Source: Clostridia bacterium
GTDB lineage: Bacteria > Bacillota > Clostridia > UBA1381 > UBA9506
NCBI GenBank assembly: GCA_017416855.1
Contig: JAFQAZ010000022.1
Location: 1 to 41,674 of the forward strand
DNA: 41,674 nt
Reading direction: 5' to 3'
A program made the position numbers and the translations under genes. This document shows positions 1 through 41,674 of this stretch, in pieces. Position 1 is the first letter of the stretch, and each line of letters begins with the position of its first letter. Below the pieces are notes generated by a model. That model saw only the letters and a program-made list of their open reading frames with translations, was not told the origin of the DNA and made no database searches.

Positions 1-53
1 ATTAAAAATATGCTTGAATTAATTATATCATATTTTTTAACAAAATTCAATAT

Positions 54-101
54 TATAACAAAAAACCGAACAATCCAGACTGTCATCTAAATCATTCGGT
101 T
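54..101 (-). terminator. Probable terminator of tRNA-Glu
   Basis: On the minus strand, just after the tRNA 3' end, AACCGAA (101-95) can pair with TTCGGTT (70-64) across a 24-nt loop, and a run of T follows. The long loop makes it weaker than the other terminators in this window. Confidence 0.5.
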
Positions 102-105
102 TCTA

Positions 106-180
106 TGGTGACCCGTAGGGGACTCGAACCCCTGTTTTCGCCGTGAGAGGGCGACGTCTTAACCGCTTGACCAACAGGCC
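106..180 (-). tRNA. tRNA-Glu (anticodon CTC)
   Basis: The minus strand folds as a complete 75-nt cloverleaf. The 7-bp acceptor stem begins GGCCTGT, the T arm contains GGTTCGAGTCC, and the anticodon stem TCGCC/GGCGA closes the loop CTCTCAC, giving anticodon CTC for GAG (Glu) codons. The discriminator base is A and the CCA end is encoded (106-108). It has its own promoter at 201-229 and a hairpin terminator on the other side, so it looks like a single-gene transcript. Confidence 0.93.
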
Positions 181-200
181 GTATTCAATTAACATAGGAT

Positions 201-229
201 ATTTTAACACAACATTGCCCATATTGCAA
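201..229 (-). promoter_or_regulatory. Promoter of tRNA-Glu
   Basis: Minus-strand TTGCAA (229-224), 17-nt spacer, TAAAAT (206-201). The -10 ends about 20 nt before the mature tRNA 5' end, which leaves room for a short 5' leader removed by RNase P. Confidence 0.7.
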
Positions 230-295
230 GTACTTTTTTAATTTTTGCAGTAAATAATTTACATTGAGAAGGGTTTGTGTTAAAATGAAACTACC

Positions 296-400
296 AAAAA
301 GCCTTCCCTGTGCAAGGGAAGGTGACACGTGAAGCGTGACGGAAGGGTTGTAAAAACAATTCCTCATTCAGCCTAATAGCCGACAGTCCCTCCCATGTCC
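296..400. repeat. Hairpin-rich dispersed repeat (MITE/REP-like)
   Basis: The segment holds a perfect 8-bp hairpin (302-309 with 315-322, 5-nt loop), a second hairpin (326-330 with 334-338), and an imperfect inverted pair around GGAAGGGTTGT (341-351) and ACAATTCCTC. No ORF or promoter is convincing here. The arrangement resembles the non-coding repeats scattered between genes in many Clostridia genomes; that is recalled resemblance, and copy number cannot be judged from one window. Confidence 0.5.
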
Positions 401-455
401 GGAATAGGTATTACACAAGGGAACCTATAATAAAAAACTAAACGAAGGTGCAACT

Positions 456-1079
456 ATGACAAATAAAGAACGCAGAGACAAAGGCCTTGCCTATATCGCC
501 GAGCCTGCTATCTGGCAGGAGTTGGCCGACTGCCGCAAAAAGCTGAAAAAAGCAAGCAAAATTAATCCCTGGAAATATGATAAAATGGAAAAAGCTATGA
601 AAAAGGTGATTCCAGACTCAGAAAACCTTGTCATCGTCTTCCCTTTTTATTGCGAATACGGCACCCATATCCGATTGGGCAAAAACTTTTTTGCCAACTA
701 TAACTGCACAATGATTGATGTAGCCCAAATCACCATCGGAGAGAACTGTATGTTCGGCCCCAATGTTTCCTTATACACCGCCGGTCACCCCATTCACCCG
801 GCAACCCGGAACAGCACCTATGAATACGGCAAACCCATCACCATTGGCGATAATTGCTGGATTGGGGGCAGCACCACCATCGTTCCTGGCGTCACAATCG
901 GCAACAACGTGGTGGTTGGAGCCGGCAGCATAGTGACTCGCGACTTGCCCGATAATGTTGTGGCAGTGGGCAACCCCTGCCGTATCCTGCGACAAATTAC
1001 CGAGGATGACTGCCGCCTGCTTTTCAAAAAAGAGGAAATCGATGCAGAAGCCTGGGCAGAAATTATGAAAAAAGGGTAA
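456..1079 (+). CDS. maa: Sugar O-acetyltransferase (maltose/galactoside type)
   Basis: A 207-residue protein of the LacA/Maa family, which transfers acetyl from acetyl-CoA to a hydroxyl of maltose, glucose or galactosides in the cytoplasm. Residues 1-55 form the helical Maa N-terminal domain. Residues about 70-185 carry left-handed beta-helix hexapeptide repeats ([29 protein letters not shown]), and YTAGHPIH places the catalytic His at 111. Length is normal for the family (about 180-210). The ATG follows GAAGGTG with suitable spacing. It stands alone, with the pheS T-box transcript starting about 40 nt downstream. The true acceptor sugar cannot be read from sequence; maa is the closest label. 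Confidence 0.88.
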
Positions 1080-1085
1080 AAAAGC

Positions 1086-1114
1086 CTTGCAAAAATCCAA
1101 ATTTTGTGGTACAA
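1086..1114 (+). promoter_or_regulatory. Promoter of the pheST T-box transcript
   Basis: TTGCAA (1086-1091), 17-nt spacer, TACAAT (1109-1114). It lies just after the acetyltransferase stop and directly ahead of the T-box leader, so the start point should fall near 1121. Confidence 0.8.
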
Positions 1115-1120
1115 TACCTT

Positions 1121-1385
1121 ACGTATGATGAATAAAAGCAATGAAAAGGCAAAGTAAAGCCGCCAACACCTCAAAAAGAGAGAATTTCTCACCGGGCTGA
1201 AAGGAAATTCGGTTAAAGGCGCGCTCGAAATTTCACCTTGGAGCTGCACAGTTGAAAGCTTTTAGTAGGCTGTGCCGGATCTGCGACCGTTATGCGCCAA
1301 TTAAGTCGGGTAAAACCGAAAAATAAGGGTGGTACCGCGTACGATTTTATCGTCCGTCCCTTTGTGGGACGGGCGTTTTTTATTG
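1121..1385 (+). promoter_or_regulatory. T-box riboswitch, Phe specifier (TTC)
   Basis: The untranslated leader contains the canonical T-box AGGGTGGTACCGCG (1326-1339), which pairs with the acceptor end of uncharged tRNA in the antiterminator. A strong terminator follows: a 10-bp stem (1351-1360 with 1366-1375) and a T run. In Stem I the specifier context CTCGAAATTTCACCTTGGAG places codon TTC (Phe) at 1232-1234, which fits the downstream pheS-pheT. Uncharged tRNA-Phe would favour read-through. The whole space between the acetyltransferase and pheS is accounted for by this element and its promoter. Confidence 0.95.
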
Positions 1386-1409
1386 TGTATAGTCGAAAGG
1401 AGAATATAT

Positions 1410-2429
1410 ATGAAAAATCAGCTACTTTCTATGAAAGAAAAAGCAGAAAACGCTTTGAAAAATGCTAAAAATCTGCAGGACTTGGAGGATATCCGTGTCG
1501 GATTGTTAGGCAAAAAAGGTGAACTCACTGCCATTTTGCGTGGCATGGGTGGTCTTTCTGCCGAAGAACGTCCCATCATCGGTCAGCTCGCCAACGAAGT
1601 CCGCAGCTTTATTGAAGAAAAAATTGAGGCTCAAAAGTCTGTGTTGTTGGCCGCTGAACGCAGTGAAAAATTAAAGGCTGAAACCCTGGACGTAACCATG
1701 GGCGGCCGCACACCAATCATCGGCAAAACCCATCCCTTAACCACTGTTTTAGATGAAGTTAAAAACATTTTCGTGGGTATGGGCTTCTCCATTGCCGAAG
1801 GTCCCGAGGTAGAATATGACTACTATAACTTCGAAGCTTTGAACATCCCGAAAGATCATCCTGCCCGCGACACACAGGATACTTTCTATATTAACGATAA
1901 CGTAGTGCTCCGTTCCCAGACCTCTTCAGTGCAGATTCGTGTTATGGAAGAGCAAAAGCCTCCCATCCGTGTCATCGCTCCGGGTCGTGTATACCGTAGT
2001 GATGCTGTGGATGCTACCCACTCTCCTGTTTTCCACCAGATTGAGGGGTTGGTAGTTGATAAGGGCATCACCATGGGTGACTTAAAGGGCACCTTGGAAA
2101 CCTTTATGAAAACCCTCTATGGTAACGATGCTGTGCTCCGTTTCCGTCCCCACCACTTCCCCTTCACCGAACCTAGTGCCGAAGTTGACGTTTCCTGCTT
2201 CGTTTGTGGCGGTAAGGGTTGCCGTGTTTGTAAGGGCGAAGGCTTTATCGAGCTGTTGGGCGCCGGTATGGTTCACCCCAAAGTGTTAGAGCGTTGCGGT
2301 ATTGATACCTCTGTTTACAGCGGTTTCGCCTTTGGCTTAGGCTTAGAGCGTATTGTTATGCGTCGTATGAACATTGATGATATGCGTCACTTATACGAAA
2401 ACGACCTGCGCTTTTTAAATCAGTTTTAA
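1410..2429 (+). CDS. pheS: Phenylalanyl-tRNA synthetase alpha subunit
   Basis: A 339-residue catalytic subunit of the alpha2-beta2 enzyme that charges tRNA-Phe. The N-terminal coiled coil (about 1-85) binds tRNA. The class II core follows, with motif 2 ([22 protein letters not shown]), the Phe pocket region ([14 protein letters not shown]) and motif 3 ([13 protein letters not shown]). [18 protein letters not shown] insert supplies four cysteines, a common bacterial variation. The start is the ATG after AAAGGAGA at 1396-1403; the frame stays open into the T-box, but that part is leader RNA. pheT follows after 28 nt in the same transcript. Confidence 0.97.
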
Positions 2430-2457
2430 GGCTCGCTGAAAGAAAGGAGAATAAACA

Positions 2458-4830
2458 ATGAAAATACCTATGAGTTGGCTCAATGACTATACAGACGTAA
2501 ACGGCATCACCCCCTTAGAATATAACCACGCAATGACTATGACAGGCTCTAAAGTTGAGGGCATTGAAAACCCCGGCGAAAACCTGTTGAATGTTGTCAC
2601 CGGTAAAATTTTAGAAATCACTCAGCATCCTGATGCTGATAAACTGGTAGTTTGTCAGATTAATGTTGGGGATAAAACCCTGCAGATTGTCACTGGTGCC
2701 CCCAATGTTAAGGTGGGTCAGACCGTGCCCGTTGCGTTAGACGGCGCCCTACTCCCCGATGGCACCAAAATCAAAACCGGTAAACTCCGCGGTGTTGAAT
2801 CCGCCGGTATGCTCTGTTCTTATGAAGAACTGGGTATGTCCGAAGCCGATTTCCCCGACGCTGAATACGGCATCTTGATTTTAGACGATTCTCTGCCGGC
2901 CGGTATGGACATCCGTGATGTATTTCACTTAAACGAAAACATTGTTGATTTTGAAATCACCTCCAACCGTCCCGACTGTCTGTCTGTAATCGGTTTAGCT
3001 CGTGAAACAGCTGTAACCTTCGGCAAACCTTTTACAGTAAAAACACCAGAAGTGAAAGGTTGCGGTGGCGATATTAAGGACTACGTTTCCATTTCCGTTG
3101 AAGATACCGAAGGTTGCCTTCGTTATTGCGGAAAGGTGGCTAAAAACATTAAAATCAGTCCCTCTCCCCAATGGATGCAAAAGCGCCTTAAAGCTTGCGG
3201 CATTCGTGCCATTAACAACATTGTGGATATCACCAACTACATTATGCTGGAATACGGTCAGCCTATGCACGCCTTTGACCTGCGCGATTTAGAAGGTAGT
3301 GCCGTTTGCGTTCGTCGTGCCAAAGCCGGTGAAACACTGACTACTTTAGACGATGTTGAACGTATCTTAGATGATTCTATGCTGATGATTTGCGACGGCA
3401 AAAAGCCGGTTGGCGTTGCCGGCGTTATGGGTGGTCAGAACTCGGAAATCAAGGATGACACCACTACCATTTTATTTGAATCGGCTACCTTCAAGGCCCC
3501 TATGGTTCGTAAAACAGCCAGAAAATTAGGCCTCAGAACCGAAAGCTCTTCCCGCTATGAAAAAGGTCTTGATCCCGAAAACACCCTGCCCGCCATTATG
3601 CGTGCCTGCGAACTGATTGAAGAACTGGGCTGCGGTGAAATTGTAGACGGCATCATTGATATCTACGGTCAGAAGGAAGAACCTAACGTCATTCCTTTCG
3701 ACCCTGAAAAAATCAACAAATTCTTAGGCACCGATATCGACCGCAAGTTTATGGAAGATACCCTTCGTGCTCTAGACTTTGTCGTAAACAAAGATTCTGT
3801 TATTCCTCCCTCCTTCCGTAAGGATGTGGAAGGCTTTGCCGATGTAGCAGAGGAAATTTTAAGAATTTACGGCTATGACAAAATCCCCTCAACCTTAATG
3901 TGCGGCGAAACCGCTCACAGCGTGAAAACCCCGTCACAGAAGTTAGAGGATAAGGTGAAGGAACTGCTCTGTGCCTGCAGCATGAATGAAATTGTCACCT
4001 TCAGTTTCACCAATCCCAACTATTTTGATAAGCTGTGTCTGGCGGCTGACAGTCCTTTGCGTAACACTGTTACCATCAGCAATCCTTTGGGCGAAGAAAA
4101 CTCCGTAATGCGCACCACCGCCATCCATTCCATGATGGAAACCGTGGCAAGAAATATCAACTTTAAAAATGATTCTGCCAAGCTCTTCGAGTTGGCAACC
4201 ATTTACCTCCCCACCGAAGAAGGCAAACTGCCGGAAGAACGCCGTGTGATTTCCTTAGGTATTTACGGTGCCTGCGATTTCTTCGATTTAAAGGGCATTG
4301 TAGAAGCTTTGTTCGACGGTGTCGGTCTTTCTTCTGCACAGTTCCGTCCTGAAACCGAGAATCCCACCTTCCATCCTGGCCGTTGCGCTTCCATTTGTGT
4401 AGGCAAAAAGGAAATTGGTATTCTGGGTCAGATTCATCCCGCGGTTTGCGATAACTACGGTGTAGATAAAGAAATTTATGTGGCTCAGATTAACCTGCCC
4501 GACATTTTAACCTATGCCAAGAACAACAAAACCTATCAGCCTCTGCCCAAATACCCGGCAGTGAACCGAGACCTGGCTCTCATTGTGGATGACAGCGTAC
4601 TGGCAGCTGATATTGAAACCGTGATTAAGAAAAAGGCTAAAAAACTGTTCGCCGGCTTAACCCTGTTCGATGTCTATAAGGGCAAACAGGTGCCTGAAAG
4701 CAAAAAATCTATGGCGTATTCCTTAAAACTCCAGTCTATGGAAAAAACCCTGACAGATGTAGAGGTAAACGAAATTGTTCAGGAAGTTCTTACCGCTCTG
4801 GAAAAGGAACTGGGCGCAACCTTACGCTAA
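2458..4830 (+). CDS. pheT: Phenylalanyl-tRNA synthetase beta subunit
   Basis: A 790-residue beta subunit, full length for bacteria. Domains in order: an EMAP/tRNA-binding OB fold (about 40-150, with HPDADKL), the B3/B4 editing region that hydrolyses Tyr-tRNA-Phe (about 210-400), the B5 domain, the class II-like core, and a C-terminal ferredoxin-fold anticodon-binding domain (about 695-790, KYPAVNRDLALIVDD). It follows pheS with a GAAAGGAGA ribosome site and shares the T-box control. Confidence 0.97.
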   Translation: MKIPMSWLNDYTDVNGITPLEYNHAMTMTGSKVEGIENPGENLLNVVTGKILEITQHPDADKLVVCQINVGDKTLQIVTGAPNVKVGQTVPVALDGALLPDGTKIKTGKLRGVESAGMLCSYEELGMSEADFPDAEYGILILDDSLPAGMDIRDVFHLNENIVDFEITSNRPDCLSVIGLARETAVTFGKPFTVKTPEVKGCGGDIKDYVSISVEDTEGCLRYCGKVAKNIKISPSPQWMQKRLKACGIRAINNIVDITNYIMLEYGQPMHAFDLRDLEGSAVCVRRAKAGETLTTLDDVERILDDSMLMICDGKKPVGVAGVMGGQNSEIKDDTTTILFESATFKAPMVRKTARKLGLRTESSSRYEKGLDPENTLPAIMRACELIEELGCGEIVDGIIDIYGQKEEPNVIPFDPEKINKFLGTDIDRKFMEDTLRALDFVVNKDSVIPPSFRKDVEGFADVAEEILRIYGYDKIPSTLMCGETAHSVKTPSQKLEDKVKELLCACSMNEIVTFSFTNPNYFDKLCLAADSPLRNTVTISNPLGEENSVMRTTAIHSMMETVARNINFKNDSAKLFELATIYLPTEEGKLPEERRVISLGIYGACDFFDLKGIVEALFDGVGLSSAQFRPETENPTFHPGRCASICVGKKEIGILGQIHPAVCDNYGVDKEIYVAQINLPDILTYAKNNKTYQPLPKYPAVNRDLALIVDDSVLAADIETVIKKKAKKLFAGLTLFDVYKGKQVPESKKSMAYSLKLQSMEKTLTDVEVNEIVQEVLTALEKELGATLR

Positions 4831-4851
4831 GTAAAATAATCCGATATTTTT

Positions 4852-4872
4852 GGGGCACGGTTACCGTGCCCC
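4852..4872 (+). terminator. Hairpin after pheT
   Basis: A perfect 9-bp GC-rich stem GGGGCACGG/CCGTGCCCC with a TTA loop, 21 nt after the pheT stop. Only a weak T tract follows (CTTCTAAAATTATTT), so termination may be partial and aroC may receive some read-through. Confidence 0.55.
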
Positions 4873-4915
4873 CTTCTAAAATTATTTACATTCTGTAAAA
4901 CAGGAGGGAGCCTAT

Positions 4916-6022
4916 ATGGCAAACATATTTGGCAACTGCATTAAACTTTCAATCTTTGGTGAATCCCATTCCGATGCCATTGGTGTGGTATTGGATGGTT
5001 TGCCGGCAGGTCTTCCCATTGATATGGAGAATATCCAAAAGGAAATGGCACGGCGTGCACCAGGTCAGAATCGGTTTTCTACCCCCCGGAAAGAGTCTGA
5101 CATTCCTAAGATTGTCAGCGGTCACTTCCAGGGCAAAACCACCGGCACACCCCTTTGTGCTTTTATTGAAAATACCAATACCCGCTCCAAAGATTATCAG
5201 CCGGAATTATTACGCCCCTCTCATGCGGATTATACTGCTTTTATGCGCTATCACGGCTTTAGTGACTACCGCGGCGGCGGCCATTTTTCCGGTCGCTTAA
5301 CAGCACCTTTGGTTTTTGCCGGTGCTATATTAAAGCCCTATTTGGCATCACAGGGCATCGAGATTTTTGCCCATATCAAATCCTTAGGAACCGAAAAAGA
5401 CGCCGTCTTCGATGCTGTTTGCCCCAATATAGAGGTTTGTCGCAGCATTCAAAACCACGAACTCGCCGTTTTGGATGAAACCATCATCCCTGCCTATACA
5501 AAACTGATTGACAATGCCAGAGAAAACTGTGATTCTGTGGGTGGCGTAATTGAAGCATTGATTACCAATGCCCCTGCCGGTTTAGGTTCTCCTTTCTTCG
5601 AATCCGTCGAAAGCAGACTCTCGGCTATGTTGTTCTCCATTCCTGCTGTTAAAGGAGTGGAATTCGGCACCGGCTTTGGTATAACAGAACTTTTGGGCAG
5701 CGAGGCAAATGATGCATTTTGCTTAGAAAAAGGCAAAATTAAAACCAAAACAAACCATAACGGCGGTATCAACGGCGGCATCACAAATGGTATGCCTTTG
5801 GTCTTTTCTGTCGCTGTCAAGCCTACTCCCTCTATCAGCAAACCGCAAAAAACCGTAAATATCGAAACTCAAACTGAAGAAACCATTGCCATTCACGGCC
5901 GTCACGATCCCTGCATTGTGCCCCGTGCCGTTTGTGTCATTGAAGCAGCCGCCGCCATCGTAATGGCAGATTTATTACTGGAAGCAAAAACCTATGCCGA
6001 ACCGGCAACGAAAAGAGATTAA
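4916..6022 (+). CDS. aroC: Chorismate synthase
   Basis: A 368-residue FMN-dependent lyase that converts 5-enolpyruvylshikimate 3-phosphate to chorismate, the last shared step of aromatic biosynthesis. The N-terminus GNCIKLSIFGESHSDAIGVVLDG and the RPSHADYTAFMRYHGFSDYRGGGHFSGR block are hallmark FMN/substrate regions, and the late GRHDPCIVPRAV motif is present. Length is typical (350-390). The ATG follows AGGAGGGAG. It sits alone from the rest of the shikimate pathway but next to pheST, which uses the downstream product Phe. Confidence 0.96.
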   Translation: MANIFGNCIKLSIFGESHSDAIGVVLDGLPAGLPIDMENIQKEMARRAPGQNRFSTPRKESDIPKIVSGHFQGKTTGTPLCAFIENTNTRSKDYQPELLRPSHADYTAFMRYHGFSDYRGGGHFSGRLTAPLVFAGAILKPYLASQGIEIFAHIKSLGTEKDAVFDAVCPNIEVCRSIQNHELAVLDETIIPAYTKLIDNARENCDSVGGVIEALITNAPAGLGSPFFESVESRLSAMLFSIPAVKGVEFGTGFGITELLGSEANDAFCLEKGKIKTKTNHNGGINGGITNGMPLVFSVAVKPTPSISKPQKTVNIETQTEETIAIHGRHDPCIVPRAVCVIEAAAAIVMADLLLEAKTYAEPATKRD

Positions 6023-6120
6023 CAGAATAAACACCCAACTGCTCACCTTGTTTGATTGTTTAAAAATAAATGCTCATATTCAAACAGCTTGCCTCATAGA
6101 GTATAACGAGGTGAGCATAT

Positions 6121-6708
6121 ATGATGGGATATATCTGGGGCGGTATGATTATCACCGCCTTTTTCTTTAGCTTCTTAACCGGCAACATCGAAACCGTAGC
6201 ACAAAGTGCTTTAACCGGTGCGGAAAATGCCGTAGAAATGGCTATGGGTTTGTTGGGTATGATGTGTTTCTGGTCGGGCCTTTTAGAAATCGCCAAGCGC
6301 GCCGGACTAACAGAAAAACTGGCAAAATGTATCAGACCATTAACAAAACTGCTATTTCCGAAATTAAATCCTGATTCTCCGGCTGTTACTGCTATGGTTA
6401 TGAATATGACCGCCAATTTTTTGGGTCTTTCCAATGCAGCCACACCCTTAGGGCTTGCAGCTATGACAGAGCTTGATAAAATCAATTCCAAAAAACACAT
6501 AGCATCTGACGAAATGTGTATGTTCGTGGTAATTAACACCGCTTCCATTACCTTAATCCCCACCACAGTCATTACTCTTCGTGCCGCCGCAGGCTCCGCT
6601 GATCCTTTTGGCATTATCGTACCCGTGTGGATTTGTTCCATTCTGGCACTGACGGTAGGTGTCATCACCGCCAAAATCCTTTCCAAAGGAAAAGGGAGGC
6701 GGCTATAA
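6121..6708 (+). CDS. spmA: Spore maturation protein A
   Basis: A 195-residue integral membrane protein with the nucleoside-recognition (Gate) fold and about five hydrophobic segments. Conserved stretches include TALTGAENAVEMAMGLLGMMCFWSGLLEI-like residues 30-58 and NMTANFLGLSNAATPLG. In Bacillus, SpmA and SpmB are needed for spore core dehydration. The ATG follows GAGGTGAG; the next in-frame codon is also ATG. Its stop overlaps the spmB start by one base (TAATG), so the two are translationally coupled. The ribosome site lies in an inverted repeat with 6041-6048. Confidence 0.9.
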   Translation: MMGYIWGGMIITAFFFSFLTGNIETVAQSALTGAENAVEMAMGLLGMMCFWSGLLEIAKRAGLTEKLAKCIRPLTKLLFPKLNPDSPAVTAMVMNMTANFLGLSNAATPLGLAAMTELDKINSKKHIASDEMCMFVVINTASITLIPTTVITLRAAAGSADPFGIIVPVWICSILALTVGVITAKILSKGKGRRL

Positions 6709-7232
6709 TGCTCAAGTACTGTTCGGTTATGATTATGCCTGCTGTTTTTGTATTGATCATCAGTTATGGCTATGCAAATAGAGTAGATGTGTTCAACGCC
6801 TTTTTAGACGGCGCCAAAAGCGGCCTGAAAACTCTGTTCGGCATTCTGCCGGCTTTGGTGGGCCTTATGGCCGCCATTTCTATGTTCCGTGCCTCAGGTG
6901 CTTTGCAGTTCTTAACCGGTTTACTCTCGCCCTTCACAAATCATGTCGGGATTCCGTCGGAAATTATGCCCCTTGCCCTGCTCCGGCCTGTGTCCGGTAG
7001 TGGCTCTCTGGCCTTAGTAAACGACCTATTCAAAACTGCTGGCCCGGATTCTCTGGCCGGACGAATTGCTTCCGTCATTATGGGTTCCACCGAAACCACC
7101 TTTTATACATTGGCGGTGTATTATGGCTCCGTAAACATTCGCCGCACCCGCCACACCTTGCCGGCTGCTTTACTGGCAGACCTCACCGGCATTCTGGCCG
7201 GAACTCTAATTTGTTTATTATTTTATCATTAA
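6708..7232 (+). CDS. spmB: Spore maturation protein B
   Basis: A 174-residue membrane partner of SpmA, in the same Gate-domain family. About four to five transmembrane helices are visible, with conserved GLMAAISMFRASGAL, PLALLRPVSGSGSLAL and MGSTETTFYTLAVYYGSV motifs. The start is the ATG overlapping the spmA stop, with GGGAGG 8 nt upstream; the open frame extending earlier into spmA is not used. A separate 16-nt gap leads to the flavin reductase, which may ride on the same transcript. Confidence 0.92.
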   Translation: MLKYCSVMIMPAVFVLIISYGYANRVDVFNAFLDGAKSGLKTLFGILPALVGLMAAISMFRASGALQFLTGLLSPFTNHVGIPSEIMPLALLRPVSGSGSLALVNDLFKTAGPDSLAGRIASVIMGSTETTFYTLAVYYGSVNIRRTRHTLPAALLADLTGILAGTLICLLFYH

Positions 7233-7248
7233 CATAAGGAGTAAAACT

Positions 7249-7761
7249 ATGAGTCAATTTTATGAAATTACACCTGAACAAATCGAAAAGAACCCCTTTA
7301 CCATGATTGATAAGGAATGGATGCTCATCGGTGCCGAAAAGGATGGCAAAGTTAACGCTATGACCGCTTCCTGGGGTGGCGTCGGCGTTTTATGGTATAA
7401 AAACGTTGCCTTTACCTTTATCCGTCCCCAACGCTACACCCGTGAGTTGGTGGATGCTTCCGACCGTTTCTCTCTCACCTTCTTTGATGAAAGCCACCGT
7501 GAAACCTTAGGTTATTTCGGCAAAGTTAGCGGCAGAGATGAGGACAAAATAGCAAAATCCGGCTTAACCGTCGATCATATCGAAGGCACACCATACTTCA
7601 AAGAAGCCAATTTGGTCATCATCTGCAAAAAAATCTACGCCGACGAAATTAAACCTGAAAACATTATCATACCGGAATTTGATGAAAAAGTTTATCCGAA
7701 TAAAGACTACCATAAAGTATACATTGGTGAAATTGTAAAAGTCTTAGCTAAGATAGACTAA
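7249..7761 (+). CDS. Flavin reductase-like (flavoredoxin) protein
   Basis: A 170-residue protein with the FMN-binding split-barrel fold of the flavin reductase/flavoredoxin family. Such proteins bind FMN and pass electrons from NAD(P)H or partner proteins. MTASWGGVGVLWYKNVAFTF and RYTRELVDASDRFSLTFF match the family's FMN-binding core. The ATG follows AAGGAG. It is 16 nt after spmB and ends at a strong bidirectional terminator. The physiological electron partner is not deducible. Confidence 0.85.
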   Translation: MSQFYEITPEQIEKNPFTMIDKEWMLIGAEKDGKVNAMTASWGGVGVLWYKNVAFTFIRPQRYTRELVDASDRFSLTFFDESHRETLGYFGKVSGRDEDKIAKSGLTVDHIEGTPYFKEANLVIICKKIYADEIKPENIIIPEFDEKVYPNKDYHKVYIGEIVKVLAKID

Positions 7762-7772
7762 AACAAAAAAGC

Positions 7773-7805
7773 AAAAAGCCGAAGGGTTAAACCCTTCGGC
7801 TTTTT
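7773..7805. terminator. Bidirectional terminator between flavin reductase and rplL
   Basis: A perfect 15-bp stem (7773-7787 with 7791-7805, core GCCGAAGGG) with a 3-nt loop. A runs on one side and T runs on the other let it stop transcripts from both convergent genes. Confidence 0.95.
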
Positions 7806-7820
7806 AATGTTAAAGTAAAA

Positions 7821-8198
7821 TTACTTTAAGGTTACTTTAGCGCCAACTTCTTCCAGCTTAGCTTTGATAGCTTCAGCATCTTCTTTGCCAACGCCTTCCT
7901 TCAGAACCTTCGGAGCGCCGTCTACAGCTTCCTTAGCTTCTTTCAGGCCCAGACCGGTGATCTCACGAACAACCTTGATAACCTTAATCTTTTCAGCACC
8001 AGCATCGGTCAGTTCAACATCAAAGTCGGACTTTTCTTCAGCTGCAGCAGCAGCGCCAGGAGCAGCAGCACCTACAACTGCTACAGGAGCAGCAGCGCTT
8101 ACGCCAAATTCTTCTTCAATAGCCTTTACCAGTTCAGATAATTCAATAACGGTGAGAGCTTTAATCTCTTCAATTAAAGCAGCAATTTTTTCGCTCAT
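7821..8198 (-). CDS. rplL: 50S ribosomal protein L7/L12
   Basis: A 125-residue stalk protein that recruits translation GTPases. The N-terminal dimerisation helix region (1-35), an alanine-rich hinge (about 36-55) and the C-terminal factor-binding domain ([20 protein letters not shown]) are all present. An AGGAGG ribosome site lies ahead of the ATG at 8198. It follows rplJ and is the last gene of this minus-strand cluster: a strong terminator comes next, where many Firmicutes would have rpoB. Confidence 0.98.
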
Positions 8199-8238
8199 TG
8201 TTTTTTCCTCCTAAATATTTTAGTTAATAAAATTTAAA

Positions 8239-8739
8239 TTAAGCAGTTTCTTTCTGTTCTCTAACAGCATCGATAGCTCTTGCCAGACCAGCGATGACAG
8301 AGTTGAGGCCACCAGCCAGCATAGCATATAAGGTATCTTTTGAAGGGATTTTAGAAAGTGCAACAACTTCGTCAACAGACATTGCCTTGCCTTCCATAAA
8401 ACCAGCTTTGATTTCCAGATTGCTGTTCTTTTCTGCAAAATCTGCTAATACTCTTGCAGGAGCAACAACATCATCATAGCTCAAAGCCAAAGCAGTAGGA
8501 CCGTTTAAAACCTCGTCAAATTCTGTATAACCAATACGGTTAGCAGCAAAACGAGTCAGAGTGTTTTTAACAACAGCATATTCGATACCGGCTGCACGCA
8601 GCTCGTTTCTCAGCTTTGTATCCTCTTCAACGGTTAAACCACGGTAGTCAACCATAACGCCGGCAACTGCTTTCTGCATTTTGTCAGCCAATGAATCAAC
8701 AACCAGTTTCTTCTGTTCCAAAATCTTTTCACTAGGCAT
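8239..8739 (-). CDS. rplJ: 50S ribosomal protein L10
   Basis: A 166-residue base of the ribosomal stalk, binding 23S rRNA and the L7/L12 dimers. GVMVDYRGLTVEEDTKLRNELR and YAVVKNTLTRFA are family hallmarks, and the C-terminal helix that carries L12 is intact. The ATG at 8739 (MPSEKILEQK) has GAGGTGA upstream; an earlier in-frame start at 8763 would run into the leader and is not used. Expression should be fed back by L10-(L12)4 binding to the leader at 8764-8894. Confidence 0.97.
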   Translation of the reverse strand: MPSEKILEQKKLVVDSLADKMQKAVAGVMVDYRGLTVEEDTKLRNELRAAGIEYAVVKNTLTRFAANRIGYTEFDEVLNGPTALALSYDDVVAPARVLADFAEKNSNLEIKAGFMEGKAMSVDEVVALSKIPSKDTLYAMLAGGLNSVIAGLARAIDAVREQKETA

Positions 8740-8763
8740 TTTAAATTTCACCTCACCGTTCAA

Positions 8764-8894
8764 ATTAAAATAAGGCTTTTCTCCGCAAACGAAGAAAAGC
8801 CTTTTATGCTTTCATAAAATCGCTCTCCTCGGTTGGCGCTTTCGCATTATATCCTTTCGGACACCAACTGTCTGCGGAAAATATTTAACTAACA
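8764..8894 (-). promoter_or_regulatory. Ribosomal protein L10 leader
   Basis: The transcribed region between the rplJ promoter and rplJ is about 130 nt and highly structured. It ends with a 10-bp hairpin (8794-8803 with 8772-8781) followed by TATTTTAATTT just before the rplJ ribosome site, which looks like an attenuator. Position and architecture match the L10 leader known from Bacillus-type rplJL operons, where the L10-L12 complex binds to repress. Confidence 0.8.
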
Positions 8895-8899
8895 AAGTT

Positions 8900-8928
8900 A
8901 GTATACCACAAGTTTATGGCATTGTCAA
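8900..8928 (-). promoter_or_regulatory. Promoter of rplJ-rplL
   Basis: Minus-strand TTGACA (8928-8923), 17-nt spacer, TATACT (8905-8900). It lies immediately after the rplA stop, so rplJL has its own start in addition to possible read-through from rplA. Confidence 0.9.
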
Positions 8929-8935
8929 GCAAAAA

Positions 8936-9631
8936 TTAGTCAAGAACTTTTGCCTGAGAAATTTTGATACCGGGGCCCATTGTGGATGCAACAGCACAGC
9001 TCTTAATGTACTGACCTTTTGCAGCAGCAGGCTTTGCTTTAACAATTGCATCTAACAGAGCAGTGAAGTTTTCCTTCAGCTTTTCAGGACCAAAAGATAC
9101 CTTACCGATGGGGCAGTGAATGATATTGGTCTTATCCAGACGATACTCAATTTTACCGGATTTGATTTCAGCAATTGCCTTAGCAACATCCATGGTAACG
9201 GTACCTGCTTTGGGGCTGGGCATTAAGCCTTTAGGACCTAACACTTTACCCAAACGACCAACAACACCCATCATATCCGGTGTTGCAACAACAACGTCAT
9301 AATCAAACCAGTTGTCGTTCTGAATTCTGGGGATCAGCTCATCGCCGCCGAAGAAATCAGCGCCTGCAGCTTCAGCCTCAGCTAACTTATCGCCTTTAGC
9401 GAATACTAATACGCGAGCAACCTTACCAGTACCGTGGGGCAGAACAATTGCACCACGAACCTGCTGGTCTGCGTGTCTTGAGTCAACACCCAGCTTAATG
9501 TGAACTTCAACAGTTTCATCAAACTTAGCTTTAGCGGTCTTGGTAACCAGCTCCATAGCTTCGCTGGGATCATATAAATTGGTTCTGTCAACCAATTTTG
9601 CACTATCTTGATACTTTTTGCCTCTGAACAT
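8936..9631 (-). CDS. rplA: 50S ribosomal protein L1
   Basis: A 231-residue L1-stalk protein that contacts E-site tRNA and represses its own operon. The family signature around [24 protein letters not shown] is present, and length is normal. ATG at 9631 follows AGGAGG. It follows rplK by 58 nt. That gap contains a GTGGGAG...ACCAC structure (9648-9675), similar to one ahead of rplK. Confidence 0.97.
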
Positions 9632-9647
9632 TATGTTTCCTCCTTTT

Positions 9648-9675
9648 GTGGTCTTGCAAGCTTTCGCTCTCCCAC
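9648..9675 (-). promoter_or_regulatory. Candidate L1-binding leader motif before rplA
   Basis: On the minus strand GTGGGAGA opens and ACCAC closes a short element. GTGG (9675-9672) pairs with CCAC (9651-9648) around an inner stem GCGAAAGCTTGC, with an unpaired GAGA side. The same layout recurs ahead of rplK at 10143-10174. L1 is known to repress its operon by binding an mRNA mimic of its rRNA site, so this is the expected type of target; the assignment is inference. Confidence 0.5.
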
Positions 9676-9689
9676 TTATTCAATCGAAA

Positions 9690-10115
9690 TTAATCCTCAA
9701 CAACAATTCCCATACTTCTGGCTGTACCAGCGATCATACTCATAGCAGCTTCAACGCTTGCAGCGTTTAAGTCAGGCATTTTCTGTTCGGCAATCTGGCG
9801 AACAACATCTTTAGATACGGTTGCAACCTTAGTTTTGTTGGGAACACCGGATCCACTTTCGATCTTTGCGGCTTTTTTAAGCAGCACAGCCGCCGGCGGA
9901 GTCTTGGTGATGAACGAAAAAGATCTGTCTGCATAAACAGTAATAACAACCGGGATGATTAAGCCGGCGTCTTTAGCAGTCTTTTCGTTGAATTCCTTTG
10001 TGAACTGCACGATGTTAACACCATGCTGACCCAGAGCAGGGCCTACAGGCGGAGCCGGGGTTGCTTTACCAGCCGGAATCTGCAGTTTGATGTAACCTGT
10101 GATTTTTTGAGCCAT
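9690..10115 (-). CDS. rplK: 50S ribosomal protein L11
   Basis: A 141-residue protein of the GTPase-associated centre, exactly the usual bacterial length. The N-terminal domain with [26 protein letters not shown] (residues 9-34) and the C-terminal rRNA-binding domain ([26 protein letters not shown]) are complete. ATG at 10115 follows GAGGAGG. It sits between nusG and rplA in the conserved order. Confidence 0.98.
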
Positions 10116-10142
10116 TGTAAAAGTTCCTCCTCATTAAAAGAT

Positions 10143-10197
10143 GTGGTTTTGGCGAACACTTTGTGTTCTCCCACCCAAGAAAGTGGCAATGCCACTT
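10143..10197 (-). promoter_or_regulatory. Hairpins and candidate L1 site between nusG and rplK
   Basis: Reading the minus strand from nusG, a perfect 7-bp hairpin AAGTGGC-ATT-GCCACTT (10197-10181) comes first. Next is GTGGGAGA, a hairpin AACAC-AAA-GTGTT, and AACCAC (10174-10143). No T run follows the hairpins, so they do not look like a terminator. The second element shares its frame with the one before rplA. Confidence 0.5.
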
Positions 10198-10220
10198 AAA
10201 ATAAAGCCAAAAGGCCATAT

Positions 10221-10742
10221 TTACTGTAATACTTCAATTTGTGAAAAGTCAAGTTCAACGGGTGTTTCTCTGCCAAACATAGACACAATCACGCGCACAG
10301 ACTGTTTTTCCAGATTAATTTCATCCACTGTACCAACAAAGTCAGCCAAAGGACCTTCGCAAACACGTACACTAGAGCCAACCTCAAAGTTAACAGAAAC
10401 AACCTTGCGTTCGATACCCATAGAGTATACTTCTTCATCTGTCAAAGGAACAGGTTTGGATCCCGGTCCGACAAACCCGGTAACACCACGGGTATTGCGG
10501 ATAACATACCAACTGTCATCTGTCATGATCATTTTAACCATAACATAGCCGGGGAAAACCTTACGCTGCACAACCTTCTGTTCTTCGCCTTTGGCCTCAA
10601 CAACTTCTTCCATAGGCACTTTAATATCCAGAATCAAATCATGCAGGTTCCGGTTCTCGACAGATTTTTCTATATTAGCCTGTACTTTTTTTTCATAACC
10701 GGAAAAGGTATGAATAACATACCATCTTGCTTCGTCAGCCAT
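10221..10742 (-). CDS. nusG: Transcription termination/antitermination protein NusG
   Basis: A 173-residue elongation factor that binds RNA polymerase through its NGN domain (about 1-115: WYVIHTFSGYEKKVQANIE, FPGYVMVKM) and Rho or ribosomal S10 through the KOW domain (about 120-173: VGSSVRVCEGPLADFVGTVDEI). Size and domain order are standard. It lies between secE and rplK, the conserved arrangement in Bacillota. Confidence 0.98.
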   Translation of the reverse strand: MADEARWYVIHTFSGYEKKVQANIEKSVENRNLHDLILDIKVPMEEVVEAKGEEQKVVQRKVFPGYVMVKMIMTDDSWYVIRNTRGVTGFVGPGSKPVPLTDEEVYSMGIERKVVSVNFEVGSSVRVCEGPLADFVGTVDEINLEKQSVRVIVSMFGRETPVELDFSQIEVLQ

Positions 10743-10803
10743 ATCATCTAAGAAGCAGCACTGCTTCTTTTGCCTCCTTCTTTAGAGTCCTCCGCATCAG
10801 GTA

Positions 10804-11025
10804 CTACTTAAGCAGGGTACCATTATATAAGAAAGTAAAGCCTAAATCCAGCAATGCAATAAATGCACCTAACAGAATCAGCGCCATAAGAACTACACCG
10901 GTGTTGGTGCGGACTTGCTTCCAGCTAGGCCATGAAACCTTCTTTAATTCAGATTTAAGTTCGCGGAAATAACCGGCGACTGCTTTAGCCGCTCTAACGA
11001 AGATATTGGGTTTGTTCGCGCTCAT
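10804..11025 (-). CDS. secE: Preprotein translocase subunit SecE
   Basis: A 73-residue single-pass membrane protein that clamps SecY. It has the amphipathic helix with FRELKSELKKVSWPSWKQV and one C-terminal transmembrane helix (TGVVLMALILLGAFIALLDLGF). The ATG at 11025 follows GGAGAG; longer in-frame starts upstream lack a ribosome site. It sits 61 nt before nusG. No tRNA-Trp gene is found between rpmG and secE. Confidence 0.95.
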   Translation of the reverse strand: MSANKPNIFVRAAKAVAGYFRELKSELKKVSWPSWKQVRTNTGVVLMALILLGAFIALLDLGFTFLYNGTLLK

Positions 11026-11107
11026 AATACTCTCCATTCCGCCGCCATGCACGGCGCATATTCTCACCCATTCTGTCTGCATGGCAAAAGATGACAGAAA
11101 AAGGTGC

Positions 11108-11141
11108 ACAAAATAATTCGCCTATGGCTGAATTATTTTGT
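11108..11141 (-). terminator. AT-rich hairpin over the rpmG stop codon
   Basis: A perfect 12-bp stem (11130-11141 with 11108-11119, core GAATTATTTTGT) with a 10-nt loop overlaps the rpmG stop codon. On the minus strand it is followed by GCACCTTTTTCT. It may act as a partial terminator or processing site that sets the rpmG to secE-nusG ratio. Confidence 0.5.
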
Positions 11142-11282
11142 TTCCTTATGAGTGGTATGCTTTTTGCAGAATCTGCAATACTTGTTCATTTCCAGTCTGT
11201 CCGGATCGTTTTTCTTGTTCTTCATTGTATCATAGTTACGTTGTTTACATTCAGAACATGCCAATGTAATTTTAGTTCTCAT
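11133..11282 (-). CDS. rpmG: 50S ribosomal protein L33
   Basis: A 49-residue L33 of the zinc-binding (C+) type: two CxxC pairs are visible, [11 protein letters not shown] and [14 protein letters not shown] at 11282 follows GGGAGGG; a longer frame upstream has no ribosome site and runs through the promoter region. First gene of the rpmG-secE-nusG-rplKA transcript. Confidence 0.97.
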
Positions 11283-11355
11283 CAGGTTTCCCTCCCAGTC
11301 TAAATTCCTTTTTTTGCACAACAAAAAAAAGACCTTTTTAAAATAGGCACATCTT

Positions 11356-11384
11356 AATATATCATAACTTTTCCTATTCGTCAA
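11356..11384 (-). promoter_or_regulatory. Promoter of rpmG-secE-nusG-rplK-rplA
   Basis: Minus-strand TTGACG (11384-11379), 17-nt spacer, TATATT (11361-11356). About 70 nt of leader follows before rpmG. Confidence 0.88.
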
Positions 11385-11517
11385 GAGAAATTTTCTAATT
11401 TTTTGTATTTTTTTTAATCTTAGCTTCTTCTTCCTTATTTATTAGTACAAAAAGGTTTTCTTTTTTTCCTTTCTGTGATACAATATATTGCATCTACTAT
11501 TTAAAGGAGCTTATCAA

Positions 11518-13692
11518 ATGTCTAAGATATTAGTTTTAGCTGAAAAACCCTCCGTGGGAAAAGAGCTTGCCCGGGTTTTGGGTTGTCGCAAATTTGCCGA
11601 AGGGGCAATTCATGGTGACCGGTATATCGTCACCTGGGCACTGGGGCACCTGGTCACTCTGGCCACCCCGGAGCATTACGGTAAAGAATATAAAAGCTGG
11701 CGATTGGAAACTTTGCCTATGCTGCCCGATAAAATGGCCTTGGAAGTAATTCCCGCCACCAAAAAACAATACGCCGTTGTCCGCAGTCTGTTAAAAAGCG
11801 AAGAGGTCTCTTCCTTAATAATAGCAACCGATGCCGGACGGGAAGGTGAACTGGTTGCCCGTTGGATTATTCAGAAAGCAGGCTTTAAAAAGCCCATTCA
11901 GCGTTTGTGGATTTCCTCGCAGACTGATAAAGCCATCCGGGAAGGCTTCCAGAATTTAAAAGACGGTAAAGACTACGAAAACTTATACCACTCTGCTCAA
12001 GCACGCGCCGAAGCCGATTGGCTGGTAGGGCTGAATGTAACCCGTGCCTTAACCTGTAAATATAACGCTCAGCTTTCTGCCGGCCGTGTGCAAACCCCCA
12101 CTTTGGCAATGATTGTAGAACGGGAAAATGCCATCCGAAAGTTTACAGCCAAAGAATATTTTAATGTAAAAGCTGATTTAGGGACTTTCACCGTAACCTA
12201 CCGCGACAAAAATAACCAAACCGCTATCTTCGATCGTCAAACCGCTGAGACTATTGCTACAGCTATTAAAAATAAAACTTTTACCCTTTCATCTTTAACC
12301 AAAACCAATAAAAAGACTCCACCTCCGGCACTATATGATTTAACAGAACTGCAACGTGATGCCAATAAACAATACGGTTTTTCTCCCAAACAAACCCTGT
12401 CTGTAATGCAGTCATTATATGAACGGCACAAAGCCCTCACCTATCCTCGTACCGACTCACGTTACCTGACGGATGATATTGTGCCTACCTTATATGACAG
12501 AGTCCGTGCTGTATCTTTTGGTGACTTTACACCCACTGCCGGTGCCATTTTAAAAGAAAAACGCACAATTGCTAAAAGTTGTGTAAACAATGCAAAGGTG
12601 ACAGACCATCACGCCATTATCCCCACTGAGCAAGGTGTGAACTATTTAAACCTTTCTGATGACGAAAAGAAAATTTACCGCATGGTCATCCTGCGGTTTT
12701 TAACCTGTTTCTTTGAGGCCTATGAATATTGCTCTATTAAAGCATCCTTAAACTGCGGTGATTATGATTTTACCGCTCAGGGGCGGGAAATTATCAACAA
12801 AGGATGGAAAAAAGTGTATGATGTAGCAGACGAAGAAGAGGAAGAAGAACAAACACTTCCCTCTTTAAAAGAAGGTATGACCTTCCCCTGCCAATCTGTC
12901 CTCATCAAAAGTGGAAAAACCACCCCGCCGGCACGGTATACAGAGGCTACTCTCCTTTCGGCCATGGAAAACCCCGGTGCCTTCATCGAAGATAAAAAAA
13001 TGCGTGAATTTATCGGTAGTGGTTTAGGCACACCGGCAACCCGTGCCGACATTATCGAAAAATTGTTTTCTTCCTTTTATATTGAAAAATCCGGCAAAAG
13101 TATTGTCCCCACAGCTAAAGGCATACAGTTGATTGATCTGGTTCCTTCTGATTTAAAAGAGCCCCTGCTCACCGCCAAATGGGAACAAAATTTAGAAGCG
13201 ATCAGCAAAGGCAACGCTGCTAAAAAAGAATTCATTAAAGAAATCCGTGGATATACCCAGTCCTTGGTAAAAACCGTAGTAGCTGAGGATAAAAAATATA
13301 AGCACGATAATATGACCACCACTCCCTGCCCTGTTTGCGGCAAAATGCTTCTTTCGGTCAACGGAAAAAAAGGCAAAATGCTGGTCTGTCAGGACAGAGA
13401 ATGCAGTTATCGTCAGAATGTGAGCCTGAAAACCGGTGTACGTTGCCCCAACTGTCACAAAACCATGGAATTATTTGGTGAGGGCGATAAACGGATTTAC
13501 ATTTGTCCCTGCGGCTACCGGGAAAAACTGGCTGCATTCCAGAAGCGCAAGGAAAGTGATGGTTCAGGGGCCTCCAAACACTATGTTCAAAGCTATTTAA
13601 AAAATCAGAAAAAGCAAGAACCAAAAGAAGAAAAAACAGCGATGCAACTGGCCTTTGAAAAAGCTATGGCAGAGAAAAACAAAAAGAAATAA
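11518..13692 (+). CDS. topB: DNA topoisomerase III (type IA)
   Basis: A 724-residue type IA topoisomerase that decatenates or relaxes negatively supercoiled DNA. The Toprim domain is at 1-145 (LAEKPSVGKEL; TDAGREGELVARWI with acidic metal ligands), followed by QLSAGRVQTPTLAMI. The catalytic tyrosine is about Y309 in TYPRTDSRYL. The C-terminus carries zinc-ribbon cysteines (CPVCGK, CPNCHK, CPCGY, about 600-665) and a lysine-rich tail. ATG at 11518 follows AAAGGAG; an earlier in-frame ATG at 11488 has no site. A TACAAT -10 lies at 11479-11484 with a poor -35. Confidence 0.95.
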   Translation: MSKILVLAEKPSVGKELARVLGCRKFAEGAIHGDRYIVTWALGHLVTLATPEHYGKEYKSWRLETLPMLPDKMALEVIPATKKQYAVVRSLLKSEEVSSLIIATDAGREGELVARWIIQKAGFKKPIQRLWISSQTDKAIREGFQNLKDGKDYENLYHSAQARAEADWLVGLNVTRALTCKYNAQLSAGRVQTPTLAMIVERENAIRKFTAKEYFNVKADLGTFTVTYRDKNNQTAIFDRQTAETIATAIKNKTFTLSSLTKTNKKTPPPALYDLTELQRDANKQYGFSPKQTLSVMQSLYERHKALTYPRTDSRYLTDDIVPTLYDRVRAVSFGDFTPTAGAILKEKRTIAKSCVNNAKVTDHHAIIPTEQGVNYLNLSDDEKKIYRMVILRFLTCFFEAYEYCSIKASLNCGDYDFTAQGREIINKGWKKVYDVADEEEEEEQTLPSLKEGMTFPCQSVLIKSGKTTPPARYTEATLLSAMENPGAFIEDKKMREFIGSGLGTPATRADIIEKLFSSFYIEKSGKSIVPTAKGIQLIDLVPSDLKEPLLTAKWEQNLEAISKGNAAKKEFIKEIRGYTQSLVKTVVAEDKKYKHDNMTTTPCPVCGKMLLSVNGKKGKMLVCQDRECSYRQNVSLKTGVRCPNCHKTMELFGEGDKRIYICPCGYREKLAAFQKRKESDGSGASKHYVQSYLKNQKKQEPKEEKTAMQLAFEKAMAEKNKKK

Positions 13693-13735
13693 AACTATAA
13701 TGTTTATAAAAATATATTCCTTTCTTCAAAATATA

Positions 13736-13764
13736 TTGCTTTTTTCAGATTCTTAGGGTACAAT
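13736..13764 (+). promoter_or_regulatory. Promoter of the leader ORF-mgtE transcript
   Basis: TTGCTT (13736-13741), 17-nt spacer, TACAAT (13759-13764). The start point should be near 13771, giving a leader of about 130 nt before mgtE. Confidence 0.75.
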
Positions 13765-13799
13765 AATAAAATAGAAATTATAACAAGGAGGCGAACACA

Positions 13800-13871
13800 A
13801 TGGATACAGTTCCCGGGCGATGGACTGAACAATTACATAATACCCAAGGGGAACGTGTCTTTTTCGCCTGA
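13800..13871 (+). CDS. 23-codon leader ORF upstream of mgtE
   Basis: An ATG placed 8 nt after a perfect AAGGAGG (13785-13791) opens a 23-residue peptide beginning MDTVPGRWTEQ and ending ERVFFA, with a TGA stop at 13869-13871. Its ribosome site is the strongest in the transcript, stronger than that of mgtE. The ORF covers two of the helix arms described for the leader. Its stop lies 5 nt before an ATG (13877) in frame with mgtE, which allows termination-reinitiation. I do not recognise the peptide; a regulatory role is inferred from position only. Confidence 0.6.
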   Translation: MDTVPGRWTEQLHNTQGERVFFA

Positions 13872-13953
13872 TTCTTATGCGTTCCCCGGAAAGGAACGCT
13901 ATGGAGGAAACAAAAGTAATGGAGGAAACGCTCCGCGATACCGTGGAGCGTTC
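13809..13953 (+). promoter_or_regulatory. mgtE leader with competing helices
   Basis: Six short arms can pair in alternative ways. A GTTCCC (13809-13814), B GGGGAACG (13848-13855), C GCGTTCCCC (13879-13887), D GGAACGCT (13893-13900), E AACGCTCC (13927-13934), F GGAGCGTTC (13945-13953). A:B, C:D and E:F form one set; B:C (8 bp) and D:F (7 bp) form the other. A and B lie inside the leader ORF. C:D abuts the mgtE start, and D:F would enclose its start codons and GGAGG. No M-box consensus is recognisable. Confidence 0.55.
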
Positions 13954-15268
13954 TCTGCAGGAAAACCGGTATGCAGACATCCGTATGCTACTGCTGGACA
14001 TGAACTATGTAGATATAGAAGTTCTGTTATCTGAACTACAGCCGGATAAAATGCTGCGAATATTTCGTATGCTCCCGAAAGAAACAGCCGCAGAAGTCTT
14101 CACAGAGATGGATAGTGATATGCAGCAGTATATCATTGAGTCCATCACCGATTCTGAAGTTGTTCGCATTATGGATGAGTTGTTTATGGATGATACCGTA
14201 GACTTTCTGGAAGAAATGCCTGCCAATGTGGTCAAGCGTGTATTAAAAAGCACCGATGAAGCCACCCGCAAAACCATAAACCAACTGCTGCAATATCCCG
14301 ATGATAGCGCCGGTAGTCTTATGACCACCGAGTTTGTGGATTTAAAGAAAGAAATGACCGTTAAAGAGGCATTAGAGCACATCCGCAAAACCGGTGTAGA
14401 CAAAGAAACCATTAACAACTGTTATGTGGTGAGCCCCCAGCGAAAGTTGGAGGGTACGGTATCCATCCGCACCCTGATTTTAAGTCAGCCGGATGCCACG
14501 ATGGAAGAACTGATGGATACCAACATCAAATACATTAACACCTTAGATGACCAGGAGCGCTCTGCCTACCTTTTCCGGAAATATGACCTTTTGTCTATGC
14601 CGGTGGTGGACCGTGAGCAACGTTTAGTGGGCATTATCACCATTGATGACATTGTGGACGTTATTGAACAGGAAAATACTGAAGACTTCCACAAAATGGC
14701 AGCGATGACCCCTTCTGAAATTCCTTACCTGAAGACCGGTGTATTCACATTGGCCAAAAACCGTGTGACATGGCTTTTGGTGCTGATGATTTCAGCCACT
14801 TTTACAGGCTTTATCATCCGTAGTTTCGAAGGAACCTTAAGCCAGGTGGCCTCTCTCACAGCTTATATGCCTATGCTGATGGGCACAGCTGGCAACGCTG
14901 GTGCACAGTCTTCTACTATGATTATCCGAAGTCTTGCTTTAAAGGAACTCGGGTTTTCAGATATATTGAAGGTTATGTGGAAAGAGCTCCGTGTCGGCGC
15001 TGCAACAGCTTTTTTACTGGCCGTGGTGAATTTTATCCGCATCATGATTTTCGACAGTGTCACTATCCCCATTGCCCTGGCTGTTTGCCTGAGCTTATTC
15101 TGCATTGTCTGCCTTGCTAAGGTTATCGGCGGTATGTTACCGGTGCTGGCAGATAAAATCCATGTAGACCCTGTCTTAATGGCAAGCCCCATCATCACCA
15201 CCATTTTAGATGCATTATCTTTGTTTATTTATTTCCGCTTTGCCACAAGCATTTTAGGTATTGCATAA
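13901..15268 (+). CDS. mgtE: Magnesium transporter MgtE
   Basis: A Mg2+ channel of about 455 residues. The cytosolic N domain of helical repeats (about 1-125) and two CBS domains (about 130-250: MTTEFVDLKKEMTVKEALEHI; DLLSMPVVDREQRLVGIITIDD) sense Mg2+ in known homologues. The C-terminal pore domain has five hydrophobic helices (about 275-455), with GTAGNAGAQSST in the conserved position. Three in-frame ATGs compete: 13877, 13901 and 13919. 13919 has GGAGG (13903-13907) upstream, and 13877 could be reached by reinitiation from the leader ORF. I list 13901 as the middle choice; the start is uncertain. Confidence 0.93.
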   Translation: MEETKVMEETLRDTVERSLQENRYADIRMLLLDMNYVDIEVLLSELQPDKMLRIFRMLPKETAAEVFTEMDSDMQQYIIESITDSEVVRIMDELFMDDTVDFLEEMPANVVKRVLKSTDEATRKTINQLLQYPDDSAGSLMTTEFVDLKKEMTVKEALEHIRKTGVDKETINNCYVVSPQRKLEGTVSIRTLILSQPDATMEELMDTNIKYINTLDDQERSAYLFRKYDLLSMPVVDREQRLVGIITIDDIVDVIEQENTEDFHKMAAMTPSEIPYLKTGVFTLAKNRVTWLLVLMISATFTGFIIRSFEGTLSQVASLTAYMPMLMGTAGNAGAQSSTMIIRSLALKELGFSDILKVMWKELRVGAATAFLLAVVNFIRIMIFDSVTIPIALAVCLSLFCIVCLAKVIGGMLPVLADKIHVDPVLMASPIITTILDALSLFIYFRFATSILGIA

Positions 15269-15314
15269 ACAACATAAGGATATACTAATATAAATATCGA
15301 CAGGAGGAAAAACA

Positions 15315-16010
15315 ATGCCTTTTTTTTATTACGATTCCTACTATTTAATATTGGTTATCCCCGCACTATTGATTGCCACATTTGCGCAAATGAAGGTACA
15401 AAGCACCTTTAAAAAATACGCTGGTGTTATGAGCCGTCAAAACAGAACTGCCGCAGAGGTCACCCGCCAGATTTTAAACCAGAACGGGTTGCATAATGTT
15501 GCCATTGAACGGATCAGCGGCAATTTAACCGATCATTATGATCCCAAGTCAAATGTCATTCGCTTGTCTGACTCTGTGCACGACAGCACATCTGTGGCTT
15601 CCATCGGCGTAGCCGCACATGAGGCCGGACACGCTGTACAGCACGCCACCGGTTATATGCCCATTAAGCTCAGAAACACCGTGCTTCCCATTGCAAACAT
15701 CGGCTCTTCGCTTGCATTTCCTTTGATTTTTCTGGGAATTGTACTGAGCTTCGAACCACTGATTTCCATAGGGATTTTACTGTTTTCAGCTCTGGTTTTA
15801 TTCCAGCTAGTAACGCTGCCGGTAGAATTCAACGCCAGCCGTCGGGCAATCAGAACCTTAGAATCCAATTGCATCTTAGAGGATGAAGAATTATCATCAG
15901 CCAAAAAAGTATTATCCGCCGCCGCTATGACCTATGTAGCCGCTGCCTTGGTTTCTGCGATGCAGCTTCTGCGTTTGATACTTCTTTCCAACAACCGGAG
16001 AAAACGTTAA
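15315..16010 (+). CDS. Membrane zinc metallopeptidase, YugP family
   Basis: A 231-residue neutral zinc metallopeptidase-2 family protein. An N-terminal transmembrane segment is followed by the zinc site HEAGH (His at about 102), two central transmembrane helices (about 130-172), and LPVEFNASRRA, which supplies the third ligand (Glu about 173). The C-terminus has another hydrophobic stretch. ATG follows AGGAGG. It lies 46 nt after mgtE without a terminator and may be cotranscribed. Substrates of this family are not established. Confidence 0.88.
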   Translation: MPFFYYDSYYLILVIPALLIATFAQMKVQSTFKKYAGVMSRQNRTAAEVTRQILNQNGLHNVAIERISGNLTDHYDPKSNVIRLSDSVHDSTSVASIGVAAHEAGHAVQHATGYMPIKLRNTVLPIANIGSSLAFPLIFLGIVLSFEPLISIGILLFSALVLFQLVTLPVEFNASRRAIRTLESNCILEDEELSSAKKVLSAAAMTYVAAALVSAMQLLRLILLSNNRRKR

Positions 16011-16043
16011 TTATTTTTATCATATATACAGGAGGCAATTAAA

Positions 16044-16778
16044 ATGAAAGCTATTGTTTTAGGAGCTGGCAAAGGTACCCGTTTACAGTCAGAAAAGTTC
16101 CAGATGCCCAAGGTTCTCCGTCAGGCCAACGGCCGTGCATTGATTGATTACGTGCTGGAACATATTGACTTTATTGAAAAAAAGGATACCGTTGTAGTCG
16201 TAGGCTACAAAAAAGAAGATGTCCGTGCCGCATTATCTTCTGAATATCTGTTTTCTGATCAGGATGAACAGTTAGGTACAGGTCACGCTGTCAACTGTGC
16301 CAGAGAGCATTTTGAAGATTATGACGGTGATGTATTGGTTCTCTATGGTGATATGCCTCTCTTATCCAAGGCTACATACAAAAAAATTGTGAAAACCCAT
16401 CACGATACCGGTGCTGACTGTACCGTTATGACCGCCATTGTGGATGATCCACTGCCCTATGGCCGTATCATCAAAGACGAAAACGGTCAGTTCATCGACA
16501 TTGTTGAAACCAAGGACTGCACACCGGAACAGCTGGCTGTTAAAGAACTGAACATCGGCATTTATGTGTTCCGTTCCAAAATGCTGTTCGATAACTTAAA
16601 GGAACTGAAAAACAACAATGCACAGGGTGAATATTACTTAACGGATGTGCCGAAGATTTTAAAACAAAAAGGCGCTAAAATTGTGACCTGCACTGTTCGT
16701 GATAACGCTGAAATTTACGGTGTGAATACCTTGGAAGATTTAGCTTACTGCGAAGCACAATTAAAAAAAGAAGAATAA
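16044..16778 (+). CDS. Sugar-phosphate nucleotidyltransferase, GlmU N-domain type
   Basis: A 244-residue Rossmann-like nucleotidyltransferase. LGAGKGTRLQSEKFQMPKVL matches the nucleotide/metal signature of GlmU-type UDP-GlcNAc pyrophosphorylases, followed by EQLGTGHAV, LYGDMPLL, YGRIIKDENG and NIGIYVF at the expected places. The C-terminal left-handed beta-helix acetyltransferase domain of bifunctional GlmU is absent, and a clean stop and terminator follow. It may supply UDP-GlcNAc, with acetylation elsewhere, or another UDP-sugar. ATG follows AGGAGG. Confidence 0.85.
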   Translation: MKAIVLGAGKGTRLQSEKFQMPKVLRQANGRALIDYVLEHIDFIEKKDTVVVVGYKKEDVRAALSSEYLFSDQDEQLGTGHAVNCAREHFEDYDGDVLVLYGDMPLLSKATYKKIVKTHHDTGADCTVMTAIVDDPLPYGRIIKDENGQFIDIVETKDCTPEQLAVKELNIGIYVFRSKMLFDNLKELKNNNAQGEYYLTDVPKILKQKGAKIVTCTVRDNAEIYGVNTLEDLAYCEAQLKKEE

Positions 16779-16785
16779 AGTATAT

Positions 16786-16810
16786 AGCTGTTGTGTCATA
16801 CACAACAGCT
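16786..16810 (+). terminator. Terminator after the nucleotidyltransferase
   Basis: AGCTGTTGTGT (16786-16796) pairs perfectly with ACACAACAGCT (16800-16810), with a 3-nt loop and then TTTTTCATCATTTTC. Confidence 0.92.
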
Positions 16811-16850
16811 TTTTCATCATTTTCATGTAAATAATGTCCGTTTTGTAAAC

Positions 16851-16894
16851 AAATGGCGAATTGCTTTGACAAATCGCCATTTTTCTTTTATAAT
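16851..16894 (+). promoter_or_regulatory. Consensus promoter with -35 inside an inverted repeat
   Basis: A fully consensus pair, TTGACA (16866-16871), 17-nt spacer and TATAAT (16889-16894), drives the unknown gene at 16930. The -35 sits in the loop of a perfect 9-bp inverted repeat, AAATGGCGA (16851-16859) and TCGCCATTT (16874-16882). That is a plausible operator arrangement. Confidence 0.8.
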
Positions 16895-16929
16895 TAAATA
16901 GAATTTTATATTCAGGCAGGAGGCTTATT

Positions 16930-17583
16930 ATGGCAGATCATATGTATAAACCCCACGAAGTACCCAAGGGGGAACGCTGGCAGTATTTTAAAGATTATTA
17001 TCTTGTTAAATCCATTTGCATTGCTTTGGGTGTAATCGCTCTTGTTTCCCTTTTAAAAACCACAGTATTTGCACCCAAGCCGGATGTGTCTATATTAATC
17101 GCCCACACTTCTTATATCGATAATGCCATTTGGGAAGAAGCAACTGCCGCTTTTCAGGCTTTGCCCCTGGATTTAAATGAAGACGGCCAGATTTTGATTG
17201 ATGCCGGCCCCATTCATATTGATCCCAATATGGAAAAGACCGATCCTGAAATGTATATGGCATCACAGAATAAGTTGATGGCCAGCCTGGCTACTGCTGA
17301 ATACGCTCTGCAGGTTGTTGATGATGCTTTGTTTGAAAGTCTTTCACGCGATGAACTCATCGGCACCTATGCCGAACTCCCTGACACCATGGGACATAAC
17401 CCTGAGGAGATTATTAAAATTCCTTTACAGGAACTGGCACCATTTAAAACTGTTGAAAACGTACCTGATGGATTATATATGACCTTGCGCCCCAAAAATG
17501 CTATGCAAATCGGCAACAGCAAAAAAAAGCTGGCACATTATGACCAGCAGCTGAAGGTCTTAATGATTATGATGCAACAATAA
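16930..17583 (+). CDS. Unknown membrane-anchored protein
   Basis: A 217-residue protein I do not recognise. Residues 1-27 are charged and cytosolic in character, residues about 30-50 form one transmembrane helix (SICIALGVIALVSLL), and the rest is a soluble domain probably outside the membrane. No cysteines, catalytic motif or lipobox are seen. ATG follows AGGAGG and the promoter is at perfect consensus, so it is likely well expressed. It is monocistronic, with terminators on both sides. Confidence 0.75.
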   Translation: MADHMYKPHEVPKGERWQYFKDYYLVKSICIALGVIALVSLLKTTVFAPKPDVSILIAHTSYIDNAIWEEATAAFQALPLDLNEDGQILIDAGPIHIDPNMEKTDPEMYMASQNKLMASLATAEYALQVVDDALFESLSRDELIGTYAELPDTMGHNPEEIIKIPLQELAPFKTVENVPDGLYMTLRPKNAMQIGNSKKKLAHYDQQLKVLMIMMQQ

Positions 17584-17589
17584 ACGAGG

Positions 17590-17619
17590 AAGAAACAGCC
17601 GGAATCCCGGCTGTTTCTT
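17590..17619 (+). terminator. Terminator before the ABC exporter
   Basis: AAGAAACAGCCGG (17590-17602) pairs perfectly with CCGGCTGTTTCTT (17607-17619) across a 4-nt loop, ending in T residues. Confidence 0.9.
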
Positions 17620-17646
17620 TTGCACCTTCAGAAAGGAAGTGCTCCT

Positions 17647-19368
17647 ATGATAAAAAAACTTTTCCCCTGCTTAAAGGGATATGGTAAATATGCCCTTTTG
17701 GCGCCCATCACTATTATTTTTGAAGTTCTGTTAGAAATCAGAATTCCCTATTATATGTCTAAAATCATTGATGTGGGTATTGCCAACAAAGACATTAACT
17801 ACATCATTAAAACCGGTGCCATGATGGCATTAATGGCTGTTTTATCCCTGATTTGCGGTGCACTTTCTGCTCGTTTCGCCGCCAAGGGCGCTATGGGCTT
17901 TGGCAAAAATCTGCGACGTAGTGTCTTTAACAAAATTCAGGAATTTTCTTTTGCCAACTGTGATAAATTCAGCACCGCCTCTTTAATTACCCGTTTAACT
18001 ACCGATGTTACTATGACACAGCATACCTTTATGATGTTAATCAGAACCTTTGTCCGTTCCCCCATTATGCTTGTAACAGCTACAATTATGGCCGCCAATT
18101 TGAACTCAAAGCTTTCCTTTGTCTTTTTGGTGTCCATCCCCATTTTAGGTACAGCCCTTGCTGTCATTATGGTTATGGCTTTTCCCCGTTTCCGCAAAAT
18201 GCTGGCTTGTTATGACAAAATGAATGGTTCCATACAGGAAAACCTGATTGGTGTCCGTGTGGTAAAATCCTTCGTACGTGAGGATTACGAAAACGAAAAG
18301 TTCAATCAGCGCGCTGAGACTCTTCGTCAGACGCAACTCAGCGCCGAGCGGATGATTATTTGCAATATGCCTATTATGCAGTTGGTGGTTTACAGCTGTA
18401 TCATCGCCATTTTATGGTTTGGCGGCAATATGGTCATCGCCGGCACGATGGATAACGGAGCGCTCATCAGCTTTATAACCTACGTTTCCCAGATTTTAAT
18501 GTCTCTGATGATGATTTCTATGTTTTTTGTCAGCTTTGTTATGACACGTGCTTCTGTTACCCGCATAGCCGAGGTTTTAAATGAAACACCTGATATTCCT
18601 GATGTAGATTCAGAGAACAAAGTAACAGAAGGCTCTGTTACCTTTAACAATGTTTCTTTTTCTTACGATAAAAACCCTGATAACCTGCATCTTGAGGATA
18701 TTAACCTGACGATAAACCCCGGTGAAACCGTGGGTATCATTGGAGGGACCGGTTCTTCTAAAACCAGTCTGGTACAACTGATTCCCCGATTATATGATGT
18801 ACTGGAAGGGCAGGTGCTGGTCGGCGGACGGGATGTTCGGGAATATTCCCTTGCTGAGCTCCGTTCTGCCGTAGGTATGGTACTGCAGAAAAATGTCCTG
18901 TTTTCCGGCACCATTGTTGATAATTTAAAATGGGGCAACCCCAATGCCACAACAGAAGAAATTATTTCTGCTTGTCAGGCCGCTCAGGCTCACGATTTTA
19001 TTATGTCCTTCCCCGATGGTTACGAAACCGTTTTAGGTCAGGGTGGCGTGAATGTTTCCGGCGGTCAGAAACAGCGTCTCTGCATTGCGCGGGCACTGAT
19101 TAAAAAACCTAAAATTATTATTTTAGATGATAGCACCAGCGCCGTCGATACGGCAACGGATGCTTCCATCCGAAAAGCATTGCACGAAAAACTGTCCGGC
19201 ACCACCACCATCATCATCGCTCAGCGCATCACTTCCGTATGCGATGCTGATAAAATCGTGGTGATGGATAACGGACGAATTAATGCAGTGGGCACCCACG
19301 AAGAACTGCTGGAAAGCAATGAAATTTACCGCGAAGTCTATGAATCTCAGCAAAAGGGGGTGGCATAA
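17647..19368 (+). CDS. ABC exporter half, degenerate ATP site subunit
   Basis: A 573-residue type IV ABC half-transporter with six transmembrane helices (about 15-305) and an NBD (about 340-573). Walker A is GGTGSSKTS (about 364-372), the signature is NVSGGQKQR, and Walker B is IIILDDSTSAVD. Asp495 occupies the position of the catalytic glutamate, which marks the degenerate-site subunit of heterodimeric exporters such as BmrC or TM287. ATG at 17647 follows AAAGGAAG. The partner gene starts directly at its stop codon. Substrate unknown; drugs, peptides or lipids are possible. Confidence 0.92.
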   Translation: MIKKLFPCLKGYGKYALLAPITIIFEVLLEIRIPYYMSKIIDVGIANKDINYIIKTGAMMALMAVLSLICGALSARFAAKGAMGFGKNLRRSVFNKIQEFSFANCDKFSTASLITRLTTDVTMTQHTFMMLIRTFVRSPIMLVTATIMAANLNSKLSFVFLVSIPILGTALAVIMVMAFPRFRKMLACYDKMNGSIQENLIGVRVVKSFVREDYENEKFNQRAETLRQTQLSAERMIICNMPIMQLVVYSCIIAILWFGGNMVIAGTMDNGALISFITYVSQILMSLMMISMFFVSFVMTRASVTRIAEVLNETPDIPDVDSENKVTEGSVTFNNVSFSYDKNPDNLHLEDINLTINPGETVGIIGGTGSSKTSLVQLIPRLYDVLEGQVLVGGRDVREYSLAELRSAVGMVLQKNVLFSGTIVDNLKWGNPNATTEEIISACQAAQAHDFIMSFPDGYETVLGQGGVNVSGGQKQRLCIARALIKKPKIIILDDSTSAVDTATDASIRKALHEKLSGTTTIIIAQRITSVCDADKIVVMDNGRINAVGTHEELLESNEIYREVYESQQKGVA

Positions 19369-21282
19369 ATGGCAAAACCTATGGGTAGTTCCGGTCCCGG
19401 CCGCGGCCCTATGAGAGGACCTGTAAGAAAACCGAAGGACGCTAAAAAAACAGTCTTAAGAATGCTAAGCTATATCGGCAAACAAAAGTGGCTATTGTTT
19501 TTGGTTGTTATCCTCATCTGCATCAGCGCACTGGCCGATGTGGCCGGCACTTATTTTTTAAAACCCATCATCAATGATTATCTCATTCCTTTAATCGGTC
19601 AGAAAGAACCTGATTTATCTGCTTTTATAGCTATGCTGTGCTTGATGGGCGGCATTTATCTGGCAGGTGCCTTATCTTCTTATGGATACAATCGTATTAT
19701 GCTGAACATTTCCACCCGTGCATTAAAGGATGTGCGTACAGATTTGTTTTCCGCTATGCAAAAACTGCCAATTAAGTTTTTTGATACACACGCTCACGGA
19801 GAATTGATGAGCCGCTTTACAAACGATACCGATACCCTGCGCGAAATTATCAGTTCAGGTATCCCCCACTTCATTTCTTCCGGCTTATCCCTCATTGGCG
19901 TATTTGTCATGATGCTTGTGCTGAGCCCCACTCTGACCATTTTAGTGCTCTTTATGCTGGCCATTATGCTATTTGTGGTGAAAACCATCGGCAAGCGAAG
20001 CGGATATTATTTTAAAGCTCAGCAAAAAGAACTGGGACGTGTAAACGGTTATATCGAAGAGATGATTGAAGGTCAGAAAATCGTTAAGGTTTTCTCCCGA
20101 GAAGACCAAGTGAAGGACGAATTTGAAGCACTCAACAATTCTCTTTGTCAGACTGCTACCAATGCGCATTCTTTTGCCAACATCCTGATGCCCATTATGG
20201 GGAACCTCTCTTATCTGCACTATGCATTAACCGCCGCCGTGGGCGCATTGCTCGCCATTGCCGGTTATATGGATGTAGGTACCATTGGCGCCTTTTTACA
20301 ATACACCCGTTCCTTCTCCCGCCCCATTTCACAAATTTCTCAACAATTTAACAGTATTCTGTCAGCTTTGGCAGGTGCTGAACGGATTTTTGCTCTCATT
20401 GATGAAGAACCGGAAGTGGATGAAGGCACCGTCACCCTGGTACGGGCACACAAAGATGCTACTGGTTTATTAACTGAAACCGCAGACTCCACTAACTGCT
20501 GGGCCTGGAAATGCCCTACTGATAATGGTTCCTTTGAATATGTTGAAGTAAAAGGCGATGTTCGCTTGGAAAATGTCACTTTCTCCTACGAAGAAAACAA
20601 AGTGATATTACAAGACATCAGTCTGTATGCAAAGCCCGGTCAGAAAATTGCCTTTGTCGGTTCTACCGGCGCCGGCAAAACAACCATTACCAACTTAATC
20701 AACCGGTTTTACGATGTGCAGGAAGGCAGCATTACCTATGACGGCATTCCTATCAAAAACATCAAAAAGGCCGATTTACGACACAGTCTTTCTATGGTGT
20801 TGCAAGATGCTCACCTCTTCACCGGCACCGTTCGCGATAACATCCGTTACGGCCGGTTGGATGCCACTGATGCTGAGATTGAGGAAGCTGCAAAGCTCGC
20901 CAATGCTCACAACTTTATTATGCACCTGCCTAAAGGATATGATACAATGTTAACGGGCGACGGTGGCAACCTGTCTCAGGGGCAGCGCCAGCTTCTTTCC
21001 ATCGCCCGCGCTGCTGTGGCCGATCCACCGGTGCTCATTTTAGATGAAGCCACCAGCTCCATCGACACCCGAACAGAAGCGTTAATTGAAAAAGGGATGG
21101 ATAAACTGATGGCTGGCCGAACCGTGTTCGTCATTGCCCACCGTTTATCCACCGTCCGCAACTCTAACGCCATTATGGTGTTAGAGCACGGCAAAATCAT
21201 TGAACGAGGTGACCACGAAAGTCTGCTGGCCGATCAAGGAAAATATTACCAATTGTACACCGGCATGTTCGAACTGGAATAA
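19369..21282 (+). CDS. ABC exporter half, catalytic ATP site subunit
   Basis: A 637-residue partner of the preceding gene. A Gly/Pro/Arg-rich N-terminal tail (1-25) precedes six transmembrane helices, a linker insert of about 50 residues (about 345-400, including NCWAWKCP), and the NBD. Walker A is GSTGAGKTT (about 430), the signature is NLSQGQRQL, and Walker B LILDEATSSID has the catalytic Glu at about 560. Together the two genes form one canonical and one degenerate ATP site. Its ATG touches the previous stop codon, and a terminator follows. Confidence 0.93.
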   Translation: MAKPMGSSGPGRGPMRGPVRKPKDAKKTVLRMLSYIGKQKWLLFLVVILICISALADVAGTYFLKPIINDYLIPLIGQKEPDLSAFIAMLCLMGGIYLAGALSSYGYNRIMLNISTRALKDVRTDLFSAMQKLPIKFFDTHAHGELMSRFTNDTDTLREIISSGIPHFISSGLSLIGVFVMMLVLSPTLTILVLFMLAIMLFVVKTIGKRSGYYFKAQQKELGRVNGYIEEMIEGQKIVKVFSREDQVKDEFEALNNSLCQTATNAHSFANILMPIMGNLSYLHYALTAAVGALLAIAGYMDVGTIGAFLQYTRSFSRPISQISQQFNSILSALAGAERIFALIDEEPEVDEGTVTLVRAHKDATGLLTETADSTNCWAWKCPTDNGSFEYVEVKGDVRLENVTFSYEENKVILQDISLYAKPGQKIAFVGSTGAGKTTITNLINRFYDVQEGSITYDGIPIKNIKKADLRHSLSMVLQDAHLFTGTVRDNIRYGRLDATDAEIEEAAKLANAHNFIMHLPKGYDTMLTGDGGNLSQGQRQLLSIARAAVADPPVLILDEATSSIDTRTEALIEKGMDKLMAGRTVFVIAHRLSTVRNSNAIMVLEHGKIIERGDHESLLADQGKYYQLYTGMFELE

Positions 21283-21316
21283 TCTTCAAATGTTGAAAAA
21301 AGCACATTAAAAGAAT

Positions 21317-21350
21317 AAAAAGGCATTCGTCAAAAGACGAATGCCTTTTT
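21317..21350 (+). terminator. Terminator of the ABC exporter operon
   Basis: A perfect 15-bp stem (21317-21331 with 21336-21350, core GGCATTCGTC) with an AAAA loop; T residues end the stem. Confidence 0.95.
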
Positions 21351-21411
21351 ATCATAACGCCAGCTTCATCCGCATAAGAATACAACAAGAACATTGAAAG
21401 GATGAATGAAT

Positions 21412-22584
21412 ATGAAACGTATTGTTTCTCTTTGTTTGTTATTTTGCCTGTGTCTTTCCCCACTGACGTCCCTTGCTGAAGAAACACCGCAGTTAACTGT
21501 CACCGCACCCTCCGCCATTTTAATCGAGGCCGGCACCGGGCAGGTTTTATTTGAGAAAAACAGTCACGAGAAAAGACACCCTGCTTCTGTAACCAAAATT
21601 ATGACGATGCTTCTCACCGTCGAGGCCATTGATAACGGACAAATCAAATTAGAGGATATGGTTCGTTGTTCCGATGTCGCTGCTTCTATGGGTGGCTCTC
21701 AGGTTTACTTAGAGCCCAATGAGGAAATGAGCGTGCGGGATATGCTAAAAGCTGTTGCCGTCGCTTCCGGCAACGATGCCGCTGTTGCCCTGGCAGAGCA
21801 CATTGCCGGCAGTCTGGAAGGCTTTGTAACCATGATGAACCAACGGGCTGAAGAGCTGGGCATGAAGGATACCCACTTTGTCAACTGCAATGGTCTGGAT
21901 GACCCGGAGCATCTCACAAGTGCCTATGATATAGCCTTAATGAGCCGCGAGCTTACCAAGCATCCTTTAATTTTTGAGTTCACAGGCATCTGGATGGATA
22001 GCCTGCGAAACGGTGCCTTTGGTTTAGTAAACACCAATAAGCTCATTCGCTTTTATGAAGGTGCCACCGGCTTAAAAACCGGCTCCACCAGTGTTGCTAA
22101 ATACTGTCTGAGTGCTTCCGCCACTCGCAATGATATGACACTCATCGCCGTTGTGCTGGGGGCTGACTCCTCTAAAGACCGTTTCGGTGATGCCAGCCGT
22201 TTGATGGATTACGGTTTTGCCAATTATGCCATTGCCGGCACTCTGCTCACCCCCGAAGATTTGCCATCGGTAACTGTGGTAAAAGGTGTGTCTCCCCAGG
22301 TAGAAAGCACCGTTTCGAAGGATTTCCATGTTCTGGTGAGCAAAAACAAGCTCAATAGCATTGAAAAAAAGATTACCCTTTCAGATAGCGTCACCGCACC
22401 CGTTCACATTGGCGATAAACTAGGTGAAGCCGAATTTTTCATCGACGGAAAACCCATTGGCGGTACAGATATTGTGGCCAAAGAGGCCGTAAACAAAATC
22501 GGTTTTATGGGAATGTTTGGCAAACTAGCCAAGCAATTACTATTTGGCAATACCACACAAACTCTTTCCGATAGTGTAAAATAA
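21412..22584 (+). CDS. D-alanyl-D-alanine carboxypeptidase (DacF/DacB type)
   Basis: A 390-residue secreted or membrane-associated serine carboxypeptidase that trims the terminal D-Ala of peptidoglycan stem peptides. Signal peptide at about 1-23 (ending SLAEE). Active-site motifs are SVTK (about 58-61), SGN and KTGST (about 222-226), followed by the C-terminal PBP5-like domain (about 285-360) and an amphipathic tail. The ATG at 21412 is 9 nt from AAAGGA; the ATG at 21406 is too close. Next to a BofC-like gene and within a spore-gene-rich window, a sporulation role is plausible but not shown. Confidence 0.92.
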   Translation: MKRIVSLCLLFCLCLSPLTSLAEETPQLTVTAPSAILIEAGTGQVLFEKNSHEKRHPASVTKIMTMLLTVEAIDNGQIKLEDMVRCSDVAASMGGSQVYLEPNEEMSVRDMLKAVAVASGNDAAVALAEHIAGSLEGFVTMMNQRAEELGMKDTHFVNCNGLDDPEHLTSAYDIALMSRELTKHPLIFEFTGIWMDSLRNGAFGLVNTNKLIRFYEGATGLKTGSTSVAKYCLSASATRNDMTLIAVVLGADSSKDRFGDASRLMDYGFANYAIAGTLLTPEDLPSVTVVKGVSPQVESTVSKDFHVLVSKNKLNSIEKKITLSDSVTAPVHIGDKLGEAEFFIDGKPIGGTDIVAKEAVNKIGFMGMFGKLAKQLLFGNTTQTLSDSVK

Positions 22585-22590
22585 CAATTT

Positions 22591-22620
22591 TTGTATACAT
22601 TTCTGTCATTCGGTTACAAT
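22591..22620 (+). promoter_or_regulatory. Candidate promoter of the BofC-like gene
   Basis: TTGTAT (22591-22596), 18-nt spacer, TACAAT (22615-22620), about 34 nt before the start codon. Confidence 0.5.
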
Positions 22621-22654
22621 AGAACCAAACGAATGAACAGAGGAGAAATTATCT

Positions 22655-23083
22655 ATGTATCGTATACAAAAGAAAAAAAGAAGAGGCTTCTTATTCTATT
22701 TAATTCTGTTTGTCTCAGCTTTTTCTGTGGGTCTCGGCATCGGCTATGCCACTATTCGAATGAATGCCAACAACCTTCAAAGCGAGTTAACGCAGCAGGA
22801 AGAACTTTTTCCCTCTGCCACGCCTCCTGCTAATCAGCCGGCATCATTGAACGTCACCCTGCCCGAAGAAACACCGGATCCAAAGCCTATGTATTTTGTT
22901 ACTGCGCAAAACGGTGCCGTGGCTGTTTTCACCTTCGACGAGCAGGGTGATATGCGCTTTAGCTATAAGCTGGCCATCGATATAGAGTCCTTGCCATTGA
23001 TTGACCAAAAACTGTTTGAAGACGGCATTTACCTCTATTCCAAGCAAGAATTATTTGAACTGACAGAAGATTTTTCATCATAA
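22655..23083 (+). CDS. BofC C-terminal-domain-like membrane protein
   Basis: A 142-residue protein. Residues 1-10 are strongly basic and about 11-33 form one transmembrane helix. A Pro/Thr-rich linker (about 48-77) leads to a C-terminal domain (about 78-140) with MYFVTAQNGAVAVFTF and LPLIDQKLFEDGIYLYSKQEL. The latter resembles the BofC C-terminal domain found in forespore proteins that restrain SpoIVB; this is my recognition from pattern, not a search. The ATG follows AGAGGAG. Its stop codon runs directly into a 19-A tract and a terminator. Confidence 0.7.
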   Translation: MYRIQKKKRRGFLFYLILFVSAFSVGLGIGYATIRMNANNLQSELTQQEELFPSATPPANQPASLNVTLPEETPDPKPMYFVTAQNGAVAVFTFDEQGDMRFSYKLAIDIESLPLIDQKLFEDGIYLYSKQELFELTEDFSS

Positions 23084-23100
23084 AAAAAAAAAAAAAAAAA

Positions 23101-23124
23101 CAGTTGCGTTTTTACACGCAACTG
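23101..23124. terminator. Bidirectional terminator
   Basis: CAGTTGCGT (23101-23109) pairs with ACGCAACTG (23116-23124). It is preceded by 19 consecutive A (23082-23100) and followed by a T run, so it can end both the BofC-like gene and the opposing stalk-domain gene. Confidence 0.9.
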
Positions 23125-23147
23125 TTTTTTTATAAAGTGGTTTATGA

Positions 23148-24146
23148 TTACTGATTAATCTGCAAGGTTTCACCTGCGATAACTGCTTCAGAACCTAAAA
23201 GTTCATTAAAGAAGGTGTGGGGAACATAGGTCAGTTCACCGATTAAGGTAGCTGCAGGTTCAGCGCTTCTTGCAATCTGATCCAGAACAACCTTCACACT
23301 CTCTTCACCTTTAGCAACCAGAACGCTTCTTTCTTCGCCATTCCAGGTAACAGTATACCCTAATTTTTCACTAATGGCACGAATGGGGAGCATCAGGTTT
23401 TCTTCAATAAATTCAACCTTTGCATCCAATGCTTCACCGTTTACAGCTACTGCTGTTACATCGCTGATAGAAGCTTCAGCTTCTACAGCCTGAGGTAATA
23501 ACATAATCTGTGTGGGGTTAGCCTGTGCGGGGATGCTCATGGTCATAATTTCAGACCAAGCCAGAATAGCACTTCCTTCTTTAACGTCACTCATCGTTAC
23601 AATGTTTCTGGTTCTGTAAGGCAGAACAGTTACGTCTTTAGCAACGTTAAAGATAAAGTTGCCGTCTTCGGTTTCAATGGTGTAACCATCTTCATTTTCA
23701 GTTACTTTGCTTACGACTGCATAAATAGGCAGAACACTTGCTTCTTCGCCGGCAATAACAATCACTCTTGCAAAGCTCTGGGGCGGCAGACTGAAAGTAG
23801 CTGCCACATTGTGGTATATTCTCACGTTCGCACCTTTTGCACAGTCTGTTAAAGAAGCCGGTGTGCCGTCTGCTTTAATAATAACGGTTTCTTCACCAAT
23901 GTTAAAGCGTTTTGCATCTTCTACTGCTTCGCCTAACACAATGTAGCTTTCTTCTTCAGACAGTTCAGAAATGGTTCCTTCCGTTACAGTATAGTTTGCA
24001 AGGTTTTCTTCAACCACTGCAACAGCCTCGGGATTTTCAGAAATCAGCATGGGGGTGTTTGCAGCTTCTTCTGCTAATACACAAGCAGTGCTCAGGCTCA
24101 TTGCCAGAGTCAGAATCGCTGCTAAAAATCTTTTTTTGTTTTTCAT
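23148..24146 (-). CDS. Secreted stalk-domain (copper amine oxidase N-like) protein
   Basis: A 332-residue exported protein. Signal peptide at 1-25 (KNKKRFLAAILTLAMSLSTA). The middle region (about 50-200) has repeated beta-rich segments of unknown fold. The C-terminal stalk domain (about 230-330: VEFIEENLMLPIRAISEKLGYTVTWNGEERSVLV) is the type often called copper amine oxidase N-terminal domain and is common on Clostridia surface proteins. No catalytic or anchoring motif is visible. ATG follows AGGAGG. An ECF-type promoter lies upstream, suggesting envelope-stress control. Confidence 0.85.
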   Translation of the reverse strand: MKNKKRFLAAILTLAMSLSTACVLAEEAANTPMLISENPEAVAVVEENLANYTVTEGTISELSEEESYIVLGEAVEDAKRFNIGEETVIIKADGTPASLTDCAKGANVRIYHNVAATFSLPPQSFARVIVIAGEEASVLPIYAVVSKVTENEDGYTIETEDGNFIFNVAKDVTVLPYRTRNIVTMSDVKEGSAILAWSEIMTMSIPAQANPTQIMLLPQAVEAEASISDVTAVAVNGEALDAKVEFIEENLMLPIRAISEKLGYTVTWNGEERSVLVAKGEESVKVVLDQIARSAEPAATLIGELTYVPHTFFNELLGSEAVIAGETLQINQ

Positions 24147-24190
24147 TTTCGTTTCCTCCTGTTTTATGTAATTTGTTTTACGCTTATATA

Positions 24191-24215
24191 GACGGCAGGT
24201 TTTTATAAAAGTTCC
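24191..24215 (-). promoter_or_regulatory. ECF sigma-type promoter of the stalk-domain gene
   Basis: Minus-strand GGAAC (24215-24211), 16-nt spacer, CGTC (24194-24191), then TATATA. This GGAAC-N16-CGTC pattern fits ECF sigma promoters of Bacillota (SigW/SigM-like) and not the housekeeping TTGACA/TATAAT pattern used elsewhere in this window. Confidence 0.6.
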
Positions 24216-24245
24216 GTATATTTTAAAATTTTTTTCAAAATACTA
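24215..24245 (+). promoter_or_regulatory. Possible SigG-type promoter of gpr
   Basis: CGTATA (24215-24220), 18-nt spacer, AATACTA (24239-24245). This approximates the forespore SigG consensus (GNATA, CATANTA), as expected for gpr. The match is partial and the region is very AT-rich. Confidence 0.35.
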
Positions 24246-24271
24246 AAAAAAATTGTTTTTGGGAGGAAACC

Positions 24272-25228
24272 ATGAACCAAATTCGCACTGATTTAGCCAT
24301 TGAAGTCCACGAAATGCTCACCGAAACGGCCGCTGAACTCTCCGGCGTAACTGTTCATAAGGAACAAAAGCACAACGCCCGAATTTCCCGCGTAAAAATC
24401 GAAACCCTCCGGGCTCAACACCAAATGGGCAAACCCATCGGCAATTATATTACCATAGAATTCCCCGATGTGAACATTGCCGAAGGAGAAGATTACGAAA
24501 ATTTATGCCGCACCATGGCAGAAGAGTTATCCGCTCTTTTGCCCTTGCAAAAAAACAATACTGTTCTGGTGGTGGGGCTCGGCAATCAGAACATCACGCC
24601 GGATGCCTTGGGGCCTTCCGTTGTTTCCAGATTAATGGTCACCCGCCATCTCTTACAATATATCCCCGACCAGATTGATGAAGGCATTCGTCCCGTTTGT
24701 GCCATTTCTCCCGGTGTGTTGGGTATCACCGGTATGGAAACCGGGGAAGTCATTCGTGGTGTAACAGATAAAATCCATCCTGATGCCGTCATTGTAGTGG
24801 ATGCGCTGGCCGCCCGCAGTATGGATAGAATCAGCACCACCATCCAGCTTTGTGATACGGGCATCAGTCCCGGTGCTGGTGTTGGCAACAACCGAAAGGA
24901 ACTGAACAAAAGCAGTTTAGGTGTGCCGGTAATTGCCGTGGGAGTTCCTACCGTCATTGATGCCGCTACCATCGCAACAGATACACTGCAACTGGCCGTC
25001 CAAAAAGAAAATAGCGACAAGCTCTGCCGTGAGCTTGCCGCTATGGATCGCGAGGAACAGTATACTATCTTAAAGGAAGCCTTACCGGAATCTTTAAACG
25101 GTTTTATGGTCACCCCTAAGGATGTTGATCTTTTCATTGAGCGAGTGGCCAAAGTGGTAGCCAATGGCATTAACCTTTCTTTGCATAAAAACATTACCTT
25201 TCAGGATATCGCCGCCTACACTTCCTGA
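24272..25228 (+). CDS. gpr: Germination protease GPR
   Basis: A 318-residue aspartic-type endopeptidase that degrades small acid-soluble proteins at germination. The N-terminus RTDLAIE resembles its own zymogen cleavage and SASP cleavage site. VVGLGNQNITPDALGP, ISPGVLGITGMET and VVDALAARSMDRISTTIQLCDTGI-like blocks (residues 185-208) are family hallmarks. The ATG follows GGGAGG. Its 3' end overlaps the convergent hydE by 13 nt. Strong evidence that the organism sporulates. Confidence 0.95.
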   Translation: MNQIRTDLAIEVHEMLTETAAELSGVTVHKEQKHNARISRVKIETLRAQHQMGKPIGNYITIEFPDVNIAEGEDYENLCRTMAEELSALLPLQKNNTVLVVGLGNQNITPDALGPSVVSRLMVTRHLLQYIPDQIDEGIRPVCAISPGVLGITGMETGEVIRGVTDKIHPDAVIVVDALAARSMDRISTTIQLCDTGISPGAGVGNNRKELNKSSLGVPVIAVGVPTVIDAATIATDTLQLAVQKENSDKLCRELAAMDREEQYTILKEALPESLNGFMVTPKDVDLFIERVAKVVANGINLSLHKNITFQDIAAYTS

Positions 25229-26256
25229 TAATCTCCCCGGGCGGTCACCGTCTGATAGCCGATTCTCGCCAGGCGAGCATCCAATGCATCCCGGGCTTCT
25301 GCCGCTTCTGCTCCATCTGAGAGCTTGTTATCATATAAACTGTAATCCTTCCGGTGCATATTGGGTGATAAATTGGGCATTACCACATTGGCACCGCTTA
25401 AAATCGCCAGCTCCCGTCCTCCTTCTGCCAAAGTGCCCACTGCCGTCGTGGCCGGAAGCAGCGCAAAAGGATGAGCAAGTCTGAGCAAAGCAATTAAAAA
25501 CAATGTCAGGTCAAGTGCCCCCGCCGGTTCATTGCCGAAGGGGGTATCTTTATGGGGAATAAAGGGCCCAATGCCAATCATTTGTGGCTTTAATTCCTCA
25601 ATAAACAATAAATCACTACATAAGGTCTCCACTGTCTGATAAGGGGAACCCACCATAAAACCGGTGCCCACCTGAAAACCAATTTCTTTTAAATCCCACA
25701 GACATTGTTTCCTCTCCTGTAAGGAAACACCGGCAGGATGGAGCTTACCATAATGCTCTTCATCTGCCGTTTCGTGCCGGAGTAAATAACGGTCTGCCCC
25801 AGCATCAAAATATTGCTGATAAATCTCCCGGGGTCGTTCCCCCACCGACAAGGTTACCGCACAATCGGGATACCGTTTTTTAATTTCTTTCACTACATTG
25901 CATAATTCATCATCAGTAAATCCGCCATCCTCACCCCCCTGCAATACAAAGGTGCGAAAACCTAAGTGATAGCCATTTTCACAACAGGCTAAAATCTCTT
26001 CATCGGTCAGCCGATAGCGTTTGCAAAGGGTGTTGCTTCTTCTGAGACCGCAATAATAGCAATCTCGTTTACAGATGTTGGTAAATTCAATGAGACCACG
26101 GATGTAAATATCCGTCCCGAAATTCAAAACCGTCACTTGTCGTGCCAGTTCCCGGGCATATTGCTCCAACTCCTCTGTCCTGCCGGAAAGCAGCGCTTTA
26201 TATTCTTCTCTTGTTAAGCTATGTTCTGTTCTCAGTTTATCAATGAGTTGTTTCAT
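25216..26256 (-). CDS. hydE: [FeFe]-hydrogenase H-cluster maturase HydE
   Basis: A 346-residue radical SAM enzyme acting with HydG and HydF to build the 2Fe subcluster of [FeFe]-hydrogenase. The CX3CX2C cluster motif is C62-C66-C69 in NICKRDCYYCGL. FVLQGGEDGG, HETADEEHYGKLHP and IGPFIPHKDTPFG are typical of HydE and separate it from BioB. ATG at 26256 lies 3 nt after the mnmA stop, and its ribosome site is inside mnmA. HydF and HydG are not in the window. Last gene of pdxK-mnmA-hydE. Confidence 0.92.
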   Translation of the reverse strand: MKQLIDKLRTEHSLTREEYKALLSGRTEELEQYARELARQVTVLNFGTDIYIRGLIEFTNICKRDCYYCGLRRSNTLCKRYRLTDEEILACCENGYHLGFRTFVLQGGEDGGFTDDELCNVVKEIKKRYPDCAVTLSVGERPREIYQQYFDAGADRYLLRHETADEEHYGKLHPAGVSLQERKQCLWDLKEIGFQVGTGFMVGSPYQTVETLCSDLLFIEELKPQMIGIGPFIPHKDTPFGNEPAGALDLTLFLIALLRLAHPFALLPATTAVGTLAEGGRELAILSGANVVMPNLSPNMHRKDYSLYDNKLSDGAEAAEARDALDARLARIGYQTVTARGDYQEV

Positions 26257-26259
26257 ATT

Positions 26260-27291
26260 TTACTCCCCACCAATAATGGTACCGCCACCAACGACCACTT
26301 CACCATCATAAAACACCATAGCCTGACCCGGTGTAGCTGCCCGCTGAGCTTCTTTAAACTCTGCCACAACACCGCTCTCCGTAAGATGCAGAATGGCTTC
26401 TGCCTCTTTCTGACTATAACGGGTTTTTGCGGTAACCTTCAGTCCTTCAGGCGGTACATCACAGGCAATCCAGTTCACTCTGTCCGCCACAATGCGCTTA
26501 GTAAACAGTTTTTCTTCTTGAGTGCTCAATACCACCGTGTTATCCGGAGCATTTTTAGAAAGCACAAAGGCCGGTGCACCCAAAGCAATTCCTAATCCTT
26601 TTCGTTGCCCCACCGTGTAGCGGATTACACCCTGATGACGCCCCAGCACCTTACCTGTTTCATCAATAAAATCGCCCGCAGGATAGGTTTTACCCCTATA
26701 ATTCTCCAAAAAGACGGCATAGTCACCGTCAGGCACAAAGCATATATCCTGACTGTCCGGCTTGTTGGCACTGAACAGACCAATAGTTTCAGCAATTTCC
26801 CTGATTTCAGGTTTGGTCAAATCCCCCAAAGGAAACATAGAATGTGAAAGCTGATGCTGATTCAGGCGATACAGCATATAAGTCTGATCTTTGGCTCTGT
26901 CTTTTCCACGCAAGAGCAATGTGCGACTACTGCCTGCATCCCATTGGGTTTTAGCATAATGACCGGTAGCCAGATAATCACATCCTGACTCTAAGGCTTT
27001 ATCCAGTAAAATGCCAAACTTTACAAATAAATTGCACACAACGCAAGGATTGGGGGTTTCGCCTCGTTCATAGCACACTGCAAAATCTTCTATAACCAGC
27101 TTCTTAAACGCTTCTTTTTCTTCAAATTCATAAAAAGGAATATCTAAAAATTCTGCCGATTTTTGTGCATCCGGCTGACGTTCCCCCGTCAGATGCAAGG
27201 TAGCGCCCGAAACCTCATAACCAGCTTTTATTAACAAATACGCTGCAACTGAGCTGTCAACGCCGCCGGAAAGGGCCGTCATCACTTTCAT
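26260..27291 (-). CDS. mnmA: tRNA 2-thiouridylase MnmA
   Basis: A 343-residue enzyme that adds the 2-thio group to U34 of tRNA-Lys, -Glu and -Gln. The PP-loop SGGVDSS is at 8-14, catalytic C83 in NPCVVCN and persulfide-relay C184 in DSQDICFVPDG. LATGHYAK, YTVGQRKGLGI and the C-terminal beta-barrel (GQAMVFYDGEVVVGGG) are complete. It overlaps pdxK by 4 nt (ATGA), so translation is coupled. Persulfide input would come from a cysteine desulfurase not in this window. Confidence 0.96.
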   Translation of the reverse strand: MKVMTALSGGVDSSVAAYLLIKAGYEVSGATLHLTGERQPDAQKSAEFLDIPFYEFEEKEAFKKLVIEDFAVCYERGETPNPCVVCNLFVKFGILLDKALESGCDYLATGHYAKTQWDAGSSRTLLLRGKDRAKDQTYMLYRLNQHQLSHSMFPLGDLTKPEIREIAETIGLFSANKPDSQDICFVPDGDYAVFLENYRGKTYPAGDFIDETGKVLGRHQGVIRYTVGQRKGLGIALGAPAFVLSKNAPDNTVVLSTQEEKLFTKRIVADRVNWIACDVPPEGLKVTAKTRYSQKEAEAILHLTESGVVAEFKEAQRAATPGQAMVFYDGEVVVGGGTIIGGE

Positions 27292-28145
27292 GGTCGCTCC
27301 TCCTTCAGCATCTCAATCAATGCAGGAATGTTATATTCAAAGTTTACACCATAGCGCAAATCTTTATCCATTTGCTTAGTGGTTTTAATGGCCATCACTG
27401 TGTAATCCGCCGCAATAGCTGCCGCTTGGGACAAAGAAAAACCTTTGAGCAACGCCGCCAACAATGAACTTGCATACACATCACCGGTGCCATGATACAT
27501 CCCGTCAACCTTCTGCCGCAGGATGATTTCCCGCTTTCCTGTATGGCCATCTAAGGTTGCCGCTCCCAGCATCTCTTCATCAAAATGAACACCTGTCAGC
27601 ACAATCTGACCCGGACAGAGTTTTGAAAGGCCATCCAGCAAGTGGTTAATTTCTTGCTCCGTATAAGGCCCACACTGATAAGGTTCTCCTAGCAAAAGAT
27701 AGGCCTCTGTCATATTGGGCACAATCACATCCGCGCGCTCGCAAAGCTGACGCATCGCCGAGGGAAAATGCTCTGAAAATACAGAATATAAGCTACCGTT
27801 ATCCCCCATCACAGGGTCCACCATCACCAAGGTATCCCCATTGGTAATCCTGTCCAGAACCTGACAGATAATGCCCGTTTGCTCCACCGAACCCAAAAAA
27901 CCTGTATACACACAGTCAAAGTGGATGGAAAGGTTGTTCCAATGATCAGCAACAGGCAGAATATCCTCTGTTAAATCCCGATAGGTATAACCGGAAAACC
28001 CGCCGGTATGAGTAGAAAGCACAGCTGTGGGAATACAGCACACTTCGTTGCCTGCGGCAGAAAGCACAGGTAGTGCCACCGTCAGCGAGCACTTGCCAAA
28101 GCAGGAAATATCATGAATGGCGGCAACTCTTTTTTGCTTTTCCAT
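27288..28145 (-). CDS. pdxK: Pyridoxamine/pyridoxal kinase
   Basis: A 285-residue ribokinase-family kinase of the B6 salvage type. It starts RVAAIHDISCFGKCSLTVALP, typical of pyridoxamine kinases in Clostridia, with the TGFLGS, VDPVMGDNG and ATP-site GTGDVYASSLLAALL (catalytic Asp) motifs. ATG at 28145 is chosen over 28178 because the conserved fold begins at MEKQKR. First gene of the operon with mnmA and hydE; upstream is a large palindrome shared with the prfA promoter. Confidence 0.88.
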   Translation of the reverse strand: MEKQKRVAAIHDISCFGKCSLTVALPVLSAAGNEVCCIPTAVLSTHTGGFSGYTYRDLTEDILPVADHWNNLSIHFDCVYTGFLGSVEQTGIICQVLDRITNGDTLVMVDPVMGDNGSLYSVFSEHFPSAMRQLCERADVIVPNMTEAYLLLGEPYQCGPYTEQEINHLLDGLSKLCPGQIVLTGVHFDEEMLGAATLDGHTGKREIILRQKVDGMYHGTGDVYASSLLAALLKGFSLSQAAAIAADYTVMAIKTTKQMDKDLRYGVNFEYNIPALIEMLKEERP

Positions 28146-28197
28146 CAAAAACCACTTCTTTCGGGAACTTTTTATCACATCTCTTAATTATATCTGC

Positions 28198-28226
28198 TTG
28201 CAAACTGTTTGTCAATATGGTATAAT
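28198..28226 (+). promoter_or_regulatory. Promoter of prfA-cdaA-cdaR
   Basis: TTGCAA (28198-28203), 17-nt spacer, TATAAT (28221-28226). The -10 lies in the left arm of the palindrome at 28217-28266, so anything bound there would block this promoter. Confidence 0.8.
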
Positions 28227-28270
28227 GAGTGCATACGGCAAAATCCGTATGCACTCATTATACCATGTTG
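28213..28270. repeat. Large perfect palindrome in divergent promoter region
   Basis: A 22-bp perfect inverted repeat: 28217-28238 pairs with 28245-28266 around a 6-nt loop (CAAAAT). It extends to 26 bp with one G-T pair. Each arm contains a TATAAT box, one per strand. No T run follows on either side, so it is not a normal terminator. The prfA start point would fall inside the left arm, so the transcript would carry only a small part of the hairpin; the signal is more likely at DNA level. Confidence 0.9.
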
Positions 28271-28315
28271 ATTCTAAACTCATTTTTGTTTACATATTCA
28301 TAAAGGAGCACTCAC

Positions 28316-29389
28316 ATGTTTGAAAAACTATCATTTATTGAAGAACGGTTTACAGAACTTGCCGAAAAAATCAGCGATCCTGCTGTGATTGCCGATCAGG
28401 AAAACTGGCGCAAGCTATGTAAAGAGCATTCTGATATAACCCCCATTGTGGAAAAATACAGAGAATATAAACAGGCTAAAGAAACTGTTGAAGAAGCAAA
28501 AGAAATGCTGGAAGACAGCTCTTTGGATAAAGACTTCCGTTCTATGTTGGAAGACGAAATTGATGAAAACCAAAAAAACATTGCCCGTTTTTCTGATGAA
28601 CTGAAAATTTTATTGCTGCCCAAAGATCCTAACGACGAAAAGAACGTTATTGTGGAAATTCGTGGTGGTGCCGGTGGTGATGAAGCAGCTCTCTTTGCCG
28701 GCGACTTGTTCCGTATGTATTCTATGTATGCCGAATCCCGCCGCTGGCGTATCGAGGTATTAAACCAGAACGCTACCGACATGGGCGGCTATAAGGAAAT
28801 CTCCTTCAGCATTGAAGGCGCCGGCGCCTATTCCCGCTTAAAGTTTGAAAGCGGTGTGCACCGTGTTCAACGTATCCCTGCTACTGAATCCGGCGGACGT
28901 ATCCACACCTCTACCGTTACCGTTGCGGTTCTGCCCGAGGTAGAAGAAGTGGAAGTGGACATTAACCCCAACGACTTACGTATTGATGTGTTCCGTGCCG
29001 GCGGTCCCGGTGGCCAGTGCGTTAACACCACTGACTCAGCTGTTCGTGTAACCCACCTGCCAACCGGCTTGGTGGTATCTTGCCAGGATGAAAAATCCCA
29101 GCATAAGAACAAAGATAAAGCTATGAAAATTCTTCGTTCCCGTCTGTTTGACCTGATGCTCAGTGAGCAACAGGCGCAAATTGCCCAGGAACGAAAAAGT
29201 CAGGTGGGTACCGGCGACCGTAGTGAGCGAATCAGAACATATAACTATCCTCAGGGTCGTGTAACCGATCACCGCGTTGGTCTGACTCTCCATCGCTTAG
29301 ACAGCATTTTAGACGGTGATCTGGATGAAATTATCGATACATTAATCACCACTCATCAGAGCGAACTGTTAAAAGGAAGCGATAATTAA
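28316..29389 (+). CDS. prfA: Peptide chain release factor 1
   Basis: A 357-residue factor that releases peptides at UAA and UAG. The GGQ catalytic motif is at 232-234 ([17 protein letters not shown]), and the PxT stop-reading tripeptide is PAT at about 187-189 ([20 protein letters not shown]), which marks RF1 and not RF2. ATG follows AAAGGAG. The usual neighbour prmC, which methylates the GGQ Gln, is absent; instead cdaA follows 39 nt later. Confidence 0.97.
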
Positions 29390-29428
29390 ACGCAAACCGG
29401 AATAATTCAATAAAGAAGGAGTGATTCT

Positions 29429-30268
29429 GTGAATTATCTCAATTCTGTTGTTTTTCCCTTTATTAAAAGTATACAGTTAACAGATATTATTGATGTGAGC
29501 GTAGTTGCCTTCATCATTTATAATGTGATGACATTTATTCGTCAGACCAGAGCTGTTCAGCTCTTAAAAGGTATCGGCATCCTGCTGGTTGTTATGTATG
29601 TCAGCGATTGGTTGCAGTTAAATGTAATCAACTTTATTTTAATTAACACCATGCAGGTAGGTGTTACGGCACTGTTAATTATATTTCAGCCAGAATTACG
29701 CCGCGGTCTTGAGCACATGGGTCGTAACAAGTGGGGTGGCATTTTTTCTTTTGATGAGTCCACCCAGGACCTGTCCGATGTCATTGATGAAATCTGCATT
29801 GCCGTATCCAGCTGTTCACGCACCAAAACCGGCGCTCTCATTGTCTTTGAGCGTCAAACCCGTTTAAGTGATTTATTAACTGGTGGCACCTCTATTAATG
29901 CCGATGTTTCATCAGAGATGTTAGAGAACATTTTTGTACCAAATACACCTCTTCATGACGGTGCAGTTATCATTAGAAACGGCAAAATTTTTATGGCCGC
30001 AACCGTTCTGCCCCTTTCCTCCAACAAAAATCTAAGTAAGGAATTCGGCACCCGTCACCGTGCTGCTTTAGGTATTTCTGAGCTTTCTGACTGTGTTGCT
30101 TTAGTGGTATCAGAAGAAACCGGAAAAATTTCTGCAACCGTAAATGGAGATATGATTCGTAATCTTTCTGTGGCTTCCTTGAGCCGTTTATTACATAAAC
30201 TGCTCTCCACCGAAACACAGGAAAAACATAATCCTTCCAAATTCTTTAAAGGGAGGGCAAAACAGTGA
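29429..30268 (+). CDS. cdaA: Diadenylate cyclase CdaA
   Basis: A 279-residue membrane enzyme that makes the second messenger c-di-AMP from two ATP. Three N-terminal transmembrane helices (about 18-95) precede the DAC domain, with TPLHDGAVII (DGA at about 176) and GTRHRAALGISE (RHR at about 208). It starts at GTG after AGAAGGAG. It overlaps cdaR by 4 nt (GTGA), preserving the common cdaA-cdaR pair. The usual third gene, glmM, is missing here. Confidence 0.95.
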   Translation: MNYLNSVVFPFIKSIQLTDIIDVSVVAFIIYNVMTFIRQTRAVQLLKGIGILLVVMYVSDWLQLNVINFILINTMQVGVTALLIIFQPELRRGLEHMGRNKWGGIFSFDESTQDLSDVIDEICIAVSSCSRTKTGALIVFERQTRLSDLLTGGTSINADVSSEMLENIFVPNTPLHDGAVIIRNGKIFMAATVLPLSSNKNLSKEFGTRHRAALGISELSDCVALVVSEETGKISATVNGDMIRNLSVASLSRLLHKLLSTETQEKHNPSKFFKGRAKQ

Positions 30269-31230
30269 AGAAGCGTTTAAATAGCGATTCAGCTTTAAAG
30301 ATTTTTTCTGTTGTCATTGCCATTTGTTTATGGTTTTATGTAGTACAGGTGCAAAGCCCGGATATCAACCGTCGCATCAAAGGCGTTCCGGTCGTTTTCA
30401 CACAAAAGAACGTGTTGGAAGACAGGGATTTAATCCTGTTAAATGACAACGAATATACCATTGATATTGAAATTCGCGGTTCCCGTAAATATGTTATGGA
30501 TGTCAACCACGAGAATCTGACCGTACTGGCCGATGTGAGCAACATTGAATCTACCGGTCGCCACATTGTGTTCACCAACATTGTACTGCCCTATGCCAAC
30601 TTAGAAGTGATTAATAAAAATCCGTCTATGCTCTCTGTCGATGTTGATCACCTCGTCACTACAGAAAAGCCAGTTAAGGTCATTACAGAAGGAACCCCAA
30701 AGGACTCCTATATTGTGGGTGACGTGTCTGCCAATCCCGAAAGTGTTACCATCCGCGGACCGCAAACTATTATTGCCGGCATTGATTCTGTAGCTGCAAT
30801 TATTGATGTGGACAACAAATCTGGCGATACTGCCGGTGTGGAAACTCTTCGTGTGTTAGGAACCAATAATAAAGAAATTAAAAGTCAGTTGCTCTCCTTC
30901 TCCACTGCTGAGATAGAAGTACGTGCTGAACTTCTGAAAACAAAAACCGTCAAGTTAACACCAAATCTTGCTCCTTCATTTGCCAGTGTAATGGATCAGT
31001 ATATTATTGATGATAATAGCATTAAAGAAGTTAATGTTGCCGGTGTTCAGGCAATGATAGATTCCCTTACAGAGGTTCAGACAAAACCCATCTCCCTGTC
31101 TGATTTAGACAAAGACGGTGCGGTAATGGTTTCCTTAGACTTACCACAGGGGGTCCGTTCCTTAGATGGTGAAAGCTTCACATTGCGCTTCAGCAAAAAA
31201 CCTTCTCCATCACCCAGCAGTAACCCCTAA
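30265..31230 (+). CDS. cdaR: YbbR-domain regulator CdaR
   Basis: A 321-residue extracytoplasmic partner that modulates CdaA. It has one N-terminal transmembrane helix (about 10-28: ALKIFSVVIAICLWFYVV) and then about three YbbR repeats of roughly 80 residues, each with a VxVxGP-type pattern such as VTIRGPQTIIAGIDSVAAIID. It ends in a Ser/Pro tail. GTG start overlapping the cdaA stop, with GGGAGGG upstream. Its stop abuts, with no base between, the stop of the convergent gene at 31231. Confidence 0.92.
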   Translation: MKKRLNSDSALKIFSVVIAICLWFYVVQVQSPDINRRIKGVPVVFTQKNVLEDRDLILLNDNEYTIDIEIRGSRKYVMDVNHENLTVLADVSNIESTGRHIVFTNIVLPYANLEVINKNPSMLSVDVDHLVTTEKPVKVITEGTPKDSYIVGDVSANPESVTIRGPQTIIAGIDSVAAIIDVDNKSGDTAGVETLRVLGTNNKEIKSQLLSFSTAEIEVRAELLKTKTVKLTPNLAPSFASVMDQYIIDDNSIKEVNVAGVQAMIDSLTEVQTKPISLSDLDKDGAVMVSLDLPQGVRSLDGESFTLRFSKKPSPSPSSNP

Positions 31231-31584
31231 TTAATACAGTTTCAACTCCCGGGCAACCAACCGTGCAAAATGGCTTCTGTATAAATTCCATGCTCTTTTT
31301 CCGGCACCCATGCCCCGCCTATTCTGAATAAACATAACAGAAAAATAAGGAAAATCCAAAAACGCTCGCAAGGGGTTAAATGCCTCATAAACTGTCGGGC
31401 GTTTTTTGTATTCTTCCTTAAGCAGAGCAATCACCTTGTCTACAGCTTGCTTCTGCGTTTTCCGTCCCAAAATGCAATCTGACGGAATGCCCTCACCATA
31501 ATCGCGAATCAAATACAGTATTTGCATATACACATTATGCGGCATCCAGTCAGGATTATTTTTTTGAGGAACATAATGTCTCAC
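31231..31584 (-). CDS. Unknown small protein, possibly phage-related
   Basis: A 117-residue basic protein I do not recognise with confidence. The N-terminal PHNVYMQILYLIRDYGEGIP faintly resembles the start of phage ArpU/RinA-type late regulators; the basic C-terminus (RRGMGAGKRAWNLYRSHFARLVARELKLY) could be nucleic-acid binding. It starts at GTG, overlapping the upstream Cys-rich gene by 4 nt (GTGA), with AAGGGGGA as ribosome site. It lies downstream of the Cro-like XRE gene and an operator copy, which ties it to the regulatory island. Confidence 0.7.
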   Translation of the reverse strand: MRHYVPQKNNPDWMPHNVYMQILYLIRDYGEGIPSDCILGRKTQKQAVDKVIALLKEEYKKRPTVYEAFNPLRAFLDFPYFSVMFIQNRRGMGAGKRAWNLYRSHFARLVARELKLY

Positions 31585-31754
31585 GCTTTGTCCCCCTTGG
31601 GCTTATAATCTTTCACAAAACCATATTTTTCTCTATCGGTATCCATTTGCTCTTTTGTTTTATAAAAGGAACAGTTTTCCCTTCTGCAAATCATTTCTGT
31701 TAAAATACTACACCTACCAAGACGGTATGCAAAACAGTCTTTTTGAATTCCCAT
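31581..31754 (-). CDS. Small Cys-rich protein (putative metal binding)
   Basis: A 57-residue protein with KDCFAYRLGRCSILTE and ICRRENCSFYKT: four to five cysteines in a C-x7-C...C-x4-C pattern that could hold a metal or be disulfide-linked. Similar short Cys-rich proteins occur in Clostridia without known function. ATG at 31754 follows a strong AGGAGG. The same frame stays open upstream to 31904 with codon use that looks coding (ATG at 31862), so a longer 93-residue form is possible. Coupled to the next gene by a 4-nt overlap. Confidence 0.65.
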   Translation of the reverse strand: MGIQKDCFAYRLGRCSILTEMICRRENCSFYKTKEQMDTDREKYGFVKDYKPKGDKA

Positions 31755-31884
31755 TGTTTTTCGCCTCCTGTAAAATCTGTTGTTTGTTTCTTTTTTCCAA
31801 CGGGAAATGCGTTCACATTCACCGTAAAAATCATCAATTTGTGTATCTTTAATTAATTGCATCTCCGATAACCCACACAGGACA

Positions 31885-31899
31885 GTTGCATTTCGCAAC
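31885..31899. promoter_or_regulatory. Operator copy 1 (GTTGC-N5-GCAAC)
   Basis: GTTGCATTTCGCAAC, a perfect 5-5-5 dyad matching copy 2. On the minus strand it follows a weak TTGTTT-N17-TATGAG promoter, so it may control the Cys-rich and 117-residue genes separately from the XRE gene. Confidence 0.6.
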
Positions 31900-31937
31900 A
31901 CCAACTCATAAAGCTAAGGGCTTACTGAAACAATTTG

Positions 31938-32153
31938 TCACTCCTTCTCTTCTGTAAAAAAATACTCCATAATCCGGTTAGTCGGAATGCCCAGCACGTC
32001 ACGGATTCGTTCCACTTCTTCCAGAGTCATATCGGATACATTCCTGATTTTACGGCCTAATGTACTAGGTGAGATGCCCACTTTCATAGCCAGACTGCCA
32101 AACGTTAAACCCTGTTCTACAATTCTTCCTCTTAATTTGTTCGTATTAACCAT
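31938..32153 (-). CDS. Small XRE-family (Cro-like) regulator
   Basis: A 71-residue single-domain helix-turn-helix protein. LTFGSLAMKVGISPSTLGRKIRN is the HTH, followed by MTLEEVERIRDVLGIPTNRIMEYFF, typical of phage Cro/antirepressor-type XRE proteins. ATG at 32153 follows GGAGG; the upstream in-frame TTG would lie in the operator and is rejected. It is transcribed divergently from the XRE-S24 gene at 32409, with a promoter and operator copy 2 immediately upstream. Confidence 0.85.
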   Translation of the reverse strand: MVNTNKLRGRIVEQGLTFGSLAMKVGISPSTLGRKIRNVSDMTLEEVERIRDVLGIPTNRIMEYFFTEEKE

Positions 32154-32178
32154 AAACAATACCTCCAGAATATTTTCT

Positions 32179-32229
32179 GTTGCGTTTTGCAACTACCAAA
32201 ATATTACCACAATCTACATTTTTTGTCAA
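32179..32229 (-). promoter_or_regulatory. Promoter and operator copy 2 of the Cro-like gene
   Basis: Minus-strand TTGACA (32229-32224), 17-nt spacer, TAATAT (32206-32201). The perfect dyad GTTGC-GTTTT-GCAAC (32179-32193) lies at about +1 to +15, a position where a bound repressor would block transcription. Confidence 0.8.
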
Positions 32230-32239
32230 GGTTTCAATT

Positions 32240-32254
32240 GACACATTTTGCAAC
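32240..32254. promoter_or_regulatory. Operator copy 3 (half-conserved)
   Basis: GACAC-ATTTT-GCAAC. The right arm is identical to the perfect sites and the left arm matches 2 of 5. It lies between the two divergent promoters, upstream of both -35 boxes. Confidence 0.45.
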
Positions 32255-32280
32255 ACTATCTTTCCGTTTATCCAAAAATC

Positions 32281-32310
32281 GTTGCATTTTGATCTTTTCT
32301 ATGATACAAT
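32281..32310 (+). promoter_or_regulatory. Promoter and operator copy 4 of the XRE-S24 gene
   Basis: TTGCAT (32282-32287), 17-nt spacer, TACAAT (32305-32310). The -35 is itself part of a half-conserved operator GTTGC-ATTTT-GATCT (32281-32295), so repressor binding there would compete with RNA polymerase. Confidence 0.7.
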
Positions 32311-32408
32311 AAACATAAATGTTAAACCACACCACAAAAAACAACAATTTATAACAAAAATTCGATATTTTGTTTTATCAAAGCCAAAGAATAAAAGGGG
32401 ATAGATAA

Positions 32409-33044
32409 ATGGATCAGATTAATATCGGAAACAGAATCAAAACAAGAAGAGAAGAGTTAGGATTGTCCATGCAGGCTGTTGCAGACAAACTTGAAGCAAA
32501 CCGTTCTACCATTATGCGTTGGGAAAACGGAAAAACAAATCGCATTAAATTGCCAAACATTGAAAAATTGGCACAAATCCTGCAAACCTCCCCTGGCTTT
32601 CTAATGGGATATGAAGAAGCAGACAAAAGCGACGCCATAAGCCGTAATGCCTCCCCCGAAGATGCTTGCTTACTCCCTATTGTAAAATCTTTATTGCCAG
32701 ATGCCCATCTTTTTGAAAAGCAAAATATTATTAACTACGAATTAGCTGATGGATATCACCGTTATGACCGTTGTTTTTATTGGTTTGTCTCTGATGATGC
32801 TATGGCTCCTGCCTTAGAAGACAGCGACCGCATTTTAATCAAGCAACAGGACCACATAAAAGACGGTCAAGTAGGCGTGTTTCTGTTAAATGAAACAGAA
32901 TGTATCATACGGAAATACACTTCCGGAAATGATATCAGGCTTTGCGCCTTTAATCCTTATTACCCCGCTATCAAAATCCCCAAAGAGGAGCAACATCGTG
33001 TACAGGTAATCGGCGTTGTGTTGGAGAGCAAACGTCAATGGTAA
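32409..33044 (+). CDS. XRE repressor with S24-like domain lacking catalytic Ser
   Basis: A 211-residue cI/LexA-like repressor. The N-terminal XRE HTH (about 6-62: KTRREELGLSMQAVADKLEANRSTIMRWENG) joins an S24 peptidase-fold domain (about 85-205). In active S24 proteins the first catalytic residue is Ser in a G/D-S-M motif; here the segment is VSDDAMAPALEDSDRILIK, with Ala131 in that place. The general-base Lys region reads CIIRKYT, where Arg168 or Lys169 would align. Self-cleavage is therefore unlikely. ATG follows AAAGGGG. Divergent from the Cro-like gene with shared operators. Confidence 0.88.
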   Translation: MDQINIGNRIKTRREELGLSMQAVADKLEANRSTIMRWENGKTNRIKLPNIEKLAQILQTSPGFLMGYEEADKSDAISRNASPEDACLLPIVKSLLPDAHLFEKQNIINYELADGYHRYDRCFYWFVSDDAMAPALEDSDRILIKQQDHIKDGQVGVFLLNETECIIRKYTSGNDIRLCAFNPYYPAIKIPKEEQHRVQVIGVVLESKRQW

Positions 33045-33051
33045 AACCACA

Positions 33052-33080
33052 TTGTCAGAATTTTCTGCTTATGCTATAAT
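33052..33080 (+). promoter_or_regulatory. Promoter of nagA
   Basis: TTGTCA (33052-33057), 17-nt spacer, TATAAT (33075-33080). Confidence 0.8.
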
Positions 33081-33121
33081 AAATAATAAATAATAAATTA
33101 ATTAAGGAAAGGTATGATACT

Positions 33122-34198
33122 ATGATTTTAAAAAACGGAACAATTTTAGGTGCTGATTTTACTTTTTCTGAAGGAACCCTCAGTTTTTCTGATACAATCC
33201 AGCAAACCCCCTCTCACGGTGATAACGAATTGGATTGCCGTGATGCTTATGTGTTGCCCGGTTTAATTGATATTCATACCCATGGCGCTTTAGGCTTTGA
33301 ATCCAACGATAAGAAAGTGGATTATAATGCCTGGCAGCAATTTTTGTTAAAAAATGGCGTTACGACCTTTATTCCCACCACCGTGACCGATACCAAGGAA
33401 AATATTTTGTATTCTTTGGATAAACTAAAAGATGCTGTAGCCATTAATATGGAAGGTCCCTACATTTCTGACAAAAAACCGGGGGCGCATGCGTTGGAAA
33501 AAATCTGTGAACTGGATATTGACTTTTTAAACTCTGTAAAAGACAGAGTTATTATGACCACAGTTGCCCCGGAGGTAGGCAGTAATCTTTCCAAAATTAC
33601 CGATGTTGTAAAGATGGGCATCCGCGTTTCTGTTGGTCACAGTATGGCAGACTACCAAACAGCCCTAAAAGCCTATGCCGCCGGTGCAACACAGGTAACT
33701 CACACCTTTAACTGCTGCCCGCCTTTAGAGCATCGCGAACCTGGCCTCATTGGTGCCGCTTTTGATACCGACGGTATTTTCTGCGAAGTCATCAGCGATG
33801 GTGTCCATGTTCATCCCTCTATTGTGCGAATGCTGTATCATCTGTTAGGTGCAGACCGCGTGGTTCTCATCAGCGATGCCATCAGTCCTACCGGCCTTTC
33901 AGACGGTGAATATACCCTGGCCGGCTTACATGTTTTTGTAAAAAACGCAGAAGCACGCCTTGCTGACGGACGTCTGGCTGGCAGCACCGTTACTCTGACA
34001 GAGTCTGTCCGCCGTGCAGTCAAATTCGGAGTACCTCTGGAGGATGCTGTAAAAATGGCTTCCTTAACCCCTGCCCGTGCCATTGGTAAAGAAAACACCA
34101 TCGGTAGCTTAGAAGCAGGCAAAGATGCGGATATTTTAGTTCTCAATAAAGACTTTTCTGTTCGCTATGTATTCTACAAAGGCAAACAGATTGTATAA
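33122..34198 (+). CDS. nagA: N-acetylglucosamine-6-phosphate deacetylase
   Basis: A 358-residue amidohydrolase that converts GlcNAc-6-P to GlcN-6-P in amino-sugar catabolism or wall recycling. Metal-site H52/H54 in DIHTHG, INMEGPYIS with the metal Glu, GHSMADY, THTFNCCPPLEHREPG and the catalytic Asp in ISDAISPTG are all present. It lacks its usual partner nagB and any PTS gene nearby. ATG follows AGGAAAGG and it has its own promoter. Confidence 0.93.
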   Translation: MILKNGTILGADFTFSEGTLSFSDTIQQTPSHGDNELDCRDAYVLPGLIDIHTHGALGFESNDKKVDYNAWQQFLLKNGVTTFIPTTVTDTKENILYSLDKLKDAVAINMEGPYISDKKPGAHALEKICELDIDFLNSVKDRVIMTTVAPEVGSNLSKITDVVKMGIRVSVGHSMADYQTALKAYAAGATQVTHTFNCCPPLEHREPGLIGAAFDTDGIFCEVISDGVHVHPSIVRMLYHLLGADRVVLISDAISPTGLSDGEYTLAGLHVFVKNAEARLADGRLAGSTVTLTESVRRAVKFGVPLEDAVKMASLTPARAIGKENTIGSLEAGKDADILVLNKDFSVRYVFYKGKQIV

Positions 34199-34267
34199 AC
34201 ATTAAAAAATAACGGATTTTTACTGTCATCGCTTTTTAATTTTATAACATTTGACAATAATTTTTTA

Positions 34268-34296
34268 TTGAAAAAAATGCACAAAAGTGATATAAT
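34268..34296 (+). promoter_or_regulatory. Promoter of the guaA-esterase-purC operon
   Basis: TTGAAA (34268-34273), 17-nt spacer, TATAAT (34291-34296), about 50 nt ahead of the start codon. No purine riboswitch fold is recognisable in the short leader. Confidence 0.75.
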
Positions 34297-34346
34297 AATA
34301 ATATCTTTTTTTATTTTGTTAATTTTATTTTGGGAGGAATTTGAAT

Positions 34347-35324
34347 ATGAGCGACAAGCGTCCTGAGTCTATGGCTCGCATCACCACAAAAGAATTAGCT
34401 GATCAATTTATCGCCGAACAGGTTGCAGAGGTTCAAAAACAGGTTGGTGACAAAAAAGTATTACTGGCTTTATCCGGCGGTGTGGACAGTTCTGTTGTAG
34501 CCGCTTTATTAATCAAAGCTATCGGTAAACAGTTAATCTGTGTCCATGTGAACCACGGTTTAATGCGCAAAGGCGAGAGTGAAGATGTTATTAAAATCTT
34601 CCGCGATGGTTTAGATGCAAATCTGATTTATGTTGATGCAACCGACAGATTTTTAAGCAAGTTAGACGGTGTCGCCGATCCCGAGACAAAACGCAAAATC
34701 ATTGGTGGCGAATTCATTGTTGTGTTTGACGAAGAAGCAAGAAAACTCACCGATGTTGACTTTCTGGCACAGGGTACTATTTATCCCGACATCATCGAAA
34801 GTAAAGGTGTTAAAGCTCACCACAATGTTGGTGGTCTGCCGGAAGATATGCAATTTGAACTGGTTGAACCCATTAAACTGTTATATAAAGACGAAGTAAG
34901 AGTGGTTGGCAAGGCTTTAGGCCTCCCTGCTAATATGGTTGACCGTCAACCCTTCCCCGGTCCCGGTTTAGGCGTGCGTTGCTTAGGTGCTATCACGCGC
35001 GACAGATTAGAAGCGCTCCGTGAAGCCGATGCTATTTTAAGAGAAGAGTTCGACATTGCAGGTCTCTCCCAGCATGTTTGGCAGTACTTCATCGCCGTGC
35101 CCGACTTTAAGAGCGTTGGTGTGAAAGATGACAAACGCTATGAAGGTTGGCCGGCCATCATCAGAGCGGTGAATACCACTGACGCTATGACTGCTACCAT
35201 TGAAGAAATTCCTTACAGCGTACTTCACAAAATTACTGACCGTATCACCCACGAAGTCGACGGCATCAACCGCGTACTCTACGACTTAACCCCGAAGCCC
35301 ATCGGCACTATTGAGTGGGAATAA
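34347..35324 (+). CDS. guaA: GMP synthase ATP-PPase subunit (stand-alone)
   Basis: A 325-residue protein equal to the C-terminal two thirds of bacterial GuaA. The PP-loop is LALSGGVDSS (about 41-50), and the C-terminal dimerisation domain has QPFPGPGLGVRCLG and ends KPIGTIEWE. It amidates XMP to GMP. The N-terminal glutamine amidotransferase domain (about 190 residues, with a catalytic Cys) is absent, and the 148 nt upstream do not encode it. This resembles the two-subunit archaeal form (GuaAb). ATG at 34347 is 9 nt after GGGAGG. The gene starts an operon with the next two. Confidence 0.93.
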   Translation: MSDKRPESMARITTKELADQFIAEQVAEVQKQVGDKKVLLALSGGVDSSVVAALLIKAIGKQLICVHVNHGLMRKGESEDVIKIFRDGLDANLIYVDATDRFLSKLDGVADPETKRKIIGGEFIVVFDEEARKLTDVDFLAQGTIYPDIIESKGVKAHHNVGGLPEDMQFELVEPIKLLYKDEVRVVGKALGLPANMVDRQPFPGPGLGVRCLGAITRDRLEALREADAILREEFDIAGLSQHVWQYFIAVPDFKSVGVKDDKRYEGWPAIIRAVNTTDAMTATIEEIPYSVLHKITDRITHEVDGINRVLYDLTPKPIGTIEWE

Positions 35325-35340
35325 ACAAGGAGAATCAGTT

Positions 35341-36447
35341 ATGGATTATTCTCGTCTTGACCCATTGATTTCCATCAGTGGCGAAAAAATTGAAACTGTC
35401 AGCGATTGGGAAACCTTCCGCCGCGAAGAAATTATGGTTTTGCTGTCTAATTTCATCTACGGTGTCCGTCCCATGGAAAAACCGGACGATATGACTTTTA
35501 CCGTAGATAAAATTCAGGAAAATTATATGGGCTTCCCCATTGTAAGAAAAGATATTACCATCTCTTTTTTAGGCTTTTCAATGGAATTTCAGTTATTCCT
35601 GCCCCAGGCAACTTATAAAAAGAAGCCTGTGCCGGTATTTTTACATGTGTTGAATGAAACCAGTATGTTAAAATATGACCCCATCAACACACCGGATAAC
35701 ACCTTCCTTCCCATTGCAGAAATCACAAAAAGAGGCTATGGTTGCGCGGTGATGTCCACCTTAAACGTTTCCCCGGACTGGACCCACAGACCGGAATTTA
35801 AAAAAGGCGTTTTCCGTGCTGTTCAGCCAGATGTATCCCGCCGTGATAATCGTTCCTGGGCCACCATTTCCGGTTGGGCATATGGTGCTTCTCGTGTGAT
35901 GGACTATTTAGAAACCGATGGTGATGTTGAACATACTAAAGTTGCTATCGTTGGCCACTCCCGCGCTGGCAAAACCGCTTTGTGGGGTGCCGCAACCGAT
36001 GAACGGTTTGCGCTTTCCATTTCCAACGATTCCGGCTGCAGCGGTGCCGCTTACACAAGAGGTATCACAGAAGGCCGTGAACACATTAAAGATATTAACA
36101 TTTCTAACTGGTTCTGCGGCAACTATCATAATTTTGACGACCGTGAGGAAATGCTCCCCTGTGATCAGCATATGCTGCTGGCTGCCATTGCGCCTCGGCC
36201 TCTTTATGTTAAGAGTAATGTTGAAGATGTATGGGCGGGCCCCGACGAAGAGCTTCTCTCCTGCCGTCTGGCCTCCCCCGTTTATGAGCTGTACGGCTTA
36301 AAAGGTGTTGTGGCAGATGAAAAAATTGAAATCAACAAGCCATATCACGAAGGTACCATTGCATATCACCGTGCCCCCGGTGACCATAATTTAGACGCAA
36401 ACGACTGGTCTATGTTTATGGACTTCGCTGATAAATATTTAAAATAA
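35341..36447 (+). CDS. CE15-like alpha/beta-hydrolase (carbohydrate esterase)
   Basis: A 368-residue cytosolic hydrolase without a signal peptide. The nucleophile elbow GHSRAGKTALWGAATDERF matches the glucuronoyl-esterase/acetyl-xylan-esterase type family (CE15-like), and HRAPGDHNLDANDW supplies a likely catalytic His. ATG follows AAGGAG, 16 nt after guaA. The lack of a secretion signal suggests action on imported oligosaccharides or another small ester. Its place between two purine genes is unexplained. Confidence 0.8.
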   Translation: MDYSRLDPLISISGEKIETVSDWETFRREEIMVLLSNFIYGVRPMEKPDDMTFTVDKIQENYMGFPIVRKDITISFLGFSMEFQLFLPQATYKKKPVPVFLHVLNETSMLKYDPINTPDNTFLPIAEITKRGYGCAVMSTLNVSPDWTHRPEFKKGVFRAVQPDVSRRDNRSWATISGWAYGASRVMDYLETDGDVEHTKVAIVGHSRAGKTALWGAATDERFALSISNDSGCSGAAYTRGITEGREHIKDINISNWFCGNYHNFDDREEMLPCDQHMLLAAIAPRPLYVKSNVEDVWAGPDEELLSCRLASPVYELYGLKGVVADEKIEINKPYHEGTIAYHRAPGDHNLDANDWSMFMDFADKYLK

Positions 36448-36487
36448 TGTTTATAAACACACTAATATATAAAAGGAGTGCTTACAC

Positions 36488-37177
36488 ATGAAAACCTTGT
36501 ACACCGGAAAAACCAAAGACGTCCTTTTGGACGAAGAAAAAAACATCGTCAGCCTGTTGTTTAAAGACAGTGCAACAGGTGAAAACGGCGTATTCGACCC
36601 TGGCTCTAACACCGTTGGCGGCAGCGTTGAAGGCAAGGGCAAAATTGGCCTTGCCATTTCTAAATATTTCTTCGAATTAATGGAAAAGAATGGCATCCCC
36701 ACTCACTATATCAACGCCAATGTAGAACAGGGTTTAATGCAGGTTCGCAACCTGACCGTTCCCAAGCTTGAGTTTGTTCTGCGTTACTTTACTGCCGGTA
36801 GCATGTGCCGTCGTTTCACTTTAGAAGAAGGCATTGTGTTCAACCCTCCTTATGCTGAAGTTACGTTAAAAGACGACATTCAGGGCGATCCCTTAATCAG
36901 CGAACGTCTTTGCATCATGAAAGGTCTCTTAAAAGAAGGTCAGTATGACGAAGCATTAGACATTCTCCACCGTGTTGGTGAAGTGCTGAAAAAAGAGCTG
37001 GCTCCTATGGGTCTCACCTTAATCGACTTCAAAATTGAAATTGGTTACGATGAAACCGGCAAAATGTTTGTTGCAGATGAAATCACACCGGACATTTGGC
37101 GTGTTCGTGATGAAAACGGCAGCATCCCCAATCAGATTGACTGCGCTAAAATGCTTTTGGCTAAAATGGGCTTGTAA
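36488..37177 (+). CDS. purC: SAICAR synthase
   Basis: A 229-residue ATP-dependent ligase joining CAIR with aspartate in purine biosynthesis. The N-terminal YTGKTKDVLL with an ATP-site lysine, a central FVLRYFTAGSMCRRF region and the late DEITPDIWRVRDENG (metal/substrate site) fit PurC, and the length is normal. The classic SGKxR and EVV(R) segments are somewhat divergent. It is 40 nt after the esterase and ends at a terminator. Confidence 0.88.
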   Translation: MKTLYTGKTKDVLLDEEKNIVSLLFKDSATGENGVFDPGSNTVGGSVEGKGKIGLAISKYFFELMEKNGIPTHYINANVEQGLMQVRNLTVPKLEFVLRYFTAGSMCRRFTLEEGIVFNPPYAEVTLKDDIQGDPLISERLCIMKGLLKEGQYDEALDILHRVGEVLKKELAPMGLTLIDFKIEIGYDETGKMFVADEITPDIWRVRDENGSIPNQIDCAKMLLAKMGL

Positions 37178-37187
37178 TAAAAATAAC

Positions 37188-37216
37188 AAAAGGCAGCAGG
37201 ATTCCTGTTGCCTTTT
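37188..37216 (+). terminator. Terminator after purC
   Basis: A 13-bp stem (37188-37200 with 37204-37216, one G-T pair, core GGCAGCAGG) with a 3-nt loop, ending in TTTTATTG. Confidence 0.9.
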
Positions 37217-37241
37217 ATTGTATAAACATGCCTGTATAAAC

Positions 37242-37270
37242 TTGAAAACACTTCGCATTTGTGTTATAAT
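37242..37270 (+). promoter_or_regulatory. Promoter of the glycosyltransferase operon
   Basis: TTGAAA (37242-37247), 17-nt spacer, TATAAT (37265-37270), only about 20 nt before the start codon. Confidence 0.8.
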
Positions 37271-37289
37271 ATACAAAAGGTGATTATAT

Positions 37290-38033
37290 ATGCTGATTTC
37301 TGTCATTATCCCTATGTACAATGAAGAAGCATTAATTGAACAAACCATTAATCGCTTACTGTCATTGCATGTTGAGGATTGTAATTTTGAATTGATTTTT
37401 TCTGACGACGGCAGTCAGGATCGTTGTGCCGAAACCGTAAAAAAAGCAGCGTTGCTTCATGAAAACATCTCTCTGATTGAAAACAACATCAACCGCGGCA
37501 AAGGCGCTGCCATCAGAGAAGGTGTTTTAATCGCAAAGGGCGACATCATTTTGTATACCGATTGCGACCTGGCCTACGGGACTGAGCAGCTGGAAAACAT
37601 GGTTAAAGAAATGCTGACCACAGGTTCTGATATCGTAATCGGTTCCCGCAACATTCATCCAAACGGTCACGATGAGGTTTCTTTTTTGCGGAAACTGACC
37701 TCAAAACTGTATACAAAAATGATTGCTCTGTATACAAAATGTGGCGTGTCAGATTCACAAACCGGTTTAAAATGCTTTAAAGGCTCCATCGCCAAGGATA
37801 TTTTTTCTCATTGCATTGTCAACCGTTTTGCCTTTGATCTGGAAGTTTTGTTGTTGGCAAAACAATTCGGTTACTCTATCAGCGAATTCCCCGTTTGTGT
37901 CGTACATAGCGACGAAGAATTGAACAGAAACAGTAAAGTGCATTTAATTTTCGATGTCATCCGCATGATGAAAGATGTTATAAGGATCAAAAAAAGAATT
38001 AAAACAATAGAAAGGGTAGAGAAAAATGAGTAA
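37290..38033 (+). CDS. Family 2 glycosyltransferase (dolichyl-P-mannose synthase-like)
   Basis: A 247-residue GT-A enzyme. VIIPMYNEEALIEQTI, FSDDGSQDRC and the DXD-type metal site YTDCDLAYG (about 90-98) are followed by SDSQTGLKCFKG, a segment typical of polyprenyl-phosphate glycosyltransferases. There are no C-terminal transmembrane helices; it ends in a basic helix. It would transfer a sugar from a nucleotide sugar to a lipid carrier. It overlaps the next gene by 8 nt. Confidence 0.85.
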   Translation: MLISVIIPMYNEEALIEQTINRLLSLHVEDCNFELIFSDDGSQDRCAETVKKAALLHENISLIENNINRGKGAAIREGVLIAKGDIILYTDCDLAYGTEQLENMVKEMLTTGSDIVIGSRNIHPNGHDEVSFLRKLTSKLYTKMIALYTKCGVSDSQTGLKCFKGSIAKDIFSHCIVNRFAFDLEVLLLAKQFGYSISEFPVCVVHSDEELNRNSKVHLIFDVIRMMKDVIRIKKRIKTIERVEKNE

Positions 38034-39528
38034 ATTACAGTTCGGTTGGGCTGAAATTAGCATTACGCCTGACAAAAAAGTTTCCTTAGCCGGCCAGTTT
38101 GCCGAAAGAATTTCTGAATATGTTGAAAAACCGTTAACCGCAACTGCTATGGCTGTTTCTTCTGATGATGAACAGATGATTCTGGTTAGTTGCGACCTGG
38201 TTTCCACCTCTGCTAATCTGGTTGACGCAGTACGTGCTGAATTGAAGGATAACGATTTGGGTATCGACCCTGATAAAGTGGTTTTAAGTGCTATTCACAC
38301 TCATACCGGTCCTGCCTACACCCGTACAAGACGTTCTAAATCAAAAGCTTCTCACAAAAGTGCATTACTTCAGTTGCTGCCCCCGGATAAAAAGTATGTT
38401 GAAAAAGCAAACATTTCCAACAACCCGGATATTATTCAGGGCGATGAAATGCTTAAATTTTTAGTAGAACGCATTGTAAACGTCACAAAAGAATCATGGG
38501 CAAACAGAAAAACAGGTTCCTTCTCCAATGCTTTTGGTCGTGCTCCCGTTGGTATGTGCCGCAGAGCCAGCTACACAGACGGCAGTGCTCAAATGTGGGG
38601 CGAAACCAATATGGCCGTGTTTGATGCTGTTGAGGGTGGTAGCGACACCGGCATTGAGTTGATGTATGTATTCGGTGAAAATAATGAACTCACCGGTATT
38701 GTGGCAAACCTTGCCTGCCCTGCTCAGTGCGTACAACACAGACTGTTCGTTTCTCCTGACTTCTGGGGCGAAACTAAAATGCTTTTAAGAAAACGCTTTG
38801 GCGATAATATTTTCCTGCTGGCACTCTGTAGTGCAGCCGGCGACCAGTGCCCTGTTGACATCGTTCGTTGGGTTGAGCCGGAAAGTGATGTAAACGACCC
38901 CAACATTGAACGTAAGTACCCCTTAAAGCGTAAGGCTGACCCCTCCATGTTTGACTTAGACGGTATGCGTCTCACCGGTAGAAGAATCGCCAATGAAATC
39001 ATTGCAGTATATGAAGATGGTTTGGATGCTCCTCAGGAAGATGCTGAACTGATCCATCACGTACATCATATGAAGCTCCCCATCCGCAAGGCAACCTTAG
39101 CCGATAAACTCGCTGCCGAAAAGGCTATCGCCGATTACCTTGATAAAAAAGTAGGCGATATTGACTATAACGATGTTGCCAAACTGCAGATTTATACCGG
39201 TACTTTAGTTCGTATGGAAGTGCAGAACGTGCAGAACGTGCTGGATACCGAAGTACATATTATGCGTTTAGGCACCATTGCCATTGCTACCAACCCCTTC
39301 GAGCTGTTCTTAGACTTCGGTAACCAAATCAAAGCAAGAAGCCATGCTGAACAGACCTTCTTAATTCAGCTTTGCTGCGGTTCTGAAGGCTATCTGCCCA
39401 CCAAAAAGGCAGAAGATGGTGGCCATTACAGTGCCTTCATTTCCAGTGGTCAGGTTGGCCACATTGGTGGTGACCAACTGGTTCGTGAAACTTTAGAGGA
39501 TATTAACAACGAGTTGTTCCCCCTCTAA
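38026..39528 (+). CDS. Neutral ceramidase N-domain-like protein
   Basis: A 500-residue protein with the neutral/alkaline non-lysosomal ceramidase N-terminal fold. FGWAEISITPDKKVSLAGQF opens it, and SAIHTHTGPAYT holds zinc-type histidines. No signal peptide is seen, unlike classical secreted ceramidases. Similar bacterial proteins are often of unknown function, so ceramide hydrolysis should not be assumed. Translation is coupled to the glycosyltransferase by an 8-nt overlap, suggesting shared work on a lipid or glycoconjugate (inference). Confidence 0.8.
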   Translation: MSKLQFGWAEISITPDKKVSLAGQFAERISEYVEKPLTATAMAVSSDDEQMILVSCDLVSTSANLVDAVRAELKDNDLGIDPDKVVLSAIHTHTGPAYTRTRRSKSKASHKSALLQLLPPDKKYVEKANISNNPDIIQGDEMLKFLVERIVNVTKESWANRKTGSFSNAFGRAPVGMCRRASYTDGSAQMWGETNMAVFDAVEGGSDTGIELMYVFGENNELTGIVANLACPAQCVQHRLFVSPDFWGETKMLLRKRFGDNIFLLALCSAAGDQCPVDIVRWVEPESDVNDPNIERKYPLKRKADPSMFDLDGMRLTGRRIANEIIAVYEDGLDAPQEDAELIHHVHHMKLPIRKATLADKLAAEKAIADYLDKKVGDIDYNDVAKLQIYTGTLVRMEVQNVQNVLDTEVHIMRLGTIAIATNPFELFLDFGNQIKARSHAEQTFLIQLCCGSEGYLPTKKAEDGGHYSAFISSGQVGHIGGDQLVRETLEDINNELFPL

Positions 39529-39534
39529 AAGATC

Positions 39535-39619
39535 TGTAGAAAAAGGCGCAGAACGCACAAAGTGCAAATTATTAGAGTATATTGATAGTAGACATTCTCC
39601 ATAAGGCGAATGTCTACTT
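39535..39619. repeat. 85-nt structured repeat, copy 1
   Basis: Direct repeat with copy 2 at an offset of 189 nt; 82 of 85 positions are identical. It contains a hairpin GCAC-AAA-GTGC (39555-39565) and an 11-bp hairpin AGTAGACATTC/GAATGTCTACT with a 10-nt loop, followed by T-rich sequence, so on the plus strand it can end the ceramidase-like transcript. Confidence 0.9.
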
Positions 39620-39718
39620 CTTTATTTCTTTGTGTTTTGAATAAACTTCGCCACTCGCAGTACCCCTGTACAGCTTCGGACTCAGTTTACCCAATCTGCA
39701 CTCTTTTTCGTCCAGCTC
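39614..39718 (-). pseudogene. Possible coding remnant between repeat copies
   Basis: On the minus strand the spacer between the repeats reads open for 34 codons, with protein-like composition (ELDEKECRLGKLSPKLY and onward, ending EIKK). It has no start codon or ribosome site and is preceded directly by a stop. Its TAG stop lies inside repeat copy 1. It could be the 3' scrap of a gene carried with the repeat, or chance. Confidence 0.3.
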
Positions 39719-39723
39719 TCAAA

Positions 39724-39808
39724 TGTAGAAAAAGGCGCAGAACACACAAAGTGTAAATTATTAGATTATATTGATAGTAGACATTCTCCATAAGGCGAAT
39801 GTCTACTT
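39724..39808. repeat. 85-nt structured repeat, copy 2
   Basis: Same element as at 39535. The first hairpin is ACAC-AAA-GTGT (39744-39754): both bases of the closing pair changed together relative to copy 1 (G-C to A-T). The third difference is G39577 to T39766. The 11-bp hairpin is unchanged and followed by TTTTTATTTT. It ends 17 nt before the next promoter. Confidence 0.9.
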
Positions 39809-39824
39809 TTTATTTTCAGAGTCA

Positions 39825-39853
39825 TTGTCAAATCTATTAAAATGTGGTAAAAT
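39825..39853 (+). promoter_or_regulatory. Promoter of the EamA transporter gene
   Basis: TTGTCA (39825-39830), 17-nt spacer, TAAAAT (39848-39853). Confidence 0.75.
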
Positions 39854-39884
39854 AGTGGTATCTTGTCAAAATAGGAGAAAAAAC

Positions 39885-40802
39885 ATGGAAAAATCAAACA
39901 AACTCTACACCACAACCTGGTTTATTACATTGGGCGCTCTTCTTTGCTGTGCCCTTTGGGGTAGCGCTACCCCCTTTATTCAATTGGGATATAAGCTTAT
40001 GCTGTCCCCGGAAAAAGACGTCCCCTCCACTATGTTATTTGCCGGAACACGGTTTACCATGGCCGGTATCATCACTGTTATCATTTACAGTATCGGCAGA
40101 AGAAAATTTCTCCTGCCTAAAAAAGGAAACTGGGGCAAAATTGCCATTGTCAGCTGTTTTCAGACGGTGGTACAGTACATATTCTTTTACGTTGGTCTGG
40201 CCAACACCTCCGGTGTGAAAGGCACTATTGCCAGCAGTTCCAGTTCCTTTTTCGCAATGCTGATCGCCTGTCTTTTGTTCCGTCAGGAAAAACTAACCTT
40301 CAAAAAGATTTTCGCTTGCATTTTGGGGTTTGGCGGCATTATTTTAGTCAATTTAAACGGACTTGATTTTAACATGAACTTTATGGGCGATGCCTTTGTC
40401 ATCTTTTCTGCCATTGCCTCTGCCGCCTCTTCCGTTTTAATGAAAAGCTATTCTAAAGACGAAGACCCAGTTGTTATCAGCGGTTATCAGTTCATTATGG
40501 GCGGTCTTGTGATGATGGCCATCGGCCTCCTATTCGGCGGTTCTATTCATGTAACAAGTCTGCAGGCTGTTGGCGTATTGATTTACCTTGCCTTCCTTTC
40601 TGCCATCGCCTATGCCGTTTGGGGCATCCTGCTGAAGCATAACCCCGTTTCCAAGGTAACCATTTTCAGTTTCACCATTCCGGTATTTGGTGTTATCCTC
40701 TCGGTTTTGATGCTGGGAGATACCATAAACCCCATGAATCTTCTGATTACCTTACTGTTGGTATGCAGCGGTATTATTTTGCTGAATCATAAAAAAGCAT
40801 AA
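39885..40802 (+). CDS. DMT superfamily (EamA) permease
   Basis: A 305-residue membrane protein with about ten transmembrane helices in two EamA repeats (about 12-150 and 165-302). ALWGSATPFIQLGY opens the first repeat, and AVWGILLKHNPVSKVTIFSFTIPVFGVILS is in the second. ATG at 39885 follows AGGAGAA; an earlier in-frame extension overlaps repeat copy 2 and is rejected. Substrates of this family range over amino acids, metabolites and drugs and cannot be assigned. Confidence 0.9.
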   Translation: MEKSNKLYTTTWFITLGALLCCALWGSATPFIQLGYKLMLSPEKDVPSTMLFAGTRFTMAGIITVIIYSIGRRKFLLPKKGNWGKIAIVSCFQTVVQYIFFYVGLANTSGVKGTIASSSSSFFAMLIACLLFRQEKLTFKKIFACILGFGGIILVNLNGLDFNMNFMGDAFVIFSAIASAASSVLMKSYSKDEDPVVISGYQFIMGGLVMMAIGLLFGGSIHVTSLQAVGVLIYLAFLSAIAYAVWGILLKHNPVSKVTIFSFTIPVFGVILSVLMLGDTINPMNLLITLLLVCSGIILLNHKKA

Positions 40803-40843
40803 ACCAAAAACAATAAAAATTACAACATATAGAGTTGTATTTA

Positions 40844-40887
40844 AAAAGAGTTTGTAGCAGAATATTTATTTTGCTACAAACTCTTTT
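40844..40887. terminator. Bidirectional terminator between permease and AraC genes
   Basis: A perfect 16-bp stem (40844-40859 with 40872-40887, core GAGTTTGTAGCA) with a 12-nt loop and A/T runs on both flanks, between convergent genes. Confidence 0.9.
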
Positions 40888-40971
40888 ATTATATATGGAG
40901 TTAGGATTATCCTAAATTTTCAGAAGATAATATATAATTAATTTTCCTGCCCATTACAACACCGTCATAAA

Positions 40972-41674
40972 TCATATATGGGAGGACCTGTACTCAGTCG
41001 GAGAAATTCCGGTATGTTTTTTAAAGCAATGGCTAAAGCTGTAAATATCACAAAATCCACATTGCAGAGCAATCTCTGATATTTTTTTTGACATGTTTAA
41101 TAATAAAATTTCCGCTTTACTTATACGAAGTTTCTGCAAATAAGCATACGGGGTTTGATTATATACTTCAAAAAAAACTCGTCTGAAATGTTTTTCGCTC
41201 ATATATACTTTATCTGCCAGTTCACTTATTTTTAGTTCCGGGGAATTGTAGTGCCTGTTCAAATATTGAATTCCGGCCTCTATCTGTTGCATTTTTGCAT
41301 ATTTTACAACATCAATATTATGCTCATTGTATAAATACCCTATTATTTGCATAATAAGACCATTGCATATTGCAATGTATCCCGGAGTTTTCAAAATATA
41401 ATGGTTCAATGCATCTTTAAATAACTGCTCATACTTATAAATGAACCCTTGCGAGCAAAGAATTTTAAACGGCAATGTTTTCGCCGACAAATGATCTCCT
41501 TTATCAAATGAAAAGTTAACAGCAATATATGAAACCTCGTCACATAAATACGCCGAGCTTTTGTCTGATGATCCTCTTGCTATATATCCTACCTGTCCTG
41601 TTTCTATGACTTCTCTTATATCTCCCTTTTCATATAACAATGCTCCTTTTGTAACAAAAAAAATACTTTCATGG
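40972..41674 (-). CDS. AraC-family regulator, N-terminus outside window
   Basis: At least 234 residues are visible and the 5' end runs off the window. Codons upstream of the TTG at 41640 stay in frame and look like the AraC cupin start (ESIFFVTKGALLYEKGD), so that TTG is not the start. The ligand-binding beta-barrel portion is followed by two C-terminal HTH motifs (ISELADKVYMSEKHFRRVF; ISEIALQCGFCDIYSFSHCF). The signature CGFCDIYSFSHCFKKHTGISPTEYR is clear. The regulated genes probably lie beyond the window edge. Confidence 0.88.
   Translation of the reverse strand, partial: HESIFFVTKGALLYEKGDIREVIETGQVGYIARGSSDKSSAYLCDEVSYIAVNFSFDKGDHLSAKTLPFKILCSQGFIYKYEQLFKDALNHYILKTPGYIAICNGLIMQIIGYLYNEHNIDVVKYAKMQQIEAGIQYLNRHYNSPELKISELADKVYMSEKHFRRVFFEVYNQTPYAYLQKLRISKAEILLLNMSKKISEIALQCGFCDIYSFSHCFKKHTGISPTEYRSSHI

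Follow-up and report, generated by a model that had tools for sequence, protein, structure and literature searches.

The window analyzed here, a 41,674-nt stretch of contig JAFQAZ010000022.1 from a Clostridia bacterium of the gut (assembly GCA_017416855.1), contains a gap of 208 nt between the end of a topB-like topoisomerase gene at position 13692 and mgtE (Table 1). The product of the downstream gene matched the mgtE equivalog TIGR00400 with 472 bits versus a cut-off of 233 and contains PF03448, CBS, and PF01769 domains; by these profile matches, the gene downstream of the leader is mgtE and encodes a clear TIGR00400 magnesium transporter. The gap holds a promoter matching the consensus, a feature missed in the preliminary description of this DNA, which places the expected transcription start near 13771, 30 nt 5′ of the leader ATG. 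The same arrangement of −35 element, 17-nt spacer, and −10 element recurs in 9 of the 10 species of the genus and at 4 loci of the sister genus, with 32 to 45 nt between promoter and leader start. The mRNA leader should begin near 13771 and reach ATG 13901, a length of some 130 nt, of which only about 30 nt precede the leader open reading frame (ORF). Elsewhere, the window has ordinary Rfam matches to a T-box leader (1132 to 1364, forward strand) and a ribosomal protein L10 leader (8760 to 8895, reverse strand).

Table 1. Positions of leader and mgtE features in the window
Feature	Position	Strand	Remarks
Promoter TTGCTT-N17-TACAAT	13736..13764	+	Consensus match
Leader-ORF Shine-Dalgarno AAGGAGG	13785..13791	+	Sequence; GGAGGCG invariant in genus alignment
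Helix P1, 5′ arm AGGCGAA (leader SD flank)	13789..13795	+	Pairs with 13863-13869
Leader ORF, 23 codons, MDTVPGRWTEQLHNTQGERVFFA then stop	13800..13871	+	Conserved in ten same-genus species
Arm A, GTTCCC, codons 4-5 (Val-Pro)	13809..13814	+	A:B paired in 60/60 cells
Arm B, GGGGAACGTGT, codons 17-20	13848..13858	+	Pairs with A or with C
Helix P1, 3′ arm TTCGCCT, to first base of stop codon	13863..13869	+	Pairs with 13789-13795
Arm C, ATGCGTTCCCC; C:D uses 13879-13885	13877..13887	+	B:C and C:D cell counts
mgtE Shine-Dalgarno AAAGGA	13890..13895	+	Half within arm D; kept as GAAAGGA or GGAAGGA in 10/10 species
Arm D, GGAACGC, pairs with C	13893..13899	+	Overlaps mgtE SD; C:D −12.3 kcal/mol
mgtE	13901..15268	+	Start ATG 13901 (MEETKVMEETL...); TIGR00400, PF03448/CBS/PF01769

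Directly upstream of this Mg2+ transporter gene is a short ORF led by a strong Shine-Dalgarno (SD) sequence, with the length and the AAGGAGG motif first reported for it. Its product begins M-D-T-V-P-G-R, combining an acidic residue at codon 2 with an early proline. The first ten residues include one acidic residue (Asp2) rather than two or more, both here and in most relatives; two occur in the leaders of some relatives (MDPEP, MDFDP, MDYPDP, and MDTDP). The pattern GGAGG-N3-9-ATGGAY-N6-CC, an SD followed by ATGGAY..CC, has a single occurrence in the window's whole genome, at this leader.

As had been described, ATG 13877 is in frame with mgtE and follows the leader stop codon by 5 nt. This ATG was rejected as the mgtE start, since it is not conserved and all same-genus relatives keep ATG 13901, at which the protein begins as ME/MD-E across the genus. 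In all ten species the mgtE SD lies 5 to 7 nt 5′ of the conserved ATG.

Competing helices in the mgtE leader

The 183-nt region around the leader folds at −61.4 kcal/mol compared to −43.0 (standard deviation, 3.9) for shuffled sequences (z = −4.7; 0 of 200 shuffles). As first noted, arms A and B are within the leader ORF; arms C and D lie between the ORF and mgtE. The four arms can pair either as A:B plus C:D or as B:C. This is a set of mutually exclusive stems, 1:2 and 3:4 versus 2:3, with the ribosome binding site of the next gene in 3:4. Predicted energies in the window are −13.3 kcal/mol for A:B with its extension, −15.7 for the 11-bp B:C helix, and −12.3 for C:D, and the A:B/B:C/C:D chain outscored 100 of 100 shuffles of the tail. 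The C:D helix had been said to abut the mgtE start; arm D does adjoin ATG 13901 and holds part of the SD AAAGGA, although the start is not at 13877. An additional helix absent from the preliminary description, P1, links the flank of the leader SD to the end of the leader's own ORF. Two pairings proposed earlier, E:F and D:F, were rejected as parts of the device: they lie within the mgtE coding sequence, are present in the window only, and are already lost in L001 despite the 97% identity of its MgtE. No intrinsic terminator (hairpin plus U-tract) between leader and mgtE was found in 13500 to 14200. A covariance search, proposed at the outset as a check, gave no M-box (RF00380) match at the gathering score in the window nor at an E value of up to 5 in 13600 to 14100, and no other Rfam family matched in the leader.

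Masking the RNA covered by a ribosome changed the predicted accessibility of the mgtE SD in the window. Opening the SD costs 6.3 kcal/mol without a ribosome, 1.9 to 2.7 with the P site at codons 2 to 12, and again 6.9 to 7.5 with the P site at codons 13 to 20. The interval of opening, codons 2 to 12, coincides with the conserved start MDTVPGR. When the transcript stops at C and a ribosome occupies codon 7, B:C is the best fold.

Conservation of the ORF and of the alternative pairings in close relatives had been named as a check able to overturn the proposal, and both were found in ten same-genus species with complete leaders (the window, L001 to L007, L010, and L092), assembled by a contig profile scan plus genome search. 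In all of them the ORF begins MDTVPGR/Q/H or MDAVPGR and the SD and arms A to D are present. Before counting, the rows of the window and L001 were shifted by hand, as MAFFT places their arm C one column off (an extra C in the loop); paired cells over the ten species then numbered 55 of 60 for P1, 60 of 60 for A:B, 69 of 70 for C:D, and 76 of 80 for B:C. Two-sided changes within the genus occur in the last pair of P1 (A-U to G-C) and in C:D (G-C to A-U). Because A:B is nearly invariant and falls within codons for the conserved peptide, its pairing is weak evidence by itself.

The energy of B:C exceeds that of C:D in 8 of 10 species, and the B:C fold with a ribosome at codon 7 and the transcript ending at C was predicted in 10 of 10. 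At equilibrium, the masked-ribosome calculation gave clear SD opening in 6 of 10 species and a small gain in L004 to L007, so the model needs B:C to have formed before D is transcribed.

The sister genus, represented by L008, L009, L045, and L091 with MgtE 72 to 74% identical, has leaders beginning MDSSPVRKR, MDASPVRKR, or MDSSPARRR. The chain in L008 consists of arm A (start codon included) GAGCUUAUGGAUUCC with GGGAUUCAUAGGCUC, B:C as AAGGGAUUCAUAGG with UUUGUGAAUCCCUU, and C:D as AUCCCUU with AAGGGAU. Between the genera, B:C differs by three two-sided changes (GGGAACG:CGUUCCC to GGGAUUC:GAAUCCC). Since the arms differ yet again form a chain, the layout was kept while arm sequence changed on both sides. 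In one sister-genus locus, L045, the last hairpin is followed by a T-rich tail, TTATTATTT, and could be a weak terminator.

Leaders ahead of transporter genes in class Clostridia

To extend the comparison, the 350 nt before the gene were searched in 170 distinct Clostridia mgtE upstream regions. A strict pattern required an SD-led ORF of 10 to 70 codons starting MD.{1,2}P (proline at codon 4 or 5), and a loose pattern accepted an SD-led acidic start (M-D-x-x-P or similar). Leaders were found in 74 of 170 regions by the strict and 98 of 170 by the loose pattern, compared to 0.35 (maximum, 1) and 1.55 (maximum, 4), respectively, in dinucleotide shuffles of the same regions. By family group, 33 of 48 had loose and 23 of 48 strict leaders. 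Among other SD-led ORFs on both strands of the mgtE loci, 8 of 1,236 fit the strict pattern; four of these eight (in L014, L029, L033, and L038) are directly before an mgtE match in loci outside the set, and a fifth (L023) precedes a further mgtE copy. Two groups of loci were left out of the mgtE leader set. Copies of mgtE stand in tandem in some relatives (L011/L091 and L023), and the leader ahead of the further copy in L023, MDPWPRQ, is of the same type.

The leader consensus is M-D-[S/A/P/T]-[G/S/V]-P-[L/G/V]-[P/R]. The pattern itself demanded Asp2 and allowed the proline at either codon 4 or codon 5; 67 of the 69 distinct strict leaders have it at codon 5. Asp2 is encoded by GAT in 49 and GAC in 20 of these 69, Pro5 by CCT in 37, CCC in 23, CCG in 6, and CCA in 1, and the leaders start with ATG, GTG, or TTG. 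Such synonymous variation, together with varied start codons, indicates that selection acts on the peptide.

Several further features emerged from the class set. Codons 6 to 8 have fixed synonymous choices (TTA for 22 of 26 Leu, CGA for 18 of 20 Arg, AGT for 18 of 21 Ser), which suggests a constraint on codon or RNA beyond the peptide. A mid-leader R-A-I-A/T stretch, frequent in families f9, f51, f23, and f38, is arm B (AGAGCCAUA), conserved as RNA and not as peptide. Seven loci (L135, L141, L145, L153, L167, L186, and L195) have glycine-rich leaders without early proline, MDAGGNxGxxGR and similar, a subgroup that may be a second sensor type.

An M-box was present upstream of 10 of 80 sampled mgtE genes, and 5 of those 10 genes also had an MD leader, so mutual exclusion of the two elements was rejected. 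In L121, L122, L125, L162, and L163 the M-box comes first, then the MD-type leader ORF, then mgtE, as if two Mg2+ sensors had been placed in series.

Helix competition was scored in the 98 leaders by requiring ungapped A:B, B:C, and C:D helices with arm A in codons 2 to 10, compared to 100 shuffles of the sequence after A. In this test, 44 leaders fell in the best decile and 22 beat all shuffles, both counts being inflated by relatedness; by family group, the median was in the best decile in 10 of 33, and in several groups no ungapped chain was seen. In some clades the output must differ, or the helices must be bulged and so have escaped the script. The score ignored the position of the mgtE SD. 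Among the 46 best chains, those equalled by no more than 10 of 100 shuffles, arm D overlapped this SD in 31, often as AAGGAGGGCYRC...ATG, making sequestration of the SD a common output.

Because the ORF pattern was drawn up after the first relatives had been seen, it was tested on other genes, for which there is an independent prediction: a leader that responds to Mg2+ should also stand ahead of further Mg2+ importers. Such leaders were found in about 8 of 23 loci of MgtA-type P-ATPases (TIGR01524; 22 of 23 at or above its cut-off and L222 just under), with starts MDSCPRSQM, MDGSPDGLCN (twice), MDTYPSYTS, MDSGGYVPV, MEDGLPSN, and MESGSGCDI, plus one or two by a looser reading. For CorA, 2 of 29 loci had leaders. 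The two corA leaders, MDIDPYPNYS and MDTDPYPNRS (L254 and L259), belong to a single family. None was found before other P-ATPases (0 of 7), NRAMP (0 of 15), or TrkH (0 of 28), or 0 of 50 in all. Leaders ahead of MgtA-type transporters strengthen the inferred sensing of Mg2+ through ribosome stability.

Proposed attenuation and alternative explanations

Judged by comparison, the leader of mgtE is a real, conserved translational attenuator. Comparison across species showed the conserved ORF and peptide start, the competing helices, the mgtE SD within arm D, and the association with Mg2+ importers. Comparative evidence also gives good support to the original proposal that translation of the leader selects the helices and sets mgtE translation; leader translation appears to decide which hairpins form, and hence whether mgtE is made. 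We consider a cis-acting translational attenuator with low Mg2+ as the most likely signal to be the probable explanation of this leader.

We infer translation of the ORF, a pause or drop-off upon it, the Mg2+ signal, and the direction of the response. By default, P1 and A:B would fold the leader ORF while C:D hides the mgtE SD, keeping mgtE off. A ribosome paused on, or lost from, the first codons (M-D-T-V-P-G-R) would cover or unwind arm A. Arm B, now free, would pair with C once C is transcribed, leaving D unpaired and mgtE translated. If the leader were read to its stop, the ribosome would cross B, C would pair with D, and mgtE would be off again; P1 would limit reinitiation once the whole leader is made. 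The signal is likely Mg2+: a low intracellular level would be felt as ribosome destabilization or slow elongation at the acidic/proline N terminus, as for MgtL and mgtQ in enterobacteria.

The same attenuator could instead read a different signal, such as a general stress on translation or a lack of charged tRNA-Pro or tRNA-Arg. Pro5 is nearly invariant, codon 7 usually encodes Pro or Arg, and the mgtP leader of Salmonella mgtCBR responds to charged tRNA-Pro (PMC8092293). Yet proline codons number no more than one or two per leader, Arg/Lys runs take their place in the sister genus, the most constant residue is Asp2 rather than a proline run, and the leaders track Mg2+ importers, not TrkH or NRAMP. 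A signal of this kind seems unlikely.

Simple translational coupling, in which translation to the leader stop opens C:D and feeds ribosomes to mgtE, would suit the distance of 29 nt between that stop and ATG 13901, the predicted loosening of C:D by a ribosome at the stop (codons 23 and 24, in the window), and the overlap of the ORF with the mgtE start in some clades (L100, L105, L110, and L122). It leaves unexplained B:C, the fixed peptide start, and the leaders of the g3 loci (L006-type spacing aside), which end 100 to 200 nt before mgtE, and we regard it as improbable.

An undescribed Mg2+ riboswitch, with an RNA aptamer switching the helices and the ORF incidental, appears slightly less probable still. 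Mg2+ transporters are classic riboswitch targets, and the first 30 nt of the leader ORF are highly conserved in the genus. Against an aptamer, the expected transcription start about 30 nt before the ORF leaves no upstream room, no Rfam family matches, and what is kept across clades is the reading (start codon, SD, synonymous variation at Asp and Pro, and stop), whereas nucleotides and helices differ. Finally, chance hairpins beside an unused ORF can be dismissed: short ORFs and GC-rich hairpins are common, but the conservation and enrichment results refute this explanation.

Relation to known magnesium leaders and significance

Enterobacteria are known to control Mg2+ uptake through leader peptides, as mgtA does with MgtL; mgtE of Bacillus uses an M-box. 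To our knowledge, the M-box has been the only control described so far for mgtE in Clostridia. The preliminary description had recognized neither pattern here. Its verdict stands for the M-box, which shares with the present element cis-regulation of mgtE in Bacillota and has no match in the window; on the other hand, the layout matches that of mgtQ-mgtB and the N terminus that of MgtL. In ermC-type attenuators, a ribosome paused in the leader ORF swaps helices and frees the SD of the next gene. The mgtE leader is alike in freeing an SD by a helix swap, whereas the ermC type involves antibiotic-induced arrest and resistance genes.

The closest counterpart is Salmonella mgtQ (8 codons, with Asp2, Pro4, and Glu5), which precedes mgtB in the mgtCBRU operon and has been shown to act by this kind of attenuation; stem 2:3 competes with 1:2 and 3:4, of which 3:4 contains the mgtB ribosome binding site, and loss of Asp2/Glu5 lowers MgtB (PMC8092293). 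Both systems have an SD-led short ORF with Asp2, a proline codon (CCC) inside arm 1, and the ribosome binding site of an Mg2+ transporter hidden in 3:4, and the mgtQ-mgtB energies of −16.4 (2:3) and −12.26 (3:4) kcal/mol (PMC8092293) are close to the −15.7 and −12.3 of the window. Unlike the 23-codon leader here, mgtQ has 8 codons, lies between two operon genes in enterobacteria, has Glu5 where Pro5 is found here, lacks a counterpart of P1, and controls a P-type ATPase unrelated to MgtE. The peptides are too short, and mgtE and mgtB too unrelated, to imply common descent, and the likeness could be convergent.

MgtL, ahead of mgtA in Escherichia coli and Salmonella, likewise has an acidic residue at position 2, early prolines, and an Mg2+ importer downstream, and its EPDP causes ribosome drop-off at low Mg2+ that switches the mRNA fold (PMC11282234), a step whose counterpart here would be the proposed B:C switch. 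It differs in its two acidic residues, compared to one in MDTVPGR, and in its output of Rho-dependent transcription termination rather than SD sequestration. The 'mgtE motif' SRC-65-1 is also a candidate cis element before mgtE, reported only in Thioalkalivibrio as a riboswitch candidate with no upstream ORF described (PMC11109978), and the upstream ORF of the mycobacterial M-box differs from the mgtE leader element (PMC12810186). No earlier report of an mgtE leader ORF or peptide was found in the open-access library searched, and MD-type leaders before Clostridia magnesium importers seem not to have been described before.

On comparative grounds, the mgtE leader can be placed among the leader-peptide attenuators known for Mg2+ uptake, and it is distributed more widely than expected. 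Leaders before more than half of the sampled genes suggest that leader-peptide control is a main route of mgtE control in Clostridia, and the range of genes suggests that the same short acidic/proline start serves unrelated importers. We lean, with somewhat less confidence than for the mgtE attenuator itself, toward a class-wide Clostridia regulon in which very short M-D-x-x-P leader peptides sense Mg2+ within the ribosome and came to stand independently ahead of mgtE, MgtA-type ATPases, and a few CorA genes, in parallel to enterobacterial mgtL and mgtQ. If true, a general nascent-chain Mg2+ sensor would have arisen in, or been kept by, distant phyla. Should Mg2+ prove to be the signal, it would be sensed by the ribosome itself in a large share of gut bacteria. 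The residues that render nascent chains Mg2+ sensitive are known at present from a few peptides of E. coli and Salmonella; under the same condition, comparing about 100 natural leaders would reveal what those residues are.
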